DNA of 64,000 nt from an uncultured Bacilli bacterium (GTDB taxonomy: Bacteria > Bacillota_I > Bacilli_A > RF39 > UBA660), in the NCBI GenBank assembly GCA_950097225.1, contig CATNCE010000001.1:112451-176450 (forward strand). The letters run 5' to 3'. Under the pieces are notes generated by a model. It was not told the origin of the DNA. It made no database searches and worked only from the letters and a program-made list of their open reading frames with translations. Position 1 is the stretch's first letter. The number at the start of each line of letters is the position of its first letter. Position numbers and translations under genes: made by a program. Shown here in pieces: positions 1 through 64,000 of the stretch.

Positions 1-452
1 AATCTTTAGTTGGAACTCCTTTATCGAAGGTTAGTGAGAGATTGGAGATGGAAATTAAACCACGGATTAAAGACGTTATAGCGCGATATGAAGAGGTTTG
101 TAGTTTCTTTTCGTCAGCTTTTCATGATTTTACGATAGATAATTCTGATATTGTATTTGGAGGAAAGACAAATATTCTTGATTATAAAGAATATGATGAA
201 CCAAGTAAGATTAAAGATATGATTTCCAAATTGGAGAATGTTGATTTAGTTAAAAATATTCAAACTAATAATTCAGATATTAATGTCTATATTGGAGAAG
301 AAACAGAATTTGATCCAGATGTGACGATAATAAAAACCCATTATAAGGTTGGAAATGACGAAGGGACACTCGCGATTATTGGTCCGAAGAGAATGGAATA
401 TGACAAAGTTGTTACTTTGCTTAATTTCTTGAAATCTTATATTGAAAAATAG
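1..452 (+). CDS. hrcA: Heat-inducible transcription repressor HrcA, C-terminal part (5' end outside window)
   Basis: This is the C-terminal 149 codons or so of HrcA, the dimeric repressor that binds CIRCE operators and controls class I heat-shock genes. The frame is open from base 3, so the gene enters from the left and the internal ATG at 42 is not the start. Recognisable HrcA features are the GGKTNIL motif, the IGEETEFDPD stretch and the terminal IIGPKRMEYDKVV motif, which matches the family's usual GP-R-M-Y signature. It stops 13 bases before grpE, the usual Bacilli order hrcA-grpE-dnaK-dnaJ. The CIRCE element expected upstream of hrcA lies outside the window. Confidence 0.93.
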   Translation, partial: SLVGTPLSKVSERLEMEIKPRIKDVIARYEEVCSFFSSAFHDFTIDNSDIVFGGKTNILDYKEYDEPSKIKDMISKLENVDLVKNIQTNNSDINVYIGEETEFDPDVTIIKTHYKVGNDEGTLAIIGPKRMEYDKVVTLLNFLKSYIEK

Positions 453-465
453 AAAAGAGGCACTA

Positions 466-996
466 ATGAATACAGAAGAACATGTAGATAATATAGTTGA
501 AGAGATGAATGTGGAACCGAAGAAGGATAAAAAAAATAAAAAGGGTAAAGATAATGAGGAAATCATTAAATTAACCGAAGCATTGGCATTAGAGAAGGAA
601 AAATCGATGCGTATTCAAGCAGAGATGATGAATTTTCGTAAGCGAAAAGAGGAAGAGATTAGCAACTTTCATAAATATGCTAATGAAGATGTCTTGAAAA
701 AACTTTTGGCTATTGTTGATAATTTTGAAAGGGCTTTTGCCTTAGAAAATGACGACAATAAAGAGTTTTTGAAAGGATTTTATATGATTTATACAAATAT
801 CTTGGAACTATTAACTGACAATGGGGTGACGGAAATTGAGTGTTTGAATCAACCGTTTGATCCTAATTTCCATCAAGCTGTTTTAACAGAAGCAGCAGAT
901 GGTGTTGAATCAGGAATTGTAATTCAGGTATTACAAAAAGGGTATATGTATAAAGATAAAGTATTAAGAGCTACGATGGTTAAAGTATCAGAGTAG
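466..996 (+). CDS. grpE: Nucleotide exchange factor GrpE
   Basis: GrpE (176 aa) dimerises and releases ADP from DnaK, driving the chaperone cycle. The first 35 residues are acidic and lysine-rich, followed by the long paired helix (about residues 35-90, with the R-I-Q-A-E-M-M-N-F-R-K-R segment typical of GrpE). The C-terminal beta domain carries the conserved FDPNFHQAV motif and ends VLRATMVKV. ATG 466 is chosen because AGAGG at 456-460 sits 5 nt upstream; a TTG-initiated extension from 442 would overlap the hrcA stop and has no ribosome binding site. It is in the hrcA-dnaK operon, with 25 bases to dnaK. Confidence 0.95.
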   Translation: MNTEEHVDNIVEEMNVEPKKDKKNKKGKDNEEIIKLTEALALEKEKSMRIQAEMMNFRKRKEEEISNFHKYANEDVLKKLLAIVDNFERAFALENDDNKEFLKGFYMIYTNILELLTDNGVTEIECLNQPFDPNFHQAVLTEAADGVESGIVIQVLQKGYMYKDKVLRATMVKVSE

Positions 997-1021
997 ATAG
1001 ATTAGAAAGAGGAATGATATT

Positions 1022-2842
1022 ATGGGAAAAATAATTGGTATAGATTTAGGAACAACTAATAGTTGTTGTGCAGTTTTAGAGGGAGGAACTCCTACAGTTA
1101 TTGCAAATGCAGAGGGAGATAGAACTACTCCTTCGGTAGTAGCTTTTGCTAAAAATGGAGAAGAACTAGTTGGATCTTTAGCAAAAAGACAAGCAGTTAC
1201 TAATGCGAAGAAGACGATTGCATCAATTAAAAGAGATATGGGTACTAATAAAAAGGTAGAAATTGATGATAAAAAATATACACCAGAACAAATTAGTGCT
1301 AAGATTTTAGCTAAAATTAAAAGAGATGCTGAGGCATACTTAGGTGAACCAGTAACGCATGCAGTTATAACTGTTCCAGCATATTTTAATGATGCGGAAA
1401 GACAAGCCACTAAAAATGCTGGTAAGATTGCTGGATTAGAGGTTGATAGAATTGTCAATGAACCAACAGCGGCAGCACTAGCTTATGGATTAGATAAGCA
1501 AGATAAATTACAAACGATTTTGGTTTATGATTTAGGTGGTGGAACATTTGACGTTTCAATACTTGAATTAGGTGATGGTGTTTATGAGGTTAAATCGACA
1601 AGTGGTAATAATAAACTTGGTGGAGATGACTTTGATAAACGTGTAATGGATCATATTGTTGAAGAGATTAAAAAAGAGACAAAAGCCGATGTTAAAGATG
1701 ATCAAATGGCAATGCAACGTATTAAAGATGAAGCAGAAAAGGCTAAGAAAGATTTATCTAATTCGACAACAACTACTATTTCTTTACCATTCATTGCGCA
1801 AGTTGATGGTAGTCCAGTAAACTTTGAGATGGATTTAACAAGAGCTAAGTTTGAGAGCTTAAATAAGGATTTATTTGATTCGACTTTAGATGCTGTACGT
1901 AATGCATTAAAGGATGCCAATTTAAAGACTAGTGAAATTGATCAGGTAGTATTAGTTGGTGGATCAACTCGTATTCCATATATTCAAGATCTTGTTAAAA
2001 AAGAGCTGGGTAAAGAACCTAATAAGAGTGTTAATCCTGATGAAGTTGTTGCTATGGGGGCAGCTATTCAAGGTGGAGTGTTAACAGGAGAAGTTGAGGA
2101 TTTAGTATTGCTTGATGTTACTCCTTTATCATTAGGACTTGAAACACTTGGAGATGTTATGACTGTATTAATTCCAAGAAACACTACGATTCCAACAAGT
2201 AAGAGTCAAGTTTTCTCAACAGCTGTAGATAATCAACCAGCGGTAGATATTCATGTTTTACAAGGGGAAAGACCAATGGCTGCTGATAACAAGACGTTAG
2301 GAAGATTTCAACTTACTGATATTCCTCCAGCAAGAAGAGGAGTACCACAAATTGAAGTTACATTTGATATTGATGCAAATGGTATCGTTAATGTTAAAGC
2401 TAAAGATTTAGGGACTAATAAGGAACAAAAAATAACAATTACTTCAAGTACTAATTTAAGTGATGAGGAAATTGATAAGATGATGAAGGAAGCTGAGGCT
2501 AACAAAGAAGCTGATGAGGCACGTAAAGAATTAGCAGATGCTAAGAATGATGCAGAGCAAGCTATATTTGCAGCTGAAGGAGCTATTCGTGACTTAGGTG
2601 ATAAGTTAAGCGATGATGATAAAACTACTGTTGAAGGCCTTATTAGTGAGGTTAAAGATGTTTTAGCTAAAGAAGATGTTAGTGTTGATGAATTAAAAGA
2701 AAAAACAGCAAAATTACAAGAAAAAGCAATGGAATTAGCTGGAAAAGTATATGAACAAGCAGCTAAGGAAAATAGTGATGATTCTAGTGGTAATAAAGAT
2801 GCTGATAATGACGTTGAAGAAGCAGAGTTTGTAGAAAAATAA
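1022..2842 (+). CDS. dnaK: Chaperone protein DnaK (Hsp70)
   Basis: ATP-dependent Hsp70 chaperone of 606 aa, full length for a Gram-positive DnaK and lacking the extra N-terminal segment of proteobacterial forms. The N-terminal phosphate loop GIDLGTTNS, the [10 protein letters not shown] loop near residue 172, and [10 protein letters not shown] identify the actin-like ATPase domain. The substrate domain follows the [15 protein letters not shown] linker. The C-terminal lid is alpha-helical and ends in an acidic tail finishing [23 protein letters not shown] ribosome binding region precedes ATG 1022. It works with GrpE upstream and DnaJ downstream. A weak hairpin follows the gene, which may lower expression of pepF/dnaJ. 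Confidence 0.98.
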
Positions 2843-2862
2843 TAATTATAGTACATAGCTTT

Positions 2863-2890
2863 AAAAGTTCTAGAATATCCTAGGACTTTT
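2863..2890 (+). terminator. Hairpin between dnaK and pepF
   Basis: An 11-bp stem (2863-2873 with 2880-2890, one G-U pair) and 6-nt loop ends in TTTT, but the T run is short. It could be a partial terminator or an mRNA-stabilising 3' structure that sets the dnaK to pepF-dnaJ ratio. No convincing new promoter is visible in the 22 bases before pepF. Confidence 0.5.
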
Positions 2891-2912
2891 AGGCTTATGA
2901 ATAGGAGAAAGA

Positions 2913-4706
2913 ATGACAAAATATAGTTGTAGAGAAGATGTTCCAGAAAAGTACAAGTGGGATTTAAGGGACTTTTTTAAAGATGAGAAAGAATTTGAAT
3001 TGGTGTATTCGCGAACAAAGGAATTACTTGGGGAATTTTCAGCATATGAAGGATGTACGAAGGATCCTAAGAAATTAAAAGAATTTTTAGATAAGGAAGT
3101 AGAGGCTACGGCTAATTTTCAGCGTTTATATGCCTATGCTTGCTTGGTAAATGATGAGGTTTTAGGAATAGGAGAAAATATTGAGAGGCAAAATCGTACT
3201 GAAGATATGGAGATGCTACTTGTTAATGCAACTAGCTTTTTTGCTCCAGAGTTATTGCGCTTGAGGGAAGAAGAGTTTAGTGAGTTATTTGTTTTAGAAC
3301 CTGGTTTGGAGGAGTATCGTAGTGATTTGGAACGGATTTATCGTGATAAAGAGCATACTTTAAGCTCAAAAGAGGAAAGTATTGTTAATAGTATAGTTGG
3401 TGCTGTTAATCATTTTGATAATGCCTCATCAACTATACTAAATCGCGAGCATAATTATGGGAAAGTTACTTTGCCAGATGGTACTCAGGAAGAATTGGCT
3501 ACGACTAATTATCGTCGTATTCAAAAGAAGATGGACAGCATTGGTCGTAAAAAAACTTATGAGCAGTTATTTTCAGTTCAGGATCAGTATGCAACTACTT
3601 GTGCTAACTTTTTAGATTCATATGTTAAAATGAATAATACAGTTGCAAAGATTCATAATTTTGAAAATGCTTGGGAAGCTAAGTTATTTGCACTTAATAT
3701 GCCAAATGGAGCTTATAAGAGCTTAGTTGATGTGGTGTCATCAAGAGTAGATGTTCTTCAAAAATATTACAAGTTGAAGAAAAAAGTACTTGGACTAGAT
3801 GAATTACATCAATATGATTTATCTTTAGAGTTAGCTAAAAGTGATAAGGTATATAGTATAGAAGAAGCTCAAAAGTTGGTTCGTGAGTGCTTGTTGCCTT
3901 TAGGAGATGAGTATTTAAAATGCTATGATAAGATTATTGATAATCGTTATGTAGATTATGCTCAATATAAGGGAAAATGTAGTGGGGGCTATTCTTTTTC
4001 AACTATTACGCATGATTCACGCATCTTGATGAGCTTTAATGAGGATTTAACGTCGGTTTCAACTTTGGCTCATGAGGCTGGACATAATGTTCATCATCAA
4101 TTGGTGAATCAAAATAATAAAACTCAATATCGCAGTATAACATCGTTAGTTAGTGAGGTTGTCTCTCTTACTAATGAATGTTTATTGTCGCATTATTTGG
4201 TAAAAAATAGTGAAGATAAGCAGTCGAAATTAGCTGGGCTTGCCAATATCATGGATGTTATTGTTTCTAATCTTTATGGAGCAGTTCGTGAAGGAAAGAT
4301 GGAGCAAGATATGTATGAGCATGTTTCCAAAGGGGGAACTCTTACTAAGGAGTTTTTGGATTCTCTTGCGACATCATCTTTGGAGCATTATTATAAGGAT
4401 TCAGTTATTCTTGATAAATATGCTAATTGTGATTGGATTACGAGAAGTCACTATTACATGAATTTTTATTTATTTAACTATTCGATTTGTATAAGTATAG
4501 CGACATGTGTTGCTCATCGCATCATTGATGGGGATCAAGAAATGTTAAATAAATATATGGAGTTTATAAAGGCAGGCAGTGATATTTGGCCAATTGATGC
4601 TTTTAAGATATTGGGTATCGATCTTGAAGATGAAAGTGTTTATCAAGAGTGTATTTCATATTTTGATAGCAAAATTGATGAATTTTCAGAAATAATTAGT
4701 GATTAA
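2913..4706 (+). CDS. pepF: Oligoendopeptidase F, M3 family metallopeptidase
   Basis: Cytoplasmic zinc endopeptidase that trims short peptides (597 aa, normal for PepF). The zinc motif is H387-E388-A-G-H391, and the surrounding [12 protein letters not shown] is the M3B signature. The third ligand Glu is expected in the segment about 25 residues further ([12 protein letters not shown]). The N-terminal half is the alpha-helical oligoendopeptidase F domain. AGGAG about 6 nt upstream fixes ATG 2913. Its place between dnaK and dnaJ is unusual; in most Bacilli these two genes are adjacent. It may be co-expressed with the chaperones to clear peptides released during proteolysis, but that is inference. 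Confidence 0.95.
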
Positions 4707-4727
4707 AACTATAGGATGTGGTGAAAA

Positions 4728-5843
4728 ATGGCAGAGAGTAAAAGAGACTATTATGAGGTATTAGGAGTTTCTAAAAATGCAACTGATGAGGAAATAAAAA
4801 GAGCGTTTCGTAAGTTAGCTAAACAATATCATCCAGATGTTAATAAGGAAGAAGGAGCCGCTGATAAGTTTAAAGAGATTGGTGAGGCTTATTCAGTTTT
4901 GAGTGATGCCAATAAAAGACGTCAATATGATCAATTTGGTCATTCAGCCTTTGAACAAGGTGGAGCAGGCGGATTTGGTGGTTTTGAAGGATTTAATTTT
5001 GAAGACTTTGATTTGGGCAGCATATTTGAGCAAATGATGGGAGGCTCATTTGGACGTCGAGGAAGTACTAATCGTCGTAGTAAAGGTGCTGATAAAGTTG
5101 TCAATATGAAATTGTCTTTTGAAGAGTCTATATATGGCTGTGAAAAAGAGTTTAAGGTTAATATAGATGAGGCATGTGATGCTTGTTCAGGTTCAGGAGG
5201 ACATGGAGAGACAACTTGTTCGACTTGTTCAGGACGTGGTAGAGTGATTTCAGAACAACGCACAATGTTTGGAATATTTCAATCAGAGAGTGCGTGCCCT
5301 AATTGTGATGGCAGAGGGGTAACGTTCAAGGAGAGATGTAGTAAGTGTAATGGAAAAGGTTACAATAATAAAGATAAGACTTTGAAGTTACGTGTGCCAA
5401 GAGGCGTTGAAGATGGCGATACTATGCGCATGAGCGGTAAAGGTAGTGTCGGACCTAATAATGGACCTAGAGGAGATGTGTACATCCAATTTAAGGTTGG
5501 AACGCATGAAATTTATCAACGTGATGGACGAGATGTCTATGTTAAGATACCTTTAACTATTAGTGAAGCTGTTCTTGGTTGTAAAAAGGAAGTTCCTACA
5601 GTTCAAGGAACAATCATTACAGAAATCCCTTCTGGAACGCAGAATGGAGATAAATTTAAATTTAGAGGCAAAGGAATTGATGATGAGAAGACAGGACGCA
5701 AGGGAGATGCTTATGGTATTGTAAGTGTTATTATTCCTACTAAACTTGATCATACTCAAAAGAAATTATTTAAAGAACTTTCGGAAACGAAATTAGATAA
5801 ATCATCAGAGTTTACTAAATATAATAAATATATTGAAGATTAA
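4728..5843 (+). CDS. dnaJ: Chaperone protein DnaJ (type I Hsp40)
   Basis: DnaJ (371 aa) delivers substrates to DnaK and stimulates its ATPase. All type I parts are present in order: J domain (residues 1-70) with HPD; a Gly/Phe-rich segment (about 80-110); four CxxCxGxG-type zinc motifs starting CDACSGSG and ending CSKCNGKG; and the two beta-barrel substrate domains. Ribosome binding is by GGATGTGGTG before ATG 4728. It closes the heat-shock operon, and a strong terminator follows directly. Confidence 0.98.
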
Positions 5844-5873
5844 AATTCTAACATTATGTTGGAATTTTTTTTG
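5843..5873 (+). terminator. Rho-independent terminator of the heat-shock operon
   Basis: An 11-bp stem (5843-5853 with 5857-5867, one G-U pair) and a 3-nt loop are followed by an 8-base T run. It overlaps the dnaJ stop codon by one base. Confidence 0.9.
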
Positions 5874-5968
5874 TAAAAAATGTGTTAATTTGATGAAAAG
5901 CAGCTAAAGCAAATGTAATAAAAAGCTAATGATTAGGTGGTAATTTGGCCAAAAAGAATACAATTGGT

Positions 5969-5997
5969 TTGTAAATCTGTTCTTTTTTATATATAAT
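5969..5997 (+). promoter_or_regulatory. Predicted sigma-A promoter for the HExxH protein gene
   Basis: TTGTAA at 5969-5974, a 17-nt spacer and a perfect TATAAT at 5992-5997. Transcription would start near 6004, just before the AGGAGGG ribosome binding site at 6011-6017. Confidence 0.7.
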
Positions 5998-6022
5998 AAT
6001 AGGCTATGTGAGGAGGGTATTT

Positions 6023-6940
6023 GTGATAATACGTAAAAAGCCTATTATAGAGAAAAGTGATAGAGTAATAAAAAATGATCTTGAGGGAGTGTTTTCAGAT
6101 TTTGCTTTGGGACTTAGTGAGAGTAATTATAATTTGGATATATTCTATAAAAATATAAATAGTTTGGAAATCTCTCGAGTAAACAGAGAAGATATGGCGA
6201 TGGCTACAAATGTTTGCCAATATAATATTATAAGTAATTCTATTAATTATTTAGAGGATTATTTTCTCCTTGGAATAATGCATGAATTATTTCATTTATC
6301 CGCGACTGTTAAGTTGGATGATAAATTTGTTTATTCAGGTTTTATGCAATATGATTTAGAAACAGGAGAAGCTATTGGAAGTGGGTTGTCGGAGGCTTAT
6401 ACAGCTATTCTTGATCGAAGATACTTTGGAGATTATTGCACAAATAAAATGGAATTTGCTAAAAGTGCTTATGAAATTACAAGATACTTGGTTTCACTGC
6501 TTGAAGATATTGTTGGAGATACTCTTATGGAAGGGTATTATTCTAATGCGGATTTATATGGGTTAGCTAAAAGATTAGCGATGTTTACTAGTAGTAAAGA
6601 AACTTTTCGTTTTATTCATTATCTTGATTATATATCTTATTATTTTGAAAGTCTTAAAAGGCCTAAAAAACTTGGAAAAGTTTTGTTCTATTATCAAGAG
6701 TGTCTTAAATATATTGGGGTTCTTTATATAAATGTTTTAGAGTATTTACGTCGTGATAACTTAGTTAGTGATGTGGAGTATAAAGAATTTTTACGAAATG
6801 TTAAAACGATTATTAAGGCTCCTTTGAAGATAGGTAAATTAAAAATTATTAAAAGTAGAACAATGAATGATGAAGAATGTAATATATTTATTAATAAAAC
6901 ACTTGAAGATTGTCAGAAAAAAATATACTTAGTAAAGTAA
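6023..6940 (+). CDS. Hypothetical protein with a HExxH metalloprotease-like motif
   Basis: A 305-aa protein I cannot place in a named family. It has a clean metalloprotease-like core: H87-E88-L-F-H91 in a hydrophobic helix (LLGIMHELFHLS), then a glycine turn and E124 within GSGLSEAYTAIL. The spacing and Glu context resemble gluzincin-type zinc sites. No signal peptide or membrane segment is evident, so it is probably cytoplasmic. GTG 6023 is chosen because a strong AGGAGGG at 6011-6017 lies just upstream; the GTG at 6008 would place that site inside the coding region. It has its own promoter, and its 3' end overlaps the convergent regulator gene by 12 bases. Enzymatic activity is inferred from the motif only. 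Confidence 0.7.
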   Translation: MIIRKKPIIEKSDRVIKNDLEGVFSDFALGLSESNYNLDIFYKNINSLEISRVNREDMAMATNVCQYNIISNSINYLEDYFLLGIMHELFHLSATVKLDDKFVYSGFMQYDLETGEAIGSGLSEAYTAILDRRYFGDYCTNKMEFAKSAYEITRYLVSLLEDIVGDTLMEGYYSNADLYGLAKRLAMFTSSKETFRFIHYLDYISYYFESLKRPKKLGKVLFYYQECLKYIGVLYINVLEYLRRDNLVSDVEYKEFLRNVKTIIKAPLKIGKLKIIKSRTMNDEECNIFINKTLEDCQKKIYLVK

Positions 6941-7561
6941 GTATATTTTTTTGCCTTTAGATTCGATTAAGCCTTCTTCTTTCATATTTTTTATTTCGCG
7001 CATCATGGCTGAACGATCAATTGAGAGATAGTCAGCTAGATCAGTTAAGCTAAATGGAAGCGTAATTGATTTGCTAATTTGTTTTTTTGTTAAAATATTG
7101 AAGTAGGCAAGTAGTTTTTCACGGATGGTTTTTTTTGTGAGAACTTCAATGCGTTCATTAAAAGTTTTCATTTTTATACTTAGAATATGTAGCATGTTTT
7201 CAATTAGGCGATTGTGATATTCGCAATTTTTTTTACAACGATTAATTAAACGATTATAATTAAAAAAAATGATGTCAGTTTCTTCAGTAGAGATAAGGTA
7301 TAATTCTTCTGAGTGGGAGGTTGAAAATGATCCGAATATTTCGCCAGTAGTTAGTTTGTCGATGATTGTTCTAGTCCCATTATAATTGTATCTAATGATA
7401 ATAGCAGAACCAGATTCGATAATGCCAATGTCGGTTGTATTAGCAATATTGGAAAGAATAGTAGTGTCTTTTTTATAATGAAGTTTTTTGGCTTCGAAGC
7501 AGTTTAACATCTTTTTGACGTCACTCTCTTCGATGTTGTTAAATATGCTATATTTGGCCAT
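6929..7561 (-). CDS. Crp/Fnr-family transcriptional regulator
   Basis: A 210-aa regulator with the Crp/Fnr architecture: an N-terminal cyclic-nucleotide-binding-like beta-roll (about 1-115), a long dimer helix (about 115-145), and a winged helix (about 150-210) with LTDLADYLSIDRSAMMREI as the recognition unit. The RxxR-type phosphate cassette of true CRP is not evident, and there is no N-terminal Cys cluster like that of FNR, so its signal is unknown. It is divergent from nrdD-nrdG-dut across a 153-bp gap containing a 14-bp palindrome. That layout suggests control of anaerobic dNTP synthesis and of its own gene. Its last 12 bases overlap the convergent gene. Confidence 0.88.
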   Translation of the reverse strand: MAKYSIFNNIEESDVKKMLNCFEAKKLHYKKDTTILSNIANTTDIGIIESGSAIIIRYNYNGTRTIIDKLTTGEIFGSFSTSHSEELYLISTEETDIIFFNYNRLINRCKKNCEYHNRLIENMLHILSIKMKTFNERIEVLTKKTIREKLLAYFNILTKKQISKSITLPFSLTDLADYLSIDRSAMMREIKNMKEEGLIESKGKKIYLLY

Positions 7562-7611
7562 TTGGTATCACTCTTTTCCGACTATTTTTCAACAATATTT
7601 TTGTTAATTTC

Positions 7612-7640
7612 ATTATATATGATATTAGTTGCAAGTGCAA
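7612..7640 (-). promoter_or_regulatory. Predicted promoter of the Crp/Fnr-type regulator gene
   Basis: Read on the minus strand: TTGCAC (plus 7635-7640), a 17-nt spacer and TATAAT (plus 7612-7617). The -35 box lies inside the palindrome at 7628-7641, so a protein bound there should block this promoter. Confidence 0.65.
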
Positions 7641-7641
7641 C
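7628..7641. promoter_or_regulatory. Palindromic operator between the regulator and nrdD
   Basis: GTTGCAAGTGCAAC is an inverted repeat with 6-bp arms (GTTGCA and TGCAAC) around AG. It is half-site-like for Crp/Fnr proteins. Its centre (7634.5) is about 41.5 bases upstream of the start expected from the nrdD -10 box, the classical class II activator position. It also covers the -35 box of the divergent regulator. Confidence 0.55.
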
Positions 7642-7663
7642 AAAAAAAAGTGTTTATTTTTGT

Positions 7664-7669
7664 TATAAT
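7664..7669 (+). promoter_or_regulatory. -10 box of the nrdD-nrdG-dut promoter
   Basis: A perfect TATAAT, but no good -35 hexamer at 16-18 nt (the region reads CAAAAA). A weak -35 with a palindrome centred near -41.5 is what an activator-dependent promoter looks like. Transcription would start near 7676. Confidence 0.6.
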
Positions 7670-7714
7670 GAGTTTGTACTATAGGGGTGGTACGATAAAA
7701 ATGGAGAGGTAATT

Positions 7715-9841
7715 ATGAAAGTTATTAAGAGGGATGGTCATATCGTTGAATATGACAAAGAGAAAATTTTTGTTGCGATAGGAAAGGCAAATGAGGAATT
7801 GCCAGAACCTGAACGTGCAACAGAATCCGATGTTAAGAAGATTGTAAAATATATAGAGAGTTTGAACAAAAAGAGAATATTAGTTGAGGATATTCAAGAT
7901 ATTATCGAAGTTAAGTTAATGGAGATGAAAAAGTTCGAACTAGCTAAACATTATATAGTATATAGATATAATCGTGCTTTGGTTCGAAAGAGTAATACTA
8001 CGGATGAGAGTATACTTAGCTTAATAAGAAATGAAAATAAAGAATTGAATGAAGAAAATTCTAATAAAAATTCCGTTTTGGCAAGTACACAGAGAGATTA
8101 TATCGCTGGGGAAGTGTCTAAGGACTTAACTAAGCGTTTATTGTTACCAGAAAAAATTACGCGTGCACATGAAGATGGTATTCTACATTTTCATGATATG
8201 GATTATTTTATTCAACCAATATTTAATTGTTGTTTGATTAACATTAAAGACATGTTAGATAATGGAACAGTAATGAATGGAAAAATGATTGAATCACCAA
8301 AGAGTTTTCAAGTTGCTTGTACAGTTATGACACAAATTATAGCAGCTGTTGCTTCAAATCAATATGGGGGACAATCAGTAGAAATAAAGCATTTAGGTAA
8401 GTATCTGCGATTATCACATGATAAAATTGAAAAACGTATTAAGAAGATATTAGGAAAGAATGTCGAAAAAGAAGTAATAGAAAAGCTAGTGGCAGAGGAA
8501 ACACAAAAAGAGTTAGCTAGTGGTGTACAGACAATTCAATATCAAATTAATACTTTAATGACAACTAATGGGCAGTCTCCTTTTGTAACTCTATTTTTAA
8601 ATTTAGAAGAAAATGATCCTTATAAAGCTGAAACAGCTCAAATAATTGAAGAGATTATTAAACAAAGATATGAGGGAATTAAGAATGAAAAAGGCGTTTA
8701 TATAACTCCAGCATTTCCTAAACTTGTCTATGTTTTAGATGAACACAATTGTTTGAAGGGTGGAGAGTATGACTATTTAACTAAACTTGCTGTTAAATGT
8801 AGTTCTAAACGTTTGTATCCTGATTATATATCTGCTAAGAAAATGCGTGAAAATTATGAAGGAAATGTTTTTTCCCCAATGGGATGCCGTTCCTTCTTAT
8901 CACCTTGGAAAGATGAGAATGGGGAGTATAAATTTGAGGGAAGATTTAATCAAGGTGTAGTGTCTATCAATTTGCCACAAATGGGAATTATCGCCGATGG
9001 TGATGAAGAAAAATTCTGGAGTATTTTTGATGAGAGATTAGATTTGTGTCGTGAGGCATTAATGTGTAGACATCATGCTCTTAAAGGAATACCTTCTGAT
9101 ATTTCGCCAGTACATTGGCAGTATGGAGCTATTGCACGTTTAGGCAAGGGTGAAAAAATCGATAAATTATTAGAAAATGGTTATTCAACGCTTTCTTTAG
9201 GTTATATTGGTTTGTATGAACTTACGAAAGTAATGAAGGGGGTTTCACATACCGATCCAAAGGGAACAGAGTTTGCTACTAAAGTTATGCAACATATGAA
9301 AGATAAATGTGCAGAATGGAAGAAGGAGACAGGATTAGGATTTGCTTTGTATGGCACACCAGCTGAAAGTCTATGTTATCGTTTTGCGCGTGTTGATTTA
9401 GAAAGATTTGGAAAAATAAAAGATGTTACAGATAAAGGATATTATACTAATTCTTATCATGTAGATGTTCGTGAGAAGATTGATGCTTTTACAAAATTAG
9501 GATTTGAGTCAGAGTTACAAAAATTATCAACAGGAGGAGCTATTTCTTATATCGAAATTCCAAATATGCAACATAATTTGGATGCAATGGAGGAAGTTGT
9601 TCGTTTTATATATGACAACGTTCAATATGGGGAATTTAATACTAAGTCAGATTATTGTCATGAGTGTGGTTTTGATGGTGAAATTAAACTCAATAAGGAT
9701 AATCAATGGGAGTGCCCTAATTGTGGGAATAAAGATAAAGGAAAGATGAATGTTACACGTAGAACATGTGGTTATTTAGGAGAAAACTTCTGGAATGAAG
9801 GAAAAACTAAAGAAATCAAAGAAAGAGTAACACATTTATAG
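7715..9841 (+). CDS. nrdD: Anaerobic ribonucleoside-triphosphate reductase (glycyl radical)
   Basis: Oxygen-sensitive class III ribonucleotide reductase (708 aa) that makes dNTPs from NTPs. An ATP-cone allosteric domain occupies about residues 1-90 (MKVIKRDGHIVEYDKEKI). The central barrel carries the family segments, including the QYGGQSV loop and the ESLCYRFA region. A zinc site near the end uses CHECG and CPNCG, and the glycyl-radical loop is RRTCGYLG with the radical glycine at G686. GGAGAGG precedes ATG 7715. Its activase NrdG follows 19 bases later. Regulation by the divergent Crp/Fnr protein is likely. It indicates anaerobic growth. Confidence 0.97.
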   Translation: MKVIKRDGHIVEYDKEKIFVAIGKANEELPEPERATESDVKKIVKYIESLNKKRILVEDIQDIIEVKLMEMKKFELAKHYIVYRYNRALVRKSNTTDESILSLIRNENKELNEENSNKNSVLASTQRDYIAGEVSKDLTKRLLLPEKITRAHEDGILHFHDMDYFIQPIFNCCLINIKDMLDNGTVMNGKMIESPKSFQVACTVMTQIIAAVASNQYGGQSVEIKHLGKYLRLSHDKIEKRIKKILGKNVEKEVIEKLVAEETQKELASGVQTIQYQINTLMTTNGQSPFVTLFLNLEENDPYKAETAQIIEEIIKQRYEGIKNEKGVYITPAFPKLVYVLDEHNCLKGGEYDYLTKLAVKCSSKRLYPDYISAKKMRENYEGNVFSPMGCRSFLSPWKDENGEYKFEGRFNQGVVSINLPQMGIIADGDEEKFWSIFDERLDLCREALMCRHHALKGIPSDISPVHWQYGAIARLGKGEKIDKLLENGYSTLSLGYIGLYELTKVMKGVSHTDPKGTEFATKVMQHMKDKCAEWKKETGLGFALYGTPAESLCYRFARVDLERFGKIKDVTDKGYYTNSYHVDVREKIDAFTKLGFESELQKLSTGGAISYIEIPNMQHNLDAMEEVVRFIYDNVQYGEFNTKSDYCHECGFDGEIKLNKDNQWECPNCGNKDKGKMNVTRRTCGYLGENFWNEGKTKEIKERVTHL

Positions 9842-9860
9842 AAGTTAAGAGGTGCTTGAT

Positions 9861-10418
9861 ATGAATTACATGGAGATAAAAAAGTACGATGTAGCCAATG
9901 GACCAGGAGTTCGAACTAGTTTGTTTGTTTCAGGATGTACGCATCACTGCAAAGGTTGCTTTAATCCTGAATCTTGGGATTTTAAAGCGGGGAAGTTATT
10001 TGATGATAAAGTAATTGAAGAAGTTATTGAATCGTTAAAGCCAGACTATATTAAGGGATTAACGATTTTGGGTGGAGAACCTTTTGAACCAGCTAATCAG
10101 CAATCTCTTTTGCCTTTACTTAAAAGAGTTAAGGAAGAATTTCCAAATAAAAGTATATGGGCTTTTTCAGGCTATTTGTATGACAAACAGATAAAAGATA
10201 TTATGATGAAAAAATATGATTTTACTAAGGAGTTTGTTAGCTATATCGACGTCTTAGTAGATGGGGAATTTCATGAAGAAGAAAAAGATCTTTCGATTAT
10301 ATTTCGTGGAAGCCGTAATCAGCGAATAATTGATATTAAAGCATCAGAACTATCAGGTTCAGTTGTCCTTCATGAAAAGGACAAAGTAAGATTAGGAGGA
10401 AATACATGGAACATATAA
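9861..10418 (+). CDS. nrdG: Anaerobic ribonucleotide reductase activating protein (radical SAM)
   Basis: Radical-SAM activase (185 aa) that installs the glycyl radical on NrdD using a 4Fe-4S cluster and S-adenosylmethionine. The cluster motif is C26-T-H-H-C30-K-G-C33, and the NrdG signature NGPGVRTSLFVSGC surrounds it. LTILGGEPF is the SAM-binding GGE motif. ATG 9861 is chosen because AAGAGGTG at 9847-9854 is the ribosome binding site; the GTG at 9852 lies within it. The 3' end overlaps the next gene by 13 bases, indicating translational coupling. Confidence 0.95.
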   Translation: MNYMEIKKYDVANGPGVRTSLFVSGCTHHCKGCFNPESWDFKAGKLFDDKVIEEVIESLKPDYIKGLTILGGEPFEPANQQSLLPLLKRVKEEFPNKSIWAFSGYLYDKQIKDIMMKKYDFTKEFVSYIDVLVDGEFHEEEKDLSIIFRGSRNQRIIDIKASELSGSVVLHEKDKVRLGGNTWNI

Positions 10419-10867
10419 GAGGATTTGAAATTGCAAAAGGATGGGAAGATAAAGGAATAAATATCCCAATTAGAAAGACTAAGAAAGCTTGTGCTTATGA
10501 TATTGAAGCGGCCGAAGATACTATAGTTCCGGCTTTTAAGCCAGGAATAAAGCCAACATTAATACCAACAGGGCTTAAAGCTTATTGTCAAGATGATGAG
10601 TGGTATATGCTTGCTAGTAGAAGCTCTAATCCTAAGAAGGGGTTGTTAATGCCACATGGCTTGGGAGTAATTGATGCAGATTATTACGAAAATGAAACTA
10701 ATGATGGACATTTCTATTTTCAATATTATAATACGAGTGAGAATGACATTTTAATAAAAAAAGGAGATGCAATCGGGCAGGTTATCTTTATGAAGTTTTT
10801 AGTCGCTGATGGAGATAATGCCACGGGTATTCGCAAAGGCGGATTTGGCTCAACAGACGAGAAATAA
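10406..10867 (+). CDS. dut: dUTP diphosphatase (trimeric dUTPase family)
   Basis: Hydrolyses dUTP to dUMP and pyrophosphate, keeping uracil out of DNA and feeding dTMP synthesis. The five dUTPase motifs are visible in order: ACAYDIEAA (1), ASRSSNPKKG (2), GVIDADYYENE (3, catalytic Asp), KKGDAIGQVIF (4) and the flexible C-terminal RKGGFGST (5). Length 153 aa fits the trimeric class. It overlaps nrdG by 13 bases, so reduction of nucleotides and removal of dUTP are made together. The ribosome binding site TTAGGAGG lies inside nrdG. Confidence 0.93.
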   Translation: MEHIRGFEIAKGWEDKGINIPIRKTKKACAYDIEAAEDTIVPAFKPGIKPTLIPTGLKAYCQDDEWYMLASRSSNPKKGLLMPHGLGVIDADYYENETNDGHFYFQYYNTSENDILIKKGDAIGQVIFMKFLVADGDNATGIRKGGFGSTDEK

Positions 10868-10883
10868 AGCTCGTCTTTTATTT
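10855..10883 (+). terminator. Terminator of nrdD-nrdG-dut
   Basis: AGACGAG (10855-10861) pairs with CTCGTCT (10870-10876) around an 8-nt loop holding the dut stop, then TTTATTT. Confidence 0.88.
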
Positions 10884-10910
10884 GACTATTAGCTCTATTT
10901 TTAGTATTAT
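10882..10910 (+). promoter_or_regulatory. Predicted promoter of the 296-aa hypothetical gene
   Basis: TTGACT (10882-10887), 17-nt spacer, TATTAT (10905-10910). It shows that coding cannot begin upstream of about 10917. Confidence 0.7.
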
Positions 10911-10938
10911 ATTGTCGTGTGATAAACGAGGTGTTCTA

Positions 10939-11829
10939 ATGAAAAAGAAAATGACTTTTGATAAAAAATATCCGCTATTTGCTAAATATATAACTGACTC
11001 AGAAGTTCAGTATAATATGATGGAGAATGCGGATTTGTTTCGCAAGTATGAGGCTTATTCAGAGTCTATCGCGCTTTTTTTATTTGAACTTGATAAACGT
11101 TTTGATGTAGAAACTATTAAGGGAATTATAGTTGAGGCAATTATTAAGCTACCCGATGAAATAATGATATCTTTGATTACTTCATATTTAAATAGCGATG
11201 AGGCAGCAAAGGGCAATCCAGAATTTATTGCTTTTTATAATAAAACTAGTAATTTGGGAATTGCATCAGTTAATTATATTGAAAAAAATGGTTTGGTGAC
11301 AAATCGAAGCTATAAAGATATTCCTAATATCGCGCTAGATGCTCTATATAATGATAAGAGAACAGGGTATGAAATGTTTAAGGATGTTCCTTTAGATGAC
11401 GTTTATGATACTCTTTCTTATACGGAAAGAAAATTGGTAGTCGATTTAATTTGTAACAATAGTTTTAGTTTATTAGATGAAATATTTGCTAAGTTAAATA
11501 TTAATTTGCCGGTACTTATAAAGATCCTTGTTAATAAAAATTTTGATATAGAGATTTTGAATGAGAAGACAGTCAGGGAAATTAATCCTTATTTTGTTAT
11601 GATTCTTTTTTGCTTAATTATGGATAATGAGGAGACTTTTGCTAGTATTGAGAATATAAAGAATCTTTGTAGGGATAAGCGTTTTGAGTTAATTAGAAAG
11701 GTAATTACGGAAAATAAATTGGTAGTATTGGGGCAAATTGAGTATGAGAGTATTAGCAATTTGACTGATGATGAAGTAATAGATCTATTAGAGAAGAAAG
11801 AACTAGTTTTGGCTAAAACTGAAATCTAG
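10939..11829 (+). CDS. Hypothetical protein, mainly alpha-helical
   Basis: A 296-aa protein I do not recognise. It starts MKKKMTFDKKYPLFAKYITDSEVQYNM and is predicted by eye to be mostly helical, with no membrane segment, signal peptide or metal motif. Leucine/isoleucine-rich helices in the second half suggest a scaffold or repeat-type helical protein. ATG 10939 is chosen because ACGAGGTG lies 6-8 nt upstream and the longer frame would run back through the promoter at 10882-10910. It is monocistronic, with its own promoter and terminator. Confidence 0.75.
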   Translation: MKKKMTFDKKYPLFAKYITDSEVQYNMMENADLFRKYEAYSESIALFLFELDKRFDVETIKGIIVEAIIKLPDEIMISLITSYLNSDEAAKGNPEFIAFYNKTSNLGIASVNYIEKNGLVTNRSYKDIPNIALDALYNDKRTGYEMFKDVPLDDVYDTLSYTERKLVVDLICNNSFSLLDEIFAKLNINLPVLIKILVNKNFDIEILNEKTVREINPYFVMILFCLIMDNEETFASIENIKNLCRDKRFELIRKVITENKLVVLGQIEYESISNLTDDEVIDLLEKKELVLAKTEI

Positions 11830-11840
11830 TTCTTTTTTTT
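11797..11840 (+). terminator. Terminator after the 296-aa hypothetical gene
   Basis: AAAGAACTAG (11797-11806) pairs with CTAGTTCTTT (11826-11835), with a smaller GTTTT/AAAAC hairpin in the loop, then a T run to 11840. The stem is built from the last codons of the gene. Confidence 0.85.
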
Positions 11841-11900
11841 ACAATTTTTTTGCTATTTTTATTGTATTATCACTTAGTAATAATGAAAAGTGATGGTAGA

Positions 11901-12731
11901 ATGAAGAAAAGATTTAAGGCGCGAAAAAGAGCCAAGTTTAACTTGTTAATTGTGTTTATTTTAATTTTAGTTGTCGTTTTTTTTAGTTTGAATGTTATTA
12001 GAAGTGTCAATCCATCTTTTTTACTTACGGGGAATTATAGATTATTTACTCTTGATTTTAATAAGCAAGAATTTTTGTTAAAGAGTGGGTTGAATTTTAG
12101 ATATAAGAGTATTCAAGAAGAGACGACTAAGCCTGTTTTTTCAGAAGTTCCCTCTGTCCCTGAAGTGCGAAAGAAAGTGTATATATATAATACTCATCAA
12201 AAGGAAGAGTATGCTGATTATAATGTCTATGATGGGGCTCTTGCTTTAAAAGAATATTTGAACGAACACAATATTGATGCAATAGTAGAAGACACTGATA
12301 TTACGGCTGAGGTTCATAAAAATAATTATACTTATTCGCAGAGTTATCGAGTTACTAAGGAACTTATTTTAAAACATATGAGTAATGATATATCTTTATA
12401 TATTGATTTGCATCGCGATTCTTCTAATAAAAATATTACGACGGCAACAATTGGCGAGGCTAGTTATGCTAAGATGATGTTTGTTGTTGGCGGGAAGCAT
12501 GAAACTTATATGGAAAATTATCGAGTAGCAGAGGAATTAAATAAAATGATTAAAAATCTCAATTCATCACTTAGTAGAGGTCTTCTTTTGCGCAAGTCTT
12601 CTAGCTATAATCAGGAAGTTTCAGGAAATATACTCCTAATTGAGTTGGGAGGGCCATATAATACTAAAGAAGAGGTTAACAATTCGCTTAAGATGTTAGC
12701 TCAAGCGATAAGTAATTATTTGGAGGAATAG
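11901..12731 (+). CDS. SpoIIP-like membrane-anchored N-acetylmuramoyl-L-alanine amidase
   Basis: A 276-aa protein with a basic cytoplasmic start, one membrane helix (about 12-33) and an extracellular domain matching the SpoIIP amidase/endopeptidase family. Visible residues are Y-N-T-H99-Q-K-E102 and the L-H171-R-D173 motif, then FVVGG, YNQEVSG and IELGG near the end, all in the SpoIIP order. SpoIIP cuts peptidoglycan during engulfment in spore formers; here it more likely acts in wall remodelling or division, as nothing else in the window indicates sporulation. ATG 11901 follows GTGATGG; an in-frame ATG at 11883 is possible. A small membrane protein follows after 3 bases. Confidence 0.8.
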   Translation: MKKRFKARKRAKFNLLIVFILILVVVFFSLNVIRSVNPSFLLTGNYRLFTLDFNKQEFLLKSGLNFRYKSIQEETTKPVFSEVPSVPEVRKKVYIYNTHQKEEYADYNVYDGALALKEYLNEHNIDAIVEDTDITAEVHKNNYTYSQSYRVTKELILKHMSNDISLYIDLHRDSSNKNITTATIGEASYAKMMFVVGGKHETYMENYRVAEELNKMIKNLNSSLSRGLLLRKSSSYNQEVSGNILLIELGGPYNTKEEVNNSLKMLAQAISNYLEE

Positions 12732-12734
12732 AAA

Positions 12735-13064
12735 ATGGAAAAAAAGAAAAATGGCGAATGGTTTTTTAAGATTTTGTTGGTGTTGTTTATCATGTTCTTG
12801 TGTCTTTATTCGATTAGTATGAATGGATATGTTGATCGAATAAATAAGAAAAAAACTCTGTATACAGAGGAACAGATAAAAAAGTTTGAAAGTGATGTTG
12901 AACAGGGGGCAGATTTGGATATGCAAGATTATACTTTGATAAAGGATGTTGATTATTCTAATAAAATGAGTGATTTAGGAGAGAATATAAGCGAATTGAT
13001 TAGTTTTACGGCAGATAAATCGATTAAGTTTTTTAATACCTTTTTTTCCTATCTTTTTGAATAA
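12735..13064 (+). CDS. Small single-pass membrane protein of unknown function
   Basis: A 109-aa protein: a short basic N-terminus, a membrane helix at about residues 10-27 (FFKILLVLFIMFLCLYSI), then an outward acidic domain of about 80 residues. It starts 3 bases after the SpoIIP-like gene, with TTTGGAGGAATAG overlapping that gene's end as ribosome binding site, so the two are translationally coupled. A partner or regulator role for the amidase is an inference from this coupling. Confidence 0.75.
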   Translation: MEKKKNGEWFFKILLVLFIMFLCLYSISMNGYVDRINKKKTLYTEEQIKKFESDVEQGADLDMQDYTLIKDVDYSNKMSDLGENISELISFTADKSIKFFNTFFSYLFE

Positions 13065-13067
13065 TAC

Positions 13068-13096
13068 TTGCTTTTTTATGGTTTTTGTATTATAAT
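13068..13096 (+). promoter_or_regulatory. Promoter of tRNA-Arg
   Basis: TTGCTT (13068-13073), 17-nt spacer, perfect TATAAT (13091-13096); start expected near 13103, 20 bases before the mature tRNA. Confidence 0.75.
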
Positions 13097-13122
13097 GAAT
13101 GAGTCATTTGGATTGGCAGTAT

Positions 13123-13199
13123 GTCCGTGTAGCTCAGCTGGATAGAGCACTCGCCTTCTAAGCGAATGGTCACGTGTTCGAATCACGTCATGGACACCA
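13123..13199 (+). tRNA. tRNA-Arg (anticodon TCT)
   Basis: A 77-nt cloverleaf with encoded CCA. Acceptor stem GTCCGTG pairs with CATGGAC (one G-U). The D stem is GCTC/GAGC, the anticodon loop CTTCTAA gives anticodon TCT (reads AGA/AGG, the main Arg codons in AT-rich genomes), and the T arm is ACGTG-TTCGAAT-CACGT. Confidence 0.96.
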
Positions 13200-13236
13200 G
13201 ATTGATATTAAACTCGGGTGTTTTCGAGTAAAATGT

Positions 13237-13267
13237 AAAAACGACTTGTTTTATAGTCGTTTTTTTA
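13237..13267 (+). terminator. Terminator after tRNA-Arg
   Basis: AAAAACGACT (13237-13246) pairs with AGTCGTTTTT (13255-13264), then further Ts. Confidence 0.85.
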
Positions 13268-13492
13268 TATAGATGTTGGCCTTTAGGGTAAAAATAATAG
13301 AAATTATTTTATGGGTAGAGACACTTGTTCTAATGAGTGAGTGTCCTTTTTTGGTTAATTTAGACTAATTTAATTTTTTTATGTCAGTTCATGTGTATTA
13401 ATCTTTTGTGGATAGTTACCTTAAAACGTAAATTTTATATAGTTTTTTCTCGTGCTTTGTTATATAATAAGAACAGAATAGGGTGAATATAA
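13268..13492. other. Intergenic region with a terminator-like relic hairpin
   Basis: No coding frame is supported. GACACT (13320-13325) pairs with AGTGTC (13340-13345) before a T run, with nothing obvious to terminate. The 40 bases around it resemble a second locus at 22566-22614 (shared ACACTTRTTCTAA and GAGTGT elements). A -10 box TATAAT at 13463-13468 probably serves the next gene, with a poor -35. Confidence 0.45.
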
Positions 13493-14620
13493 ATGGAGAC
13501 AATTATAATTGGAAAACCAGCAGTGAATATATATCTTCCTTTACAAGAATTTCCTCAAGAAGGAGATGTTTTCTTGATTAAGGGGAAAAATGAGTCAGTT
13601 GGAAATGTAGGTGCTACAAGTGCTTGCTTATTGGCTAAATGGGGAATGAGTGTGCATTTTACTGGTGTTACGGGAAATGATTCTTATGCAGAAAAAATTC
13701 GTGATACTTTTAAAACATATAAAGTCAATGCCCGTTTTATGGAAACTGATTATGAGGCACAGACTGCTGTTAATTATCACATTTTAAATGCTAAAACGGG
13801 AGCAGTTACAAAGATCCTTTTTAATAATTCTGATAGTCAGTTAAAGAAGTTTAAATATGATTTTGTTCCTAATTTTGCTATTATTGATGGAACTGATATG
13901 GCGGGAGCTTTAGCACTTCTTAATAATAACGGAAGTGTTAAGACGGTTTTTTACGGAAGAGTTGGCGATAAGGATAGTATTGCTATGTCTAAGCGATGTA
14001 CTTGGGCAGTTGTTACCGAGAAGTTTGCAGAGATGATGACGAAAATTATTCCAGATGGTTCTGCAGAATTATATGTTAATTTATATCAAAAAATGGTTGA
14101 TATCAGTGGGCTTAGCAATTATATTGTTATTTTAAATAGCCATAAGATTCTTTATTGTGTTGATGGGAAGGTAAAAATGCTTCCTGAGATGAAGATAAAT
14201 GTTTCTGATAGCTCTAGTTTTGAGTCAGTATTTGTTGGGGCACTTTCTTTTGCATTAATGAACGAAGTAGAACTTGATGACGCTATTAAGCTAGCTAATA
14301 CGGCAGCAGCTATTTCTTTATCACGTATTGGGGAAGTTGATGCTATTCCAAGTGTTGATGAGGTACTAGATAATTCGGGCTTAAGGGAGAAGATGGGTCT
14401 TGCTAAAAAGGATGAGGTTAACCATTCTATACCAACAGCAGTTGAACCTTTAAATCCAGGACATGTTAATGCTCCTGTTACTGATGTGGGGATGAGCACA
14501 AATAATATGAGTCCTAATATGCCAAATGGAGATGTAAGTAATGCGTTTTTTCCACAGATGAATTCAAATAATCAAATGCCAAACACCAATGATCCAAATC
14601 AAAATGTACAAACCAATTGA
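13493..14620 (+). CDS. PfkB-family carbohydrate kinase-like protein, probably inactive
   Basis: A 375-aa protein with the ribokinase/PfkB fold: the N-terminal GNVGATSACLLAKWG substrate motif, the following VHFTGVTGND strand-turn, and a C-terminal helix pair. The catalytic anion-hole motif, normally D-T-x-G-A-G-D before xFxGA, reads DSSSFES before VFVGA. The GAGD core including the catalytic Asp is therefore replaced. About 60 residues of Asn/Pro/Met-rich low complexity follow residue 310. A binding or regulatory role is more likely than sugar phosphorylation. Its 3' end overlaps the Smr gene, which leads into obg. AGGGTGA precedes ATG 13493. Confidence 0.78.
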   Translation: METIIIGKPAVNIYLPLQEFPQEGDVFLIKGKNESVGNVGATSACLLAKWGMSVHFTGVTGNDSYAEKIRDTFKTYKVNARFMETDYEAQTAVNYHILNAKTGAVTKILFNNSDSQLKKFKYDFVPNFAIIDGTDMAGALALLNNNGSVKTVFYGRVGDKDSIAMSKRCTWAVVTEKFAEMMTKIIPDGSAELYVNLYQKMVDISGLSNYIVILNSHKILYCVDGKVKMLPEMKINVSDSSSFESVFVGALSFALMNEVELDDAIKLANTAAAISLSRIGEVDAIPSVDEVLDNSGLREKMGLAKKDEVNHSIPTAVEPLNPGHVNAPVTDVGMSTNNMSPNMPNGDVSNAFFPQMNSNNQMPNTNDPNQNVQTN

Positions 14621-14876
14621 TCCTTTTCTTATAAATTTACCACAGTTAGATGTTCATGGTTTTTATAGTGATGATGTAATGACTGTGGTAAATGAGTTTA
14701 TATATGATAACTATCGTATGCGAAAGAGAAAAATCGTTGTTGTTCATGGCAAGGGGCAGGGAATTTTAAAGAGAAAAATTCATTATGAGCTGCGAAGAAA
14801 TAAATATGTTAGTCGATATTACTTGTATAATTTTAATTTGGGTTGTACAATAATCGAATTAAAGGAAAGGGAGTGA
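14589..14876 (+). CDS. Small Smr-domain protein
   Basis: A stand-alone Smr domain (95 aa). The LDVHGFYSDD start motif and IVVVHGKGQGILKR match the family's LDLHG and HGxG signatures, and the end (LGCTIIEL) matches its last strand. Smr domains bind or nick branched DNA or RNA; stand-alone bacterial Smr proteins have been linked to nucleic-acid cleavage. The start is uncertain: ATG 14589 or ATG 14604, both inside the preceding gene, so it is translationally coupled. The end is 5 bases before obg. Confidence 0.82.
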   Translation: MIQIKMYKPIDPFLINLPQLDVHGFYSDDVMTVVNEFIYDNYRMRKRKIVVVHGKGQGILKRKIHYELRRNKYVSRYYLYNFNLGCTIIELKERE

Positions 14877-14881
14877 TTCTC

Positions 14882-16159
14882 ATGTTTGCTGATGAGGTTG
14901 TAGTAACTCTTAGTGCTGGTAAAGGTGGAGATGGATGTACGTCTTTTCGTAGGGAAAAATACATTGAAATGGGTGGACCTAATGGCGGTAATGGCGGAAA
15001 GGGAGCATCTATTATCTTTGTTACTGATCCAGGATTAAAGACTTTAATTGATTTAAAGATGATGAAACATGTTAAAGGTGATAAAGGGGTTAATGGTAAG
15101 GGTTCTGATCGTAATGGAGCTAATGCCGATGATGTTGTCATAAAGATCCCTATGGGAACGACGATTGTGGATATGAAAACCAATGAAGTTATTGCCGATT
15201 TAACTAAAAGCGGAGAGGAAATCGTTGTTGCTAGAGGCGGTAGAGGCGGACGTGGTAATCGTGCTTTTGCTACTCATGATAATCCAGCACCAAGAATGAG
15301 TGAACTTGGAGAGCCAGGAGAAGAAAGATTAATAAAGTGCGAATTAAAAGTTTTAGCTGATGTTGGTCTTGTAGGAATGCCTAGTGTAGGAAAATCTACT
15401 TTGATAAATATGATCAGTAATTGTAATGCTAAGATTGGAGCCTATCATTTTACGACTTTAAATCCAAATTTAGGTGTTATAAAGTTGAAAAATGGCAGTT
15501 CGTTTGTAATGGCCGATTTACCAGGTTTAATAGAAGGAGCCTCAGATGGCGTTGGACTTGGACATAAATTTTTGCGCCATGCTATGCGTACGAAGGTAAT
15601 TGCTCATGTTATTGATATGGCTGCTACCGAGGGAAGAGATCCGATTAGTGACTATGGAATTATCTTAGAAGAACTAGCTAAATATGATGATAAATTGATA
15701 AAAAAACCACATATTGTAATCGCTAATAAGATGGATGTTGATGGAGCGGATGCTAATTTAAAGTTATTTCAAGAGAAATTTCCTGATGAAAAAGTATTTC
15801 CAATTAGTGCCATTATGCAAATAGGGCTAGAAGAACTTATTACTTATTTAGGTAGTGTAGTTGATAGTTTAGATGAAGTTACTCTTTATGGTGAAGAAGT
15901 AATGAAAGAGAGTCATGTTTTATATAAATACGATAATACTCGTCCATTTACTATAAAAAGAGAAAATAATATTTGGGTATTATCTGGTAAAGAAGTTGAG
16001 ACGTTGTTTGCAATGACTCGTTTTGAAGAAGAAGAGTCTGTTTCGCGATTTGGACGTAAACTTCGTGGTATGGGTGTTGATGATGAGCTTGAACGTTTGG
16101 GAGCTAAACGTGGGGATGAAGTTAAGATACTCGATTATATATTTATATTTAAAGATTAA
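14882..16159 (+). CDS. obgE: Obg family GTPase (ribosome assembly)
   Basis: Essential GTPase for large-subunit ribosome maturation and stress signalling (425 aa). The glycine-rich OBG fold spans about 1-158 (GGPNGGNGGKG). The G domain has G1 GMPSVGKST, G3 DLPGLIEGA and G4 NKMD. The C-terminal OCT domain ends with the R-K-L-R-G-M-G-V-D segment and ILDYIF. ATG 14882 is chosen because AAAGGAAAGGGAGTGAT lies just upstream; an upstream in-frame start would overlap the Smr gene without a site. Confidence 0.97.
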   Translation: MFADEVVVTLSAGKGGDGCTSFRREKYIEMGGPNGGNGGKGASIIFVTDPGLKTLIDLKMMKHVKGDKGVNGKGSDRNGANADDVVIKIPMGTTIVDMKTNEVIADLTKSGEEIVVARGGRGGRGNRAFATHDNPAPRMSELGEPGEERLIKCELKVLADVGLVGMPSVGKSTLINMISNCNAKIGAYHFTTLNPNLGVIKLKNGSSFVMADLPGLIEGASDGVGLGHKFLRHAMRTKVIAHVIDMAATEGRDPISDYGIILEELAKYDDKLIKKPHIVIANKMDVDGADANLKLFQEKFPDEKVFPISAIMQIGLEELITYLGSVVDSLDEVTLYGEEVMKESHVLYKYDNTRPFTIKRENNIWVLSGKEVETLFAMTRFEEEESVSRFGRKLRGMGVDDELERLGAKRGDEVKILDYIFIFKD

Positions 16160-16180
16160 AGAGACTATGTCTCTTTTTTG
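16158..16180 (+). terminator. Terminator after obg
   Basis: AAAGAGAC (16158-16165), 3-nt loop, GTCTCTTT (16169-16176), then TTTG. Confidence 0.88.
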
Positions 16181-16242
16181 TTGGAACACTTTGGCTATTT
16201 AGATTTTTCTTGGTAAATTTGAGTAAAGTATGCAAACATTTG

Positions 16243-16271
16243 TTGCAATTTTTTGGATGATTTTATATAAT
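16243..16271 (+). promoter_or_regulatory. Promoter of the HelD-like gene
   Basis: TTGCAA (16243-16248), 17-nt spacer, TATAAT (16266-16271). Confidence 0.7.
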
Positions 16272-16311
16272 TTATATAGTTTTTTTGTATTGTAGGTTAG
16301 GAGGCAGTATC

Positions 16312-18315
16312 ATGGAGTTAACAAAAGAAGATTTAAAGTTAGAGGAGACAACTTTAGCAACAACCGTTGAAGAAATTAATAGGCAGATTGATGAGTATGG
16401 CATTAAAATTACGGATGAAGGACAGGATTTAAAAGAATTTCAGCGCTTGCGTTGGGAAATTGAACAGGAGATGGATAAAGGAGAGCGTTCAGCGTTTATT
16501 GCTGATAATGATTTGAAAATAGCGCTTTTAAATGAGAAGACAAAGAAAGTTAGACGTCTTTATAAAGTTAAGAATAGTCCTTATTTTGGATCAATTATAT
16601 TTAATGATGAGCCAATTTATATAGGTATTACGGCAGTAAAAAAGGATCTTGATTATTTAGTATGTGATTGGCGTGCGCCAATATGTAGTTTATTTTATGA
16701 TTTTGAATTGGGGCATGCTAAATATTCTTCGCCAGGCGGATTTGAAGAGGGAGAAATTACTCGTAAACGTCAATATAAGATTGAAGATGCTAAATTGAAG
16801 CATGTATTTGATACGAATCTCAATATTGATGATGAGTTATTACAGGATGTTTTAGCTCAAACTAGCAGTGATAAGATGAAGAATATCGTCAATACTATTC
16901 AGGCCGAGCAGAATGCTGTTATACGTAATAGTAGCAGTGATACCATTGTAGTCCAGGGAATAGCAGGTTCAGGTAAGACAAGTGTGGCATTGCATCGTAT
17001 TGCTTTTTTGTTATATAAATTAGAGTATTTGACGAGTGGAAATGTACTTATATTCTCGCCTAATAATGTATTTACAGAGTATATAAGTGAGGTATTGCCT
17101 GATTTGGGTGAAGATAATACTATGCAGTCGACTTATCACGCGTTTGCATCTTCTTTTATATCTGAATATACGCGAGTTGAATCGTATTCATCTTTTGTCG
17201 AAAGGTATTATAAGGGAGTACGTCAAGATAATGACTTAATTCGCTTTAAGTTAAGTGATGATATCATTCCGGCAATTGAGGAATTCTGTGGTTATTATAC
17301 TAAGGCAGCGCGTTTTGTTAAGAGTTTAGAATATAAAAATAAGCATGTGCCAATGGAAGAGTTGAATGAATTATTATTTATTCGTTATGATAATAAACCA
17401 TTGTTTGAACGCCTTGATTTAATTGCAGAGAAAATTAATAATACATATTATACAGGTAATGAAAAAGCACTTCCACCTTTAAGGAATGCTTTACTTAAGA
17501 TTACGAATTTTAAAAGTGACTTTAAAGAGGTTTATAAGTTCTTTTATGAATCGGCAATATTTAAAGATGCTTATCCATATATGTTTAGAAAAAATGAAAA
17601 TATTCGCAACTTAAATGATCAGGTCATTCGTTATGAAGATGCAACACCATTTATCTATATGAAGTGTTTGTTAGAAGGATATCCTTATCAAGTCGCTATG
17701 CGTGAAGTAGTTGTTGATGAGGCACAAGATTATACGTATTTACAATATAAAATTTTAAAGAAGATTTTTAAAAATGCTCATTTTACTATATTGGGAGATG
17801 TTAACCAGACAGTTAATCCCTTTTATAAATATGATAGTTTAGATATACTTTTGAATATATTTGATACGAATAGTATGTATATTGAACTTACAAAGACTTA
17901 TCGATCTAGTCCAGAAATTATTGAGTATGCTAATTCGATTTTAGGGCTTAATCATGTCAGTGCAATTAGAAAGAATGTCAATTTGCCGGTTATTAAGCGA
18001 CCAATGACGGAGCTTAAGCATATTGGCAAAGATATTCATTATTTAAAGAAGAAATATAAAAGTGTAGCAGTTATTACTAAGAGTATTGATGAGGCAAAAA
18101 TTATTGCCGCTGGTTTAAAAGAAATATATAAGGAAGTATCAGTTATCGATGTTACTACGGAGAAATTTGATAAACATTTAGTAGTTGCTCCAGCTTATGG
18201 GGTAAAGGGGCTAGAGTTTGATTCGGCAATAATAGTTAATAATTTTTCTAGTGATCAGTATTTATATTATGTGGCTGTTACTAGGGCTCAACATGAATTA
18301 ATAGTTTACGAATAG
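16312..18315 (+). CDS. helD: HelD-like UvrD/Rep-family helicase (RNA polymerase recycling)
   Basis: A 667-aa SF1 ATPase of the HelD class, which in Bacilli binds RNA polymerase and removes it from stalled complexes. The HelD N-terminal features are present: a coiled coil (about 1-75) then YFGSIIF and CDWRAPICSLFYDF, which match the HelD signature. Walker A is GIAGSGKTS near residue 216, Walker B VVDEAQD, followed by LTKTYRSSPEI and a C-terminal VAVTRAQHEL motif VI. It is about 100 residues shorter than B. subtilis HelD. TAGGAGGCAG fixes ATG 16312. It is probably monocistronic with its own promoter. Confidence 0.9.
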   Translation: MELTKEDLKLEETTLATTVEEINRQIDEYGIKITDEGQDLKEFQRLRWEIEQEMDKGERSAFIADNDLKIALLNEKTKKVRRLYKVKNSPYFGSIIFNDEPIYIGITAVKKDLDYLVCDWRAPICSLFYDFELGHAKYSSPGGFEEGEITRKRQYKIEDAKLKHVFDTNLNIDDELLQDVLAQTSSDKMKNIVNTIQAEQNAVIRNSSSDTIVVQGIAGSGKTSVALHRIAFLLYKLEYLTSGNVLIFSPNNVFTEYISEVLPDLGEDNTMQSTYHAFASSFISEYTRVESYSSFVERYYKGVRQDNDLIRFKLSDDIIPAIEEFCGYYTKAARFVKSLEYKNKHVPMEELNELLFIRYDNKPLFERLDLIAEKINNTYYTGNEKALPPLRNALLKITNFKSDFKEVYKFFYESAIFKDAYPYMFRKNENIRNLNDQVIRYEDATPFIYMKCLLEGYPYQVAMREVVVDEAQDYTYLQYKILKKIFKNAHFTILGDVNQTVNPFYKYDSLDILLNIFDTNSMYIELTKTYRSSPEIIEYANSILGLNHVSAIRKNVNLPVIKRPMTELKHIGKDIHYLKKKYKSVAVITKSIDEAKIIAAGLKEIYKEVSVIDVTTEKFDKHLVVAPAYGVKGLEFDSAIIVNNFSSDQYLYYVAVTRAQHELIVYE

Positions 18316-18332
18316 AGAGAATGTGTTATAAT
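18305..18332 (+). promoter_or_regulatory. Promoter with extended -10 for the 226-aa hypothetical gene
   Basis: TTTACG (18305-18310), 16-nt spacer, TGT-TATAAT (18324-18332). It overlaps the end of the helicase gene. Confidence 0.6.
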
Positions 18333-18355
18333 AAGCATTAAATTGAGGGATGCTT

Positions 18356-19036
18356 ATGCGTTTTAATATACTTGAAGATGATGAAATTGTAGGTTATGAG
18401 ATGTGCATTGATGAAGCTAAGATGCTTTATATTCGCGAGGCTCTGTTGGCTTATGATAAAAAGGTTAGAACTACAATTATTTATGCTTCTGATGATAGAC
18501 TAATGCGCAAGAGCTGTTTTAAGGAATTTGAGTGTGATGAAATTGTTGCTACGGGAAATGTTGATAGGAGTAGTTCTAAGAGAGGCGAGAAAGTAGTCGT
18601 TAAAGAGGAAATTATCTTAATTAAGCATTGTTTCTTATGGCATTATCTATTTGGGAATCGTGTTAACGATAATAATATAATTAAAATATTGTATCTTTAC
18701 TTGAATCCTAGTTCTTCTATTGATGATGAAGTTGGCATACAGGAAAAAGCATGTTTGGTTGAGATTCTTTTATCATCTTTAATAGTTAAAAAAGTTTTTT
18801 CTAAAGAGGCTAAAGCGTTAGATGAAGAGCTTGCTTTTTTGAATAATTTGAACGATTATACTGCTGGGATGCATTTTCTTAGATCGTCTTTAATTTTTGA
18901 ACTTCAGAATTTTTATATAGATGCTAAAAATAATAATGAGTTGTTAGAACGCTTGGTAGTTTTGCTACAGGCTAGTTATGGGGATGAAGCAAACGTTTTA
19001 TATAAATTAAATAGAAAAGAAGTTACTTGTATATAA
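18356..19036 (+). CDS. Hypothetical protein
   Basis: A 226-aa protein without a recognisable family. The first 90 residues look alpha/beta (ILEDDEIVGYEMCIDEAK and strand-rich segments after it), the rest is helical with several Leu-rich helices. It has no membrane segment. ATG 18356 has GAGG 7 nt upstream; the ATG at 18350 is too close to that site. It is followed by the YneF/DUF177/rpmF group, which has its own promoter overlapping this gene's end. Confidence 0.72.
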   Translation: MRFNILEDDEIVGYEMCIDEAKMLYIREALLAYDKKVRTTIIYASDDRLMRKSCFKEFECDEIVATGNVDRSSSKRGEKVVVKEEIILIKHCFLWHYLFGNRVNDNNIIKILYLYLNPSSSIDDEVGIQEKACLVEILLSSLIVKKVFSKEAKALDEELAFLNNLNDYTAGMHFLRSSLIFELQNFYIDAKNNNELLERLVVLLQASYGDEANVLYKLNRKEVTCI

Positions 19037-19054
19037 AAATATAAATGGTATAAT
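19027..19054 (+). promoter_or_regulatory. Promoter of the yneF-like/DUF177/rpmF operon
   Basis: TTGTAT (19027-19032), 16-nt spacer, TATAAT (19049-19054), 22 bases before the first ATG and overlapping the preceding stop. Confidence 0.65.
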
Positions 19055-19075
19055 ATTTACAAGGAGATGAAATAG

Positions 19076-19288
19076 ATGTTACAAGATATTTTATTGGTAG
19101 TTGTAGGTTTAATAATTGGCGTTGTAATAGGTTTTTTCGGGGCGCGACATTTTATGAAAAGCTATTTCAAGAAAAATCCACCTATTAATGAACAGATGAT
19201 TACAACACTTATGACTAGTATGGGAAGAAAGCCAAATAGTAAACAGGTTAAACAAGTGATGGCACAGATGGGACGAATGAATAAATAA
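19076..19288 (+). CDS. UPF0154 family membrane protein (YneF-like)
   Basis: A 70-aa protein with one N-terminal membrane helix (about 4-24) and a conserved cytoplasmic tail [24 protein letters not shown], diagnostic of UPF0154/YneF. Its role is unknown; the family is widespread in Bacilli and Mollicutes. AAGGAGATGA precedes ATG 19076. The stop overlaps the next start by one base (TAATG). Confidence 0.9.
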
Positions 19289-19707
19289 TGTTAAATATTG
19301 ATTTGTTTAAATTAAATAATTTTAATTTACTAGAAATTGATCAATCGTGTGAAATTCCCAAAAGTTATTATGAAAATAGTGAAATACGAGGGGTTAATGA
19401 TGTGTTTCTTACAGGAGAGGTTAGGATAAATAGTCTAGATGAGGTTTGTCTTTCTTTAAAAGTTAAGGGACAATTTGTCTTACCTTGTGCCATATCATTA
19501 GAGGATGTTTTTTATGATTTTGAGACAATAATCGATGAAACTATTGGAAATTTTAATAATTTTTATAATAATAAACAAAATACGCTTGATATTTTGCCCA
19601 TTATATGGGAAAATATTGTTTCGGAAGTCCCTATAAGGGTTGTCAAAGAAGGAGTCCAAGTTGAAAATACTTCTGGCAATGGTTGGGAGTTAGTTAGTGA
19701 GGATTAA
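19288..19707 (+). CDS. DUF177 / YceD family protein (23S rRNA accumulation)
   Basis: A 139-aa protein in the DUF177 position directly before rpmF, where this family is almost always found. It has the expected central [23 protein letters not shown] segment (family: strand pair then LxLPCxRxL) and an acidic end. In E. coli YceD is needed for normal 23S rRNA levels. The start shares a base with the upstream stop, so translation is coupled. Confidence 0.82.
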
Positions 19708-19730
19708 ATCACGAAGGAAGGAGTGAGGCT

Positions 19731-19916
19731 ATGGCAGTTCCATTTAGAAGAACAAGTAAAACTAAAAAGAGAATGCGTCGTACACATTTAAAGAAAGAGT
19801 TACCAGGAGTAATTAGTTGCCCTAAATGCGGTGCTCCTATTAAAGCACATAGAGCATGTCCTGAATGTGGATGCTATAAAGGCAAAGAAGTAGTAGAGAT
19901 TGCTAAAGAGGATTAA
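19731..19916 (+). CDS. rpmF: 50S ribosomal protein L32
   Basis: L32 (61 aa) of the zinc-binding form: the basic N-terminus [19 protein letters not shown] is typical and the zinc ribbon uses CPKCG and CPECG. AAGGAAGGAGTGAGG precedes ATG 19731. It is co-transcribed with the DUF177 gene. Confidence 0.97.
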
Positions 19917-19961
19917 TCCTTAAAGTGGTATAAACTTTAATATAAAAAGACGTAGGTTAGA

Positions 19962-19997
19962 AAGACACTTCAATTTAGAGTTGGGGTGTTTTTTTGT
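19962..19997 (+). terminator. Terminator after rpmF
   Basis: A 12-bp stem with G-U pairs (19962-19973 with 19981-19992), 7-nt loop, then a T run. A smaller hairpin TTAAAGT/ACTTTAA lies upstream at about 19920-19940. Confidence 0.8.
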
Positions 19998-20019
19998 TTT
20001 AATTTTCTGTTATTTATTG

Positions 20020-20025
20020 TATAAT
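20020..20025 (+). promoter_or_regulatory. -10 box for the 118-aa hypothetical gene
   Basis: TATAAT with a poor -35 in the preceding T-rich terminator tail. Start near 20032, which excludes the ATG at 20031 as a useful start. Confidence 0.5.
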
Positions 20026-20048
20026 TAAGTATGAAAGGTAGATTAGAC

Positions 20049-20405
20049 ATGCATAAGAATAAGCAGGTACTTCGTCATTGTCCTAATTTCTATAAAATTG
20101 TTAATTTTGAATATTGTATGGATGATAAATTGTCTGAAAAATTATTAGATGTTTATCAAGAATTCGTTTTTAAGGCTGATCTTACTAAGAAAAGTGAAGT
20201 CGCGAAACTAGAACAGTTAGATTTAGTTTTGAGTAAATATATAGATGATTATATATTTCGCAAGGAACTGGCAACGGAGATGAAGAGAATTAGGATTCGT
20301 AAGGATGAAGATATCTTGATGGCGATAGTTAATTGGATTATTAAAGTGTTTGATAATTATGAAGAGGGTTATACGCGAAATATTTACTTTTCACGTTGGA
20401 TATAA
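20049..20405 (+). CDS. Hypothetical protein
   Basis: A 118-aa mainly helical protein with no recognised domain; two Cys (HCPNF, EYCMDD) occur early. ATG 20049 is chosen because AAAGGTAG lies about 8 nt upstream and the ATG at 20031 coincides with the expected transcription start. It is followed after 16 bases by a membrane-anchored protein, so the two may form an operon. Confidence 0.65.
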   Translation: MHKNKQVLRHCPNFYKIVNFEYCMDDKLSEKLLDVYQEFVFKADLTKKSEVAKLEQLDLVLSKYIDDYIFRKELATEMKRIRIRKDEDILMAIVNWIIKVFDNYEEGYTRNIYFSRWI

Positions 20406-20421
20406 AGAAGGATGGTTGTAA

Positions 20422-21315
20422 ATGGATCAAGATTTTTATTTTGAGGAGTCAAATCCTAAGAAAGCTAAGTTAATAATTGTTGGGATAATTGTTATTATAT
20501 CAGCTTTATGTGTTTTATTGTTGTTTGTTCGAAGTCGTTATACTTTGGGAGTGCGTAAAAATCTAGTATTTGAGGCGGGAGATAAACTAAGCGATAAAGT
20601 GCAAGATTATGTTACTAATAAGGTAGTTGATGAAGGAGATTATACTTTACTTTTAGAGGGAGTATCAACAGAAGATGGTGTTTTAAATAAGGTAGGCGAA
20701 TTTCCATTTAAGGTAAGATATAAAAACATTACTAAAAAGGGTAAGTTAAAAGTAGTTGATACGACACCACCAGAAGTTGAAGTTGCAGATTTAACTGTTG
20801 GTGTTGATGAAGAGTTTGAACTTGATTATTTTGTTACTAAGTGTAGTGATTATTCAATGCCTTGTAAAGTCTCTTATGAGCATGATAGTGATGATGAAAA
20901 AAACAAGAAGGAAGGCAGTTATACTTATAATATTATCATCGAAGATAATGCTCAAAATAAGGTGAAAAAGGAAGTTAAGCTAATAGTAAAGAAAAATTAT
21001 AGCTATAAAGATACCTTAATAAAAGATTTAAAAGTTGATCACGTTTTTCCTGAGTTAAGTGATTGGAATGGTGAATTAGTGTTAAAATTCGATAAGGGGT
21101 ATGATCCTAATGATATAGATGGTACTGATGCTTATGCAGCTTTAATGGAGGTAACGGGGGGGGATTTACATAACTATTTAGATCCGATGTATATGAATAA
21201 TTTGATTACTGAATCCCAAATAATCGAAGCTTATAATCGTGGAGGTTATGTCATTGGTTATGCTATTAGAGTAAAATTGGATAATGGATTGTATTTTTAT
21301 TTAAGGAAATATTAA
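20422..21315 (+). CDS. Membrane-anchored extracellular protein with Ig-like domains
   Basis: A 297-aa protein with a short cytoplasmic N-terminus, a membrane helix at about 17-36 (LIIVGIIVIISALCVLLLFV) and an exported region. Two beta-sandwich-like segments are visible. The first ends KGKLKVVDTTPPEVEV and the second runs through EGSYTYNIIIEDNAQNKVKKEV, both typical of bacterial Ig-like/HYR-type repeats. The last 100 residues form a separate domain that I do not recognise. Function unknown; cell-envelope location inferred. AAGAAGGATGG precedes ATG 20422. Confidence 0.78.
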   Translation: MDQDFYFEESNPKKAKLIIVGIIVIISALCVLLLFVRSRYTLGVRKNLVFEAGDKLSDKVQDYVTNKVVDEGDYTLLLEGVSTEDGVLNKVGEFPFKVRYKNITKKGKLKVVDTTPPEVEVADLTVGVDEEFELDYFVTKCSDYSMPCKVSYEHDSDDEKNKKEGSYTYNIIIEDNAQNKVKKEVKLIVKKNYSYKDTLIKDLKVDHVFPELSDWNGELVLKFDKGYDPNDIDGTDAYAALMEVTGGDLHNYLDPMYMNNLITESQIIEAYNRGGYVIGYAIRVKLDNGLYFYLRKY

Positions 21316-21325
21316 CAAAATGTTG

Positions 21326-21354
21326 TTGACTACATTGGGCAATTATGATATTAT
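21326..21354 (+). promoter_or_regulatory. Promoter of tRNA-Met
   Basis: TTGACT (21326-21331), 17-nt spacer, TATTAT (21349-21354). Confidence 0.75.
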
Positions 21355-21373
21355 TAATTTGCCTTATGTAAAT

Positions 21374-21450
21374 GGCGCTGTAGCTCAGTTGGCTAGAGCA
21401 TCCGGTTCATACCCGGCAGGTCGAGAGTTCGAATCTCCCCGGCGCTACCA
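21374..21450 (+). tRNA. tRNA-Met (elongator, anticodon CAT)
   Basis: A 77-nt cloverleaf with encoded CCA; anticodon loop TTCATAC gives CAT. The acceptor starts GGCGCTG and ends CGGCGCT-A, with a G1-U72 pair as in Bacillus elongator tRNA-Met. It lacks the C1 mismatch of initiator tRNA. A tRNA-Ile2 read (lysidine) is less likely. Confidence 0.93.
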
Positions 21451-21460
21451 AATTGATAAT

Positions 21461-21488
21461 AAACTCGAACTTTTGTGGTTCGAGTTTT
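21461..21488 (+). terminator. Terminator after tRNA-Met
   Basis: AAACTCGAAC (21461-21470) pairs perfectly with GTTCGAGTTT (21478-21487). The flank ATTGATAATAAACTCG closely resembles the flank after tRNA-Arg. Confidence 0.85.
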
Positions 21489-21525
21489 AATATTTTAAAA
21501 AAATAAATTTAAGTGGAGATTAACG

Positions 21526-21594
21526 ATGTTTTATCAATTTGATAAATATAGAAATAAAAATCTTACTTATGTTTTAAGAAAAAATAAGAAATAA
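21526..21594 (+). CDS. Possible 22-aa small protein
   Basis: A short frame MFYQFDKYRNKNLTYVLRKN plus KK and stop, with GGAG 8 nt before the ATG. The product is strongly basic. Nothing else supports it, and a chance frame or the tail of a decayed gene is equally possible. Confidence 0.3.
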   Translation: MFYQFDKYRNKNLTYVLRKNKK

Positions 21595-21610
21595 TTTTTT
21601 ACAAAATTTA

Positions 21611-21639
21611 TTACAATTTAGAAAATACGCTTGTATATT
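21611..21639 (+). promoter_or_regulatory. Promoter of the DUF1835-like gene
   Basis: TTACAA (21611-21616), 17-nt spacer, TATATT (21634-21639). Confidence 0.55.
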
Positions 21640-21667
21640 TACATTTTATATGAGCAAGTGTAGATAA

Positions 21668-22396
21668 ATGATTGATATTTGTGAGAGTTTCGGTGGAGCA
21701 GAATGTTTAAAACACTATTATATAAGTAAAAAAATAAGTGATTATACAATTTATTCTCTTCGGATGAGATTATCTGTTGGAGATATTAAAGAAAATCATT
21801 TAAATTTTTTAAGAGGATGTTGTTATGATGGCAGTTATTGTTATATTGAAGCTTTAAATGAACTATTGGATAATGTTAATAGTGATACTAAAATCAGAAT
21901 ATGGTCTTCTAAAAAGGATGATGATGACTATACGTTATTGCTATTTTTATGTAACTTTTTAAAAGATAGAATTAGCAAAATAAGTGTTATTTTCTCTAGT
22001 GATTATAATGATCTAGGGAGTATTAATGCTTTGGATTATAAGGAAATTGAATTTTTATTAAATTATGAAAAGTCACTATCTGAAGAAGAAATACAACTTC
22101 GATCAAATCGGTGGGAGAATTTAGTTGAAATAAATAGTGAACTTAGAGTGCTTGATGAAGGAGAGGTTAAAAATAAAAAATATGCGGACTATTATGATAA
22201 TATTCTAAATCTTCTGAGAGAAGAAGAGGCATGTACAATAGCAAATTTAATTGCGGAGTGTATGATAAAAAGAGTTATTAATAATGCAGGAGATTGGCTT
22301 TATTTATTTTTAATAGATCAATTGATTGAATTAAATAAAATAAAAATAATTGAGAAAGAAACAAGCCATTTTGCGGATATGGTTGATTTGGCATAA
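21668..22396 (+). CDS. DUF1835/DUF3658-like hypothetical protein
   Basis: A 242-aa soluble protein. The N-terminal segment (ESFGGAECLKHY, SLRMRLSVGDI) and the later IRIWSSKKDDDDYTLLLFL resemble the DUF1835 pattern of a small nucleotide-like loop followed by an S-x-G-D/P-I strand and a D-rich IW motif. The helical C-terminal part fits DUF3658. The biochemical role of that family is unknown. The ribosome binding site is weak. The match is by eye and only moderately sure. Confidence 0.6.
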   Translation: MIDICESFGGAECLKHYYISKKISDYTIYSLRMRLSVGDIKENHLNFLRGCCYDGSYCYIEALNELLDNVNSDTKIRIWSSKKDDDDYTLLLFLCNFLKDRISKISVIFSSDYNDLGSINALDYKEIEFLLNYEKSLSEEEIQLRSNRWENLVEINSELRVLDEGEVKNKKYADYYDNILNLLREEEACTIANLIAECMIKRVINNAGDWLYLFLIDQLIELNKIKIIEKETSHFADMVDLA

Positions 22397-22426
22397 TCAA
22401 GTCTTTTTCGGGGATTGTAGAATTAG

Positions 22427-22447
22427 TCGAATTTTTCGAGCTTTTTT
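22427..22447 (+). terminator. Weak terminator after the DUF1835-like gene
   Basis: A short TCGAA/TTCGA stem-loop followed by GCTTTTTT. Confidence 0.45.
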
Positions 22448-22466
22448 AGCAGCAAAAGAAAACGAC

Positions 22467-22495
22467 TTGTCAAAAGTATTCTGGTATGATATTAT
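22467..22495 (+). promoter_or_regulatory. Strong extended -10 promoter without an evident gene
   Basis: TTGTCA (22467-22472), 17-nt spacer, TGA-TATTAT (22487-22495). Transcription from about 22502 would run into the structured element at 22566-22614, not into an annotated frame. Confidence 0.6.
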
Positions 22496-22501
22496 GAATA
22501 C

Positions 22502-22614
22502 GTCAAGGAGACTTGTATAAAATAAAAAAGGGAACATTCAGTTTTTGAGTATCTACCCAATTTAAAGTAGTTAGACACTTATTCTAAGAATGAGTGTTAT
22601 TTTTTGTAACTACT
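22502..22614 (+). ncRNA. Candidate small transcript or mobile-element end with nested hairpin
   Basis: The stretch downstream of the promoter at 22467-22495 has no supported frame. At its end, AGTAGTTA (22566-22573) pairs with TAACTACT (22607-22614). Inside this, 22575-22584 pairs with 22588-22597 (10 bp, one G-U) before a T run. It could be an sRNA with terminator, or the left end of a lost IS3-type element, whose ends often carry a GTTAGACACTT-like motif. A related hairpin lies at 13320-13352. The rest of the 377-bp gap (22397-22773) shows nothing more. Confidence 0.35.
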
Positions 22615-22773
22615 ATTATAATGATAATGAGAAATGATGGCAATGAGCTTGAGAACTTTAATAATAATGTTGTAGGTTTCATTTTTATCAAACTTTTTCT
22701 TTATTAGAAATTTGGTAGTGTTCAATAACTGATATTCCCTAAGGTAATTATACATATTGGTTGGAGGGGTTAT

Positions 22774-23478
22774 ATGGGAAATAATATAATTGTATGTAAT
22801 ACTGATGAGGCAATAGTTGCTTCTTTAAAACAGATAATTTTAAGTAAGTATCCAATTGTCGATAATCGCATAGATATGCTTTCTTTAGATGGTGTTCCGG
22901 AGTTAAAAATACTATTGCGCTTTTATGAATGTGATGGATTAGATATCACAAGAGTGCTTTTTTTAGAGGGAAATAATGTCTTTAAGTTTAGTATGTCAGA
23001 AAGTTTAACGATAAGTGGACTTATATCAACATCAGCAATATTTTCTTTTTTTAATTATTTATTATCAGATCATAGTTTTGTAAGTAATTTTTCTAAAGAT
23101 AGCTCTTCGTTTTTATTAGCTTTTGATATGACTGTTTCTGAGGAAGAAATGCGTGGTATAGGCTGTGGAAAAATAGAGGTTGAATTTGATTTTTCGAAAC
23201 ATCCCAATTGTAGGGATTTGATTAACTATTATTTGAAAAGCGTTGTTAAGACATTTTATGAGGCTTTGCGCGATACGACTCTTATGCAAAGAGAATTTGC
23301 TGATTACTGTGATGTTATTAAGACTAATTTTTTGATGGGGTTATCGGAAGATGAGGTGCGCGATTTTTTATCCTTATGTGATAAGGAAACGCTTTCTATA
23401 TTGGGGAATGCCTTGCCTAATGATGTTTTTGCAGAGCTGTATGGCAGGTATGCATGTCAAAAAAGAGAGTTAAAATAA
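22774..23478 (+). CDS. Hypothetical protein
   Basis: A 234-aa soluble protein of unknown family. The first third looks alpha/beta (NIIVCNTDEAIVASLKQI), the remainder is helical and acidic. No metal, nucleotide or membrane motif is visible. A strong GGAGGGG ribosome binding site sits 6 nt before ATG 22774. Neighbours are other lineage-specific hypotheticals and tRNA-Gln. Confidence 0.72.
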   Translation: MGNNIIVCNTDEAIVASLKQIILSKYPIVDNRIDMLSLDGVPELKILLRFYECDGLDITRVLFLEGNNVFKFSMSESLTISGLISTSAIFSFFNYLLSDHSFVSNFSKDSSSFLLAFDMTVSEEEMRGIGCGKIEVEFDFSKHPNCRDLINYYLKSVVKTFYEALRDTTLMQREFADYCDVIKTNFLMGLSEDEVRDFLSLCDKETLSILGNALPNDVFAELYGRYACQKRELK

Positions 23479-23524
23479 GTTAATTCAGTGATAAATTTTT
23501 GTGGATAAAATTTTAGTTGTTTGA

Positions 23525-23530
23525 TATAAT
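23525..23530 (+). promoter_or_regulatory. Extended -10 box of tRNA-Gln
   Basis: TGA-TATAAT (23522-23530) with no good -35; start near 23537. Confidence 0.55.
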
Positions 23531-23551
23531 TGAAGTGTTAGTGGAATACAT

Positions 23552-23627
23552 TGTCTCATAGCCAAGCGGTAAGGCATCAGGCTCTGACCCTGACATTTCG
23601 TAGGTTCGAATCCTACTGAGACAACCA
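23552..23627 (+). tRNA. tRNA-Gln (anticodon CTG)
   Basis: A 76-nt cloverleaf with encoded CCA: acceptor TGTCTCA pairs with TGAGACA, the D region TAGCCAAGCGGTAAGGCA is typical of tRNA-Gln, and the anticodon stem TCAGG/CCTGA encloses CTCTGAC, anticodon CTG. It reads only CAG, so a TTG-anticodon tRNA-Gln must exist elsewhere. Confidence 0.93.
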
Positions 23628-23637
23628 AATTTATTTT

Positions 23638-23661
23638 AAACAGCGCCTAAGCGTTGTTTTT
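23638..23661 (+). terminator. Terminator after tRNA-Gln
   Basis: AAACAGCGC (23638-23646) pairs with GCGTTGTTT (23651-23659, one G-U), 4-nt loop, then Ts. Confidence 0.8.
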
Positions 23662-23741
23662 ATATTGAAGAGATGCGGCTACAATTGACATTTAAATGGG
23701 AGTAAGGTAGAATCTATTTTTGATGAAGCGAGGTGTTTATA

Positions 23742-24383
23742 ATGCTAAATATTTATCGAGATAAAATTCAGGAGAGACTAGATAAAGTTAATTTGAGGTT
23801 AGAAGATTTGCATATTTCTTGGGATGATTTGCAAGAAAATATAAAGTGGCTTGATGAAGCCAAAGAAATAGTTGATGAGTATAAAGCTAAGAAGAAAGAC
23901 GCATTTTATGTCTGCTGTATTGCTGGGATTACATGTTTGGGCTTTAGCTGTATATCTAATTTTTTCACTAGGTATCCTTTTTTTGTTTTTATTGAGTCTT
24001 GTGCTTTAGGGGGATTAATTAATTTGTATGAGGTTTTTTGTCTTTTAAGTAGCCGTGGTAAATATAATGAAGTTATAGATAAAGGTTATGAAGAAAAGCT
24101 ACTTCATTATGATGAATTGTTAGCTCGAGAAAAGGAATTGACAGCTGAGCTTGGGCAAAACATGAATATTTCTAAGAAATATAAGGATCAATTAGAGTTT
24201 ATTGACAATGGGGATGCTATGATTGATGAAATAATGCTTGAGAATCAGGAACAATATCTTGAGTGTGTTTCTGATTATAAAAAAATGTTAGAAGAGTTTT
24301 TAAATGAATCTGTTGACTATTCACGAGTTCATTTTGATGGTTATGAGATACCTAGTGTTTCTTTAAGTAAAACATTAAAATAA
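23742..24383 (+). CDS. Coiled-coil protein with a central two-helix membrane hairpin
   Basis: A 213-aa protein: an N-terminal coiled coil (about 1-50), two hydrophobic helices (about 53-72 and 78-100), then a long second coiled coil. Both charged ends face the cytoplasm if the hairpin inserts. The family is unknown. ATG 23742 is chosen because GCGAGGTG lies upstream; the GTG at 23733 is part of that site. A strong terminator follows. Confidence 0.72.
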   Translation: MLNIYRDKIQERLDKVNLRLEDLHISWDDLQENIKWLDEAKEIVDEYKAKKKDAFYVCCIAGITCLGFSCISNFFTRYPFFVFIESCALGGLINLYEVFCLLSSRGKYNEVIDKGYEEKLLHYDELLAREKELTAELGQNMNISKKYKDQLEFIDNGDAMIDEIMLENQEQYLECVSDYKKMLEEFLNESVDYSRVHFDGYEIPSVSLSKTLK

Positions 24384-24384
24384 T

Positions 24385-24419
24385 AGAGATTATACCTTGT
24401 TAGGGTATGGTCTTTTTTT
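24385..24419 (+). terminator. Terminator after the coiled-coil membrane protein
   Basis: A 12-bp stem with several G-U pairs (24385-24396 with 24404-24415), then a long T run. Confidence 0.8.
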
Positions 24420-24452
24420 CGTGATATTAAGAAAAATAATTGGGTGAGAAGA

Positions 24453-25328
24453 ATGGATGCAAATTGGTTAAAATATGGGGAGCTAAAAAAAGATAGTGAT
24501 ATGCTCATTTATCGTGTCAATATTCCTGTTGAGTGGGAACTTATTCTTGGTTCTTTGCATATTAATAAAGAGGATTTTCCTTTAAATGCTCAAACGGATG
24601 ATATCGTAGGCATTTATAAAAATAATGAGAGGATTTTATTAAAAACAAAAAATAAAATCTTTTTTAAAAGAAATGATGAAGAGATGTTTATCGATATGAA
24701 GTCTTTGGAATGGACTTATCGTGATGGAGATTTAACTATTACCAATTATGATAGTACAGAGGCAAAAAAAGGGTTATCTCGCAAAGTTTTGGATTTATTG
24801 CAGGCGTTTAGATGCTTTAATAAATATTTGCCTTATAAGATGCGTATGGGAGTCTTATATGAGGATATAGGTTTTATTGATATGCATAATTATAATTCTG
24901 TGATACAAGGTGATGATATATGGTTAGTCTTGCGAGAATTCCGCAGTATAACGCCTGAATGGATGCCTCTTAGCATTGTTAATGCTGAAACATTGGAATA
25001 TTTAGGAAGTTTAGAATTCTATTTAAAAGCAAAGGGAGACACAAATTTTAGTTATAATGGGAATGTCTCATATGAGATAAAAGAACAGGAGAGAAGAAAA
25101 GGATATGCAACAAAGGCGCTTCGTTTGCTTAGGGATTATCTGCGCTTTGTTGGAGATGAATATAATAAGGAGTTATATGTGTCGACTGAGGTTGATAATG
25201 TATTTTCACAAAAAGTTGCACTTAATAATGATGGTAAATTAATTTATGAAGGGGATGTACCAGGTGTGGATATTGTCAATATTTTAGGTAAAGTAAAAAG
25301 AGTTAGAATTTATAGAATTGATAATTAG
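24453..25328 (+). CDS. GNAT-family N-acetyltransferase-like protein
   Basis: A 291-aa protein with a C-terminal GNAT domain (about 165-285): the strand SYEIKEQERRKGYATKALRL is the acetyl-CoA pyrophosphate-binding motif (RRKGYAT, matching Q/RxxGxG/A). The later VDNVFSQKVALNNDGKLIYE matches the N-xxS-xxLxxxxGF-type ending. The N-terminal 160 residues are not recognised and may set the substrate. ATG 24453 follows GGGTGAGA; the GTG at 24444 lies in that site. Substrate unknown. Confidence 0.75.
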   Translation: MDANWLKYGELKKDSDMLIYRVNIPVEWELILGSLHINKEDFPLNAQTDDIVGIYKNNERILLKTKNKIFFKRNDEEMFIDMKSLEWTYRDGDLTITNYDSTEAKKGLSRKVLDLLQAFRCFNKYLPYKMRMGVLYEDIGFIDMHNYNSVIQGDDIWLVLREFRSITPEWMPLSIVNAETLEYLGSLEFYLKAKGDTNFSYNGNVSYEIKEQERRKGYATKALRLLRDYLRFVGDEYNKELYVSTEVDNVFSQKVALNNDGKLIYEGDVPGVDIVNILGKVKRVRIYRIDN

Positions 25329-25336
25329 TAGTATAA
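25309..25336 (+). promoter_or_regulatory. Possible promoter of the M29 aminopeptidase gene
   Basis: TTTATA (25309-25314), 16-nt spacer, TATAAT (25331-25336); the -35 is weak. Confidence 0.45.
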
Positions 25337-25354
25337 TATGATTAGGTGATGATT

Positions 25355-26542
25355 GTGGAAAAGATGATAAAGAAGTATGCTAAGTTATTACTTGAGGCCT
25401 TAAGAGTTCGAGATAAGAAGTATTTGTTTATTCAGCTTCCTTCATTTTTGGAAAGTTTTAAGACAATATTACTCGATGAGGCAAAGTCTTATGATTTAGA
25501 TGACGTTTATGTTTATGAAGTAGATGTGTTTAAGAAACACGAGTTACTCAGTTATTTAGATCAGGAGAATATCAATAAGCATCCGATGTTTGATGGAAGT
25601 ATTTTTAATAAATATGCTAAGTTGGATGCCGCATTTTTATTTATTCAGAGTATGGTTCCAAATTTAATGGATGATATTGAGCCAGCAAAGATTCAAGCAA
25701 CTACTAAGCATTTTCGAAGTACACAAAAGTATTTTAGAGATCTTTATGAAGCTGGTAAATTAAATTGGTGTATTGCAGGAGTACCAAATGAGTATTGGGC
25801 TTCTAAGGGGCTTAATATTTCTTTAGAAGAGCTATGGAATATAATGTTTAAGGTTTGTTTAGTAGATGATGATAATGATCCTTATGCATGTTGGAATAAA
25901 AAACTTGAGCAAATGGAGAAGAGATGCCAAGTATTAAATGATTATCATTTTAAGTATTTAAATTATACTAATGATTTAGGGACTGACTTAACGATATATT
26001 TACCAGATAAGCATGTTTGGTGTAGCGGGTATGGGCTTAATGGGGAAATATGTAATTTACCTACTGAGGAAATATTTACTTCTCCTGATTATGCTAAAAC
26101 GAAGGGAATTGTCTATTCTACTAAACCACTTTTTTATAATAATATTTTGATTGAGAATTTTTATTTAAAGTTTGTAGATGGCAAAGTCGTAGATTATAAA
26201 GCCGAGAGTGGAGAAGATGTATTAAAAACGATAATAGAAAGTGATGATAATTCGGCTTTTTTAGGAGAATGTGCACTTGTTTCGTATGATTCGCCAATTA
26301 ATGAGACGGGAGTTATTTTTAAAGAGACTTTATATGATGAAAATGCTTCTTGTCATTTAGCTTTAGGGCGTGGTTTTTGTGAGTGTCTTAGTGATGTTGA
26401 TGATGATATCATGAAATTTGGTGTAAATGTATCAGATGTTCATGTTGATTTTATGATAGGTGATGCATCTTTAAAAATCACAGGAGTAACGGATAAGGAT
26501 GAAGAAGTAATTATTATGGAAAATGGGAATTTAGTAATATAG
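25355..26542 (+). CDS. M29 family aminopeptidase (AmpS/PepS-type)
   Basis: A dimeric, cobalt- or zinc-dependent aminopeptidase of the thermophilic-aminopeptidase family that releases N-terminal residues from peptides. The metal-ligand blocks are present in order: LPTEEIFTSPD, LGECALVSYDSP, ASCHLALGRGF and SDVHVDFMIG. The length (395 aa) is slightly short of the usual 410. The start is taken as GTG 25355 because AGGTGAT (25344-25350) is the ribosome binding site; GTG 25346 and ATG 25349 fall inside it. It probably works in intracellular peptide turnover with PepF. Confidence 0.9.
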   Translation: MEKMIKKYAKLLLEALRVRDKKYLFIQLPSFLESFKTILLDEAKSYDLDDVYVYEVDVFKKHELLSYLDQENINKHPMFDGSIFNKYAKLDAAFLFIQSMVPNLMDDIEPAKIQATTKHFRSTQKYFRDLYEAGKLNWCIAGVPNEYWASKGLNISLEELWNIMFKVCLVDDDNDPYACWNKKLEQMEKRCQVLNDYHFKYLNYTNDLGTDLTIYLPDKHVWCSGYGLNGEICNLPTEEIFTSPDYAKTKGIVYSTKPLFYNNILIENFYLKFVDGKVVDYKAESGEDVLKTIIESDDNSAFLGECALVSYDSPINETGVIFKETLYDENASCHLALGRGFCECLSDVDDDIMKFGVNVSDVHVDFMIGDASLKITGVTDKDEEVIIMENGNLVI

Positions 26543-26552
26543 TATCAAATAT

Positions 26553-26581
26553 TTGCGTTATTCTTTTTTTTGTATTATAAT
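26553..26581 (+). promoter_or_regulatory. Promoter of the 151-aa hypothetical gene
   Basis: TTGCGT (26553-26558), 17-nt spacer, TATAAT (26576-26581). A longer coding frame from 26553 would run through this promoter and is rejected. Confidence 0.7.
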
Positions 26582-26606
26582 TGGTGCTGAAGAAAGGGAA
26601 ATTATT

Positions 26607-27062
26607 ATGGATTCGGAGTTTAATCTTTATAAGCTTTCGGATGAAAGATTTGTTTTTTCGGTTAAGTGTATTCATACAGGAACGATTAGATATTATCAGG
26701 TTTTGCTTGATGATACATGCCATGTTTGGCGTATAAAAGATAGTTTTAGTTTCTTTTCTCAACTTAATTTATCAAATCTTGATGTAACGGATGATGATTA
26801 TCAAAGGGTAATTTCTAAATTAATTTTCTATTGTGAAAATGGAATTCGTGAAAATCGTTCTCGTGTGGTTCGCAGAAGGGCTTATGATTATTCTAAATTT
26901 GTTAATGGTTCAAAAGAAGAGGACTTGAAAAGATTGTTGCAAGTTACAACAGCGGAAGCAAGTGAGGCAAGATATGATTGGTCTTGTGAAATTGATGGAA
27001 ATGATAAGTTAGTTATTGCTTATAGTCTTGTAACACGAGGAGTTGGAAGATATTATAAATAG
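26607..27062 (+). CDS. Hypothetical protein
   Basis: A 151-aa soluble protein of unknown family, rich in charged residues, with an Arg-rich stretch RENRSRVVRRRAYDYSK in the middle. The first half appears beta-rich (SVKCIHTGTIRYYQVLLDD). AAAGGG lies 7-9 nt before ATG 26607. It converges with the transglutaminase-like gene and shares a bidirectional terminator with it. Confidence 0.68.
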   Translation: MDSEFNLYKLSDERFVFSVKCIHTGTIRYYQVLLDDTCHVWRIKDSFSFFSQLNLSNLDVTDDDYQRVISKLIFYCENGIRENRSRVVRRRAYDYSKFVNGSKEEDLKRLLQVTTAEASEARYDWSCEIDGNDKLVIAYSLVTRGVGRYYK

Positions 27063-27104
27063 AAGCGTAGTTTGATGTGATAGTCTTATATCAAATCTTA
27101 GATA

Positions 27105-27138
27105 AAATTAAAACATTAGGTGACTAATGTTTTAATTT
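27105..27138. terminator. Bidirectional terminator between convergent genes
   Basis: A perfect 15-bp stem (27105-27119 with 27124-27138) and GTGA loop, flanked by A-rich and T-rich ends so it can stop transcription from both sides. One arm includes the stop codon of the minus-strand gene. Confidence 0.85.
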
Positions 27139-28848
27139 GGCTGTTTTTTCTTCAGTTAATAGTTCATCAAAAACAATTCCCTTTTGCAATTTTTCTCTTA
27201 GAGATGTACTTATAATTTCGTAGTTGTGATTTTTAAATATATCTTTTATGATGTCTATTTGCTGAAATGTGTTTTTCTGTAGGTCATAGTGGTAATAAAA
27301 TTCGTCTTCAAAATCAAAGAAGCTAGGAATGTGGAATACGATTTCATAGTGATGTGTTATTTCGTTGTAGAGAGTATAGTAGCGGATGCGATTAGCGGTT
27401 GGAGGAATGCTATTATTGTATGCTGGGGCTTGTCCGCAATTTAGACTGCTTAGTTCCTCAAATATAAGTGGGATAATTTTGTTAAAACAATGGATTTGCT
27501 CACTATATTCTAGAGAATTAAAGGCTGTTGGAGGAGTGTTGACATTAAAAACAATAGAAAACATTGCCTTGAATTTTTCGTTAATATAGTTTGATTTGAT
27601 ATATGGTTTATCGTTTACTAATTCGATATTTTTTTCAAATATGCTTACTTCTGGTAAGAAATGCATGGCGATACTGCCACGTAGTGCTCGAAATCTTTTT
27701 ATTCTCTTTAATGTCTCTTGGGTAATATGATTTCTAGAGTAATCTTGATGTAGTTCGAAAATTATTTGAACATAAGAGTATACTTTATCTAATAATTGTA
27801 GATTATCATCATATAATTTGTATGGGCAAACAAGAGATTTCTGTTTACTACGCCATAACCCAAAATTAAAGTTAGCAGGTACGGCAAATAACTCTTCATT
27901 TTGAATACCATATGTCTCAATCAAATCGGAGTTTAAAAGAGTGCATATTTCTTTTATCCAATTTTCGAATGTTGTGAATTTTAGGACAGGAGTAGAGATC
28001 CCTAGAGACTGTTTTAAGAATCTTTCTACTTCTATTGCTACATTTTTTATTAGTTGGCTAAAGTATTTTGTAAAAAGGGTTTTGGGTTCGATTGATATAG
28101 CACTAATTATGTTATCATCATCATCTAGTAAGGTAAAAAGGTTTTTATATAGAGGAGTGTCTTTGACTATATATTCGTTATAAATTTTATTATTTAATAA
28201 ACCTTTTCTTAAAATACTTAAAGAATAATCGTCGTAGTCTAGTTCTTGTTTTTTAGAGAATGTAAATCGTGTTTTTAAATAACCAATTTTGTCATCGATG
28301 GCTTTTAATTTCTCTTTGGGAATAACTTTAAAAGACAAATCTTCACCTTCGTAGTATTCATTGCCATAACTATCATATTTTGGGAATTTTACACCAAAGT
28401 GTTCAGTTGCAAAGTTGTTTTTTATGTTGGATAAGTCGTGGGCAATTGTTAGTGCGTAGTGTGAGTTATCTATATCTAGTGAAAGAATCCAATGAAATAC
28501 TTTTACTTTTTTCTCTTTATTTAGCCACATGTAGTCGATTGACTTTACTAGGTGTGAAGGAATATTAGCTCTATCGTAGAATATTTTTAATAAGCGAGCT
28601 CCTGAACGGCAAATTATTCGATACCAGTCGACTGTTGTAAAAAGATGTTCACCTGCTTCGTGAATGCGTTCCATTTCTTCTTTTGATAGTGCGTTTTTTT
28701 GAAGTTTTTGAGCTTGGGTTAAGAAAAATTCAGCGTTTTTTTCGACAATTTTTCCAACAGCAATGTAGATGGCGCGAGCTTGTTCTAGCTGATCCCATTC
28801 GTGGTTTAGTGTTGCCATTATTTTTGCTATTTCAGTTTCTAAATCCAT
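27124..28848 (-). CDS. Transglutaminase-like (papain-fold) protein, large C-terminal region unknown
   Basis: A 574-aa protein without signal peptide. The first 150 residues fit a transglutaminase/papain-like core: helix QARAIYIAVGKIV, then C80 at the start of the helix CRSGARLLKIFYDRANIP, H119 in VFHWILSLDID, and D138 in AHDLSN, a possible Cys-His-Asp triad. About 400 further residues are unrecognised and mixed in character. A GGAG lies 10 nt before the ATG. Protease, transglutaminase or non-enzymatic function cannot be decided from sequence alone. Confidence 0.68.
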   Translation of the reverse strand: MDLETEIAKIMATLNHEWDQLEQARAIYIAVGKIVEKNAEFFLTQAQKLQKNALSKEEMERIHEAGEHLFTTVDWYRIICRSGARLLKIFYDRANIPSHLVKSIDYMWLNKEKKVKVFHWILSLDIDNSHYALTIAHDLSNIKNNFATEHFGVKFPKYDSYGNEYYEGEDLSFKVIPKEKLKAIDDKIGYLKTRFTFSKKQELDYDDYSLSILRKGLLNNKIYNEYIVKDTPLYKNLFTLLDDDDNIISAISIEPKTLFTKYFSQLIKNVAIEVERFLKQSLGISTPVLKFTTFENWIKEICTLLNSDLIETYGIQNEELFAVPANFNFGLWRSKQKSLVCPYKLYDDNLQLLDKVYSYVQIIFELHQDYSRNHITQETLKRIKRFRALRGSIAMHFLPEVSIFEKNIELVNDKPYIKSNYINEKFKAMFSIVFNVNTPPTAFNSLEYSEQIHCFNKIIPLIFEELSSLNCGQAPAYNNSIPPTANRIRYYTLYNEITHHYEIVFHIPSFFDFEDEFYYHYDLQKNTFQQIDIIKDIFKNHNYEIISTSLREKLQKGIVFDELLTEEKTAKLKH

Positions 28849-28872
28849 AGGTAGTTAGCTCCATTCCCAGTA

Positions 28873-28901
28873 ATTTTATCATAGTTAAAAGTTGCATACA
28901 A
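28873..28901 (-). promoter_or_regulatory. Promoter of the transglutaminase-like gene
   Basis: Minus strand: TTGTAT (plus 28896-28901), 17-nt spacer, TAAAAT (plus 28873-28878). Confidence 0.6.
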
Positions 28902-28975
28902 GGAAATGCTAGAAATGTTTGTGATAATTATTAAAAAGATTAGGGCATAAATTATAATAAATAATGGAAAATACA

Positions 28976-29004
28976 TTGATTTTAGGTTGATTATTTGATA
29001 TATT
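28976..29004 (+). promoter_or_regulatory. Promoter of rpsB-tsf
   Basis: TTGATT (28976-28981), 17-nt spacer, TGA-TATATT (28996-29004, extended -10). Confidence 0.7.
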
Positions 29005-29010
29005 ATTTTT

Positions 29011-29113
29011 GGCTTTATAAGCTAATAAACACAAGTATTGTTCTTATTGCCTAGTGGCTAATTGTTGGTGATAAGTAAATGCTTGGAAGAAATAACAAAA
29101 GGAGAGTGAAATT
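29011..29113 (+). promoter_or_regulatory. Structured 5' leader of rpsB
   Basis: About 100 nt of untranslated leader. Short complementary segments can pair: GCC/GGC around TAGT near 29071-29080, CTTAT with ATAAG, and AAGTATT with AATGCTT. A leader of this length before rpsB fits S2 autoregulation as known in several bacteria, but I cannot match a defined RNA family. Confidence 0.35.
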
Positions 29114-30025
29114 ATGGCTGTAGTAAGTATGAGTTATTTACTAGAAGCTGGTGTTCATTTTGGACATCAAACTAAGAGATGGAATCCTAAGATGAAGGAA
29201 TACATCTTTACTTCAAGAGATGATATTTATATTATTAATCTTGAAAAAACTGTATCATGTATTGAACGTGCATACGAAGAAATTAAGAAAATTGCTGAAA
29301 ATGGAGGTTCTTTCTTATTTGTTGGAACTAAAAAACAAGCAGTTGAGGCTTCGATTGAGGAAGCAACAAGAAGTGAGTCATTCTATGTAACTGAAAGATG
29401 GTTAGGTGGAACACTTACTAATTTCCGTACTATTAGAAAGAGAATTAAGAGATTAGAAGAAATTGAAAATATGGAAACTAATGGTATGTTTGAAGCATTA
29501 CCTAAAAAAGAGGTAATTGGTTTAAAGAAAGAATATGACAAGTTAAATCGTGTTTTATGTGGTGTTAGAGCTATGGAGAAACTTCCTAATGCTTTAATCA
29601 TTGTCGATCCTAAGAAGGAAATTAACGCAATTAGAGAAGCTAGAAAGCTTAATATTCCAGTATTTGGGCTAGTTGATACTAACTGTGATCCTGATGATGT
29701 TGATTTTGTTATTCCAGGTAATGATGATGCTGTTAGATCAGTAAAAGTTGTTCTTGGAGTATTAACTAATGCCATTTGTGAAGCTAAAGGTTTAGAAATT
29801 GTTGATTATATTACTGAAGATGAGAAGACTAAAAAAGATTTTAAAGGTAAAAAAGAAGGCATGGAAGTAGTTAATGAAGAAGTTTCTAAGGAAATGAAGG
29901 ATACTGCTGATGCTAATGACTTATCTGATATGACTGTTGCTGATTTACGTACAAAAGCAAAAGAGGCAGGAGTTAAAGGATATTCAACTATGAAAAAAGA
30001 TGAATTAATTTCGTCATTAAGCTAA
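29114..30025 (+). CDS. rpsB: 30S ribosomal protein S2 with C-terminal Rho-N/SAP-like extension
   Basis: S2 (303 aa, against about 230-260 usually). The S2 core is clear: [20 protein letters not shown] at the start, GGTLTNF, and IVDPKKE with [16 protein letters not shown]. After the core (about residue 235) comes an acidic linker and then [20 protein letters not shown] followed by [11 protein letters not shown], which matches the Rho N-terminal/SAP-like helix-turn-helix motif. That extension could bind nucleic acid, but this is inference. AAAAGGAGAGTG precedes ATG 29114. It is followed after 22 bases by tsf, the usual order. Confidence 0.97.
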
Positions 30026-30047
30026 AAAAATAGATTGGAGAATTAAT

Positions 30048-30920
30048 ATGATAAGTGCTAAAGATGTTAATGAATTAAGAAGTAAAACTGGAGCAGGAAT
30101 GATGGACTGTAAGAAAGCTCTTGCAGAATCAAATGGAGATATCGAAAAAGCTATTGATTGGCTAAGAGAAAAAGGTATGGCCACAGCTGCTAAAAAGTCA
30201 GGAAGAATAGCTGCTGAGGGACTCGCTAATATATTTGTCGATGGCAATAAAGCTGTTATTTTAGAAGTTAATTGTGAGACAGACTTCGTTACAAAGAACG
30301 CTGAATTTGTTGAGATGATTGAAAATATTGGAAAATCTATTTTAGCTGGCGATGCTAAGACTCTAGAGGAAATAAATGCTTTAGAAGTAGAAGGCACAAC
30401 TATTGGTGATTATATAGTTGCTAAAACTGCTAAAATTGGAGAAAAGCTTTCTTTGAGAAGAGCAGAGATAATTACTAAAGAAGATGGTGATAACTTTGGA
30501 TCATATCTTCATATGGGTGGAAAAATTGCTGTTTTAGTTGTAACTGAGGGTGCTGATGAGGAAACTGCTAAAGATGTTGCTATGCAAGCAGCGGCGATGC
30601 GTCCTGCATATTTGAAAAAAGAAGACGTTCCAGCAGATGTTATTGCTCGTGAAAAAGAAATTTTAAAAGAGCAAGCTGTTAATGAAGGAAAACCTGCTGA
30701 TATTGCTGAAAAAATGGTTGAGGGACGTATTAATAAGTTCTATAAAGAGAATTGTTTAATACATCAAGCATTTGTTAAGAATGGGGACATTGATGTTGAA
30801 ACTTTTGTTAAAAACAACAATGGTTCAGTTAAATCAATGATTCGTTTCGAAGTTGGTGAAGGAATGGAAAAACGTTCTGAGAACTTTGCTGAAGAAGTTG
30901 CTAAACAAATAAATGGATAA
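30048..30920 (+). CDS. tsf: Elongation factor Ts
   Basis: EF-Ts (290 aa) exchanges GDP for GTP on EF-Tu. The N-terminal UBA-like domain has VNELRSKTGAGMMDCKKAL, and the core has the EVNCETDFVTKN motif that contacts EF-Tu. The C-terminal dimerisation segments (around ENCLIHQAFVKN) are complete. It is co-transcribed with rpsB and followed by a terminator. Confidence 0.97.
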   Translation: MISAKDVNELRSKTGAGMMDCKKALAESNGDIEKAIDWLREKGMATAAKKSGRIAAEGLANIFVDGNKAVILEVNCETDFVTKNAEFVEMIENIGKSILAGDAKTLEEINALEVEGTTIGDYIVAKTAKIGEKLSLRRAEIITKEDGDNFGSYLHMGGKIAVLVVTEGADEETAKDVAMQAAAMRPAYLKKEDVPADVIAREKEILKEQAVNEGKPADIAEKMVEGRINKFYKENCLIHQAFVKNGDIDVETFVKNNNGSVKSMIRFEVGEGMEKRSENFAEEVAKQING

Positions 30921-30927
30921 TAAATAT

Positions 30928-30950
30928 AAAAGTGCTTAGGCACTTTTTTT
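30928..30950 (+). terminator. Terminator of rpsB-tsf
   Basis: AAAAGTGC (30928-30935), loop TTAG, GCACTTTT (30940-30947), then Ts. Confidence 0.9.
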
Positions 30951-30964
30951 GTTGTATAAATAGC

Positions 30965-30998
30965 ATAAAAAAGATGAAATATTATTCTATTTCATCTT
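30965..30998 (-). terminator. Terminator of the PilB-type ATPase gene
   Basis: On the minus strand AGATGAAATA pairs with TATTTCATCT (plus 30972-30981 with 30988-30997), then a U tract. It overlaps the gene's last codons. Confidence 0.85.
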
Positions 30999-33777
30999 CT
31001 TGATTTATATTATTTAAAAAAGTGTTTAGAAGTACTTCATCAATGGCGCTTCCTATTTCATCTTCGTTGTTATCAATAGTAAAATAATCATTTTCAATAG
31101 AGTACTCATTATTTTTCTCATCAACTTTTATTTTTAAGTCATTTTCTTCATCAATATTTACATTTATACTATCTTTTTTGTTCTTTACATCATCTTGTAT
31201 TATGATATTTAGATCATTTTCTTCATTTATATCTACAGGAATATCTTTCTTATTTTGCTTTTTTTCCAAGGTGACTAGAGTAGTAGATGTATCTATGTCA
31301 TCAATACTTACTTTTACATCTTTTTTCTTTATTTTTTTGGTATCAGTACTTAACGTTAGGTTGTTATCTTCGTCAGTAATTGCAACTTTTATAGATTTTT
31401 TCTTTGGTTTATCTTTGATGTTGGTAGTACCAAGTATTTCGTCAAGCTCACTTTCGGATAACTCAATTATTGGTGAATTGTTTTCGATACTTTCTAAGGT
31501 TTCAATTGTTGCATCAGTCTCTACATCGAATAATGATAAGTCATTTTTATAATTAAGTTTGTCATTAAATTGTTGTAATAAATTTTGCTTATCAGCAATA
31601 GTAAGCTTCTTTGAATTCTTTATTCTTTCGATAAAATTATCGATCAACACTTTTAGGTTATCATTTATTGGGCTAGTTGCTAACTTATTAATAAGTTTAG
31701 TTGTGTTTATAATAAATTTCTTCTTGCCAATTGTGTTAAATGCGTTTAGTAATTCGCTTTCGTAAGTATTAATTGCTTCTTCTTGAATATCAAGGATTTC
31801 AATTTCTTCTTTTGGCTCTGCTAGGATTTCATGATCATCTAATATTTTTATTTCATCTAATGTTTCTAGTTGCTCATTTTTAGAATCATCAGCTTGGCTT
31901 GCTTTAAGTTCTGGAACAACTCTTTCATCAGCTATAACTTCAATTTCCTCATCAGAATCATTGTCTTCAGGGTTCTTTAGTTCATCAGTATCAATTTCAA
32001 TAATACGTTTTTTCTTCTTTTTCTTTTTTACTGGTTTGATAATGACTTCTTCATCATCCTCATCAGAATCATCTGCAAGATTAGCAAGATTTTTTAGTCC
32101 AGTTAATCCGGATAATAACTCAGGAGTAATATTGATATTTATTGGTCCATTAAGGTTTTGCGGAGTAGACATACCACTTGAAGAATCGGTTATTTGATTT
32201 TCCAATCCTAGTTGAGTACCAGATCCTAAATCATCTTCTAGATCAATAAGTTTAATGATTTCCTCAAATGATGTTTTGCCATCCACAACTTTTTCTAAAC
32301 CATCTTGAAGCATTGTCTCTGTTCCATTTTCACTGTAAACTAAATTTCTTAAGATATTTTTAGGAACACCTTTAGTAATTGCATCTTGAATAGTTTGATT
32401 AAGAAGTAGAACTTCTTGAATGGCGATACGGCCACGATATCCTCTAGAACAGCTTGGACAGCCAACAGGTTCATAAATATTATCAATCGTTTTCTTCAAT
32501 ACTTTTTGAAATATTTCTTTTTCATAGTCGTTAGTTGGACGAAGGTGACGACACTTTGGACAAAGACGTCGTGCAAGTTTTTGTGAAACTATTCCAGCTA
32601 GGGCAGTACCTAGTAAGTATCTTTCAACCGACATATCTGTTAAACGTTCAATTGTATTTAAAGAGTTATTAGTATGAATAGTTGATAATACTAAATGTCC
32701 AGTAATACTAGCTCTAACGGCTATACGAGCAGTTTCATCGTCACGAATCTCTCCGATCATTATTACATCTGGGTCTTGACGAAGAATAGAACGGAGAACA
32801 CTAGCAAATGTTAAACCAATTTCTGAAACGGCTTGAACTTGATTTATTCCGCCAATATTCATTTCTATTGGGTCTTCAACGGTAACTAGGTTTGTTCCTT
32901 CGACATTAAGTTTTTGAAGCATAGAATATACAGTTGTTGATTTACCTGATCCAGTGGCTCCAGTAACTAAGATGATTCCATTGGGAAGACTAAGCATTTT
33001 ATTGACTTTTTCAAGGTTTTTTTTGTTAAAATCTAGTGCTTCGACACCGGATGCACTCATAGAGTAGTCCATAATACGAATAACGATTTTCTCACCCATA
33101 TTAGTCGGCAAACAAGATACACGTAAGTCGATGGTCTTATTAGCAAGTTCTGTACGAATTGCTCCATCTTGAGGAGTACGAGACTCTGTTATATTCATTC
33201 CTGAAATGATTTTAACACGCGTTATCATATTCTTTTTTACGAATAAAGGAACGATAGAGTAGTCATTTAATTGTCCGTCAATACGGATACGAATTTTTAT
33301 ACCATCGTCGAATGGATCGAAATGGATGTCTGATGCCCCTTTATTTATGGCATCAAGAATAATCGAATTAACAATATCAGTAATAGGGACATTATTGTAG
33401 TCAAATGTTACCATACCTTCCATTAATTCTTTATCGTCCATTTGATGTTGTGATGTTGAAATAACAGGGGGTACTTCACCTTGAGCAGTATTTAAAGCAT
33501 TTGCGACAGCAGATTGTTCAATGTTTGTTTCTGTAATAGGGTTTTGATTGTTGGCAATTGGACCAATATAGTTACCATTCTCATCAATTAGTGATGGATC
33601 GATAGGATTTCCTTGTTCATCGACATATTGAGTTTCACCAATATAGTTGCCATTCTCATCAATTAAGGATGGATCAATAGGATTTCCAAATTCATCAACG
33701 TACTGTGTTTGGATAGCATTACCGAATTCATCTGTAATTTGAGTATTGTTATCAACTATGTTTTGTCCATTATTCAT
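30982..33777 (-). CDS. PilB/GspE-type secretion ATPase with N-terminal repeats and long acidic tail
   Basis: A 931-aa ATPase of the type II secretion/type IV pilus assembly family that powers pilus or pseudopilus extension. The core (about 125-515) has the N2 domain, Walker A GATGSGKST (273-281), the Asp box, Walker B VIMIGE (338-343), His box GHLVLSTIHTN, and a zinc site CPKC (406-409) with CPSC (440-443). Two unusual parts are added: two 25-residue repeats at 24-73 beginning TQYVDE and ending NYIG, and about 415 C-terminal residues rich in Asp, Glu and Lys. A pilin-like gene lies 5 kb away; no PilC or prepilin peptidase is in the window. Confidence 0.92.
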   Translation of the reverse strand: MNNGQNIVDNNTQITDEFGNAIQTQYVDEFGNPIDPSLIDENGNYIGETQYVDEQGNPIDPSLIDENGNYIGPIANNQNPITETNIEQSAVANALNTAQGEVPPVISTSQHQMDDKELMEGMVTFDYNNVPITDIVNSIILDAINKGASDIHFDPFDDGIKIRIRIDGQLNDYSIVPLFVKKNMITRVKIISGMNITESRTPQDGAIRTELANKTIDLRVSCLPTNMGEKIVIRIMDYSMSASGVEALDFNKKNLEKVNKMLSLPNGIILVTGATGSGKSTTVYSMLQKLNVEGTNLVTVEDPIEMNIGGINQVQAVSEIGLTFASVLRSILRQDPDVIMIGEIRDDETARIAVRASITGHLVLSTIHTNNSLNTIERLTDMSVERYLLGTALAGIVSQKLARRLCPKCRHLRPTNDYEKEIFQKVLKKTIDNIYEPVGCPSCSRGYRGRIAIQEVLLLNQTIQDAITKGVPKNILRNLVYSENGTETMLQDGLEKVVDGKTSFEEIIKLIDLEDDLGSGTQLGLENQITDSSSGMSTPQNLNGPININITPELLSGLTGLKNLANLADDSDEDDEEVIIKPVKKKKKKKRIIEIDTDELKNPEDNDSDEEIEVIADERVVPELKASQADDSKNEQLETLDEIKILDDHEILAEPKEEIEILDIQEEAINTYESELLNAFNTIGKKKFIINTTKLINKLATSPINDNLKVLIDNFIERIKNSKKLTIADKQNLLQQFNDKLNYKNDLSLFDVETDATIETLESIENNSPIIELSESELDEILGTTNIKDKPKKKSIKVAITDEDNNLTLSTDTKKIKKKDVKVSIDDIDTSTTLVTLEKKQNKKDIPVDINEENDLNIIIQDDVKNKKDSINVNIDEENDLKIKVDEKNNEYSIENDYFTIDNNEDEIGSAIDEVLLNTFLNNINQEDEIE
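33559..33708 (-). repeat. Two 75-bp in-frame tandem repeats in the PilB-type gene
   Basis: Units 33634-33708 and 33559-33633 encode two near-identical 25-residue blocks (differences at F/Q and the last residue). A partial unit (ITDEFGNAIQ) precedes them at residues 14-23. Confidence 0.9.
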
Positions 33778-33811
33778 ACATGATCAACCCTGTCTATTTT
33801 ATTCCATAATA

Positions 33812-33841
33812 ATTATACAATAGAAAGTCAAATTAAGTCAA
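33812..33841 (-). promoter_or_regulatory. Promoter of the PilB-type ATPase gene
   Basis: Minus strand: TTGACT (plus 33836-33841), 18-nt spacer, TATAAT (plus 33812-33817). Confidence 0.7.
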
Positions 33842-33869
33842 CCGATTAATAGCTTTTTAGTTGGGTGCA

Positions 33870-33896
33870 AATAAAAAAGGAAATTATTCTCCCTTT
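33870..33896 (-). terminator. Terminator of the 99-aa hypothetical gene
   Basis: On the minus strand AAAGGGA pairs with TTCCTTT (one G-U), then TTTATTT; it overlaps the gene end. Confidence 0.7.
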
Positions 33897-34183
33897 AACC
33901 ATTGATATTTAGTAAATTCTAGTAGTGTTTTTATTAGCACTGATGGGTTTTCGATTTCGTTTTTGTTATCTTTATTAATGGCTTTAATCTCGATTTCGTT
34001 ATTCTTTATTGAATGACTTGATTCATCGTAGGTGTTAGTAGGTTCTAAAAATTTAGAGTAAAGCGATTCGTCTGTTAAATCAAACTCACAAGGACATGTA
34101 TATTCAATTACTTTTCTTGTATATTTGTTATCTCGTTCTTCCCATTTTGTCTTTACTTCAATGATAAAATTGTTATTTTTCAT
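33884..34183 (-). CDS. Small hypothetical protein
   Basis: A 99-aa soluble acidic protein with a CPCE motif in its middle; no family recognised. The start at 34183 is chosen because AAAGGGG lies 7 nt upstream in the message; longer starts would run through the promoter at 34209-34237. It has its own promoter and terminator. Confidence 0.65.
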   Translation of the reverse strand: MKNNNFIIEVKTKWEERDNKYTRKVIEYTCPCEFDLTDESLYSKFLEPTNTYDESSHSIKNNEIEIKAINKDNKNEIENPSVLIKTLLEFTKYQWLKGE

Positions 34184-34208
34184 AGACATTCCCCTTTGAT
34201 TGCTGTGT

Positions 34209-34237
34209 ATTCTAGCACATTTTATGCAATTCGTCAA
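34209..34237 (-). promoter_or_regulatory. Promoter of the 99-aa hypothetical gene
   Basis: Minus strand: TTGACG (plus 34232-34237), 17-nt spacer, TAGAAT (plus 34209-34214). The -35 box sits in the tail of the PBP terminator. Confidence 0.7.
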
Positions 34238-34260
34238 AAAAAGACTAGAATTTCTAGCCT
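34236..34260 (-). terminator. Terminator of recU-PBP1a
   Basis: On the minus strand a CTAGAA/TTCTAG-type stem directly after the PBP stop is followed by seven Ts. Confidence 0.7.
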
Positions 34261-37200
34261 TTAGCATGATTTGCTGATATCAATCGTTTTATTTCGAGTA
34301 CTTCCTCCATATGTTACGGAGAATATAACCTTATATTGTTCACCATTTTTCATCTCATTGCAATTGACCGCATTGCCATCGCTTAGATAGCAGCCAGTTA
34401 CTTTGATATTAGCTTTATTAGTGACATTTTGACCATTTGATATGATTCTTAGTTTATCAGATGGAGCAGGGCCAAGATTATTATACGAGTCAACAGTTGA
34501 GCATGATAGAGGATACTCTATTGAGTATGTTGTGCTAGGGGTTGTTCCTGTTGATGTATTAGGCACGACATTAACTGTTACTCCTGATGATTGATTAGCT
34601 TTAAATTTTTGATAGCTTGCTTTAACTATGAATTTTGTTTCAGCTGTTATACTTAAGTTAACTGTGAAGTTGTTCGATTGAGTGAATCCTAAATCGGTTG
34701 TACCATCTTGGGTTACCATATATACTTGGTAGCCAAATGTTCCAAAATAACTATTGTTAAAAGCAATTCGTTCTTGAAGATATTTTTCTGCCCATGGTTT
34801 ATAAGCTTTACTTTCGTTAAAGTAATTAGTTAAGTATTCTGTATTAAGTTGGTTTGGAGTAGGAGCTTGTGTCCATGATAGATTGACTGAGTTAGCACTC
34901 CAAGTGTATTTTATATCCGATGGATTAGCAAGTTTATCAAAGCGATCAGAAACTTCATGTGGTTCAGTACCTTTTTTAAAGTATTCAACACTTCTTAAAT
35001 CAGCTGGGGTATCAGCGCTTGCAAGTTTGATTGGATCAGTTCCAAGTTCAATCTCGACTGAAACAACGGAAGCAGGTTTAGTGAAACGTGAATTTTTAGC
35101 AATTAACTTCGATGTTAACTTTTTAGTTATTTCTTTTCTGGCATTACCACCTTCTGTACTAGTTAAGTGGAATTTTTGATTTAATGGATCTGGATATCCA
35201 TACCATAGTGCAATAACAGTATCAGGAGAGTAGGCAACTTCCCAAGAGTCACCAATGACATTTCCTTTTATTCCAGCAGCTTTCTTGGCAGCGGCATCAA
35301 CGGTAGATGTACCAGTTTTAGCACAAAGATCAGTTCCAGAAACGGAACCAGCTCCAACAGAACCAGAAGTAACCGCGTATTTTAACATCATATTGATAAT
35401 ATAAGCAGTCGATTCACTCATAGCTTGTTTTTTCTTTGGCGTAGTAGTTATAACTTCCCCAGTTTCACTTAATTCGATTTTATAAAATGAATATGGTTCG
35501 ATATAAGTACCTCCACGAGCAAACGTAGCATAAGCAGCTGCTGCTTGAACAGGGCTAACTCCGTCGAATCCACCGATCGAGGCTGATTCAACTATATAAC
35601 CATTTTTATCTTCGGGATGCCAATTAAGATTATTGACAAATTCTAATTTTTGTTCGTTAGTAGTCTGCTGGAAGGTGAATAATGCAGGAATGTTACGAGA
35701 TCCAGCTAGAGCTTTTTTGGCAGTCATTGGGCCTTTGAAATCGTTGTCGAAGTTCTTTATCTGGCCTCCACCGGTGTAAGTATATTTATCATCTATAACA
35801 GTTGTTCCTGTCCCCCAGCCAGCATATTCAATGGCAGGACCATAATCGAGAACAGGTTTAGCAATAGAACCAGGATGACGTGATATAGAAGTTGCATAGT
35901 TTAATTTTAATTGTCCAGGATCACGGCTGGCACCAACGGCTTTTATGGATCCATCTTCGACATTGATAACAGCGATACCAGCTTGCGCAACATCGTTTTT
36001 CCATTTAAAGTTTTTTCCTGTAATAATGTCATTTACATGTGATTGTGCTTCTAAGTCAAAGCTTGTGTAAACGGTCATAGAGTTATAGTTTGGATCATAA
36101 CCAGTACGTCTTATAACTTCAGGAATTACAGTGTCAAGGGTATCTTGATGTTCAAATGCCGATGATGATGTACCAACTAATAAACTAGATAGGGGAATAG
36201 CTTTGGCAGTATCCCTTTCTTCTTCGGTTATGTAGCCATGGCGACACATTAAGTTTAAGATAGTATTACGACGATTCTCTGCTGCTTTAGGATGTGCATA
36301 TGGATCGTATGAGTCAGGAGCCTGATATAATCCAGCGATAGTAGCGGCTTCAACTAAAGTAAGCTCTGAAACAGATTTACCAAAGTATGTTTTACTCGCT
36401 TGTTCAACTCCGTAAGTTCCCGATCCAAGATAAGGAATATTGGCGTAGAACTCTAATATTTGTTCTTTAGTATAATTTTTTTCGAAGACAAATACTGCTA
36501 GATATATGTCTTGAAATTTTCTTTTTATTCCCGCAAAACCAGTACTTTTGTCGTTGGTTGCGGCTAATTTTGACACTTGCATGGTTAGTGTTGAACCTCC
36601 ACCAGCGTCACTTCTACCTAGTAATTGGCCAATAACAGCTTTTGTGAAACGCGCGATGTCAATTCCGTTATGTTGGAAGAATCGTGAATCTTCTGCTGAT
36701 ACGATAGCGTCTATTAAAACCTCAGGTAAGTAGTCATAAGTTATTTTTTCACGATTTTCACTACCACGACGAGCATAGACGTTGCCATTTTTATCTAAGA
36801 AAACTGATGAACTCGATTTATATAACCGCTCATTAGATATTTCTGGTGCAGAGGTTACGATATAAACACAGAAGACGATGATACATGAGAAACCTGCAAT
36901 TAACATAAGCATCAGTAGTATTAAGACTTTATCTTTTAATGTTCCATATTTGAATTTCTTTTTAAATTTTTTCATATCTGATTTAATCACCCTTATTCGA
37001 TTAATAAAGAAAACCGTTATTTTAGCGAAACCTTCGTAATCACGGTATCTTAGAAGTATGGCATCATCGTCAATGTTACGATATTTTTCTAATTTTATTT
37101 CTCTGATTTTCTTTTTATAATTTTTTCTTTCTTTACTACTATTATATTTGTTTATGATGTAATTTTTAACCTTTTTTGAAAATATTAACAGAACTTTACA

Positions 37201-37428
37201 TATTGATAGCAGAAAAATGGTTAATTTTCGTTTAATTTTGGTTTTTTGATTTCTTGTATTGTTTTGATATTTTATGGGTGTAGTATTTTGTTTGTTATTG
37301 CTTTGCTTGTTGGTGTTTGGTTTGGTATTAGTATTTTTTTTGCTAACTTTCTTCGTAGTTTTTCTCTTCTTAGGAATATTTTTAACGTTTCTTTTTGTTG
37401 ATTTTCTCTTTTTTTTCTTTGTTGCCAT
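34261..37428 (-). CDS. ponA: Class A penicillin-binding protein 1a (glycosyltransferase and transpeptidase)
   Basis: Bifunctional peptidoglycan synthase of 1055 aa. A very long basic cytoplasmic N-terminus (about 165 residues, Lys-rich, with a hydrophobic patch at 69-84) precedes the membrane helix at about 168-192. The GT51 domain has the catalytic E246 in SAEDSRF and GGGSTLTMQ. The transpeptidase has SxxK S521-I-A-K524, SxN S577-R-N579 and K704-T-G. The C-terminus (about 830-1055) carries an FN3-like domain (WSANSVNLSWTQ) and a second beta domain. It follows recU after 1 base, the Bacillus arrangement. It shows the organism makes a peptidoglycan wall. Confidence 0.96.
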   Translation of the reverse strand: MATKKKKRKSTKRNVKNIPKKRKTTKKVSKKNTNTKPNTNKQSNNKQNTTPIKYQNNTRNQKTKIKRKLTIFLLSICKVLLIFSKKVKNYIINKYNSSKERKNYKKKIREIKLEKYRNIDDDAILLRYRDYEGFAKITVFFINRIRVIKSDMKKFKKKFKYGTLKDKVLILLMLMLIAGFSCIIVFCVYIVTSAPEISNERLYKSSSSVFLDKNGNVYARRGSENREKITYDYLPEVLIDAIVSAEDSRFFQHNGIDIARFTKAVIGQLLGRSDAGGGSTLTMQVSKLAATNDKSTGFAGIKRKFQDIYLAVFVFEKNYTKEQILEFYANIPYLGSGTYGVEQASKTYFGKSVSELTLVEAATIAGLYQAPDSYDPYAHPKAAENRRNTILNLMCRHGYITEEERDTAKAIPLSSLLVGTSSSAFEHQDTLDTVIPEVIRRTGYDPNYNSMTVYTSFDLEAQSHVNDIITGKNFKWKNDVAQAGIAVINVEDGSIKAVGASRDPGQLKLNYATSISRHPGSIAKPVLDYGPAIEYAGWGTGTTVIDDKYTYTGGGQIKNFDNDFKGPMTAKKALAGSRNIPALFTFQQTTNEQKLEFVNNLNWHPEDKNGYIVESASIGGFDGVSPVQAAAAYATFARGGTYIEPYSFYKIELSETGEVITTTPKKKQAMSESTAYIINMMLKYAVTSGSVGAGSVSGTDLCAKTGTSTVDAAAKKAAGIKGNVIGDSWEVAYSPDTVIALWYGYPDPLNQKFHLTSTEGGNARKEITKKLTSKLIAKNSRFTKPASVVSVEIELGTDPIKLASADTPADLRSVEYFKKGTEPHEVSDRFDKLANPSDIKYTWSANSVNLSWTQAPTPNQLNTEYLTNYFNESKAYKPWAEKYLQERIAFNNSYFGTFGYQVYMVTQDGTTDLGFTQSNNFTVNLSITAETKFIVKASYQKFKANQSSGVTVNVVPNTSTGTTPSTTYSIEYPLSCSTVDSYNNLGPAPSDKLRIISNGQNVTNKANIKVTGCYLSDGNAVNCNEMKNGEQYKVIFSVTYGGSTRNKTIDISKSC

Positions 37429-37429
37429 T

Positions 37430-37990
37430 TTATTTCTCCTTAAAGTATAATTTGTCCAATGCTTTTAAGTAGTCTAAGCGAGGATTGATTTTTTGTTCAA
37501 TTATTATACCATTGTCTAATAAAAATTGATAGGGAATACTCTTACGAGTGTTGTTTTTACAAAAATCGAGTAATGTCTTCCCGTCTAGGTAGAAAAATGT
37601 ATTATTCATATATATTATTAGGAAAGATATTCCCCCGTGATTTATAACGCGTTTCATATGCTCTAATTGATGAGGATGAATATTTTGAAGAGGAAATGCG
37701 GTTGTGTTTTTGGTTTCCTTAGCGTCATAATCGATGTAGAGACCTTTATATATACCATTGTAATCAAGAGTTGAAGGAGTTCTAAAGAAGGCTTTCGTTA
37801 TAATGCGCTCTTTAGCTCCATACTTGACCTCGCTGATAGTAATGGGCGTTGGTTTTTTATAAATGACAGCTAAATCGTTTTCTAAATAGTAAGTATTGCT
37901 TTGGTTTAGTAAAACTTCAAGATCCATTCCACGATTAGCATAGTTGGTATATTTTTTGTATTCTTTTTTGGCATTACCTGGATAATTCAT
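37430..37990 (-). CDS. recU: Holliday junction resolvase RecU
   Basis: RecU (186 aa) cleaves Holliday junctions during recombination and chromosome segregation. Family motifs are KKPTPITISEVKYG, the catalytic-site segment TPSTLDYNGIYKG with YIDYDAKET, and the HPHQLEHMKRVINHGGISF block. AAGGTGA precedes the ATG. It is directly upstream of the class A PBP, as in B. subtilis. Confidence 0.95.
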   Translation of the reverse strand: MNYPGNAKKEYKKYTNYANRGMDLEVLLNQSNTYYLENDLAVIYKKPTPITISEVKYGAKERIITKAFFRTPSTLDYNGIYKGLYIDYDAKETKNTTAFPLQNIHPHQLEHMKRVINHGGISFLIIYMNNTFFYLDGKTLLDFCKNNTRKSIPYQFLLDNGIIIEQKINPRLDYLKALDKLYFKEK

Positions 37991-38049
37991 CTAATTTCAC
38001 CTTGATTAATATTATATAATAAATGAATGTTATTTTCTAGATTTTTAGT

Positions 38050-38078
38050 TTGTAAAAAGCTTAAAAAACGAGTATAAT
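38050..38078 (+). promoter_or_regulatory. Promoter of engB
   Basis: TTGTAA (38050-38055), 17-nt spacer, TATAAT (38073-38078). Confidence 0.75.
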
Positions 38079-38100
38079 TGACTCATAAGGGTGTGTGATT

Positions 38101-38697
38101 ATGAAAATTGAGAGCTCTAATTTAGAAACAATTGCCGTTAGAACTAGCCAATATCCAACAGATGAAAAGTATGAGTTTTTATTATGTGGACGTAGTAACG
38201 TTGGCAAAAGTAGTTTTATAAATACTATATTGGGAAGAAAAAATTATGCTCATACTTCAGGAAAACCAGGTAAAACGCAGACACTGAATTTTTATTTGGT
38301 TAATGATGATTTTTATTTAGTTGATGTTCCTGGGTATGGATATGCCAATGTCGAGAAGGAAAAACAGCGTAAATTTGGTTTGATGATTGAGGAATATATC
38401 AAGACACGTGAGAATCTGAAGTGTGTATTTTTGTTAGTGGATTTTCGTCATAAGGCTCAAGAAAATGATATACTGATGTATAATTATTTAAAGTATTATG
38501 AAATACCAACAGTTATTGTTGCAACTAAGTTTGATAAGGTTAAGGCAACTTTAAAAGAGAAAATGGAGAAGAGCCTTATTTCATCTTTAAATATTTTGCC
38601 AAGTGATAAATTTGTCTTGTTTTCGTCGGTTACTAAAAAGGGTCGTGAGGAAATATACAATATATTGTCAAGTTATTTAGGAGAAGAAGATAATTAA
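38101..38697 (+). CDS. engB: Ribosome biogenesis GTP-binding protein EngB/YsxC
   Basis: A 198-aa TrmE-Era-EngA-EngB GTPase for large-subunit assembly. G1 is GRSNVGKSS, switch I has GKPGKTQTLNF, G3 is DVPGYGYA, and G4 is ATKFDK (a T-K-x-D form, as usual in EngB). ATG 38101 is preferred over GTG 38095, which overlaps AAGGGTGTG. Confidence 0.95.
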   Translation: MKIESSNLETIAVRTSQYPTDEKYEFLLCGRSNVGKSSFINTILGRKNYAHTSGKPGKTQTLNFYLVNDDFYLVDVPGYGYANVEKEKQRKFGLMIEEYIKTRENLKCVFLLVDFRHKAQENDILMYNYLKYYEIPTVIVATKFDKVKATLKEKMEKSLISSLNILPSDKFVLFSSVTKKGREEIYNILSSYLGEEDN

Positions 38698-38725
38698 TTT
38701 ATTTTCTTTTTTTATGCGGTATAAT
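38698..38725 (+). promoter_or_regulatory. Possible promoter of the pilin-like gene
   Basis: TTTATT (38698-38703), 16-nt spacer, TATAAT (38720-38725). Confidence 0.5.
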
Positions 38726-38745
38726 AATATAAAAGGGTGATGATT

Positions 38746-39363
38746 ATGAGAAAAAATGGTTTTACGTTAGTAGAGTTGCTTTGTATATTGGTCATAATGG
38801 GATTGTTATTAGCTATTGCCGTACCTAATGCTTTAAAAATGAGTGGCAAGGTAAAGAATAAGGCTTATACAACTAAGGTTGAGCTAATTGAAAAAGCGGC
38901 CGTTAGTTTCGGTCAGTCAAATATGACTATGGTTAGAAAAGGGATAGACTTTAAAGATAGCACAAAGAATCATACGTGTACGTTTAGCTATAGTGGGGAT
39001 AAAGTAAGCAGTGTTGTTTTTAATACTAGGACTTATTCAGAAGGAGCATCTCTAATCAATACGGGAACGAAAAAAGAGTTTTGGTGTACTAGGGTTAATG
39101 TTGAGGATTTAGTTAAAACGAACGATATTGATTATGATTATAAGGATCAATGTGGTGATAAGTGTAGTAATGCTACTGATAAGGCTAATTATAATAATAT
39201 AATTATTAATCCTAAGAGTGAGTTTATTATTAATAAGTGTTTTATCTATGTTTATTATCGCAATAATCGTGTATATGCATATTTTGATCAAGAGAGATGT
39301 AATAATCGTTCAGATGTGCCTAATAATGATGGGCGTGAGTATCGTCCAATTACCGGAAAATAG
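38746..39363 (+). CDS. Type IV pilin-like / competence pseudopilin protein
   Basis: A 205-aa prepilin. The leader MRKNG ends at the prepilin peptidase site G|FTLVE, with Glu at +5 of the mature chain, followed by a 20-residue hydrophobic assembly helix (LLCILVIMGLLLAIAVP). The exported part has several Cys (about six), suggesting disulfides. It would be processed by a PilD/ComC peptidase and assembled by a PilB-type ATPase such as the one at 30982-33777. It is longer than ComGC (about 100 aa). AAGGGTGAT precedes ATG 38746. It lies alone between engB and der, with its own terminator. Confidence 0.88.
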   Translation: MRKNGFTLVELLCILVIMGLLLAIAVPNALKMSGKVKNKAYTTKVELIEKAAVSFGQSNMTMVRKGIDFKDSTKNHTCTFSYSGDKVSSVVFNTRTYSEGASLINTGTKKEFWCTRVNVEDLVKTNDIDYDYKDQCGDKCSNATDKANYNNIIINPKSEFIINKCFIYVYYRNNRVYAYFDQERCNNRSDVPNNDGREYRPITGK

Positions 39364-39385
39364 TAGAAATTCACTACTATTTTTG
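39357..39385 (+). terminator. Terminator of the pilin-like gene
   Basis: AAAATAGTAG (39357-39366), 7-nt loop, CTACTATTTT (39374-39383), then T. Confidence 0.85.
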
Positions 39386-39397
39386 TTTGGGTAATGT

Positions 39398-39426
39398 TTG
39401 ATATTTTGTTACATTTATGGTACTAT
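39398..39426 (+). promoter_or_regulatory. Promoter of der
   Basis: TTGATA (39398-39403), 17-nt spacer, TACTAT (39421-39426). Confidence 0.6.
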
Positions 39427-39452
39427 AGACATTGTCAAAGGAGGGGATATTT

Positions 39453-40763
39453 ATGCGTAAATGTGTTTGTCTAATTGGGCGACCAAATACGGGGAAATCA
39501 TCGTTATTTAATCGTTTGATTAATGAAAAGAAAGCTATTATTGCTGATACTCCAGGAGTTACTAGAGATCGTATATATGGGATAGTTAATTATCAGAATA
39601 AATCGTTTTCACTTATTGATACGGGCGGAATTGACCTTGAGAATGCAACGTTTAACGATAATATTCGCATGCAAGCAGAACTTGCCGCAGATGAGGCAGA
39701 TGTTATCGTATTTGTCGTAGATGGTAAAGAAGATTTAACGTTAAATGACATGGCGGTTAGAGATATGCTTATGCGTACTAATAAAAAAGTCATAGTTGCA
39801 GTTAATAAGATTGATGATAAGGTTCATGAGGATAAAATATATGCTTATTATGAATTGGGATTTGAAAGTGTTATAACTGTTAGTGCCGAACATAAAAGAC
39901 ATATAACGGAATTATTAGATTTGATCTGTGCCGATTTTCCAGATTATACGACTGAACAAGATGATGAACTAATAAGGTTTTCGGTTATTGGGAGACCTAA
40001 TGTTGGGAAGAGCAGCTTAGTAAATGCCATTATTGGTGAGGAGAAGCAAATTGTTTCGGATGTAGCTGGGACTACACGTGATGCTGTCGATACGCGTTTT
40101 ACTTATGAAAAAAATGATTATTTGGTTATCGATACAGCAGGTATGCGCAAAAAGGGCAAAGTCTATGAAAACATTGAAAAATATTCTCTGCTACGTAGTT
40201 TAAAATCTATTGAAAGATCAGATGTGTGTTGTGTTGTTATTGATGCTGAGGCGGGAATTATGGAACACGATAAACACATAGTTTCTTATGCTATTGATGC
40301 TGGTAAAGCGATTGTAGTTGTCGTTAATAAATGGGATATGATTACTAATAAGGATCAAGAAATTAAAGCTTGGAAGAAGAAAATTCGCGACGAGTTTCAG
40401 TTTATTCCCTATGCGGATGTTGTATTTTTGTCAGCTAAGACAAGAAGTCGTATTCATACGCTTATGCCAGCCATAATTAAGGCACATGAGTCTTATACAA
40501 AAGTTGTTAAAACTAGTATGTTAAATGATATAATACGTGATGCTGTTGCCCTTCATGAGGCTCCTTCTTATAAGGGAAAACGTTTAAAAATCTATTTTGT
40601 TAGTCAGGTTGATGTCTGTCCTCCAAAGTTTGCTTTTAATGTCAATAGTAAGAGTTTGGTACATTTTTCGTACTCGCGATATTTAGAGAATAAAATTCGT
40701 GAGAGTATTGATTTGGAAGGGACACCGATTATCATTCAGTTTAAAAATCGTGGCGAGGAATAA
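39453..40763 (+). CDS. der: Ribosome-associated GTPase Der (EngA)
   Basis: A 436-aa GTPase with two tandem G domains, needed for 50S assembly. The first has GRPNTGKSS, DTPGVTRD and NKID; the second GRPNVGKSS, DTAGMRKKGK and NKWD. A C-terminal KH-like domain (KGKRLKIYFVSQ) completes it. AAAGGAGGGG fixes ATG 39453. It probably heads an operon with the next two genes. Confidence 0.97.
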   Translation: MRKCVCLIGRPNTGKSSLFNRLINEKKAIIADTPGVTRDRIYGIVNYQNKSFSLIDTGGIDLENATFNDNIRMQAELAADEADVIVFVVDGKEDLTLNDMAVRDMLMRTNKKVIVAVNKIDDKVHEDKIYAYYELGFESVITVSAEHKRHITELLDLICADFPDYTTEQDDELIRFSVIGRPNVGKSSLVNAIIGEEKQIVSDVAGTTRDAVDTRFTYEKNDYLVIDTAGMRKKGKVYENIEKYSLLRSLKSIERSDVCCVVIDAEAGIMEHDKHIVSYAIDAGKAIVVVVNKWDMITNKDQEIKAWKKKIRDEFQFIPYADVVFLSAKTRSRIHTLMPAIIKAHESYTKVVKTSMLNDIIRDAVALHEAPSYKGKRLKIYFVSQVDVCPPKFAFNVNSKSLVHFSYSRYLENKIRESIDLEGTPIIIQFKNRGEE

Positions 40764-40791
40764 GGCTTTTAAAAGAAGAATTTAGTGGTAA

Positions 40792-41412
40792 ATGATGATA
40801 ATAAATGGTGAAGAAGTAGAAATTGTTATTGAAAAGAAAAGGATAAAGAATATTTATTTTCGTGTGAAGGATGATTTAAAGATCCATGTTACTTGTCCAA
40901 GACTTGTAAGTAAGTCAGAGATTATGCGCTTAGTGAATTTTAATGCGAAGAGCATTGAGAAGATGTATTATGAAAAAAAGGGCAAACAGACCCGGGAAAA
41001 AAGAGTATTACTTTTAGGGCGTGAACTGGCATTTGTTCTAAATAAGCGAATAAAATTTGCAGAAGGTATTGCCTATGGACCTAGTATTGATGCGGTTAAC
41101 GAGTATTTAGAGAAGAAGTCTTTGAAAGTTTTTCAGGATCGTTTAGATAAGTATAGGGATGAATTTCCAAATTTGCCAGAGTTTCGTTTGCGCACGCGAA
41201 AAATGAAGACGCGTTGGGGTGTTTGTAATAAGGGAAGCATGACGGTGACGATTAATACATTACTTATACATAAGGAAGTTCATTTAATTGATTATGTTAT
41301 AGTTCATGAACTTTCGCATTTTGAGCATATGGATCATTCGTCTGCATTTTGGGCAGAAGTTGCTAGGCATTATCCTAATTATAAAAAAGCACGTAGAGAA
41401 TTAAGGGATTAG
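40792..41412 (+). CDS. DUF45/YgjP-type zinc metallopeptidase
   Basis: A 206-aa protein of the YgjP-like metallopeptidase family. The zinc motif H172-E173-L-S-H176 with a third His at H182 (HFEHMDHSSAFW), and the preceding RKMKTRWGVCNKG, are the family hallmarks. The N-terminal half has the typical RIKNIYFRVKDD strands. Its substrate is unknown. Start ATG 40792 or 40795. It ends 1 base before the rRNA methylase gene. Confidence 0.88.
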   Translation: MMIINGEEVEIVIEKKRIKNIYFRVKDDLKIHVTCPRLVSKSEIMRLVNFNAKSIEKMYYEKKGKQTREKRVLLLGRELAFVLNKRIKFAEGIAYGPSIDAVNEYLEKKSLKVFQDRLDKYRDEFPNLPEFRLRTRKMKTRWGVCNKGSMTVTINTLLIHKEVHLIDYVIVHELSHFEHMDHSSAFWAEVARHYPNYKKARRELRD

Positions 41413-41413
41413 T

Positions 41414-42118
41414 ATGATTGAGTCAGTAAATAATGAATTAATAAAAAAATATGCGAAATTGCAGCAAAAGAAGTACCGAATGCAAGAAGGACTATTTATC
41501 GTTGAGGGAGAACATTTAGTTGATGAAGCTTGTAAAAGGGAAATTGTTGTCGATATTTTTGCTACGTATGAATATCCTGAAGCAAAGCTGGTAAGTGATA
41601 ATGTCATGAAGAAACTTTCTGGTCTTGATTCGCCAGCGCACGTGCTTGCGGTTTGTAAAATGCTTAGTGAGCGTGAGATAAAAGGAAATATTTTGGCTTT
41701 GGATGGGATACAAGATCCGGGTAATCTAGGGACGATTATTAGAAGTGCTGTTGCCTTTGGGGTGGATACGATAGTTGCATCAAGTGATACTGTTGATCTA
41801 TATAATCAAAAAACGATTCGAGCTAGTGAGGGAATGCTTTTTCAAATAAATTATTTGAAAAGAGACTTATACGCGTTTTTAAGTGATGTTCATGATACAT
41901 ATAAGATTTATACAACGGATGTTGTTGATGGGTGTAATATCAAGGAGATAATGTGTCAAAATCCTTATGTTATTGTTATGGGAAATGAAGGAAATGGAGT
42001 TAGTGAAATGGTTGCAAGTCTTGCCGATGAGAGATTTCATATTCCTATGAGTGATAAGTGCGAAAGCTTGAATGTAGCTATTGCCACAGCGATTATTTTA
42101 TATCAATTTTTTAATTAA
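41414..42118 (+). CDS. TrmH/SpoU-family RNA 2'-O-methyltransferase
   Basis: A 234-aa SPOUT methyltransferase that uses SAM to methylate a ribose 2'-OH on rRNA or tRNA. An L7Ae-like N-terminal substrate domain (about 1-85, with GLFIVEGEHLVDEA) precedes the knotted catalytic domain. Its three motifs are GIQDPGNLGTIIRSA, MGNEGNGVS and IPMSDKCESLNVAIA. It resembles the YsgA-type proteins of Bacilli; the exact RNA target is not known. Confidence 0.92.
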   Translation: MIESVNNELIKKYAKLQQKKYRMQEGLFIVEGEHLVDEACKREIVVDIFATYEYPEAKLVSDNVMKKLSGLDSPAHVLAVCKMLSEREIKGNILALDGIQDPGNLGTIIRSAVAFGVDTIVASSDTVDLYNQKTIRASEGMLFQINYLKRDLYAFLSDVHDTYKIYTTDVVDGCNIKEIMCQNPYVIVMGNEGNGVSEMVASLADERFHIPMSDKCESLNVAIATAIILYQFFN

Positions 42119-42119
42119 G

Positions 42120-42153
42120 CTGGAAAATGGAAAAATGTTTTCCAGTTTTTTTA
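42120..42153 (+). terminator. Terminator of the der operon
   Basis: CTGGAAAA (42120-42127) pairs with TTTTCCAG (42138-42145), 10-nt loop, then seven Ts. Confidence 0.88.
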
Positions 42154-42287
42154 TAAATAAGAAGTAAAGATAAAATGAGTCGTGTATAAAAATAGTAGAA
42201 AGGCTAACTATTAAAATATTAATACCTGCAGTATATGATTTTATCTTAAAAGCTATCATGTTTTTTCTTAAAATATTCTTAACTATA

Positions 42288-42316
42288 TTTATTATGTAGA
42301 GGCAGTCTGATATAAT
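42288..42316 (+). promoter_or_regulatory. Promoter of the GDPD-like gene
   Basis: TTTATT (42288-42293), 17-nt spacer, TGA-TATAAT (extended -10, box at 42311-42316). Confidence 0.5.
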
Positions 42317-42332
42317 AGACTAGGTGAAGATA

Positions 42333-43013
42333 ATGAAAGATTTAGCTTTCCTTAAACATAGTTTAATTACTAATAAAGGAATTTATGATAATGAGCGTTT
42401 ATTTGAAAATACGCTTCAAGCTTATGCAAGGGCGATGAAACATGGCTATGGAATATATTTAAGCGTTTATATGCTGGAAGATGGTACTATCGTGTGTTTT
42501 GAAGACGATAATTTGAGTCGTATGCTTCATGTTGAACAAAAAATTGAAAAAGTTACATATGATGATTTGAGTTATATGGCTAAATATCAAATACCGACTT
42601 TAGAAGAGGTGTTAGAGGTAGTCAGGGGAGTAGTTCCTGTTTATATTAAAATAAATACCAAGACTCGAAAGTTTTTGTTAGAGAAAAAGATAAGTGAGAT
42701 TTTAGATAGCTATAATGGTAAATTTACTGTTGAAAGTGATTCTTTGCGCGTTATTAAATGGTTTTTAAAAAATAAAAATAGCTATATTGTTGGCTATAAT
42801 GTTAATAAGGAGAATTATCGAACTAGTTTCTTATTTAAAAAATATGATTATATTAATTTAGATTATCGCCTGTTTAAAGATAAGGCTATTAGAAAGATTA
42901 GAGAGAGTAGAATTGTTATTGGGCATTTAATAGAGAACAAGAATGATTATTTAATTGAGAATGATGTTTGTGATAATTTAATCGTTGACAATATACTTGA
43001 AATTATAAAGTGA
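42333..43013 (+). CDS. Glycerophosphodiester phosphodiesterase-like protein lacking catalytic residues
   Basis: A 226-aa protein with the GDPD TIM-barrel outline: FENTLQAYARAMKHGYGIYLSV matches the ENTxxAxxxAxxxGxxxxExDV segment, LEDGTIVCFEDDNLSRML matches tkDgxxVvxHDxxLxR, and IPTLEEVLEVV matches its next motif. The residues needed for catalysis are changed: HRG near the N-terminus reads KHS, the metal-binding E-x-D reads L-S-V, and the HD reads ED. It is therefore probably not an active phosphodiesterase. ATG 42333 follows TAGGTGAAG; the GTG at 42324 is in that site. Confidence 0.75.
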   Translation: MKDLAFLKHSLITNKGIYDNERLFENTLQAYARAMKHGYGIYLSVYMLEDGTIVCFEDDNLSRMLHVEQKIEKVTYDDLSYMAKYQIPTLEEVLEVVRGVVPVYIKINTKTRKFLLEKKISEILDSYNGKFTVESDSLRVIKWFLKNKNSYIVGYNVNKENYRTSFLFKKYDYINLDYRLFKDKAIRKIRESRIVIGHLIENKNDYLIENDVCDNLIVDNILEIIK

Positions 43014-43025
43014 TAAGTTTATAAT
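42997..43025 (+). promoter_or_regulatory. Promoter of rimM-trmD
   Basis: TTGAAA (42997-43002), 17-nt spacer, TATAAT (43020-43025); overlaps the end of the GDPD-like gene. Confidence 0.7.
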
Positions 43026-43048
43026 AGTCATTTAAGAGGAAAAGGGAT

Positions 43049-43540
43049 ATGAAGAAAGTTTTTGTAGGTAAAATTGTTAATACGCATGGCATTAAAGGTG
43101 AATTTAGGATAAAGTCAGACTTTGATCGCAAGGATTTGTTATTCATAGTTGGGCAGGAAATCTATATTGGTTCATCATTATATAAGATCGCTAGTTATCG
43201 AAGACACAAAGAGTACGATATGATAACTTTAGAAGGCTATAATAATATCAATGACGTATTAGAGTTTAAGGGAATGAATGTATTTGTTGATCGCGATAGC
43301 TTGCAACTTAAGAGTGATGAGGTAATTTATAACGATTTAGTTGGGATGGAGGTTATTTGTTCTTCTGATGTTCTTGGGATAGCCGATGATTATATTAATG
43401 ATAAGAATCCACTACTTGAAGTTAGAGGAGTTGATAATAAAGTATTTTATATTCCATTACTGGGCAACTTTATTCTTGATGTTAATTCTACTGATAAAAG
43501 AATTAGTGTTAGTGAAGAAACTAAGGGATTGATGTTATGA
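43049..43540 (+). CDS. rimM: Ribosome maturation factor RimM
   Basis: A 163-aa factor for 30S head assembly. FVGKIVNTHGIKGEFRIKSD is the N-terminal RimM signature and the PRC-barrel C-terminal domain has DLVGMEVI and the LLEVRG/YIPLLGNFI segments. AAGAGGAAAAGGG precedes the ATG. It overlaps trmD by 4 bases, the usual pairing. Confidence 0.94.
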   Translation: MKKVFVGKIVNTHGIKGEFRIKSDFDRKDLLFIVGQEIYIGSSLYKIASYRRHKEYDMITLEGYNNINDVLEFKGMNVFVDRDSLQLKSDEVIYNDLVGMEVICSSDVLGIADDYINDKNPLLEVRGVDNKVFYIPLLGNFILDVNSTDKRISVSEETKGLML

Positions 43541-44199
43541 AAATAAGTATTTTGACACTTTTTCCAAAGATGTTTGAAAATTTCTTGAGTGAGTCTATTA
43601 TTAAAAGAGCGATAGAAAAAGGATTAGTGCAGTTTGAGATAATTGATATAAGAACTTTTTCTAAGCTTAATAATAATCAGGTTGATGATACTCCTTATGG
43701 AGGCGGAGCTGGGATGGTCATGATGGTTGAGCCAGTGGTTGATGCCATTAATTCAGTTAAGACAAGCGAATCAAAAGTCTTTTTGATGAGTCCTAGCGGT
43801 AAGACATTTAAGCAAAGTATGGCTTTTTCTTTTAGCAAGGAAAAGCATCTCATTTTGATATGTGGACATTATGAAGGAATAGATGAGAGAATTAAATATT
43901 ATATTGATGGGGAAGTATCAATCGGAGATTATGTTTTAACGGGAGGAGAACTAGCAGCCATGGTCGTAAGCGATGCTGTTACTCGTTTAGTTGAAGGGGT
44001 TATAAAAAAAGCGAGTTATGAAGAAGAGTCATTTACCAATAATTTGTTAGACTATCCAACGTATACTAAGCCACCGATTTATGATAACCATGCAGTTCCA
44101 GAAGTATTGTTATCGGGACATCATGAAAATATTCGCATTTGGCGGGTAGAAGAACAGATAAAAAAGACAAGGGAGCAAAGACCTGATTTATTAGAGTAG
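43537..44199 (+). CDS. trmD: tRNA (guanine-N1)-methyltransferase TrmD
   Basis: A 220-aa SPOUT enzyme that methylates G37 of tRNAs, preventing frameshifts. Motifs are TLFPKMFENFLSESI, DDTPYGGGAGMVM, the SAM-knot segment ICGHYEGIDER, and SIGDYVLTGGE. It is slightly shorter than typical (about 240), ending soon after VEEQIKKTREQRPDLL. Translationally coupled to rimM. Confidence 0.95.
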   Translation: MKISILTLFPKMFENFLSESIIKRAIEKGLVQFEIIDIRTFSKLNNNQVDDTPYGGGAGMVMMVEPVVDAINSVKTSESKVFLMSPSGKTFKQSMAFSFSKEKHLILICGHYEGIDERIKYYIDGEVSIGDYVLTGGELAAMVVSDAVTRLVEGVIKKASYEEESFTNNLLDYPTYTKPPIYDNHAVPEVLLSGHHENIRIWRVEEQIKKTREQRPDLLE

Positions 44200-44210
44200 G
44201 AGGTATAAAA

Positions 44211-44678
44211 ATGTGTAGTTATTTGATTGATAAAGGCCAATATTCGGGAGTTATTATTTATATGGAATATGATCTTGATGGATATAATTTTAAACCAAGA
44301 TATGAACAAGGTCGACCATATATTCAAGTTAATTCAGTAACGATTTATGAGCCTAAAATGATTGATTCATTATTGGCTAAAAAGTTTCAGAAGAAGTTTG
44401 AACGTTTGTCACAAATAATTATGCGTTTTTTATATGATGAAGAAAATGGTGATGATGAAGAAAATGGTGATGAGGGAGATTATATGATTGTTCTTGATGA
44501 AGTAGCTAGATTAAAAGCCCTTGTTGAACTGCGATATCAGCGATTTTTAAGTGTTCAAGAGTATAAAGATTATATTCATAAGCTAGCATTTTTAGATAAC
44601 CAATTGCGACAAAAACTAGCGATGATTAGTTACCAAAATAGTTTAGAGGCAGAAGTCACTCATGGAAGAGGAAGGTAA
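44211..44678 (+). CDS. Hypothetical protein in the rimM-trmD operon
   Basis: A 155-aa protein with no recognised family. A central acidic stretch of about 15 residues is a duplicated DEENGD unit encoded by two identical 18-bp repeats. The second half is helical and charged. TAGGAGG precedes ATG 44211, 11 bases after trmD, so it is probably co-expressed with rimM-trmD. Confidence 0.7.
   Translation: MCSYLIDKGQYSGVIIYMEYDLDGYNFKPRYEQGRPYIQVNSVTIYEPKMIDSLLAKKFQKKFERLSQIIMRFLYDEENGDDEENGDEGDYMIVLDEVARLKALVELRYQRFLSVQEYKDYIHKLAFLDNQLRQKLAMISYQNSLEAEVTHGRGR
44436..44471 (+). repeat. Perfect 18-bp tandem duplication
   Basis: Two identical 18-bp units (44436-44453 and 44454-44471) each encode DEENGD. 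The copy number could change by slippage without shifting the frame. Confidence 0.9.
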
Positions 44679-44692
44679 TTCCTTTTTTATTT
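44668..44692 (+). terminator. Weak terminator before tig
   Basis: AGGAA/TTCCT stem with GGTAA loop, then TTTTTATTT. Confidence 0.5.
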
Positions 44693-44701
44693 CTAATGTT
44701 A

Positions 44702-44730
44702 TTGATTTAAGGAGGCATTTAATATATAAT
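44702..44730 (+). promoter_or_regulatory. Promoter of tig
   Basis: TTGATT (44702-44707), 17-nt spacer, TATAAT (44725-44730). Confidence 0.7.
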
Positions 44731-44761
44731 ACACTTAGTACTAATGAAAGAGGCATGAATT

Positions 44762-46006
44762 ATGAAAAATGTAAAAGAAATAACTGTTGAAGTTAAAGGT
44801 GAAGCTTGGGAAAAAGCCCTTGATAAAGCTTTTAATAAAAAGAAAAAAGATATAAAAATTGATGGATTTAGAAAAGGCTCTGTACCTAAAGATATGTTTA
44901 TTAAAAAAGTAGGTATTGAAGCTTTATTTATGGATGCATCTGATATTGTTGTTGATGAAGAGTATCGCAAGATAATCAACGAAAATAAGATGGAAATCGT
45001 TTGTGAACCAACTGTTTCGATTGAAAAAATTGATAAAGATGGAATTATTATTAAGTTTACTTTGATATCTCATCCTGAAGTTAAATTAGGAAAATATAAA
45101 GGTTTAGGTGTTAAACGCGATAAGGTAACTGTAACAAAAGAGGAGATTGCTCATGAGTTACAACATTTGACTTCACACATGGCAGAAATTGTTGTTAAAG
45201 AAAAAGGAAAAGTTGAAAACGGAAATACTGCTGTTATTGATTTTGAAGGTGTTGTTGATGGCAAGAAACTTGATGGAGGTAGTGGAAAAGATTATCCATT
45301 AGAAATTGGAAGTCATTCATTTATTCCTGGTTTTGAAGAAGGCGTAGTTGGAATGAGCGTTGGAGAAACTAAAGTTTTAAATTTAAAATTCCCTCACGAA
45401 TATACTGAGGACTTAAAAGATAAAGATGTGGAGTTTATTGTAACTGTTAAAGAGATTAAAGAGCGTATTGAACCAGAAATGAATAAAGAATTCTTTGAGG
45501 ATTTAGGTATTGAAGGCGTTGATTCAAAAGAAAAGTTAGAAAAACACATCGAAGAAGAGCTTAAACATCAAAAAGAACATCAAGCTGATGATAAGTATGT
45601 TGATGAATTATTAAGAAAAGCTACTGATAACATGGAAGTCGATATAAATAACGAGATAATTGAATCAGAAATTGATCGTATGGCTCAACAATTCTCACAA
45701 GAACTTAGCATGCAAGGAGCTTCTTTAGAGCAATATTTGAGCATGGTTGGTACTAAGATGGAAGATTTTAGAACTTCAATTAAACCACAAGCTATTGCAA
45801 GAATAAAGACAAGATACTTGCTTGAAGAAGTTGTAAAAGCAGAAGGTATTACTTCAACAGATGAGGAAATTGATAATAAGATCAAGGAAGAATCAGAGAA
45901 GTATGGCATGAGTGCTGATGAATTTGTTAAGGCAATCGGTGGCAAGGAATTAATGAAATATGATGTTGAGATGAATAAAGCTATCGATATTATTAAAGAG
46001 GGATAA
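44762..46006 (+). CDS. tig: Trigger factor (ribosome-associated chaperone)
   Basis: A 414-aa peptidyl-prolyl isomerase chaperone at the ribosomal exit tunnel. The ribosome-binding domain has the signature GFRKGSVPKDM; the FKBP-like domain spans about 145-240 (GNTAVIDFEGVVDG, IPGFEEGVVGM); the C-terminal helical arms fill the rest. GAAAGAGG precedes ATG 44762. It is monocistronic with its own promoter and terminator. Confidence 0.96.
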   Translation: MKNVKEITVEVKGEAWEKALDKAFNKKKKDIKIDGFRKGSVPKDMFIKKVGIEALFMDASDIVVDEEYRKIINENKMEIVCEPTVSIEKIDKDGIIIKFTLISHPEVKLGKYKGLGVKRDKVTVTKEEIAHELQHLTSHMAEIVVKEKGKVENGNTAVIDFEGVVDGKKLDGGSGKDYPLEIGSHSFIPGFEEGVVGMSVGETKVLNLKFPHEYTEDLKDKDVEFIVTVKEIKERIEPEMNKEFFEDLGIEGVDSKEKLEKHIEEELKHQKEHQADDKYVDELLRKATDNMEVDINNEIIESEIDRMAQQFSQELSMQGASLEQYLSMVGTKMEDFRTSIKPQAIARIKTRYLLEEVVKAEGITSTDEEIDNKIKEESEKYGMSADEFVKAIGGKELMKYDVEMNKAIDIIKEG

Positions 46007-46031
46007 AGTTCTTAAGTTAAGAACTTTTTTC
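46005..46031 (+). terminator. Terminator of tig
   Basis: AAAGTTCTTA (46005-46014) pairs with TAAGAACTTT (46018-46027), 3-nt loop, then Ts. Confidence 0.88.
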
Positions 46032-46032
46032 A

Positions 46033-47316
46033 TTATATGTAATGAAGTTGATAAAGTTTTTTTAAATTTAGATAGTTAACGATAAAGATGTTGATTATTT
46101 CGGCAATAATTAAGCCATATATACCAATGCTTAAAAATGAAAATATCGTTAGACATAGGAGTTTGACAATACATCCTTTTACGGTTGTGTTCATCGTATA
46201 TTTGGACATATTTAGGCCTTGAAGAGCGCTAACTAGTGGACCTTCTATGTAAAATAAGGGGAAGAATATGGCTAGAACTTTAATGTAATTGATTCCCTTA
46301 TCTGTATTATATAAAATATTTAAAAGGGTACCTGATTTGAAGAAGAGAAAAATACAGTAAATTGTGGCAATTGTTAAAGAGACAATAATGCATTTGCGAA
46401 TTAAAGACTTTATGTATTGAGGGTTTTTGTAGTTTTTAGATACTTCGGGTACTAACGTGGTATTAAGAGCCATTGTGAAAAAAGATGGCATGGTTAAAAC
46501 AGGAATGACATAGGCATTGTAAACGGCGTATTCTGATGAGATAAAGCTTGTTGAGTATCCGACGAAAAGAAGAATGTTAGTAAGAATAATGGGTTCAAAG
46601 AAATAACAAATATTACCGAATAAACGTCCAGATAAACTAGGAATAGAAAGAGATAGAATTTCATTCATTAGAGGGACACGAATTTTTAAATCGGACAAAG
46701 TTATTTTTAGATTTTTGGGAGCAAAGAATAAATATATGACGATTTGGACTAGTTCTGCTGCAGCTGCTATGATGATATAACCAGAAACGGCGATAATAAC
46801 AGAAAATTTCATTAAAATAGGGATGACGCAAACTAACAATATTAGACGAGTTACTTGTTCAAATATATTGCTAATGGCATTGGGAAGCATGTTTTGTTTG
46901 CCAAAGTAGTAGCCTTTGATAATTCCTGATATGCTAGTGAAGGGAAGAACAAAACATATAGATATTATGGGATAATAAGTGTCGGGATTTTTTAAAAGAC
47001 TGTTTGATAAAATGGGCGCAAAAAAGAAGATAATCACGATAATTATAATGTTGAAAAGTAAGGCGATTGGAATGATGCTAGCTAGAATGTGGATGCCGCG
47101 ATTGTTGTTTTTGGCCATGATACACGATACAGCATAGGGAAGACCTAGTTGAGTTACGGCAATTAAAAGAGAATAGGTAGGCATAATTAGCGAGTAAATA
47201 TTTATTCCTTCACCAATTATTCGTGTAAATAAAATTTTTATGACGAAGCCTAGTACTTTGGCAAGAGATGTGCCTAATATTAAAATTAAGGTTGACTTGA
47301 TAAAGATATTTTTCAT
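46033..47316 (-). CDS. SpoVB/MurJ-like multidrug-oligosaccharidyl-lipid flippase (MOP family)
   Basis: A 427-aa integral membrane protein with about 12-14 helices, of the SpoVB/polysaccharide flippase branch. Such proteins move lipid-linked wall or polysaccharide precursors across the membrane. Family-like features are the N-terminal STLILILGTSLAKVLGFVIK with TRIIGEGINIYSLIMP, and the later PLFYIEGPLVSALQGLNMS. The start at 47316 is chosen because AAAGGAGAGAAC directly precedes it. Next to comN-like and rel, as in B. subtilis, although sporulation is not otherwise indicated. Lipid II transport is plausible but unproven. Confidence 0.88.
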   Translation of the reverse strand: MKNIFIKSTLILILGTSLAKVLGFVIKILFTRIIGEGINIYSLIMPTYSLLIAVTQLGLPYAVSCIMAKNNNRGIHILASIIPIALLFNIIIIVIIFFFAPILSNSLLKNPDTYYPIISICFVLPFTSISGIIKGYYFGKQNMLPNAISNIFEQVTRLILLVCVIPILMKFSVIIAVSGYIIIAAAAELVQIVIYLFFAPKNLKITLSDLKIRVPLMNEILSLSIPSLSGRLFGNICYFFEPIILTNILLFVGYSTSFISSEYAVYNAYVIPVLTMPSFFTMALNTTLVPEVSKNYKNPQYIKSLIRKCIIVSLTIATIYCIFLFFKSGTLLNILYNTDKGINYIKVLAIFFPLFYIEGPLVSALQGLNMSKYTMNTTVKGCIVKLLCLTIFSFLSIGIYGLIIAEIINIFIVNYLNLKKLYQLHYI

Positions 47317-47393
47317 GTTCTCTCCTTTAAAGTTCATTCTATTTGTTATATAATTATATATGAGATAACTATAAAAAATATTAAGGTGATAGC

Positions 47394-47657
47394 ATGGAAA
47401 ATAAATTTAATTCACAAAATGAACTTTTTAATAAAGTAAAACCAGCTTTAGTTACTAAGAGAAATGAAATGATTCGCAAGGGAATAAAAATTGTTAAAGT
47501 TACGGATATATGGGAGTATAATAAAGAGATAAATTGGCGCAAGGCTAAAGGACTTACTTTAGCAGGATTAGTTAATGACATATTAAATACGGATGATAAA
47601 GATTATTTGGAGTATGTTGTTAGCAAGATAGAGGAAAGTGATGAAAATGGAAGATAA
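47394..47657 (+). CDS. ComN-like post-transcriptional regulator
   Basis: An 87-aa protein of the Post_transc_reg family. VTDIWEYNKEINWRKAKG then LTLAGLVNDILNTDDKDYLEYV matches ComN of B. subtilis, which binds and localises comE mRNA. Here the message controlled is unknown; no comE is in the window. AAGGTGAT precedes ATG 47394. It is divergent from the flippase and overlaps rel by 17 bases. Confidence 0.82.
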   Translation: MENKFNSQNELFNKVKPALVTKRNEMIRKGIKIVKVTDIWEYNKEINWRKAKGLTLAGLVNDILNTDDKDYLEYVVSKIEESDENGR

Positions 47658-49800
47658 ATTTAATGAATTAATTGAGTTGTGTACAGATAATGGTTATACA
47701 GAATCAGAGATTAAATTGATAAGGGATGCTTATCAGTATGCGTTAGTTCAACATGAGGGAATGAAGCGCAAAAATGGGGAAGAATATATAGTTCACCCAT
47801 TAACAGTTGCCCAAATTGTAGCTAGTTTAAATACAGATGCAGTAACTGTTGCATCAGCTTTGGTTCATGAAACTATTGATCATGGGTCTTCTTCTTTTGA
47901 AAAATTGCAGGAACTATTTGGAGAAGACGTCAAGAATATTGTTGTATCTTTGACTAAAGTTAATCGCTTGCATCTTTTAGATAGTTCAGAGTCATCATCA
48001 CTTTATTTGCGTAAAGTCTTGGTGGCCCTCTCAGAAGATGTACGAGTTATTATTTTAAAGTTAGCTGGTCGTCTTCATAATTTGCGTACTAATGAGGGAC
48101 TAAGTAAGGAGAAACAGAAACAAAAAGCTTTAGAAACTTGGAATGTCTTAATTCCTATTGCACATCGTTTAGGTATAAATCAGTTGAAAAGCGAACTTGA
48201 AGATCTCAGTTTTCGTTATTTAAAGCCTGAGGTATATCAAGATATCGAAAATGAACTGCCAGCACCAAGAGAAGAACTTCAAGACATTCTTACGGAGATG
48301 TTGGACAAAATCGCAGAAGTTTTAAGGGATAATAATATAACGTATGAGATGAAGGGACGTGTTAAATCTACTTCTTCTTTGCATAATAAGTTATCTAATG
48401 GGAAAAAATGGAGTGAGATATACGATATTTTAGGAATAAGAGTTATATGTGAAGAGGTAAGTGATTGTTACTTGATAATTGGACTAATACATTCACTATT
48501 TCGCCCGATTCCTAAGAGATTTAAAGATTATATTGCAATGCCAAAGGGGAATTCATATCAGTCTCTTCATACAGGAGTATTTGGAATAAATGGCTACCCA
48601 ATTGAGGTCCAGGTTCGAACAAAGGATATGAATGAAATTGCTGAACACGGAGTTGCTTCTCATTGGTCTTATAAAGAAAAAAATTCTAAAAATATTCAAA
48701 ATGTAATGGAACAAAAATTGCAAATGTTTAGAAATATTATTGAAGCTAACTCTGATGATGTTGCTGATGATGATACGTTTATGGGAAATATCGAAGATGA
48801 ACTATTGTCTAGTACGATTTATGTTTTTACTCCTAAAGGAGATGTCGTTGAGTTGCCAGCTGGTTCAACACCAATTGATTTCGCTTACCGAATTCATTCC
48901 CGTGTTGGGGAAACTACGATTGGGGCGATTGTCAATGATCAAATGGTGAGTCTTGATTATAAATTAAATGATAATGATATTGTTAAGATAATGACAGATA
49001 AGAATTCAACACCTAATAAAGATTGGTTGAATATCGTTAAAACAGCTTCTGCTCGTGCTAAGATTAAGGCGTATTTTTCTAAGCAAGATAAAGAAGAATA
49101 TATTAATAGAGGAAGAGGATTGTTAGAGCGAGAATTGCGTCGTCAGAAAATTGCTATAGCAGATGCCTTGTCTTTAGAGCATCAAGAAAAACTTATTAAG
49201 GATTTAAAGTGTGGTTCATTTGAAGAGGTCCTTCTTAGTATTGGGTCTCTTCGTTATACTCCAATATATATTGTTAATTTATTATATGAAGATAAGAAAA
49301 ATGTTCAGGATTTACTCTTAGATAAAGTAATGACATCTGTTCCTCCGACTAAGATAAATTATAAAAATGATATAATTGTTTCAGGGTGTGATGACATATT
49401 AGTTAATTTGGCGAGTTGTTGTAAACCGGTTTTGGGTGATGATATTATTGGATATATAACTAAGGGCCAAGGAATAACTGTTCATAAGAGAGATTGTATC
49501 AATGTTCGTGATATGCAAACGCGTTTAATTGATGTTAGTTGGAACATGAATTTAGTTAGTGATGATAAACAATATGTAGCGAAGTTAACTATTGAAACAA
49601 ATGCGCTTAAGAGCAATATTTTAGATATAGTTACTAAGGCAACTGTTCGAGGAATTGTAGTAAGTAATATTAGTGAGATAAGCCGTAATTATGTAATATA
49701 TTATGATGTATTAGTTAAAGTTAAATGTAAAGATGATTTAGAGTTGTTTATTGATGATTTGAGTAATTTAACTTTTATTACGAAAGTTAAGAGGTATTAG
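47641..49800 (+). CDS. rel: RelA/SpoT-family (p)ppGpp synthetase with degenerate hydrolase site
   Basis: A 719-aa long RSH protein with HD, synthetase, TGS, helical and ACT domains. The synthetase looks intact: YDILGIRVI, RFKDYIAMPKGNSYQSLHT and EVQVRT. The hydrolase site does not: the first His is kept in YIVHP, but the HD motif reads H-E in SALVHETIDH, the following VVEDT is lost, and the later KLADRLHN reads KLAGRLHN. The protein should therefore make but not degrade (p)ppGpp. TGS is near DVVELPAGSTPIDFAYRIHS and ACT at the C-terminus. ATG 47641 has GAGG 6 nt upstream. It abuts dtd with no gap. Confidence 0.93.
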   Translation: MKMEDKFNELIELCTDNGYTESEIKLIRDAYQYALVQHEGMKRKNGEEYIVHPLTVAQIVASLNTDAVTVASALVHETIDHGSSSFEKLQELFGEDVKNIVVSLTKVNRLHLLDSSESSSLYLRKVLVALSEDVRVIILKLAGRLHNLRTNEGLSKEKQKQKALETWNVLIPIAHRLGINQLKSELEDLSFRYLKPEVYQDIENELPAPREELQDILTEMLDKIAEVLRDNNITYEMKGRVKSTSSLHNKLSNGKKWSEIYDILGIRVICEEVSDCYLIIGLIHSLFRPIPKRFKDYIAMPKGNSYQSLHTGVFGINGYPIEVQVRTKDMNEIAEHGVASHWSYKEKNSKNIQNVMEQKLQMFRNIIEANSDDVADDDTFMGNIEDELLSSTIYVFTPKGDVVELPAGSTPIDFAYRIHSRVGETTIGAIVNDQMVSLDYKLNDNDIVKIMTDKNSTPNKDWLNIVKTASARAKIKAYFSKQDKEEYINRGRGLLERELRRQKIAIADALSLEHQEKLIKDLKCGSFEEVLLSIGSLRYTPIYIVNLLYEDKKNVQDLLLDKVMTSVPPTKINYKNDIIVSGCDDILVNLASCCKPVLGDDIIGYITKGQGITVHKRDCINVRDMQTRLIDVSWNMNLVSDDKQYVAKLTIETNALKSNILDIVTKATVRGIVVSNISEISRNYVIYYDVLVKVKCKDDLELFIDDLSNLTFITKVKRY

Positions 49801-50244
49801 ATGAAAGTAGTTGTTCAAAGAGTTAAATCTTCTAAAGTAGCAGTGAGGGGAACTTTAATCAATAAGATTGCTAAGGGATTGAATATTTTAGTTGGATTTA
49901 GTGTAGATGATACGATGGATGATATAGACTATATCGTTAGAAAAGTTGTTAACTTGCGCATATTTGATGATGAAGAGGGCATTATGAATAGATCTATTGT
50001 CGATATTCAAGGCGAGATTCTTTCTATTTCCCAATTTACTTTACAGGCTGAGACTAAAAAGGGAAATAGGCCAAGTTATGCAAAGGCGATGAAGGGCTTT
50101 GATTCAATTAAATTATATGAAGAATTTAATTCACAATTAAATGGATATGTAAAAACATATCCAGGTGTATTTGGAGAAGAGATGGAAGTTGATATCGTAA
50201 ATGATGGACCAGTGACGATCATTATTGATTCGAAGGATAAGTAA
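49801..50244 (+). CDS. dtd: D-aminoacyl-tRNA deacylase
   Basis: A 147-aa enzyme that removes D-amino acids (and glycine from tRNA-Ala) from tRNAs. Family motifs are MKVVVQRVKSSKV, the catalytic SQFTLQA (Ser/Gln/Thr), and the GxPx-type C-terminal NDGPVTIII. ATG follows the rel stop directly, the common rel-dtd order. Confidence 0.95.
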   Translation: MKVVVQRVKSSKVAVRGTLINKIAKGLNILVGFSVDDTMDDIDYIVRKVVNLRIFDDEEGIMNRSIVDIQGEILSISQFTLQAETKKGNRPSYAKAMKGFDSIKLYEEFNSQLNGYVKTYPGVFGEEMEVDIVNDGPVTIIIDSKDK

Positions 50245-50260
50245 TATTATCCTTTTTTAT
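50233..50260 (+). terminator. Terminator of comN-rel-dtd
   Basis: AAGGATAA (50233-50240), 6-nt loop, TTATCCTT (50247-50254), then TTTT. It overlaps the end of dtd. Confidence 0.85.
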
Positions 50261-50601
50261 TTGCTACTTTTATTTACACCAAACATCGTCCCTAGAGTAG
50301 TACTAGCTATAATGATTAAGTAATAAATAACATTATATAGAGAATGAGAACTTTGAAGAATAAAACTTAAAATAAACATTATGAAAGCAATAGCACTGCC
50401 ATATGCAAGACCTTTTAAGTATCCTTTGTCTTTAATGTTAAGACCAAGAATAAAACCGGATATAAGCATAAATATAATAATAAATATAGTATATATTATT
50501 TTAGAAATTTCCATACCTAAAAGATTTATAATACTAAATATTAAGGGAAGAATTAAAATAGAAGCTAAGGGAAATGCACATATTTTTATATATTTTTTCA
50601 A
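50257..50601 (-). CDS. TIGR04086-like four-helix membrane protein
   Basis: A 114-aa membrane protein with four hydrophobic helices, resembling the TIGR04086/YrzE family of Firmicutes (ISGFILGLNIKDKGYLKGLAYG is its central motif). Function unknown. TTG 50601 is taken as start because AGGTGAT precedes it in the message; a GTG start at 50610 would use part of that site. The site and start lie in a terminator-like hairpin and its U tract. Confidence 0.75.
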   Translation of the reverse strand: MKKYIKICAFPLASILILPLIFSIINLLGMEISKIIYTIFIIIFMLISGFILGLNIKDKGYLKGLAYGSAIAFIMFILSFILQSSHSLYNVIYYLIIIASTTLGTMFGVNKSSK

Positions 50602-50631
50602 AAAAATCACCTAATAAAATATATTAGGTAA
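50597..50631 (-). terminator. Terminator/attenuator overlapping a ribosome binding site
   Basis: On the minus strand ACCTAATA, TATTT loop, TATTAGGT, then GATTTTTTTG. It ends the yigZ-like transcript, yet the 3' arm contains the AGGTGAT site of the next gene and the U tract leads into its TTG start. Confidence 0.65.
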
Positions 50632-50648
50632 TTTAATTAATATGCGTT

Positions 50649-51002
50649 TTATTTTTTTAGTGTGGCATTATTGGCGGCAGCAATGTAGGTTCTTAAAAGT
50701 GTTCCAGCACCTAATTTGGTACCTCCGAAATAGCGGACAACTGCAATGAGGCAATTATTGAGATTTTTATGTTCGATTATGTTGTAAATTGGAAGGCCAG
50801 CGGTGTTAGAGGGTTCTTTGTCATCACTTTTTTTAGCGGTGTTATTAACTTTGTAGGCGTAGGGAATATGACGTGCTTTTTTGTGTTCTTGGCGGAGTTG
50901 AGCTAATATTTTTTCGGCTTCTTCTTTGGTGTTTATTTCGTAGTATAAGCCAATAAATTTAGATTTTTTTATCTCGATTGTATGAGTGTTTAGAAGTTTC
51001 AT
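50649..51002 (-). CDS. YigZ/IMPACT-family protein, N-terminal domain only
   Basis: A 117-aa protein of the UPF0029/YigZ family with the signature SDDKEPSNTAGLPI and VVRYFGGTKLGAGTLLRTY. Typical YigZ has about 200 residues with a C-terminal DUF1949 domain that is absent here. The human relative IMPACT is linked to translational control; the bacterial role is unclear. It is divergent from the tyrosine phosphatase gene. Confidence 0.88.
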   Translation of the reverse strand: MKLLNTHTIEIKKSKFIGLYYEINTKEEAEKILAQLRQEHKKARHIPYAYKVNNTAKKSDDKEPSNTAGLPIYNIIEHKNLNNCLIAVVRYFGGTKLGAGTLLRTYIAAANNATLKK

Positions 51003-51045
51003 TTAATCACCAACTTTATTATACTATAATATGGTTAAAATATGG

Positions 51046-51051
51046 TATAAT
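51046..51051 (+). promoter_or_regulatory. -10 box of the phosphatase-uvrC operon
   Basis: TATAAT; -35 unclear. A second TATAAT-like box on the minus strand (plus 51018-51023) probably serves the divergent yigZ-like gene. Confidence 0.5.
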
Positions 51052-51066
51052 TATTAAGGTGAAGAG

Positions 51067-51525
51067 ATGAATATTATATTTGTTTGTTTGGGGAATGTAT
51101 GCCGAAGTGTCATGGCAGAAATGATCATGAAGGATCTTTTAAATAGAGCAGGAATAAGGGACGTAAATGTTGCTTCTTGTGGAATTAGTAATGAAGAAGA
51201 AGGAGAGCCGATTTATTATTTAGCTAAACATAAATTAGAGGAAAAAGGAATTTTGGTATTTCCACATGGGGCTAGACAAATGAGTTATAATGATTATTTA
51301 AATAATGATTTAATAATTTGTATGGATCAGTTTAATAAAAGAGCGGTTTTAAATTTAATTGGACATGATCAGGATGCTAAAGTTTGCATGTTAAAGTCAT
51401 TTGTTGGGAAGTGTGATGATGTATTAGATCCTTGGTATACACGTGATTTTGAAACTACTTTTGCTGAGATTAAAGAGGCATGTGAGGCACTTTTAGAAAA
51501 ACTTAGAAGGGATATTTATGATTAA
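51067..51525 (+). CDS. Low-molecular-weight protein tyrosine phosphatase
   Basis: A 152-aa phosphatase. The P-loop is C7-L-G-N-V-C12-R13-S, the LMW-PTP signature C(x5)R-S right at the N-terminus, and the general acid is in VLDPWYT (Asp-Pro). It removes phosphate from Tyr, or from Arg in McsB-type systems; the substrate is not known. AAGGTGAAGAG precedes the ATG. It overlaps uvrC by 8 bases. Confidence 0.92.
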   Translation: MNIIFVCLGNVCRSVMAEMIMKDLLNRAGIRDVNVASCGISNEEEGEPIYYLAKHKLEEKGILVFPHGARQMSYNDYLNNDLIICMDQFNKRAVLNLIGHDQDAKVCMLKSFVGKCDDVLDPWYTRDFETTFAEIKEACEALLEKLRRDIYD

Positions 51526-53299
51526 AGAAAAATTGAACTTAGTTCCGCATTTACCAGGTAGTTATCAGATGAAGGACAAAAATGGCGTTATTATATATGT
51601 TGGTAAAGCCAAGGATTTAAAAAATCGTCTTTCATCTTATTTTACTGGAAGAGTTACTGGGAAAACTAAAAAATTGGTTTCAGAAATAGTTGATTTCGAA
51701 TATATAGTTACATCATCAGAGTTAGAATCATTTATATTGGAGATAAATTTAATTAAAAAGTATGATCCTAAATATAATATTCTTTTAAGAGATGATAAAA
51801 GTTATCCATATATTCAATATCGTAGAGATCCACATCCTATGCTTAAAGTAGTCCGTTATTTGCATGTGAAAAAAAGTAATGGAAAGCATTTGTTTGGTCC
51901 ATATGTTAATGCCTATGCAGCAAGGCGTATGGTTAATTTGATAAATCGTCTTTATCCCTTGCGAAAGTGTGATAATCTAGGAAAAGATGTCTGTTTGTTT
52001 TATCATATACATGAGTGTTTAGGCTATTGTGTCAAAAATACATCAGCATATGAAATTAATAAGATGGAGGAAGAAATATTAGCTATTTTAAATGGTAATG
52101 ATGATATTTTAATCAATAAATTAATGGGATTAATTCAGAAACACTCAGAGAATATGAATTATGAAGTGGCACTGGAATTAAAAAATGAGCTTGATTATAT
52201 TAAGATTGTCATGGAAAAACAAAAAGTAGAACTACACGATTTCATCAATCGTGATGTAATAAATTATTATTTTCAAAATGGTTTTATTTCGATTGAGATA
52301 TTCTTTATTAGAAATGGTAAATTAGTTGGCCAGAAAAATAATATTATGCCAGTTAATGATGATTATATAGATGATATTGAGTCATATGTTGCTCTATTTT
52401 ATAGTAAACATGAAGTTCCTAAGGAAATTATTACTACTAGTGAACTTAATTTGGATGTTTTAAGTAGTGTATTAAATACTAAAGTTATCAATGTTACTAA
52501 GGGCGATAAGAAGAGAATTTTGGATTTGGCTTATACTAATGCCAAGATCAGTTTAGAAAATAATTTTGAAACAATTACGCGAGAAATTGAGAGAACTAGT
52601 GGAGCTAATGAAGAGCTAGAGGAATTACTAGGAATTAAGATTAATCGAATTGATTCTTTTGATAATTCTAATTTATTTGGTTCTTATGCTGTTTCAGGGA
52701 TGGTTGTTTATAAGGATGGTAAGCCTAGTAAAAATGATTATCGTAAGTACAAGGTGTCAGTTGATGTTAATGATGATTATCATACTATGAAAGAAGTCAC
52801 TTATAGAAGGTATTATCGAGCTTTGATCGAGCATACTGAGTTACCAGATTTAATACTTGCTGATGGAGGAATTACGCAGGTTAATGCGATAAAAGAAACT
52901 TTAGAGTCATTGGGACTTGATAAGAAAATCAAGGTGTGTGGAATGATTAAGAATGATAAGCATCGCACTAATGAGCTTTTAGATGGGGATACTTTAGAGA
53001 CTATTCCGATTGAAAGAACGAGCAATGTATTTCATTATTTAACGCGTATTCAAGATGAAGTGCACAGATATACGATTAATTATCATCGTACACTGAGAAG
53101 TAAAGGTTCTATTTCCTCTTTATTGGATAATATTGAAGGAATTGGGGCTGTACGTAAAAAAGAATTAATTAAACGCTTTGGTAGTGTTAAAAAGATGAGT
53201 GAGGCTAGTGTGGAGGAATTAAAGGAGATTGTTCCTGAGAATGTGGCGGTTAATATTGGCAAATATTTAACAGACTTTTTGAATAAAAATGTTGATTAG
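51518..53299 (+). CDS. uvrC: Excinuclease ABC subunit C
   Basis: UvrC (593 aa) makes both incisions in nucleotide excision repair. The GIY-YIG domain is at the start (LPGSYQMKDKNGVIIYVGKA), the UVR motif near 200 (VALELKNELDYI), the RNase H-like 3'-to-5' nuclease domain follows (IDSFDNSNLFGSYAVSGMVV), and tandem HhH motifs end the protein (NIEGIGAVRKKELIKRFGS). It is translated with the phosphatase. Confidence 0.96.
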   Translation: MIKEKLNLVPHLPGSYQMKDKNGVIIYVGKAKDLKNRLSSYFTGRVTGKTKKLVSEIVDFEYIVTSSELESFILEINLIKKYDPKYNILLRDDKSYPYIQYRRDPHPMLKVVRYLHVKKSNGKHLFGPYVNAYAARRMVNLINRLYPLRKCDNLGKDVCLFYHIHECLGYCVKNTSAYEINKMEEEILAILNGNDDILINKLMGLIQKHSENMNYEVALELKNELDYIKIVMEKQKVELHDFINRDVINYYFQNGFISIEIFFIRNGKLVGQKNNIMPVNDDYIDDIESYVALFYSKHEVPKEIITTSELNLDVLSSVLNTKVINVTKGDKKRILDLAYTNAKISLENNFETITREIERTSGANEELEELLGIKINRIDSFDNSNLFGSYAVSGMVVYKDGKPSKNDYRKYKVSVDVNDDYHTMKEVTYRRYYRALIEHTELPDLILADGGITQVNAIKETLESLGLDKKIKVCGMIKNDKHRTNELLDGDTLETIPIERTSNVFHYLTRIQDEVHRYTINYHRTLRSKGSISSLLDNIEGIGAVRKKELIKRFGSVKKMSEASVEELKEIVPENVAVNIGKYLTDFLNKNVD

Positions 53300-53320
53300 G
53301 TTATGGATTTATTATAAAAT
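53292..53320 (+). promoter_or_regulatory. Promoter of the 153-aa membrane protein gene
   Basis: TTGATT (53292-53297), 17-nt spacer, TAAAAT (53315-53320). Confidence 0.5.
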
Positions 53321-53340
53321 GTCTTTAGGATAGTGATAAT

Positions 53341-53802
53341 ATGGCAAAAGATATATATGGCGGAAGAAAAATGTATGTAGGGCCTTGGTTTTTTATTTTG
53401 ATAATTCCAATTGGTTTGATTATAATATGTTTCTTATATGATTTTGGTAGAGGAAATGCTGAACGTGCTAAGTTAGATCTTGATACAAAAGAAATTTTAA
53501 CTGAGGTATTAAATCGTGAGGGATTAGAAACTCTTGATGAGATGCGTGATTTTGCTGAACGTCAATATAAATTAAAAGGCTATGATCCAGAAGATTTGAC
53601 TTTTACAGAAGAAGATAATGGACAATATATTATAGCTACGTATAATCAGTACACTAGTGTCATAGGAGAGTTATCGTTTGGTTTAGTTCGTAGCAAGAGA
53701 ATATCGGTTCATTCGGCTTATAAAGGATATTTTAATGAATTTAAAGAGATTGTAATAGAAAAATATGTTGAGGATGATACTGAAGATCTGCTAGTTGATT
53801 AA
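53341..53802 (+). CDS. Single-pass membrane protein of unknown function
   Basis: A 153-aa protein: 14 N-terminal residues, a membrane helix at about 15-34 (GPWFFILIIPIGLIIICFLY) and an outward acidic domain. No family recognised. TTAGGATAGTGAT precedes ATG 53341. It lies just before the surface-protein island but is separated by a strong terminator, so it need not belong to it. Confidence 0.7.
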   Translation: MAKDIYGGRKMYVGPWFFILIIPIGLIIICFLYDFGRGNAERAKLDLDTKEILTEVLNREGLETLDEMRDFAERQYKLKGYDPEDLTFTEEDNGQYIIATYNQYTSVIGELSFGLVRSKRISVHSAYKGYFNEFKEIVIEKYVEDDTEDLLVD

Positions 53803-53827
53803 GAGAATTTTGTATTCTCTTTTTTTC
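53801..53827 (+). terminator. Terminator before the surface-protein island
   Basis: AAGAGAAT (53801-53808), 5-nt loop, ATTCTCTT (53814-53821), then TTTTT. Confidence 0.88.
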
Positions 53828-53836
53828 GACAATTAT

Positions 53837-53880
53837 TTACAACATATACATTGTAAGTGAAAGTGATTTTATGATACAAT
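53837..53880 (+). promoter_or_regulatory. Promoter and inverted repeat before the lectin-like surface gene
   Basis: TTGTAA (53851-53856), 18-nt spacer, TGA-TACAAT (box 53875-53880). The -35 is one arm of the inverted repeat TTACAA-N8-TTGTAA (53837-53856), a possible operator centred about 40 bases before the expected start. Confidence 0.55.
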
Positions 53881-53904
53881 ACTCATGAGAATAGGATGTT
53901 GCTT

Positions 53905-55590
53905 ATGAAAAAGAAAAGTATCATATATTTCTTTGTTATCGCACTTGTAATTGGATTTGCTAGTGTAACAGCAAACTTAATCATAAATAATACTTTAAAT
54001 ATTGGTTTTAATAATGCTTTCCTAGATAATGTTATATTTATAAATACTAAAACTGATGGAAAGGCATCAATTAGTTTAGATGGAAAAACAATCAGTTATG
54101 AAGCAAAAGAGTTAACTAGCATAAATGAAGGAAACACTTTAACATTTTGGATAAAAAATGAAAATACTCAATATGATGTCGAAGCCATTATATCTTGTAG
54201 TATTGATAATGCATCAGAGAATATCAAAGATTTAGTAAGTATATCAGTTGAACCTAAAAGTTTTACTTTAGCAAGTAATGAAGTAAAAAGTGGAGAAGTC
54301 AGAATAGAAATGACTAGTGTTGTTACTGAAAGTATAGATGGAAACTTCACATGTGAACTAATAGCAACACCAGTAGAAAGAGAAGAAACAGGTGTAATAA
54401 CTGATACATGTGTAAATGCATTAAATGGAGCTGATCCTGTAATAAATGGTGAGTTAATACCTGTTGAATTAGACGATAATGGTATTGTTACATATTCAGA
54501 TAAAGGTGAGTCTTGGTACAACTATTGTGAGCGAAAATGGGCCAATGCGGTGATATTAGTTGATAGTCCATCAAAGATTTATAATGTAGGTGATACAATC
54601 CAAGAGAGTGATATTGAATCATACTTCGTGTGGATACCAAGATATAGATACAAACTATTCCATACCAACCAAGCTGATGGGGTTACTGATAAATTATCTG
54701 AAAGTAATGCTCAAGAAATCGAGATTAAGTTTGAAGGTAAGGAAACACCTGTATCCGTTGGTACTCAAGACGGAGAATGGTTAACCCATCCCGCATTCAC
54801 AAATTTCGATGTAAATGGCATATGGGTAGGAAAGTTCGAAACAGGGTATAAAGGAGCGACAACTGCATCAGCTGCAGCCGTAAATTCAAGTGATCCAACG
54901 AAAATCCAGGTGAAGCCAAATGTATATTCATGGAGAGGTAGTACTGTGGGTAACTTCTTCAAAGCTATGTATAATTATAATCGTGGGTTGGATTCGCATA
55001 TGATGAAAAATACTGAGTGGGGAGCAGTTGCATATCTATCACACTCAAAATACGGAATCAATACAGAAGTGCGAATCAATAATAATTCAAATTATTTAAC
55101 TGGCTATGCGGCAAATGCAAAGGACGCTGGGTCGAGTACAACAACAAACCAATCATACAACACTGAAACCGGATATTTAGCATCAACTACTGGTAATATA
55201 ACTGGGATTTATGACATGTCTGGTGGGTCTTGGGAGTATGTAGCAGGCTACCGCGATGGAAAAGTAGGAAGTAGTGGACTAACATTAATTGAGATAAGAG
55301 ATACATATAGTAGATATATAGATGTGTATGCAAATGATTCGTCGAAAACTACTTATAGTAAGCGAATACTAGGGGATGCGACGGGAGAGATGGGACCATT
55401 TCACGGAAGAGAACCGCAATATTATAATAACTGGTACAATGATTATTCGCACTTCGCAGAGGCTTCTTATCCTTGGTTTGCGCGTGGCGGCTCTCACGAT
55501 CATACCTCTAATGCGGGCCAGTTCTACTTCAGCAGGGATACTGGTGGATCCTATAGTTATGTTAGCGCGCGTCTCGTCTTATTGGGCTAA
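53905..55590 (+). CDS. Secreted protein: TasA/camelysin-like N-domain plus C-type-lectin/FGE-like domain
   Basis: A 561-aa exported protein. Residues 5-25 are a signal/anchor helix. Residues about 27-165 resemble a TasA/camelysin-type beta domain (GKASISLDGKTISYEAKELT, LTFWIKNENTQYDVEAII). From about 200 to the end lies a formylglycine-generating-enzyme/C-type-lectin-like fold: VWIPRYRYKLF, HMMKNTEWGAVAYLS, GIYDMSGGSWEYVAG, and an end built like diversity-generating variable regions (WFARGGSHDHTSNAG ... SARLVLLG). The 3' end is much richer in G+C than the surroundings. AGGA 8 nt upstream supports ATG 53905. A truncated paralogue follows. A ligand-binding surface role is inferred; no retroelement is present here. 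Confidence 0.8.
   Translation: MKKKSIIYFFVIALVIGFASVTANLIINNTLNIGFNNAFLDNVIFINTKTDGKASISLDGKTISYEAKELTSINEGNTLTFWIKNENTQYDVEAIISCSIDNASENIKDLVSISVEPKSFTLASNEVKSGEVRIEMTSVVTESIDGNFTCELIATPVEREETGVITDTCVNALNGADPVINGELIPVELDDNGIVTYSDKGESWYNYCERKWANAVILVDSPSKIYNVGDTIQESDIESYFVWIPRYRYKLFHTNQADGVTDKLSESNAQEIEIKFEGKETPVSVGTQDGEWLTHPAFTNFDVNGIWVGKFETGYKGATTASAAAVNSSDPTKIQVKPNVYSWRGSTVGNFFKAMYNYNRGLDSHMMKNTEWGAVAYLSHSKYGINTEVRINNNSNYLTGYAANAKDAGSSTTTNQSYNTETGYLASTTGNITGIYDMSGGSWEYVAGYRDGKVGSSGLTLIEIRDTYSRYIDVYANDSSKTTYSKRILGDATGEMGPFHGREPQYYNNWYNDYSHFAEASYPWFARGGSHDHTSNAGQFYFSRDTGGSYSYVSARLVLLG
54592..54662 (+). repeat. Conserved segment shared with the downstream cassette
   Basis: Compared with 55971-56041, I count 9 differences in 71 bases, all transitions and all silent. 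This is the best conserved piece of the two lectin-like cassettes, encoding the DTIQESDIES to YKLFH stretch. Confidence 0.9.
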
Positions 55591-55679
55591 GATAATTCTG
55601 TGTAAAAATTGTGTAGATAATGATAAAAAGTGCAATGCAAACACTTGTACAAAAAAATGCTATATTACTAATAGGGTAG

Positions 55680-56939
55680 TCCGCTAAAGATATCTTATAT
55701 AATTCAACTGATGAAGCCTGGGAGATCGATACAGTAGATGATGCATTAAATGATTTATATAATGCATGTGTATTAGGAGAACTGCCCGGATATGGAGGGG
55801 CTATAGCAAGCGCACCATTAATAAATGGGGATTTAGTGCCAATAATAATAGCGAGTGATGGAGTAGTAACAAAAGCAAATCCAAGTGAAAAATGGTATGA
55901 TTATAATAATAAAGAATGGGCTAATGCAGTAATATTAGTAGATAATCCAAGTAAACAATATCGTATAGGAGATACAATTCAGGAAAGTGATATTGAATCA
56001 TATTTTGTATGGATACCAAGATATAGATATAAGTTATTCCATGCTAATCAGGCAGATGGATATGAAAATAAATTATCTGAGAGTATAGCACAGGAAATCG
56101 AGATTGAGTTTGAGAGTAAAGATACGCCAGTGTCAACAGGAAGTAAGAATGGAGAATGGTTAACGCATCCAGCTTTCACAAACTTTGATGTCAATGGCAT
56201 CTGGGTAGGAAAATTTGAACTTGGTTATAAAGGAGCAACAAGTGCGTTTTCAGCTTGGGCAAACTCAAGTGATTCAACCAAAATCCAAATAAAGCCTAAT
56301 GTATATCCGTGGAATGGTAATTCTATAGGCAATTATTTCAAGGCTATGTATAATTATAAACGTGATTTAGACTCGCATATGATGAAAAATACCGAGTGGG
56401 GAGCAGTGGCTTATTTATCCCAGTCGAAATATGGGATAAATACAAAAATAGAAACTAATAGTAATTCGGGATTTTTAACAGGGTATGCAACTGCAAATCA
56501 TCCCTATAATACAGAAACTGGCTATTTGGCTTCAACTACTGACAATATAAGCGGGATTTACGATATGTCTGGGGGAATTGATGAGTATGTAGCTGGATAT
56601 ATAGATGGAAATGTTGGAAATAGTGGTTTAACACTGGATGAAATAAGGAATACCTATAATAAATATATAGATGTATATGCAAGTAGTAGTGCGGCAACGA
56701 CATATAGCAATCGTATGCTAGGAGATGCAACCGGAGAGATGGGGCCATTCTATTATAATGGATCTAATTATCGAAACAACTGGTATGATGATTATTCGTA
56801 CTTTGTGGACTCTTCCTCCCCTTGGTTCCGTCGCGGCGGAGCTAGTTCAAGAGCACCTGGTTTATTTAATTTTCGGGGGAGGAGTACTATGGGAGGCGGT
56901 AGCGTAAGTGATTCTTCTCGTCTCGTTTTATTAGGATAG
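55680..56939 (+). pseudogene. 5'-truncated paralogous lectin-like cassette, probably silent
   Basis: An open frame of 419 codons follows a TAG at 55677 and matches the preceding gene from WANAVILVD to the end. It lacks a signal peptide and TasA-like domain; its first residues (SAKDILYNSTDEAWEIDT, then VDDALNDLYNACV) are a different leader. The first in-frame candidate start is GTG 55836, without a clear ribosome binding site, and no promoter is visible. The C-terminal end differs strongly from its neighbour (WFRRGGASSRAPGLFNFRGR against WFARGGSHDHTSNAGQFYF) while the flanks agree (GDATGEMGPF before, SSRLVLLG after). It is either a decayed gene or a donor cassette for recombination. The 89 bases before it hold no supported gene. 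Confidence 0.72.
55971..56041 (+). repeat. Conserved segment shared with the upstream cassette
   Basis: Partner of 54592-54662 (62 of 71 bases identical by direct count). Confidence 0.9.
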
Positions 56940-56992
56940 TATGGTGATTTTGTGTGTAAGAATTATTTTATTTAAAATTTAATTTTGTATTG

Positions 56993-57024
56993 AGGATAGA
57001 TGCTTGTTGGGTCTATCCTTTTTT
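56993..57024 (+). terminator. Terminator after the lectin cassettes
   Basis: AGGATAGA (56993-57000), 11-nt loop, TCTATCCT (57012-57019), then TTTTT. Confidence 0.88.
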
Positions 57025-57103
57025 GTGGAGTTGTTAACCACTATTTTGTTAGATTATGATGAATTTTGGAAAAAATTGTAATGAAAAAAATAAAATAGTA
57101 TGT

Positions 57104-57109
57104 TATAAT
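57104..57109 (+). promoter_or_regulatory. Extended -10 box of the fibre-locus operon
   Basis: TGT-TATAAT with no good -35; start near 57116, 32 bases before the next ATG. Confidence 0.5.
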
Positions 57110-57147
57110 TTCTATTATAGAGGATTCGCGATTAAGAGGTGTAATTC

Positions 57148-60100
57148 ATGGAGAAGAGAAGATTTGGAAAAATATGGCTTTGTGCAGCTATTTTAGTGAG
57201 TGTTTGTTTAGTTGCTAAATTAATTCCTAGTATGGCAAGGGTTAAAAATCGTGTTGCAACAGAAATCTCTACAGTTTGGGATGGGAGTGTTGCTAATAGT
57301 TACCGAAGTGGGAAAGGGACTAAAAGTGATCCATATATTATAGCTACTGGTTCTGAACTTGCGTATTTTGGTAAAATGCTTGAAATAACTAATTATAGTG
57401 GGACTTATTTTGCTTTAAGTAATGATATTTTGCTAAATGAAGGAATATTTTCTTATGATGATGGGCTTAAATATACTTTAAATAAGAGCTCTTTCTATCT
57501 TGATTCTAAGACTGGTAATTTTTATGATACTTCTGATTTATCAGGTGTAAAAATAGGAACTGTTAATAGTTTTAAAACTTTGAAAAACTTCAAGGGACAT
57601 TTTGATGGCAAGAGTTATACAATTTATGGAGCTTTTATAAATGGGGAAAATGATGAAATTGGTTTATTTAGTAATCTTGAGGGAAATATTACTGATTTAT
57701 ATGTAACTAATGCATCTATTAATGAAGGTAATGTTACTGGTTTGGTAACAAGTGCTAAAAATGCGACTTTAACAAATGTGGTTTTTAATGGTGTTGTCAT
57801 TGGAAAAAATGAGGATAGAGTACTTGATAAGAGTATTATGTTAGATGATTATATTGTTGATGGGAGTGCCAATATTCTTGTTGATGATGCGGAATTAAGA
57901 GGTTTCTATGGGGTGCGAAATTTAACTTTATCAGGTAAATGTGATGCTGATTTTCTTATTGATGGGGAAAATATTTCTTGTGTATCTGGTCAATTTGAAA
58001 CAGGGTTAAATCCTTTGAAGTCTAATTTTGAAGTTGCTTCTAGTGTAATTAATAATCTTTTAGAATTGAAAGTTAATGTTAGTTCTGTAGGAAATATTGC
58101 CGCAGGGATTGTTGGTTATGGTGAAAATATAACGTTAAAAAATGTTGTTAATAAGGCATTTGTAAAAGGCAATAGTGAAGGTGCTGGCTTAGTTGGTGTT
58201 GCTGTTAATAAGTTAGTGATATCTAATAGTTATAATAATGGGAATGTCGATACTTTAGGGAATCATGGAGCATTAGTTGGCCGTGTATATTCGTTAAGTG
58301 CGCTTTCTAGTATAAATAATAGTTATAATGATGGGGACGACATTGGACTTGTTGGGATGGTTGTTGGTTCTCAAGATTATCTTAGTATAACGAATTCTTT
58401 TGATATTGTTAGTAATGGTAATCTTATTCGTGATATTCAAGAGTCAGTAGTTAATTTAAATGGTGTTTATGGTTTACAAACCAATAAGTATTTGGATGGA
58501 GTAACAACAGGGAATGTTGTTAAAATCTCTAAGGCTCAGTTGATGAGCAGAGACTATCTTATCAATAACTTGCATTTTTCTGAATTTGTCGATTTAGAAG
58601 ACACAGCTACTAATTCTAATAATGTGTGGATTTATGAAGATGGATATTTGCCAATTTTATATGTTGATGATATTAAGAATCCTTTTGTAACTCTTAATTT
58701 AGGGAATTATTCGTGGAATAACTTAGGATTTGATGATAAAAAGATTAATTTCTCATCTTCAGTTGCATTTGCAATAAATGATGCTAATGACACAAGACCA
58801 ATAAAAGAAAGTTATTATTATATAAGTAAAAGTGCACAACCTTTAACAAAGACTCAAATTGATGCAATTGATACGTGGACTAAGTATGATAATATTGTAT
58901 CTATCAGTGAAGATGGTTTTTATGTTTTATATGTAAAAGCATATGACTATGACGGCAACGAAGTAATTATAAATTCGGATGTCTTGGTTGTTGATACTTT
59001 TGGATCTGATGTTTTAATAACTTTGGGAGAGCGTAAGTGGAGCTTATTTAGTGAAGATTTGGACTCGGCTTTTATAGATGATAATGCTAAAGTGGAAGTA
59101 AGTGCTACTGATGATTTATCAGGGGTTAAATATGTCCAGTATTATGTGACTGATGCTAAGTTAAACAATGATGAGTTAGATAATTTAAATTGGAGTAATT
59201 ATGAAGAAGCAATTAGCATTGATAAGCTTGGAACTTATGTGATTTATGTTCGCGTAACTGATAATGCTTTAAATGAAACTATAATTAATACAGATTATAT
59301 TATATATGGAGGGTATACCTTGAATAAGGTAGTAGTAGCTTCAGAGGAAATTGCTGATGCTAGTTTCCAAATTAGTTCTGGGTCTAAACTTGAATATAAT
59401 TTTAGTTATCAAGATCATCACTATTTCGATGATGGGGATCATCATAATGTTGTATTTAATAGAAATGTACCTAATGGGACTAAGCTTATTTTGATGGATA
59501 ATATAAGTAAGAAAGTTTATTCATATATCGTTAGTAGTGATAGTTTAGTTATTCCTTTTACTAGCTTTAGTGTATTAGGTAAAGGCAATATGTATAAGAA
59601 CTTCCAAGAGAAAACAGGAGACATTGATAAAGAAGATTATACAGTTGTAGTTGATTTTTCTGATACTATAAAGCCTAGTATAAGTGATTTAACAGTATCT
59701 ATTGATGTTCGTGATAAGAATGCTTATGTGTCGCGTTCAACGATAAAGAATACATTAAAAACGCTTAGCGTTATAGAAAATGCTGATGCTAATGTTACAT
59801 TAAGAAGCACTTATGTGGGAGATGGAATAAAGTATAATGTTGATTCTTTAGAGTTGATTGACTTATCTTTAGGTCTTCAAAATGTTACCAATGAATTTGG
59901 AATCATTAGAGATTCGAGTATTCTGTCAAAGCAGATGGGCATTGCTATTAAACTCGTTAATAAAGATGGAGTGACTATCGATAAAAGTAATATGCGCAAT
60001 ATCGAGTTTAAAATTGATGGAGAGTATTATTCTCCTGATTCAGATGGGGTTACGCGAATTAAGATTGGTGATGCATCTGCGTCCGTTTCAAAAACTTTGA

Positions 60101-60639
60101 TGGTCTTAACTTCGGCTAGTAATGCGACACTTTCTGCTGGTGAATATTATTTGTCAGTAACGCCAATACTTGCTTATGATGGTATGTATGGTGGAATAAG
60201 TACTAGTGAAAATATAGTTATTCCAGTGATTTTTGATAATGCTTTAGATAATAATGAAACGTATTCATTTAAAATTGAAAGTGAATCTGATTATAGAGTT
60301 TTATATAAAAAAGATGGTGTTGTCTCTTTAAATTATGAAGTTATAAGTGATAACTCTATTAAGAATTCGAACGTACGCGTGATGCTATATAAAAAAGATA
60401 AATTGACAGCTTATGATCAAAAATATTCTTTAATAGATTTAAATGATTATTTAGTTAATCCACTTAATGCTGTAACAGCAAATGTCTATTATGCTTTGAC
60501 CGATTTTAGCTCAGGTAATAAATTTAGTTTAAATATTGATTTAGCGCGTTTAGAAGCAAATGGTTATGAGATTGTCTTTGCTCTTTATGATGATAGTAAA
60601 AAAGTGGGAATGATTAAAGAGAAGTTCATTGTTAGATAG
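57148..60639 (+). CDS. Very large secreted surface protein with beta-helix (GLUG-like) and Ig-like regions
   Basis: A 1163-aa exported protein. A basic start and hydrophobic helix (about 9-27) form a signal/anchor, followed by WDGSVANSYRSGKGTKSDPY, the usual opening of GLUG/right-handed beta-helix surface proteins. Residues about 60-480 are irregular beta-helix-like repeats (FKGHFDGKSYTIYGAF, GAGLVGV, NSYNNGNVDTLG). From about 520, Ig-like units with ATDDLSGVKYVQYYV and YVIYVRVTDNALNE recur. The last 400 residues are unassigned beta-rich sequence. No LPxTG sorting motif is seen. It starts the likely operon with the TasA-like genes (13 bases to the next start). Adhesin or fibre-anchor role inferred. 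Confidence 0.8.
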   Translation: MEKRRFGKIWLCAAILVSVCLVAKLIPSMARVKNRVATEISTVWDGSVANSYRSGKGTKSDPYIIATGSELAYFGKMLEITNYSGTYFALSNDILLNEGIFSYDDGLKYTLNKSSFYLDSKTGNFYDTSDLSGVKIGTVNSFKTLKNFKGHFDGKSYTIYGAFINGENDEIGLFSNLEGNITDLYVTNASINEGNVTGLVTSAKNATLTNVVFNGVVIGKNEDRVLDKSIMLDDYIVDGSANILVDDAELRGFYGVRNLTLSGKCDADFLIDGENISCVSGQFETGLNPLKSNFEVASSVINNLLELKVNVSSVGNIAAGIVGYGENITLKNVVNKAFVKGNSEGAGLVGVAVNKLVISNSYNNGNVDTLGNHGALVGRVYSLSALSSINNSYNDGDDIGLVGMVVGSQDYLSITNSFDIVSNGNLIRDIQESVVNLNGVYGLQTNKYLDGVTTGNVVKISKAQLMSRDYLINNLHFSEFVDLEDTATNSNNVWIYEDGYLPILYVDDIKNPFVTLNLGNYSWNNLGFDDKKINFSSSVAFAINDANDTRPIKESYYYISKSAQPLTKTQIDAIDTWTKYDNIVSISEDGFYVLYVKAYDYDGNEVIINSDVLVVDTFGSDVLITLGERKWSLFSEDLDSAFIDDNAKVEVSATDDLSGVKYVQYYVTDAKLNNDELDNLNWSNYEEAISIDKLGTYVIYVRVTDNALNETIINTDYIIYGGYTLNKVVVASEEIADASFQISSGSKLEYNFSYQDHHYFDDGDHHNVVFNRNVPNGTKLILMDNISKKVYSYIVSSDSLVIPFTSFSVLGKGNMYKNFQEKTGDIDKEDYTVVVDFSDTIKPSISDLTVSIDVRDKNAYVSRSTIKNTLKTLSVIENADANVTLRSTYVGDGIKYNVDSLELIDLSLGLQNVTNEFGIIRDSSILSKQMGIAIKLVNKDGVTIDKSNMRNIEFKIDGEYYSPDSDGVTRIKIGDASASVSKTLMVLTSASNATLSAGEYYLSVTPILAYDGMYGGISTSENIVIPVIFDNALDNNETYSFKIESESDYRVLYKKDGVVSLNYEVISDNSIKNSNVRVMLYKKDKLTAYDQKYSLIDLNDYLVNPLNAVTANVYYALTDFSSGNKFSLNIDLARLEANGYEIVFALYDDSKKVGMIKEKFIVR

Positions 60640-60652
60640 GAGTAGTGGTATT

Positions 60653-61192
60653 ATGAAAAGTAAAATATTAGTAGGTTTGTTTATTGCTGCTGCTATTCTA
60701 TTTAGCACGGGACTTACATATTCGATTTTTACATCATCGGCAACAATGAGTACTAATAATCAAAAGATTGCCAAATTTATTTTTAATGCAGAACAGACGG
60801 ATGAATTTTTAGTTCCTATAAATGACTTAGTTCCTAATACGTTTAAAGAGTTTGAATTTCAAGTAAGTAATAATTCTAATGGCCAAAATACCAATGTTAA
60901 TTTAAATTATCAGATTACTATTAAGACGTTTCATTTTATGCCGTTAGTTATTGAACTTTATAAGGTAGGAGTGGAAGATGCTATAATGGTTTGTGATGAA
61001 TCGTATACACGTAATACTGATAATGAATTAGTGTGTAATTCTTCTTATCAAGAGATGCGTTATGATAAAGAAGTAATAGATGATTATAAGTTAAAGGTGA
61101 CATTTCCTTCCGAATATAATGGGGATGAATATGCGTCTTTAGTAGATTATATTGATCTTAGTATTGCTAGCTTCCAGAAAGTAGATAAGTAG
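60653..61192 (+). CDS. TasA/camelysin-like secreted fibre subunit
   Basis: A 179-aa secreted protein: signal peptide about 1-25 (ILVGLFIAAAILFSTGLTYS) then IFTSSATMSTNNQKIAKFIF, matching the start of TasA/camelysin proteins (short aromatic motif, then a first strand after the SipW cleavage zone). The strand EFEFQVSNNSN is the family's F-x-V-x-N element. TasA polymerises into biofilm fibres in B. subtilis after SipW processing. A SipW-type peptidase lies 1.7 kb downstream. TAGGAGTAGTGG precedes ATG 60653. Confidence 0.75.
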   Translation: MKSKILVGLFIAAAILFSTGLTYSIFTSSATMSTNNQKIAKFIFNAEQTDEFLVPINDLVPNTFKEFEFQVSNNSNGQNTNVNLNYQITIKTFHFMPLVIELYKVGVEDAIMVCDESYTRNTDNELVCNSSYQEMRYDKEVIDDYKLKVTFPSEYNGDEYASLVDYIDLSIASFQKVDK

Positions 61193-61201
61193 GCGATGAT
61201 T

Positions 61202-62092
61202 ATGAAAAAAAGTTTAAAGATATCGATAATAATTATTGTTGGGATAGTAGCATTAATTGCGACTCAATATGGTTTATCCTATGCTAAATATGCATATAAT
61301 TCTGTTTGGAATTATTATTTAAAGTCAAAGAAATTTTATTTTGATAGTGATTCACTTGGCGTTGATATTAAAACCCATGTTGATAAGTTGTGGAATGGGG
61401 ATAAAGTATATTTTAATATTAGGAATAGCTTAAATGATTTAGAGATAAGTGAAAGCGATATTGAGTATAAAGTTACTTGTGAAGTTAAGAATAGTTCTAA
61501 TAATGCTGTTTGTGATCTTATGGATACAGGTACTAATACTTATACAGGCGTTTTATCAGCTTATAAGAAATGTGTGAACAAGACAGGAGATAATGTCGAT
61601 GTTTCTTCATTTGATAGGAGTACATGTGAGATAAGTGGTTATGAGTGGGATATAAGTGTTGCTAATCGGGAGTTGTATTTTACCCTTTTGAGTGATAGTG
61701 GAGAAGTTGAGACTGCTGATGTGGTAATTACAGTTGTCAGTACAAGTCCTTATAAAAAAACTTTAAAGGGAGAATATATTTTGAATCGCGATAAAAATAT
61801 GCTTGGACGTATTATGCATGATTATAATGATTTTGGGCTAGAGGGACAGTTAGTGTTAACTAATACTTTTTCTGAGGCTAAGTGTTTGATGATTAATTTT
61901 GATTCTACGAAGTTAGTTGTTGATCACAACGATAAGAAGATTAAAAAGTATGCCACTGATAGTGATGGATATATTAACGAAATTGTTGTTATGGTAGATG
62001 GTGTATCTAGTGAGATTATTCCTTTTTATGATCGAGTATTAAATGATTATAGTAAAGATCATTTTACGATTGTGGAAAGTAATGAGTGTTAG
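61202..62092 (+). CDS. Second TasA/TapA-like secreted protein
   Basis: A 296-aa exported protein with a signal helix (about 6-24) followed by the block YAKYAYNSVWNYYLKSKKFY, which I associate with SipW-dependent camelysin-like proteins of gut Firmicutes. The remainder is beta-rich with several Cys (TCEV, VCDL, KKCVN, TCEI) that could form disulfides. It may be a minor fibre component or anchor like TapA. ATG 61202 is 8 nt after AGG; the ATG at 61196 is too close to that site. It follows the TasA-like gene after 9 bases. Confidence 0.72.
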   Translation: MKKSLKISIIIIVGIVALIATQYGLSYAKYAYNSVWNYYLKSKKFYFDSDSLGVDIKTHVDKLWNGDKVYFNIRNSLNDLEISESDIEYKVTCEVKNSSNNAVCDLMDTGTNTYTGVLSAYKKCVNKTGDNVDVSSFDRSTCEISGYEWDISVANRELYFTLLSDSGEVETADVVITVVSTSPYKKTLKGEYILNRDKNMLGRIMHDYNDFGLEGQLVLTNTFSEAKCLMINFDSTKLVVDHNDKKIKKYATDSDGYINEIVVMVDGVSSEIIPFYDRVLNDYSKDHFTIVESNEC

Positions 62093-62121
62093 TTGCTATT
62101 TGATAGCTTCTATGCTATGAT
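62093..62121 (+). promoter_or_regulatory. Possible internal promoter before the SipW-like pseudoenzyme
   Basis: TTGCTA (62093-62098), 17-nt spacer, TATGAT (62116-62121). Confidence 0.35.
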
Positions 62122-62153
62122 TGGTATGATAGTAGAAGTAGGAGGTAAAGAAA

Positions 62154-62675
62154 ATGTGGGAGAAAGTTAAGAGTATATTAGTTACAATATTCTGTTTTAT
62201 ATATTTTTCGTTTGCATTAAGTATGACAGTGCTATTATTAAATTTCAATGACTATGGAGTTACTCAATTTGGGGAGACTTCAATTGTTGTTTTAAAAGAA
62301 AAGGTTAATTTTGAGGGATTTAAAAAAGGACAGGTTGTAATAGTTGAATCAGAGTCTGTTAGCAATTATCAGGTTGGCGATATCGTGTTTACTTATCGCG
62401 TTATCAATAAAATACCGCATATTGAAGTTGGCAAAGTTGGGGAAGTATATTTAAATGAGCGAGCTATTGCTTATGAAAATGGTGATACTTATTCAGAAGA
62501 ATATATTATTGGAAAACCGACAAAGACTTATAATAAAATGGGAACATTTTTAGCAGTAATTCAGTCTAAATGGGGATTTTTGTTTATTATTTTAGTTCCA
62601 TGTTTCTTATTATTTATTTATCAAATATTTGCTTTGGTAGTAGAAATAAAATATGGTTCAGAAAGTACAGTTTAA
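62154..62675 (+). CDS. SipW-fold signal peptidase-like protein lacking the catalytic serine
   Basis: A 173-aa membrane protein with helices at about 7-29 and 145-165 and the SipW fold between. VGDIVFTYRVINK matches the family's VGDIITFxxx segment and EYIIGKPTKTYNKMGTFLAV matches the NIIGKVxxxIPxxG end. At the place of the S-G-S-M-E-P motif it has VLKEKVNFEG, so the nucleophilic Ser and the following Met are absent, and no T-H-R motif is present. It is probably a non-catalytic partner of the adjacent SipW or of the fibre subunits. TAGGAGGTAAAG precedes ATG 62154. Confidence 0.72.
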   Translation: MWEKVKSILVTIFCFIYFSFALSMTVLLLNFNDYGVTQFGETSIVVLKEKVNFEGFKKGQVVIVESESVSNYQVGDIVFTYRVINKIPHIEVGKVGEVYLNERAIAYENGDTYSEEYIIGKPTKTYNKMGTFLAVIQSKWGFLFIILVPCFLLFIYQIFALVVEIKYGSESTV

Positions 62676-62697
62676 GAGCTACTATGCTCTTTTTTAT
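62674..62697 (+). terminator. Terminator after the SipW-like pseudoenzyme
   Basis: AAGAGC (62674-62679), 6-nt loop, GCTCTT (62686-62691), then TTTT. Confidence 0.75.
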
Positions 62698-62780
62698 TTG
62701 GCATCAATGCATAAATTGGGATTGTTGGAAGGAAGTTTTTTATTGTTCTGATTTTTTGTTAGAAAGTTTGGCTAAAAATA

Positions 62781-62809
62781 TTGTTTAATTTTGTCGAATA
62801 TGATAGAAT
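62781..62809 (+). promoter_or_regulatory. Promoter of the SipW-type signal peptidase gene
   Basis: TTGTTT (62781-62786), 17-nt spacer, TGA-TAGAAT (box 62804-62809). Confidence 0.65.
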
Positions 62810-62852
62810 CAGTTATAGTAGAAGAGTAGTATGAAAATAGGAGTGTGTTATT

Positions 62853-64000
62853 ATGCTGTCTAAAAGTAGTTTGTTGAAAAGGATTGTTAATGTCATATTA
62901 AATATTTTCATTACTATATTTATAATCGTATTGTTGATTACTCTTTATAATAATTTGCAGGTAACTGTTTTGAAGAATACTTATGCTAGTTTTTTTGGAT
63001 ACTCTATATTTGAGGTGCAAACAGGCAGTATGGAACCTAGTATATCTCCTGGAGATTGTGTAATAACGCATTATGTTAACGAAGTCGAGTTAGATGATGT
63101 TATAACTTTTCAAAGGAATGGAGAGTTTATAACGCATAGAGTAATAGAAGCATATAAGGGGACTTACGTTACCAAGGGGGATGCTAATAATGCTAAAGAT
63201 GAGCCAATTAGTCGTGAACAAATAGTCGGAAAAGTTGTGAAGATAATTCCTAATGTTGGAGCGATGCGCAGTACTATATTGAATCCGGTTGTCTTAATTG
63301 GCTTAATTATTACTTTCTATCTTTTAACATTTGCTTTTAAAGATAGAAAAAAAGTGGTTGAGGTTGATGTAAATATACGTGAAGAAAAAGAAGTGAAATC
63401 TATGAAGTTAAAGGAAATGTTAAAGTCTTTGTTAAAAAAGAATGAAAAAGTAGTAACACCAAAGAAAGTAGTCATTATTCCTCCAAAAGAAGAGATAAAA
63501 GAGGAAGTTATTAGTGCTGTAGATAATGAAATCGAGGATGATGTTCGTTTAGAAGAAGATATAATAAAGTCTGATTCAACTGATGAGTACTTGGATGATG
63601 AGCTTGATAAAACGATCGTGTTTCGAATGGTAGCAGTTGATGGTGATGAACTAGATAAATCGTATAAGAAGATTTTGAAGTTAAATGAGGAAGAAGAACT
63701 AAAAGAGAAAAAAGAACAAATAAAAAGAGAAAAACGCGAAGAGAAAAATAAAAGTAGTGTTAAAGAGAAAGTTAAAAAGCCAGGTATTACCGATGAGTTA
63801 GATCGCATACAAAAGAAGAAAAAGAAATTTAAAAACATAATTGAAAAGGCAATGTTTATCAAGGAAGATGAAGTTAGTTTGATGGTGGATATTTTGTTAA
63901 GGGATGAGGCTAGTAAACCAGGAATTCCTTCGATAAAAAATACTTTTGTCAAGACATATATAGATGGTAAATACTACAACTATTGTGGCAATGTTAATTT
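62853..64000 (+). CDS. SipW-type signal peptidase I with long charged C-terminal tail (3' end outside window)
   Basis: At least 382 residues, open to the window end. N-terminal membrane helix about 11-31; catalytic motif T-G-S59-M-E-P; second box I-T-H95-R-V with His in place of the Lys of ordinary SipS-type enzymes, the mark of the SipW/ER class; KGDANNAKDEP motif; second membrane helix about 144-162. It should cleave signal peptides of the TasA-like proteins just upstream. SipW proteins are about 190 aa; here over 220 highly charged Lys/Glu residues follow the second helix, with some regularity (KEEIKEEV, EEEELKEKKEQIKREKREEK). GGAG lies 10 nt before ATG 62853. Confidence 0.9.
   Translation, partial: MLSKSSLLKRIVNVILNIFITIFIIVLLITLYNNLQVTVLKNTYASFFGYSIFEVQTGSMEPSISPGDCVITHYVNEVELDDVITFQRNGEFITHRVIEAYKGTYVTKGDANNAKDEPISREQIVGKVVKIIPNVGAMRSTILNPVVLIGLIITFYLLTFAFKDRKKVVEVDVNIREEKEVKSMKLKEMLKSLLKKNEKVVTPKKVVIIPPKEEIKEEVISAVDNEIEDDVRLEEDIIKSDSTDEYLDDELDKTIVFRMVAVDGDELDKSYKKILKLNEEEELKEKKEQIKREKREEKNKSSVKEKVKKPGITDELDRIQKKKKKFKNIIEKAMFIKEDEVSLMVDILLRDEASKPGIPSIKNTFVKTYIDGKYYNYCGNVN

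Follow-up and report, generated by a model that had tools for sequence, protein, structure and literature searches.

Dedicated SipW-type signal peptidases are encoded beside small secreted beta-sandwich proteins in the tapA-sipW-tasA operon of B. subtilis and the sipW-calY genes of B. cereus. TasA has a phenylalanine at P2′ and is cut by its dedicated peptidase SipW (PMC10269814); TasA and TapA use a donor-strand mechanism (PMC10151520; PMC9674648). As described, these loci contain no McrB or DUF2357 gene, no dead or Asp-less SipW paralogue and no SipW fusion. A combination of an McrBC-like NTPase with a signal peptidase was named ‘CoCoPALM’ by Bell et al. 2024, who gave it one paragraph and called the N-terminus of its McrB FtsB-like (PMC11090510); the main text of that paper names no substrates, and within the literature searched the name was found only there and in its preprint.

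The window, by which we mean the whole 64,000-nucleotide stretch of DNA analysed, covers C1:112451-176450 of the 1.61 Mb genome, in 58 contigs, of a gut bacterium. It contains five consecutive genes, C to G, all on the plus strand and separated by 13, 3, 61 and 177 bp (C-D, D-E, E-F and F-G), just as a first-pass annotation of the window had placed them (Table 1). The locus is only half inside the window, and same-strand genes carry on in the contig beyond G. The annotation had read the layout as an expanded and rearranged tapA-sipW-tasA operon, which suggested a distinct surface-fibre system. At the centre of the operon, however, are a membrane McrB-like NTPase (H) and its DUF2357 partner (I), so the layout is not simply a rearrangement; this core was overlooked since it lies past the window edge.

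The candidate substrates of the locus look like TasA and TapA, and its cytoplasmic pair looks like McrB and McrC. With the B. subtilis and B. cereus loci it shares a dedicated SipW-type peptidase beside small beta-sandwich secreted proteins, an aromatic P2′ site and, in relatives of D, matches to the TapA model. With E. coli McrBC, a type IV restriction system, it has in common the DUF2357 domain of I and the NTPase core of H, which matches 6hz4 at E=5e-5, but in H a membrane anchor replaces the DNA-binding domain and the motif is NxD instead of NxxD, no nuclease model matched I, and the pair is linked to secretion genes. The likeness to CoCoPALM goes further: H is an NxD-type McrB GTPase with an N-terminal transmembrane segment and a coiled coil, I is a DUF2357 McrC homologue in the next gene with no recognised nuclease, and the neighbours belong to the signal-peptidase family. 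All four of the listed CoCoPALM features that were examined are found here, and by sequence comparison we assign the locus to that kind; Pfam searches place it outside both the TasA family (PF12389) and the McrBC restriction systems. Relative to the CoCoPALM description, the locus has in addition three SipW states, a SipW-tail fusion, the surface proteins E and C, and TapA/TasA-like candidate substrates. What is new beyond Bell et al. is the likely substrates and an elaborated subtype.

Table 1. Genes of the locus and its flanks. Positions are those of the window unless a contig (C1) or locus (L002) is named.
Gene	Position	Strand	Description
FGE/C-type-lectin surface protein	53896-55590	+	FGE-sulfatase match weak (E=0.017); outside the conserved operon
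Truncated FGE/C-type-lectin paralogue	55836-56939	+	No signal sequence; outside the operon
C	57148-60639	+	1163 aa; large secreted surface protein
D	60653-61192	+	179 aa; TapA/TasA-like small secreted protein
E	61196-62092	+	298 aa; alternative ATG at 61202; predicted membrane-anchored Ig-like protein
F	62154-62675	+	173 aa; catalytically dead SipW-fold paralogue
G	62853-64000 in the window; whole gene C1:175303-177369	+	688 aa; ORF open at the window end
H	C1:177366-178892	+	508 aa; McrB-like NTPase; 4-bp overlap with G
I	C1:178906-180033	+	375 aa; DUF2357 protein
J	C1:180042-180608	+	188 aa; second SipW-like protein
K	C1:180628-181848	+	406 aa; TasA-like
L	C1:181919-182533	opposite	204 aa
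FGE gene, N, O, P, Q (282-448 aa)	Downstream, beyond L		
R	Downstream, beyond L; L002:11448-13079		543 aa

Three SipW states and a membrane McrB-like NTPase

G matches the model for signal peptidase I of the archaeal/SipW type (TIGR02228) above its cut-off (E=3e-21), and the SipW model NF046067 at E=2.8e-16 (60 bits, against a Bacillus-specific cut-off of 190). The SipW-type peptidase occupies residues 1-170 and is followed by a cytoplasmic tail, the last about 340 aa of which we call Gc. Because a hydropathy scan places transmembrane segments at 11-29 and about 135-153, we predict that the catalytic part lies outside the cell and the long tail inside. In an alignment of SipW-fold sequences anchored on G's catalytic residues, the Ser-His-Asp set was present in 64 of 64 canonical peptidases, so that G can be retained as the intact SipW-type peptidase of the first-pass annotation. 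J and its relatives have Ser-His in 73 of 73 sequences, and in 72 of these the Asp is replaced by I, L, V, T or N; this Asp matters for SipW activity in B. subtilis. The catalytic set is absent from every orthologue of F, which matches TIGR02228 at E=0.0013 and, in profile-profile comparison, is joined to G with 97.1% and to J with 99.5% probability. These results agree with the earlier description of F as a SipW fold lacking the catalytic Ser, and at the sequence level F is a real paralogue that is catalytically dead. Each locus has two or three SipW-fold genes, and the paralogues are fixed in three states: active, Asp-less and dead. A further SipW-like peptidase, recognised by eye, lies away from the operon on contig C16 (L117:442-1819), next to the gene for a small secreted protein whose signal reads TFAYF.

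No family was recognised for Gc; its C-terminus shows a faint beta/alpha alternation. Among loci with enough flank, Gc is fused to SipW in 45 and is a separate gene in 29, and no other observation hints as strongly that peptidase and NTPase are physically linked.

The profile of the H family matches E. coli McrB structures (6hz4, 6ut6 and 7vsr) at E=5e-5 to 7e-5, whereas a phmmer search of PDB with the single H sequence did not find McrB. H carries a Walker A motif (GISGTGKTS), a Walker B motif (LDEMN) and an invariant N-N-D-D of the NxD form; TINNDD is invariant in 32 H sequences, and the eight loci from other families described below have T-[AI]-N-x-DD. A hydropathy scan shows one strong transmembrane segment, at 62-80, with five basic residues behind it, which predicts a cytoplasmic NTPase domain. 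The charged heptad-like region that follows was judged by eye to be a coiled coil. Beyond these two elements no specificity domain was recognised in H, and Pfam did not find the McrB DNA-binding domain. I has a DUF2357 domain (PF09823, E=1.1e-10), and in the Pfam search no nuclease model, including the PD-D/ExK nuclease of McrC, matched it.

An McrBC-like pair raises the question of defence. In an antiphage or stress system the pair would sense an invader, with the peptidases and surface proteins serving as effectors or remodelling the surface into a barrier. H does match a candidate-defence model of PADLOC (PDC-M26A, E=1e-38), McrB and DUF2357 are known best from restriction (PMC11090510), and the genes are patchily present, in 41 of 145 family genomes. 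Against this stand the failure of any nuclease model to match I and of any specificity domain to be recognised in H, as well as a mean column identity of 68% in H, unusually high and unlike that of fast-evolving defence genes; gene maps, in which the flanks were annotated unsystematically, revealed no defence-island neighbours. We consider a defence role unlikely, if the least improbable of the alternatives.

Conservation of gene order and distribution

A scan of genome contigs yielded 80 loci (H 54-84% identical). They come from metagenome-assembled genomes, most of which carry the label Bacilli, Tenericutes, Mollicutes or Clostridia. Gene maps show the order C-D-E-F-G-H-I-J-K-L in one group of loci, and SipW-L-SipW-D-E-Gc-H-I-J-K-L in a second, in which SipW (about 170 aa in many loci) and Gc (mostly 316-394 aa when it stands alone) are separate genes. 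Counting only loci with enough flank, Gc adjoins H in 73 of 74 and I is adjacent to H in 76 of 78; J is found in 72 of 77, K in 66 of 67, D in 47 of 54, E in 49 of 54 and L in 53 of 63. Homologues of C, 1000-2000 aa long in relatives, occur in 36 loci. Median intergenic gaps across the loci are 2-14 bp, and the adjacency of the operon genes is not due to chance. Linkage with the peptidase in relatives, which the first-pass annotation had proposed as a check on its reading, is thus borne out in about 80 loci. R, which has neither a transmembrane segment nor a signal and for which no family was found, accompanies the operon in 26 loci. A gene resembling a penicillin-binding protein, by eye, lies directly downstream of the operon.

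Co-occurrence points the same way. H is present in 40 of 145 family genomes, and one further weak match was left out of the co-occurrence counts. E is found in 30 of the 40 H-positive genomes and in 2 of the other 105 (Fisher p=3e-20, a value that is indicative only, because the genomes share ancestry and relatedness inflates it). Strong matches to L number 33 among family genomes, 31 of them in H-positive ones and the other 2 in genomes that lack H.

The NTPase extends well beyond the family: it is present in 72 of 288 genomes of the order and in 79 of 392 of the phylum sample, and reaches no fewer than eight further families in this class. In eight loci drawn from those genomes the arrangement is, with variations, N-O/Q-SipW-McrB-DUF2357-SipW-TasA-like. 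All eight retain the NTPase motifs and an N-terminal transmembrane segment, DUF2357 was recognised in six, and D, E and Gc were recognisable in none. The combination of SipW, McrB, DUF2357 and TasA-like proteins thus looks like the older core, of which the window locus is an elaborated form. In four loci from other families of the class (L174, L175, L177 and L179) the DUF2357 partner is 554-664 aa long, against 375 here; this would fit extra coiled-coil domains.

These patterns bear on a second alternative, that this is an ordinary TasA/SipW biofilm-fibre operon and the McrBC-like neighbours are regulatory or accidental passengers. TasA, TapA and SipW are enough in B. subtilis, and B. cereus uses TasA, CalY and CapP (PMC10151520, PMC13082335). 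Yet the tight spacing and co-occurrence, the fusion of SipW to a domain otherwise found as a neighbour of mcrB, and the same linkage in other families all argue against passengers, and we regard this explanation as improbable, slightly more so than defence.

Candidate substrates and surface proteins

The first-pass annotation had taken D and E for two small TasA/TapA-like proteins and had proposed a structure prediction for a jelly-roll TasA fold. For D this holds in part. The fold sought, that of TasA and TapA, is a sandwich of jelly-roll or V-set Ig-like type completed by an N-terminal strand. The TapA model TIGR04087 is matched by 8 of 47 members of the D family, the best at E=6.4e-7 over residues 3-167 (29.2 bits); no relative reaches the 80-bit cut-off, and D of the window itself has no TIGR04087 match. 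The AF2 model of D (pLDDT 83) has an N-terminal helix at 2-20, a flexible or disordered segment at 26-47 and then a jelly-roll-like beta-sandwich. Its top folds in Foldseek are of the jelly-roll and CBM-like types: the Pgp3 C-terminal domain, collagenase binding domains, CBM4 and TNF-like folds. The matches are weak, with no E below 3e-3 and TM-scores under 0.5 except one (0.54, target-normalised), and TasA is absent among the 50 matches listed.

For E the earlier assignment fails. Its AF2 model (pLDDT 93) has a helix at 3-44 followed by two Ig/FnIII-like beta domains, and Foldseek matched it at E about 1e-5 to RbmA, the V. cholerae biofilm scaffold, to VesC and to other Ig folds; global TM-scores were low, as expected for multi-domain matches. 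The model thus favours a membrane-anchored two-domain Ig-like protein over a TasA fold. C is beta-rich, with Ig repeats resembling OmpL47 (NF047446, E=4.5e-11) and, weakly, Big_7 (E=0.011).

In the search against camelysin/TasA families, Peptidase_M73 (PF12389) has no match in the genome, and among 195 phylum genomes the Pfam camelysin model matched three, in its N-terminal part only, so that no useful TasA profile was obtained. Profiles of D, K and L found no convincing sequence match in PDB, and the L family gave only scattered weak chance matches in Pfam and NCBIfam. Compared profile to profile, the D, K, L and E families score 93-96% probability against each other in the pairs examined. 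Most of these alignments cover chiefly the N-terminal part, but that of K-L extends over 176 columns.

A motif in this N-terminal part is widely shared. Following the hydrophobic core at the N-terminus, the sequence [AGS]-x-[FYW] is present in 50 of 50 D, 54 of 54 E, 71 of 73 K, 58 of 58 L and 44 of 44 O sequences, compared with 46 of the 168 remaining ORFs in these loci whose N-terminus is hydrophobic. Under a stricter definition the counts are 31, 42, 61, 52 and 42, respectively, and 8 of the 168. These counts are not independent, because sequences within each family are related. O and P carry the signal STYAWF, and Q a similar one. We predict that the TasA-like members have in common an [A/G/S]-x-aromatic site of the SipW type.

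The two FGE genes upstream of C were considered as operon members and rejected, as homologues occur in only 4 of 113 loci. They are relatives of genes targeted elsewhere in the genome by a diversity-generating retroelement, whose targets are FGE/C-type-lectin surface proteins. Its template (C49:187-330) has a DGR-type reverse transcriptase beside it, and there is a broken avd-like ORF. A DNA search with the template gave 28 additional matches, 48 to 142 bp long, and one 23-bp end piece; the 1.6 Mb genome appears to contain a single template and about 25-28 variable copies scattered over it (at L119-L137 and other places), and this remote target set looks unusually large. Of 495 mismatches in the 19 copies examined, 373 (75%) fall at template adenines, which make up 27% of sites. 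Variable regions were compared with the contigs carrying reverse transcriptases by an ungapped scan; BLAST of the same regions against these contigs gave no matches. That the window FGE genes are clean variable copies made from the C49 template is not supported (in the best one, 20 of the 45 mismatches lie at A), and the second, which has apparently had its signal sequence deleted, resembles a broken target gene. Contig C16 carries another DGR-like reverse transcriptase, accompanied by an Avd-like gene (L117:6051-7474, minus strand) and close to a further FGE surface-protein gene; no template for this reverse transcriptase was found.

A putative filament-assembly machine coupled to an McrBC-like NTPase

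We favour, with a probability of roughly 55%, the reading that the locus is an operon dedicated to a surface filament, whose machinery for export and assembly is coupled to an McrBC-like NTPase in the cytoplasm. From genes and models we infer filament formation, the donor-strand step and the motor role of the NTPase, as follows. The beta-sandwich subunits (D, K, L and the O/P/Q group) would be exported and remain tethered through their N-terminal helix until the active peptidase G cuts them at the A/G/S-x-aromatic site. J, with Ser-His but no Asp, and the dead F may act as accessory or scaffold subunits of a processing complex, and E as a membrane-anchored Ig-like base or chaperone. Cleavage would free an N-terminal strand, allowing subunits to polymerise by donor-strand exchange as TasA does; in the model of D, the flexible segment before the sandwich is what such an exchange would need. 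On the cytoplasmic side, H may form a ring with the Gc tail and with I, its McrC-like activator. This ring, linked through Gc to the G/J/F membrane complex, would use nucleotide hydrolysis to assemble or gate the complex or to deliver subunits.

The least probable alternative is a role in envelope biogenesis or cell division, in which an FtsB-like anchor would place the NTPase at the septum and the Ig/jelly-roll proteins would form a sheath or division-linked matrix: H has an N-terminus of the CoCoPALM kind that Bell et al. call FtsB-like (PMC11090510) and the penicillin-binding-protein-like gene lies next door, but patchy presence among close relatives speaks against an essential division role and the candidate substrates look like surface filaments.

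Within the filament-assembly reading, B. subtilis TasA assembles without such an NTPase, which counts against NTPase-driven assembly here, and H could serve defence or signalling instead. Only tentatively do we propose a specific form of that reading, in which a membrane McrBC-type NTPase, acting through a fused or docked peptidase, powers or gates the steps by which TasA-type filaments are processed and polymerised. This would be an energised donor-strand pathway in Gram-positive-type cells of a kind not previously described.

Active, Asp-less and dead signal peptidases recur as a conserved set of three, which suggests that they form a processing complex and is reminiscent of the multi-subunit signal peptidase complex of eukaryotes. 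More broadly, the locus joins two fields, that of TasA/SipW biofilm filaments and that of McrBC restriction NTPases, and it suggests that McrBC-type motors can help to construct surface filaments and not to destroy DNA. If fibre assembly is indeed driven by H and I, some of the McrBC superfamily acts in secretion instead of nucleic-acid destruction, and homologues now flagged as defence candidates would need to be re-labelled.
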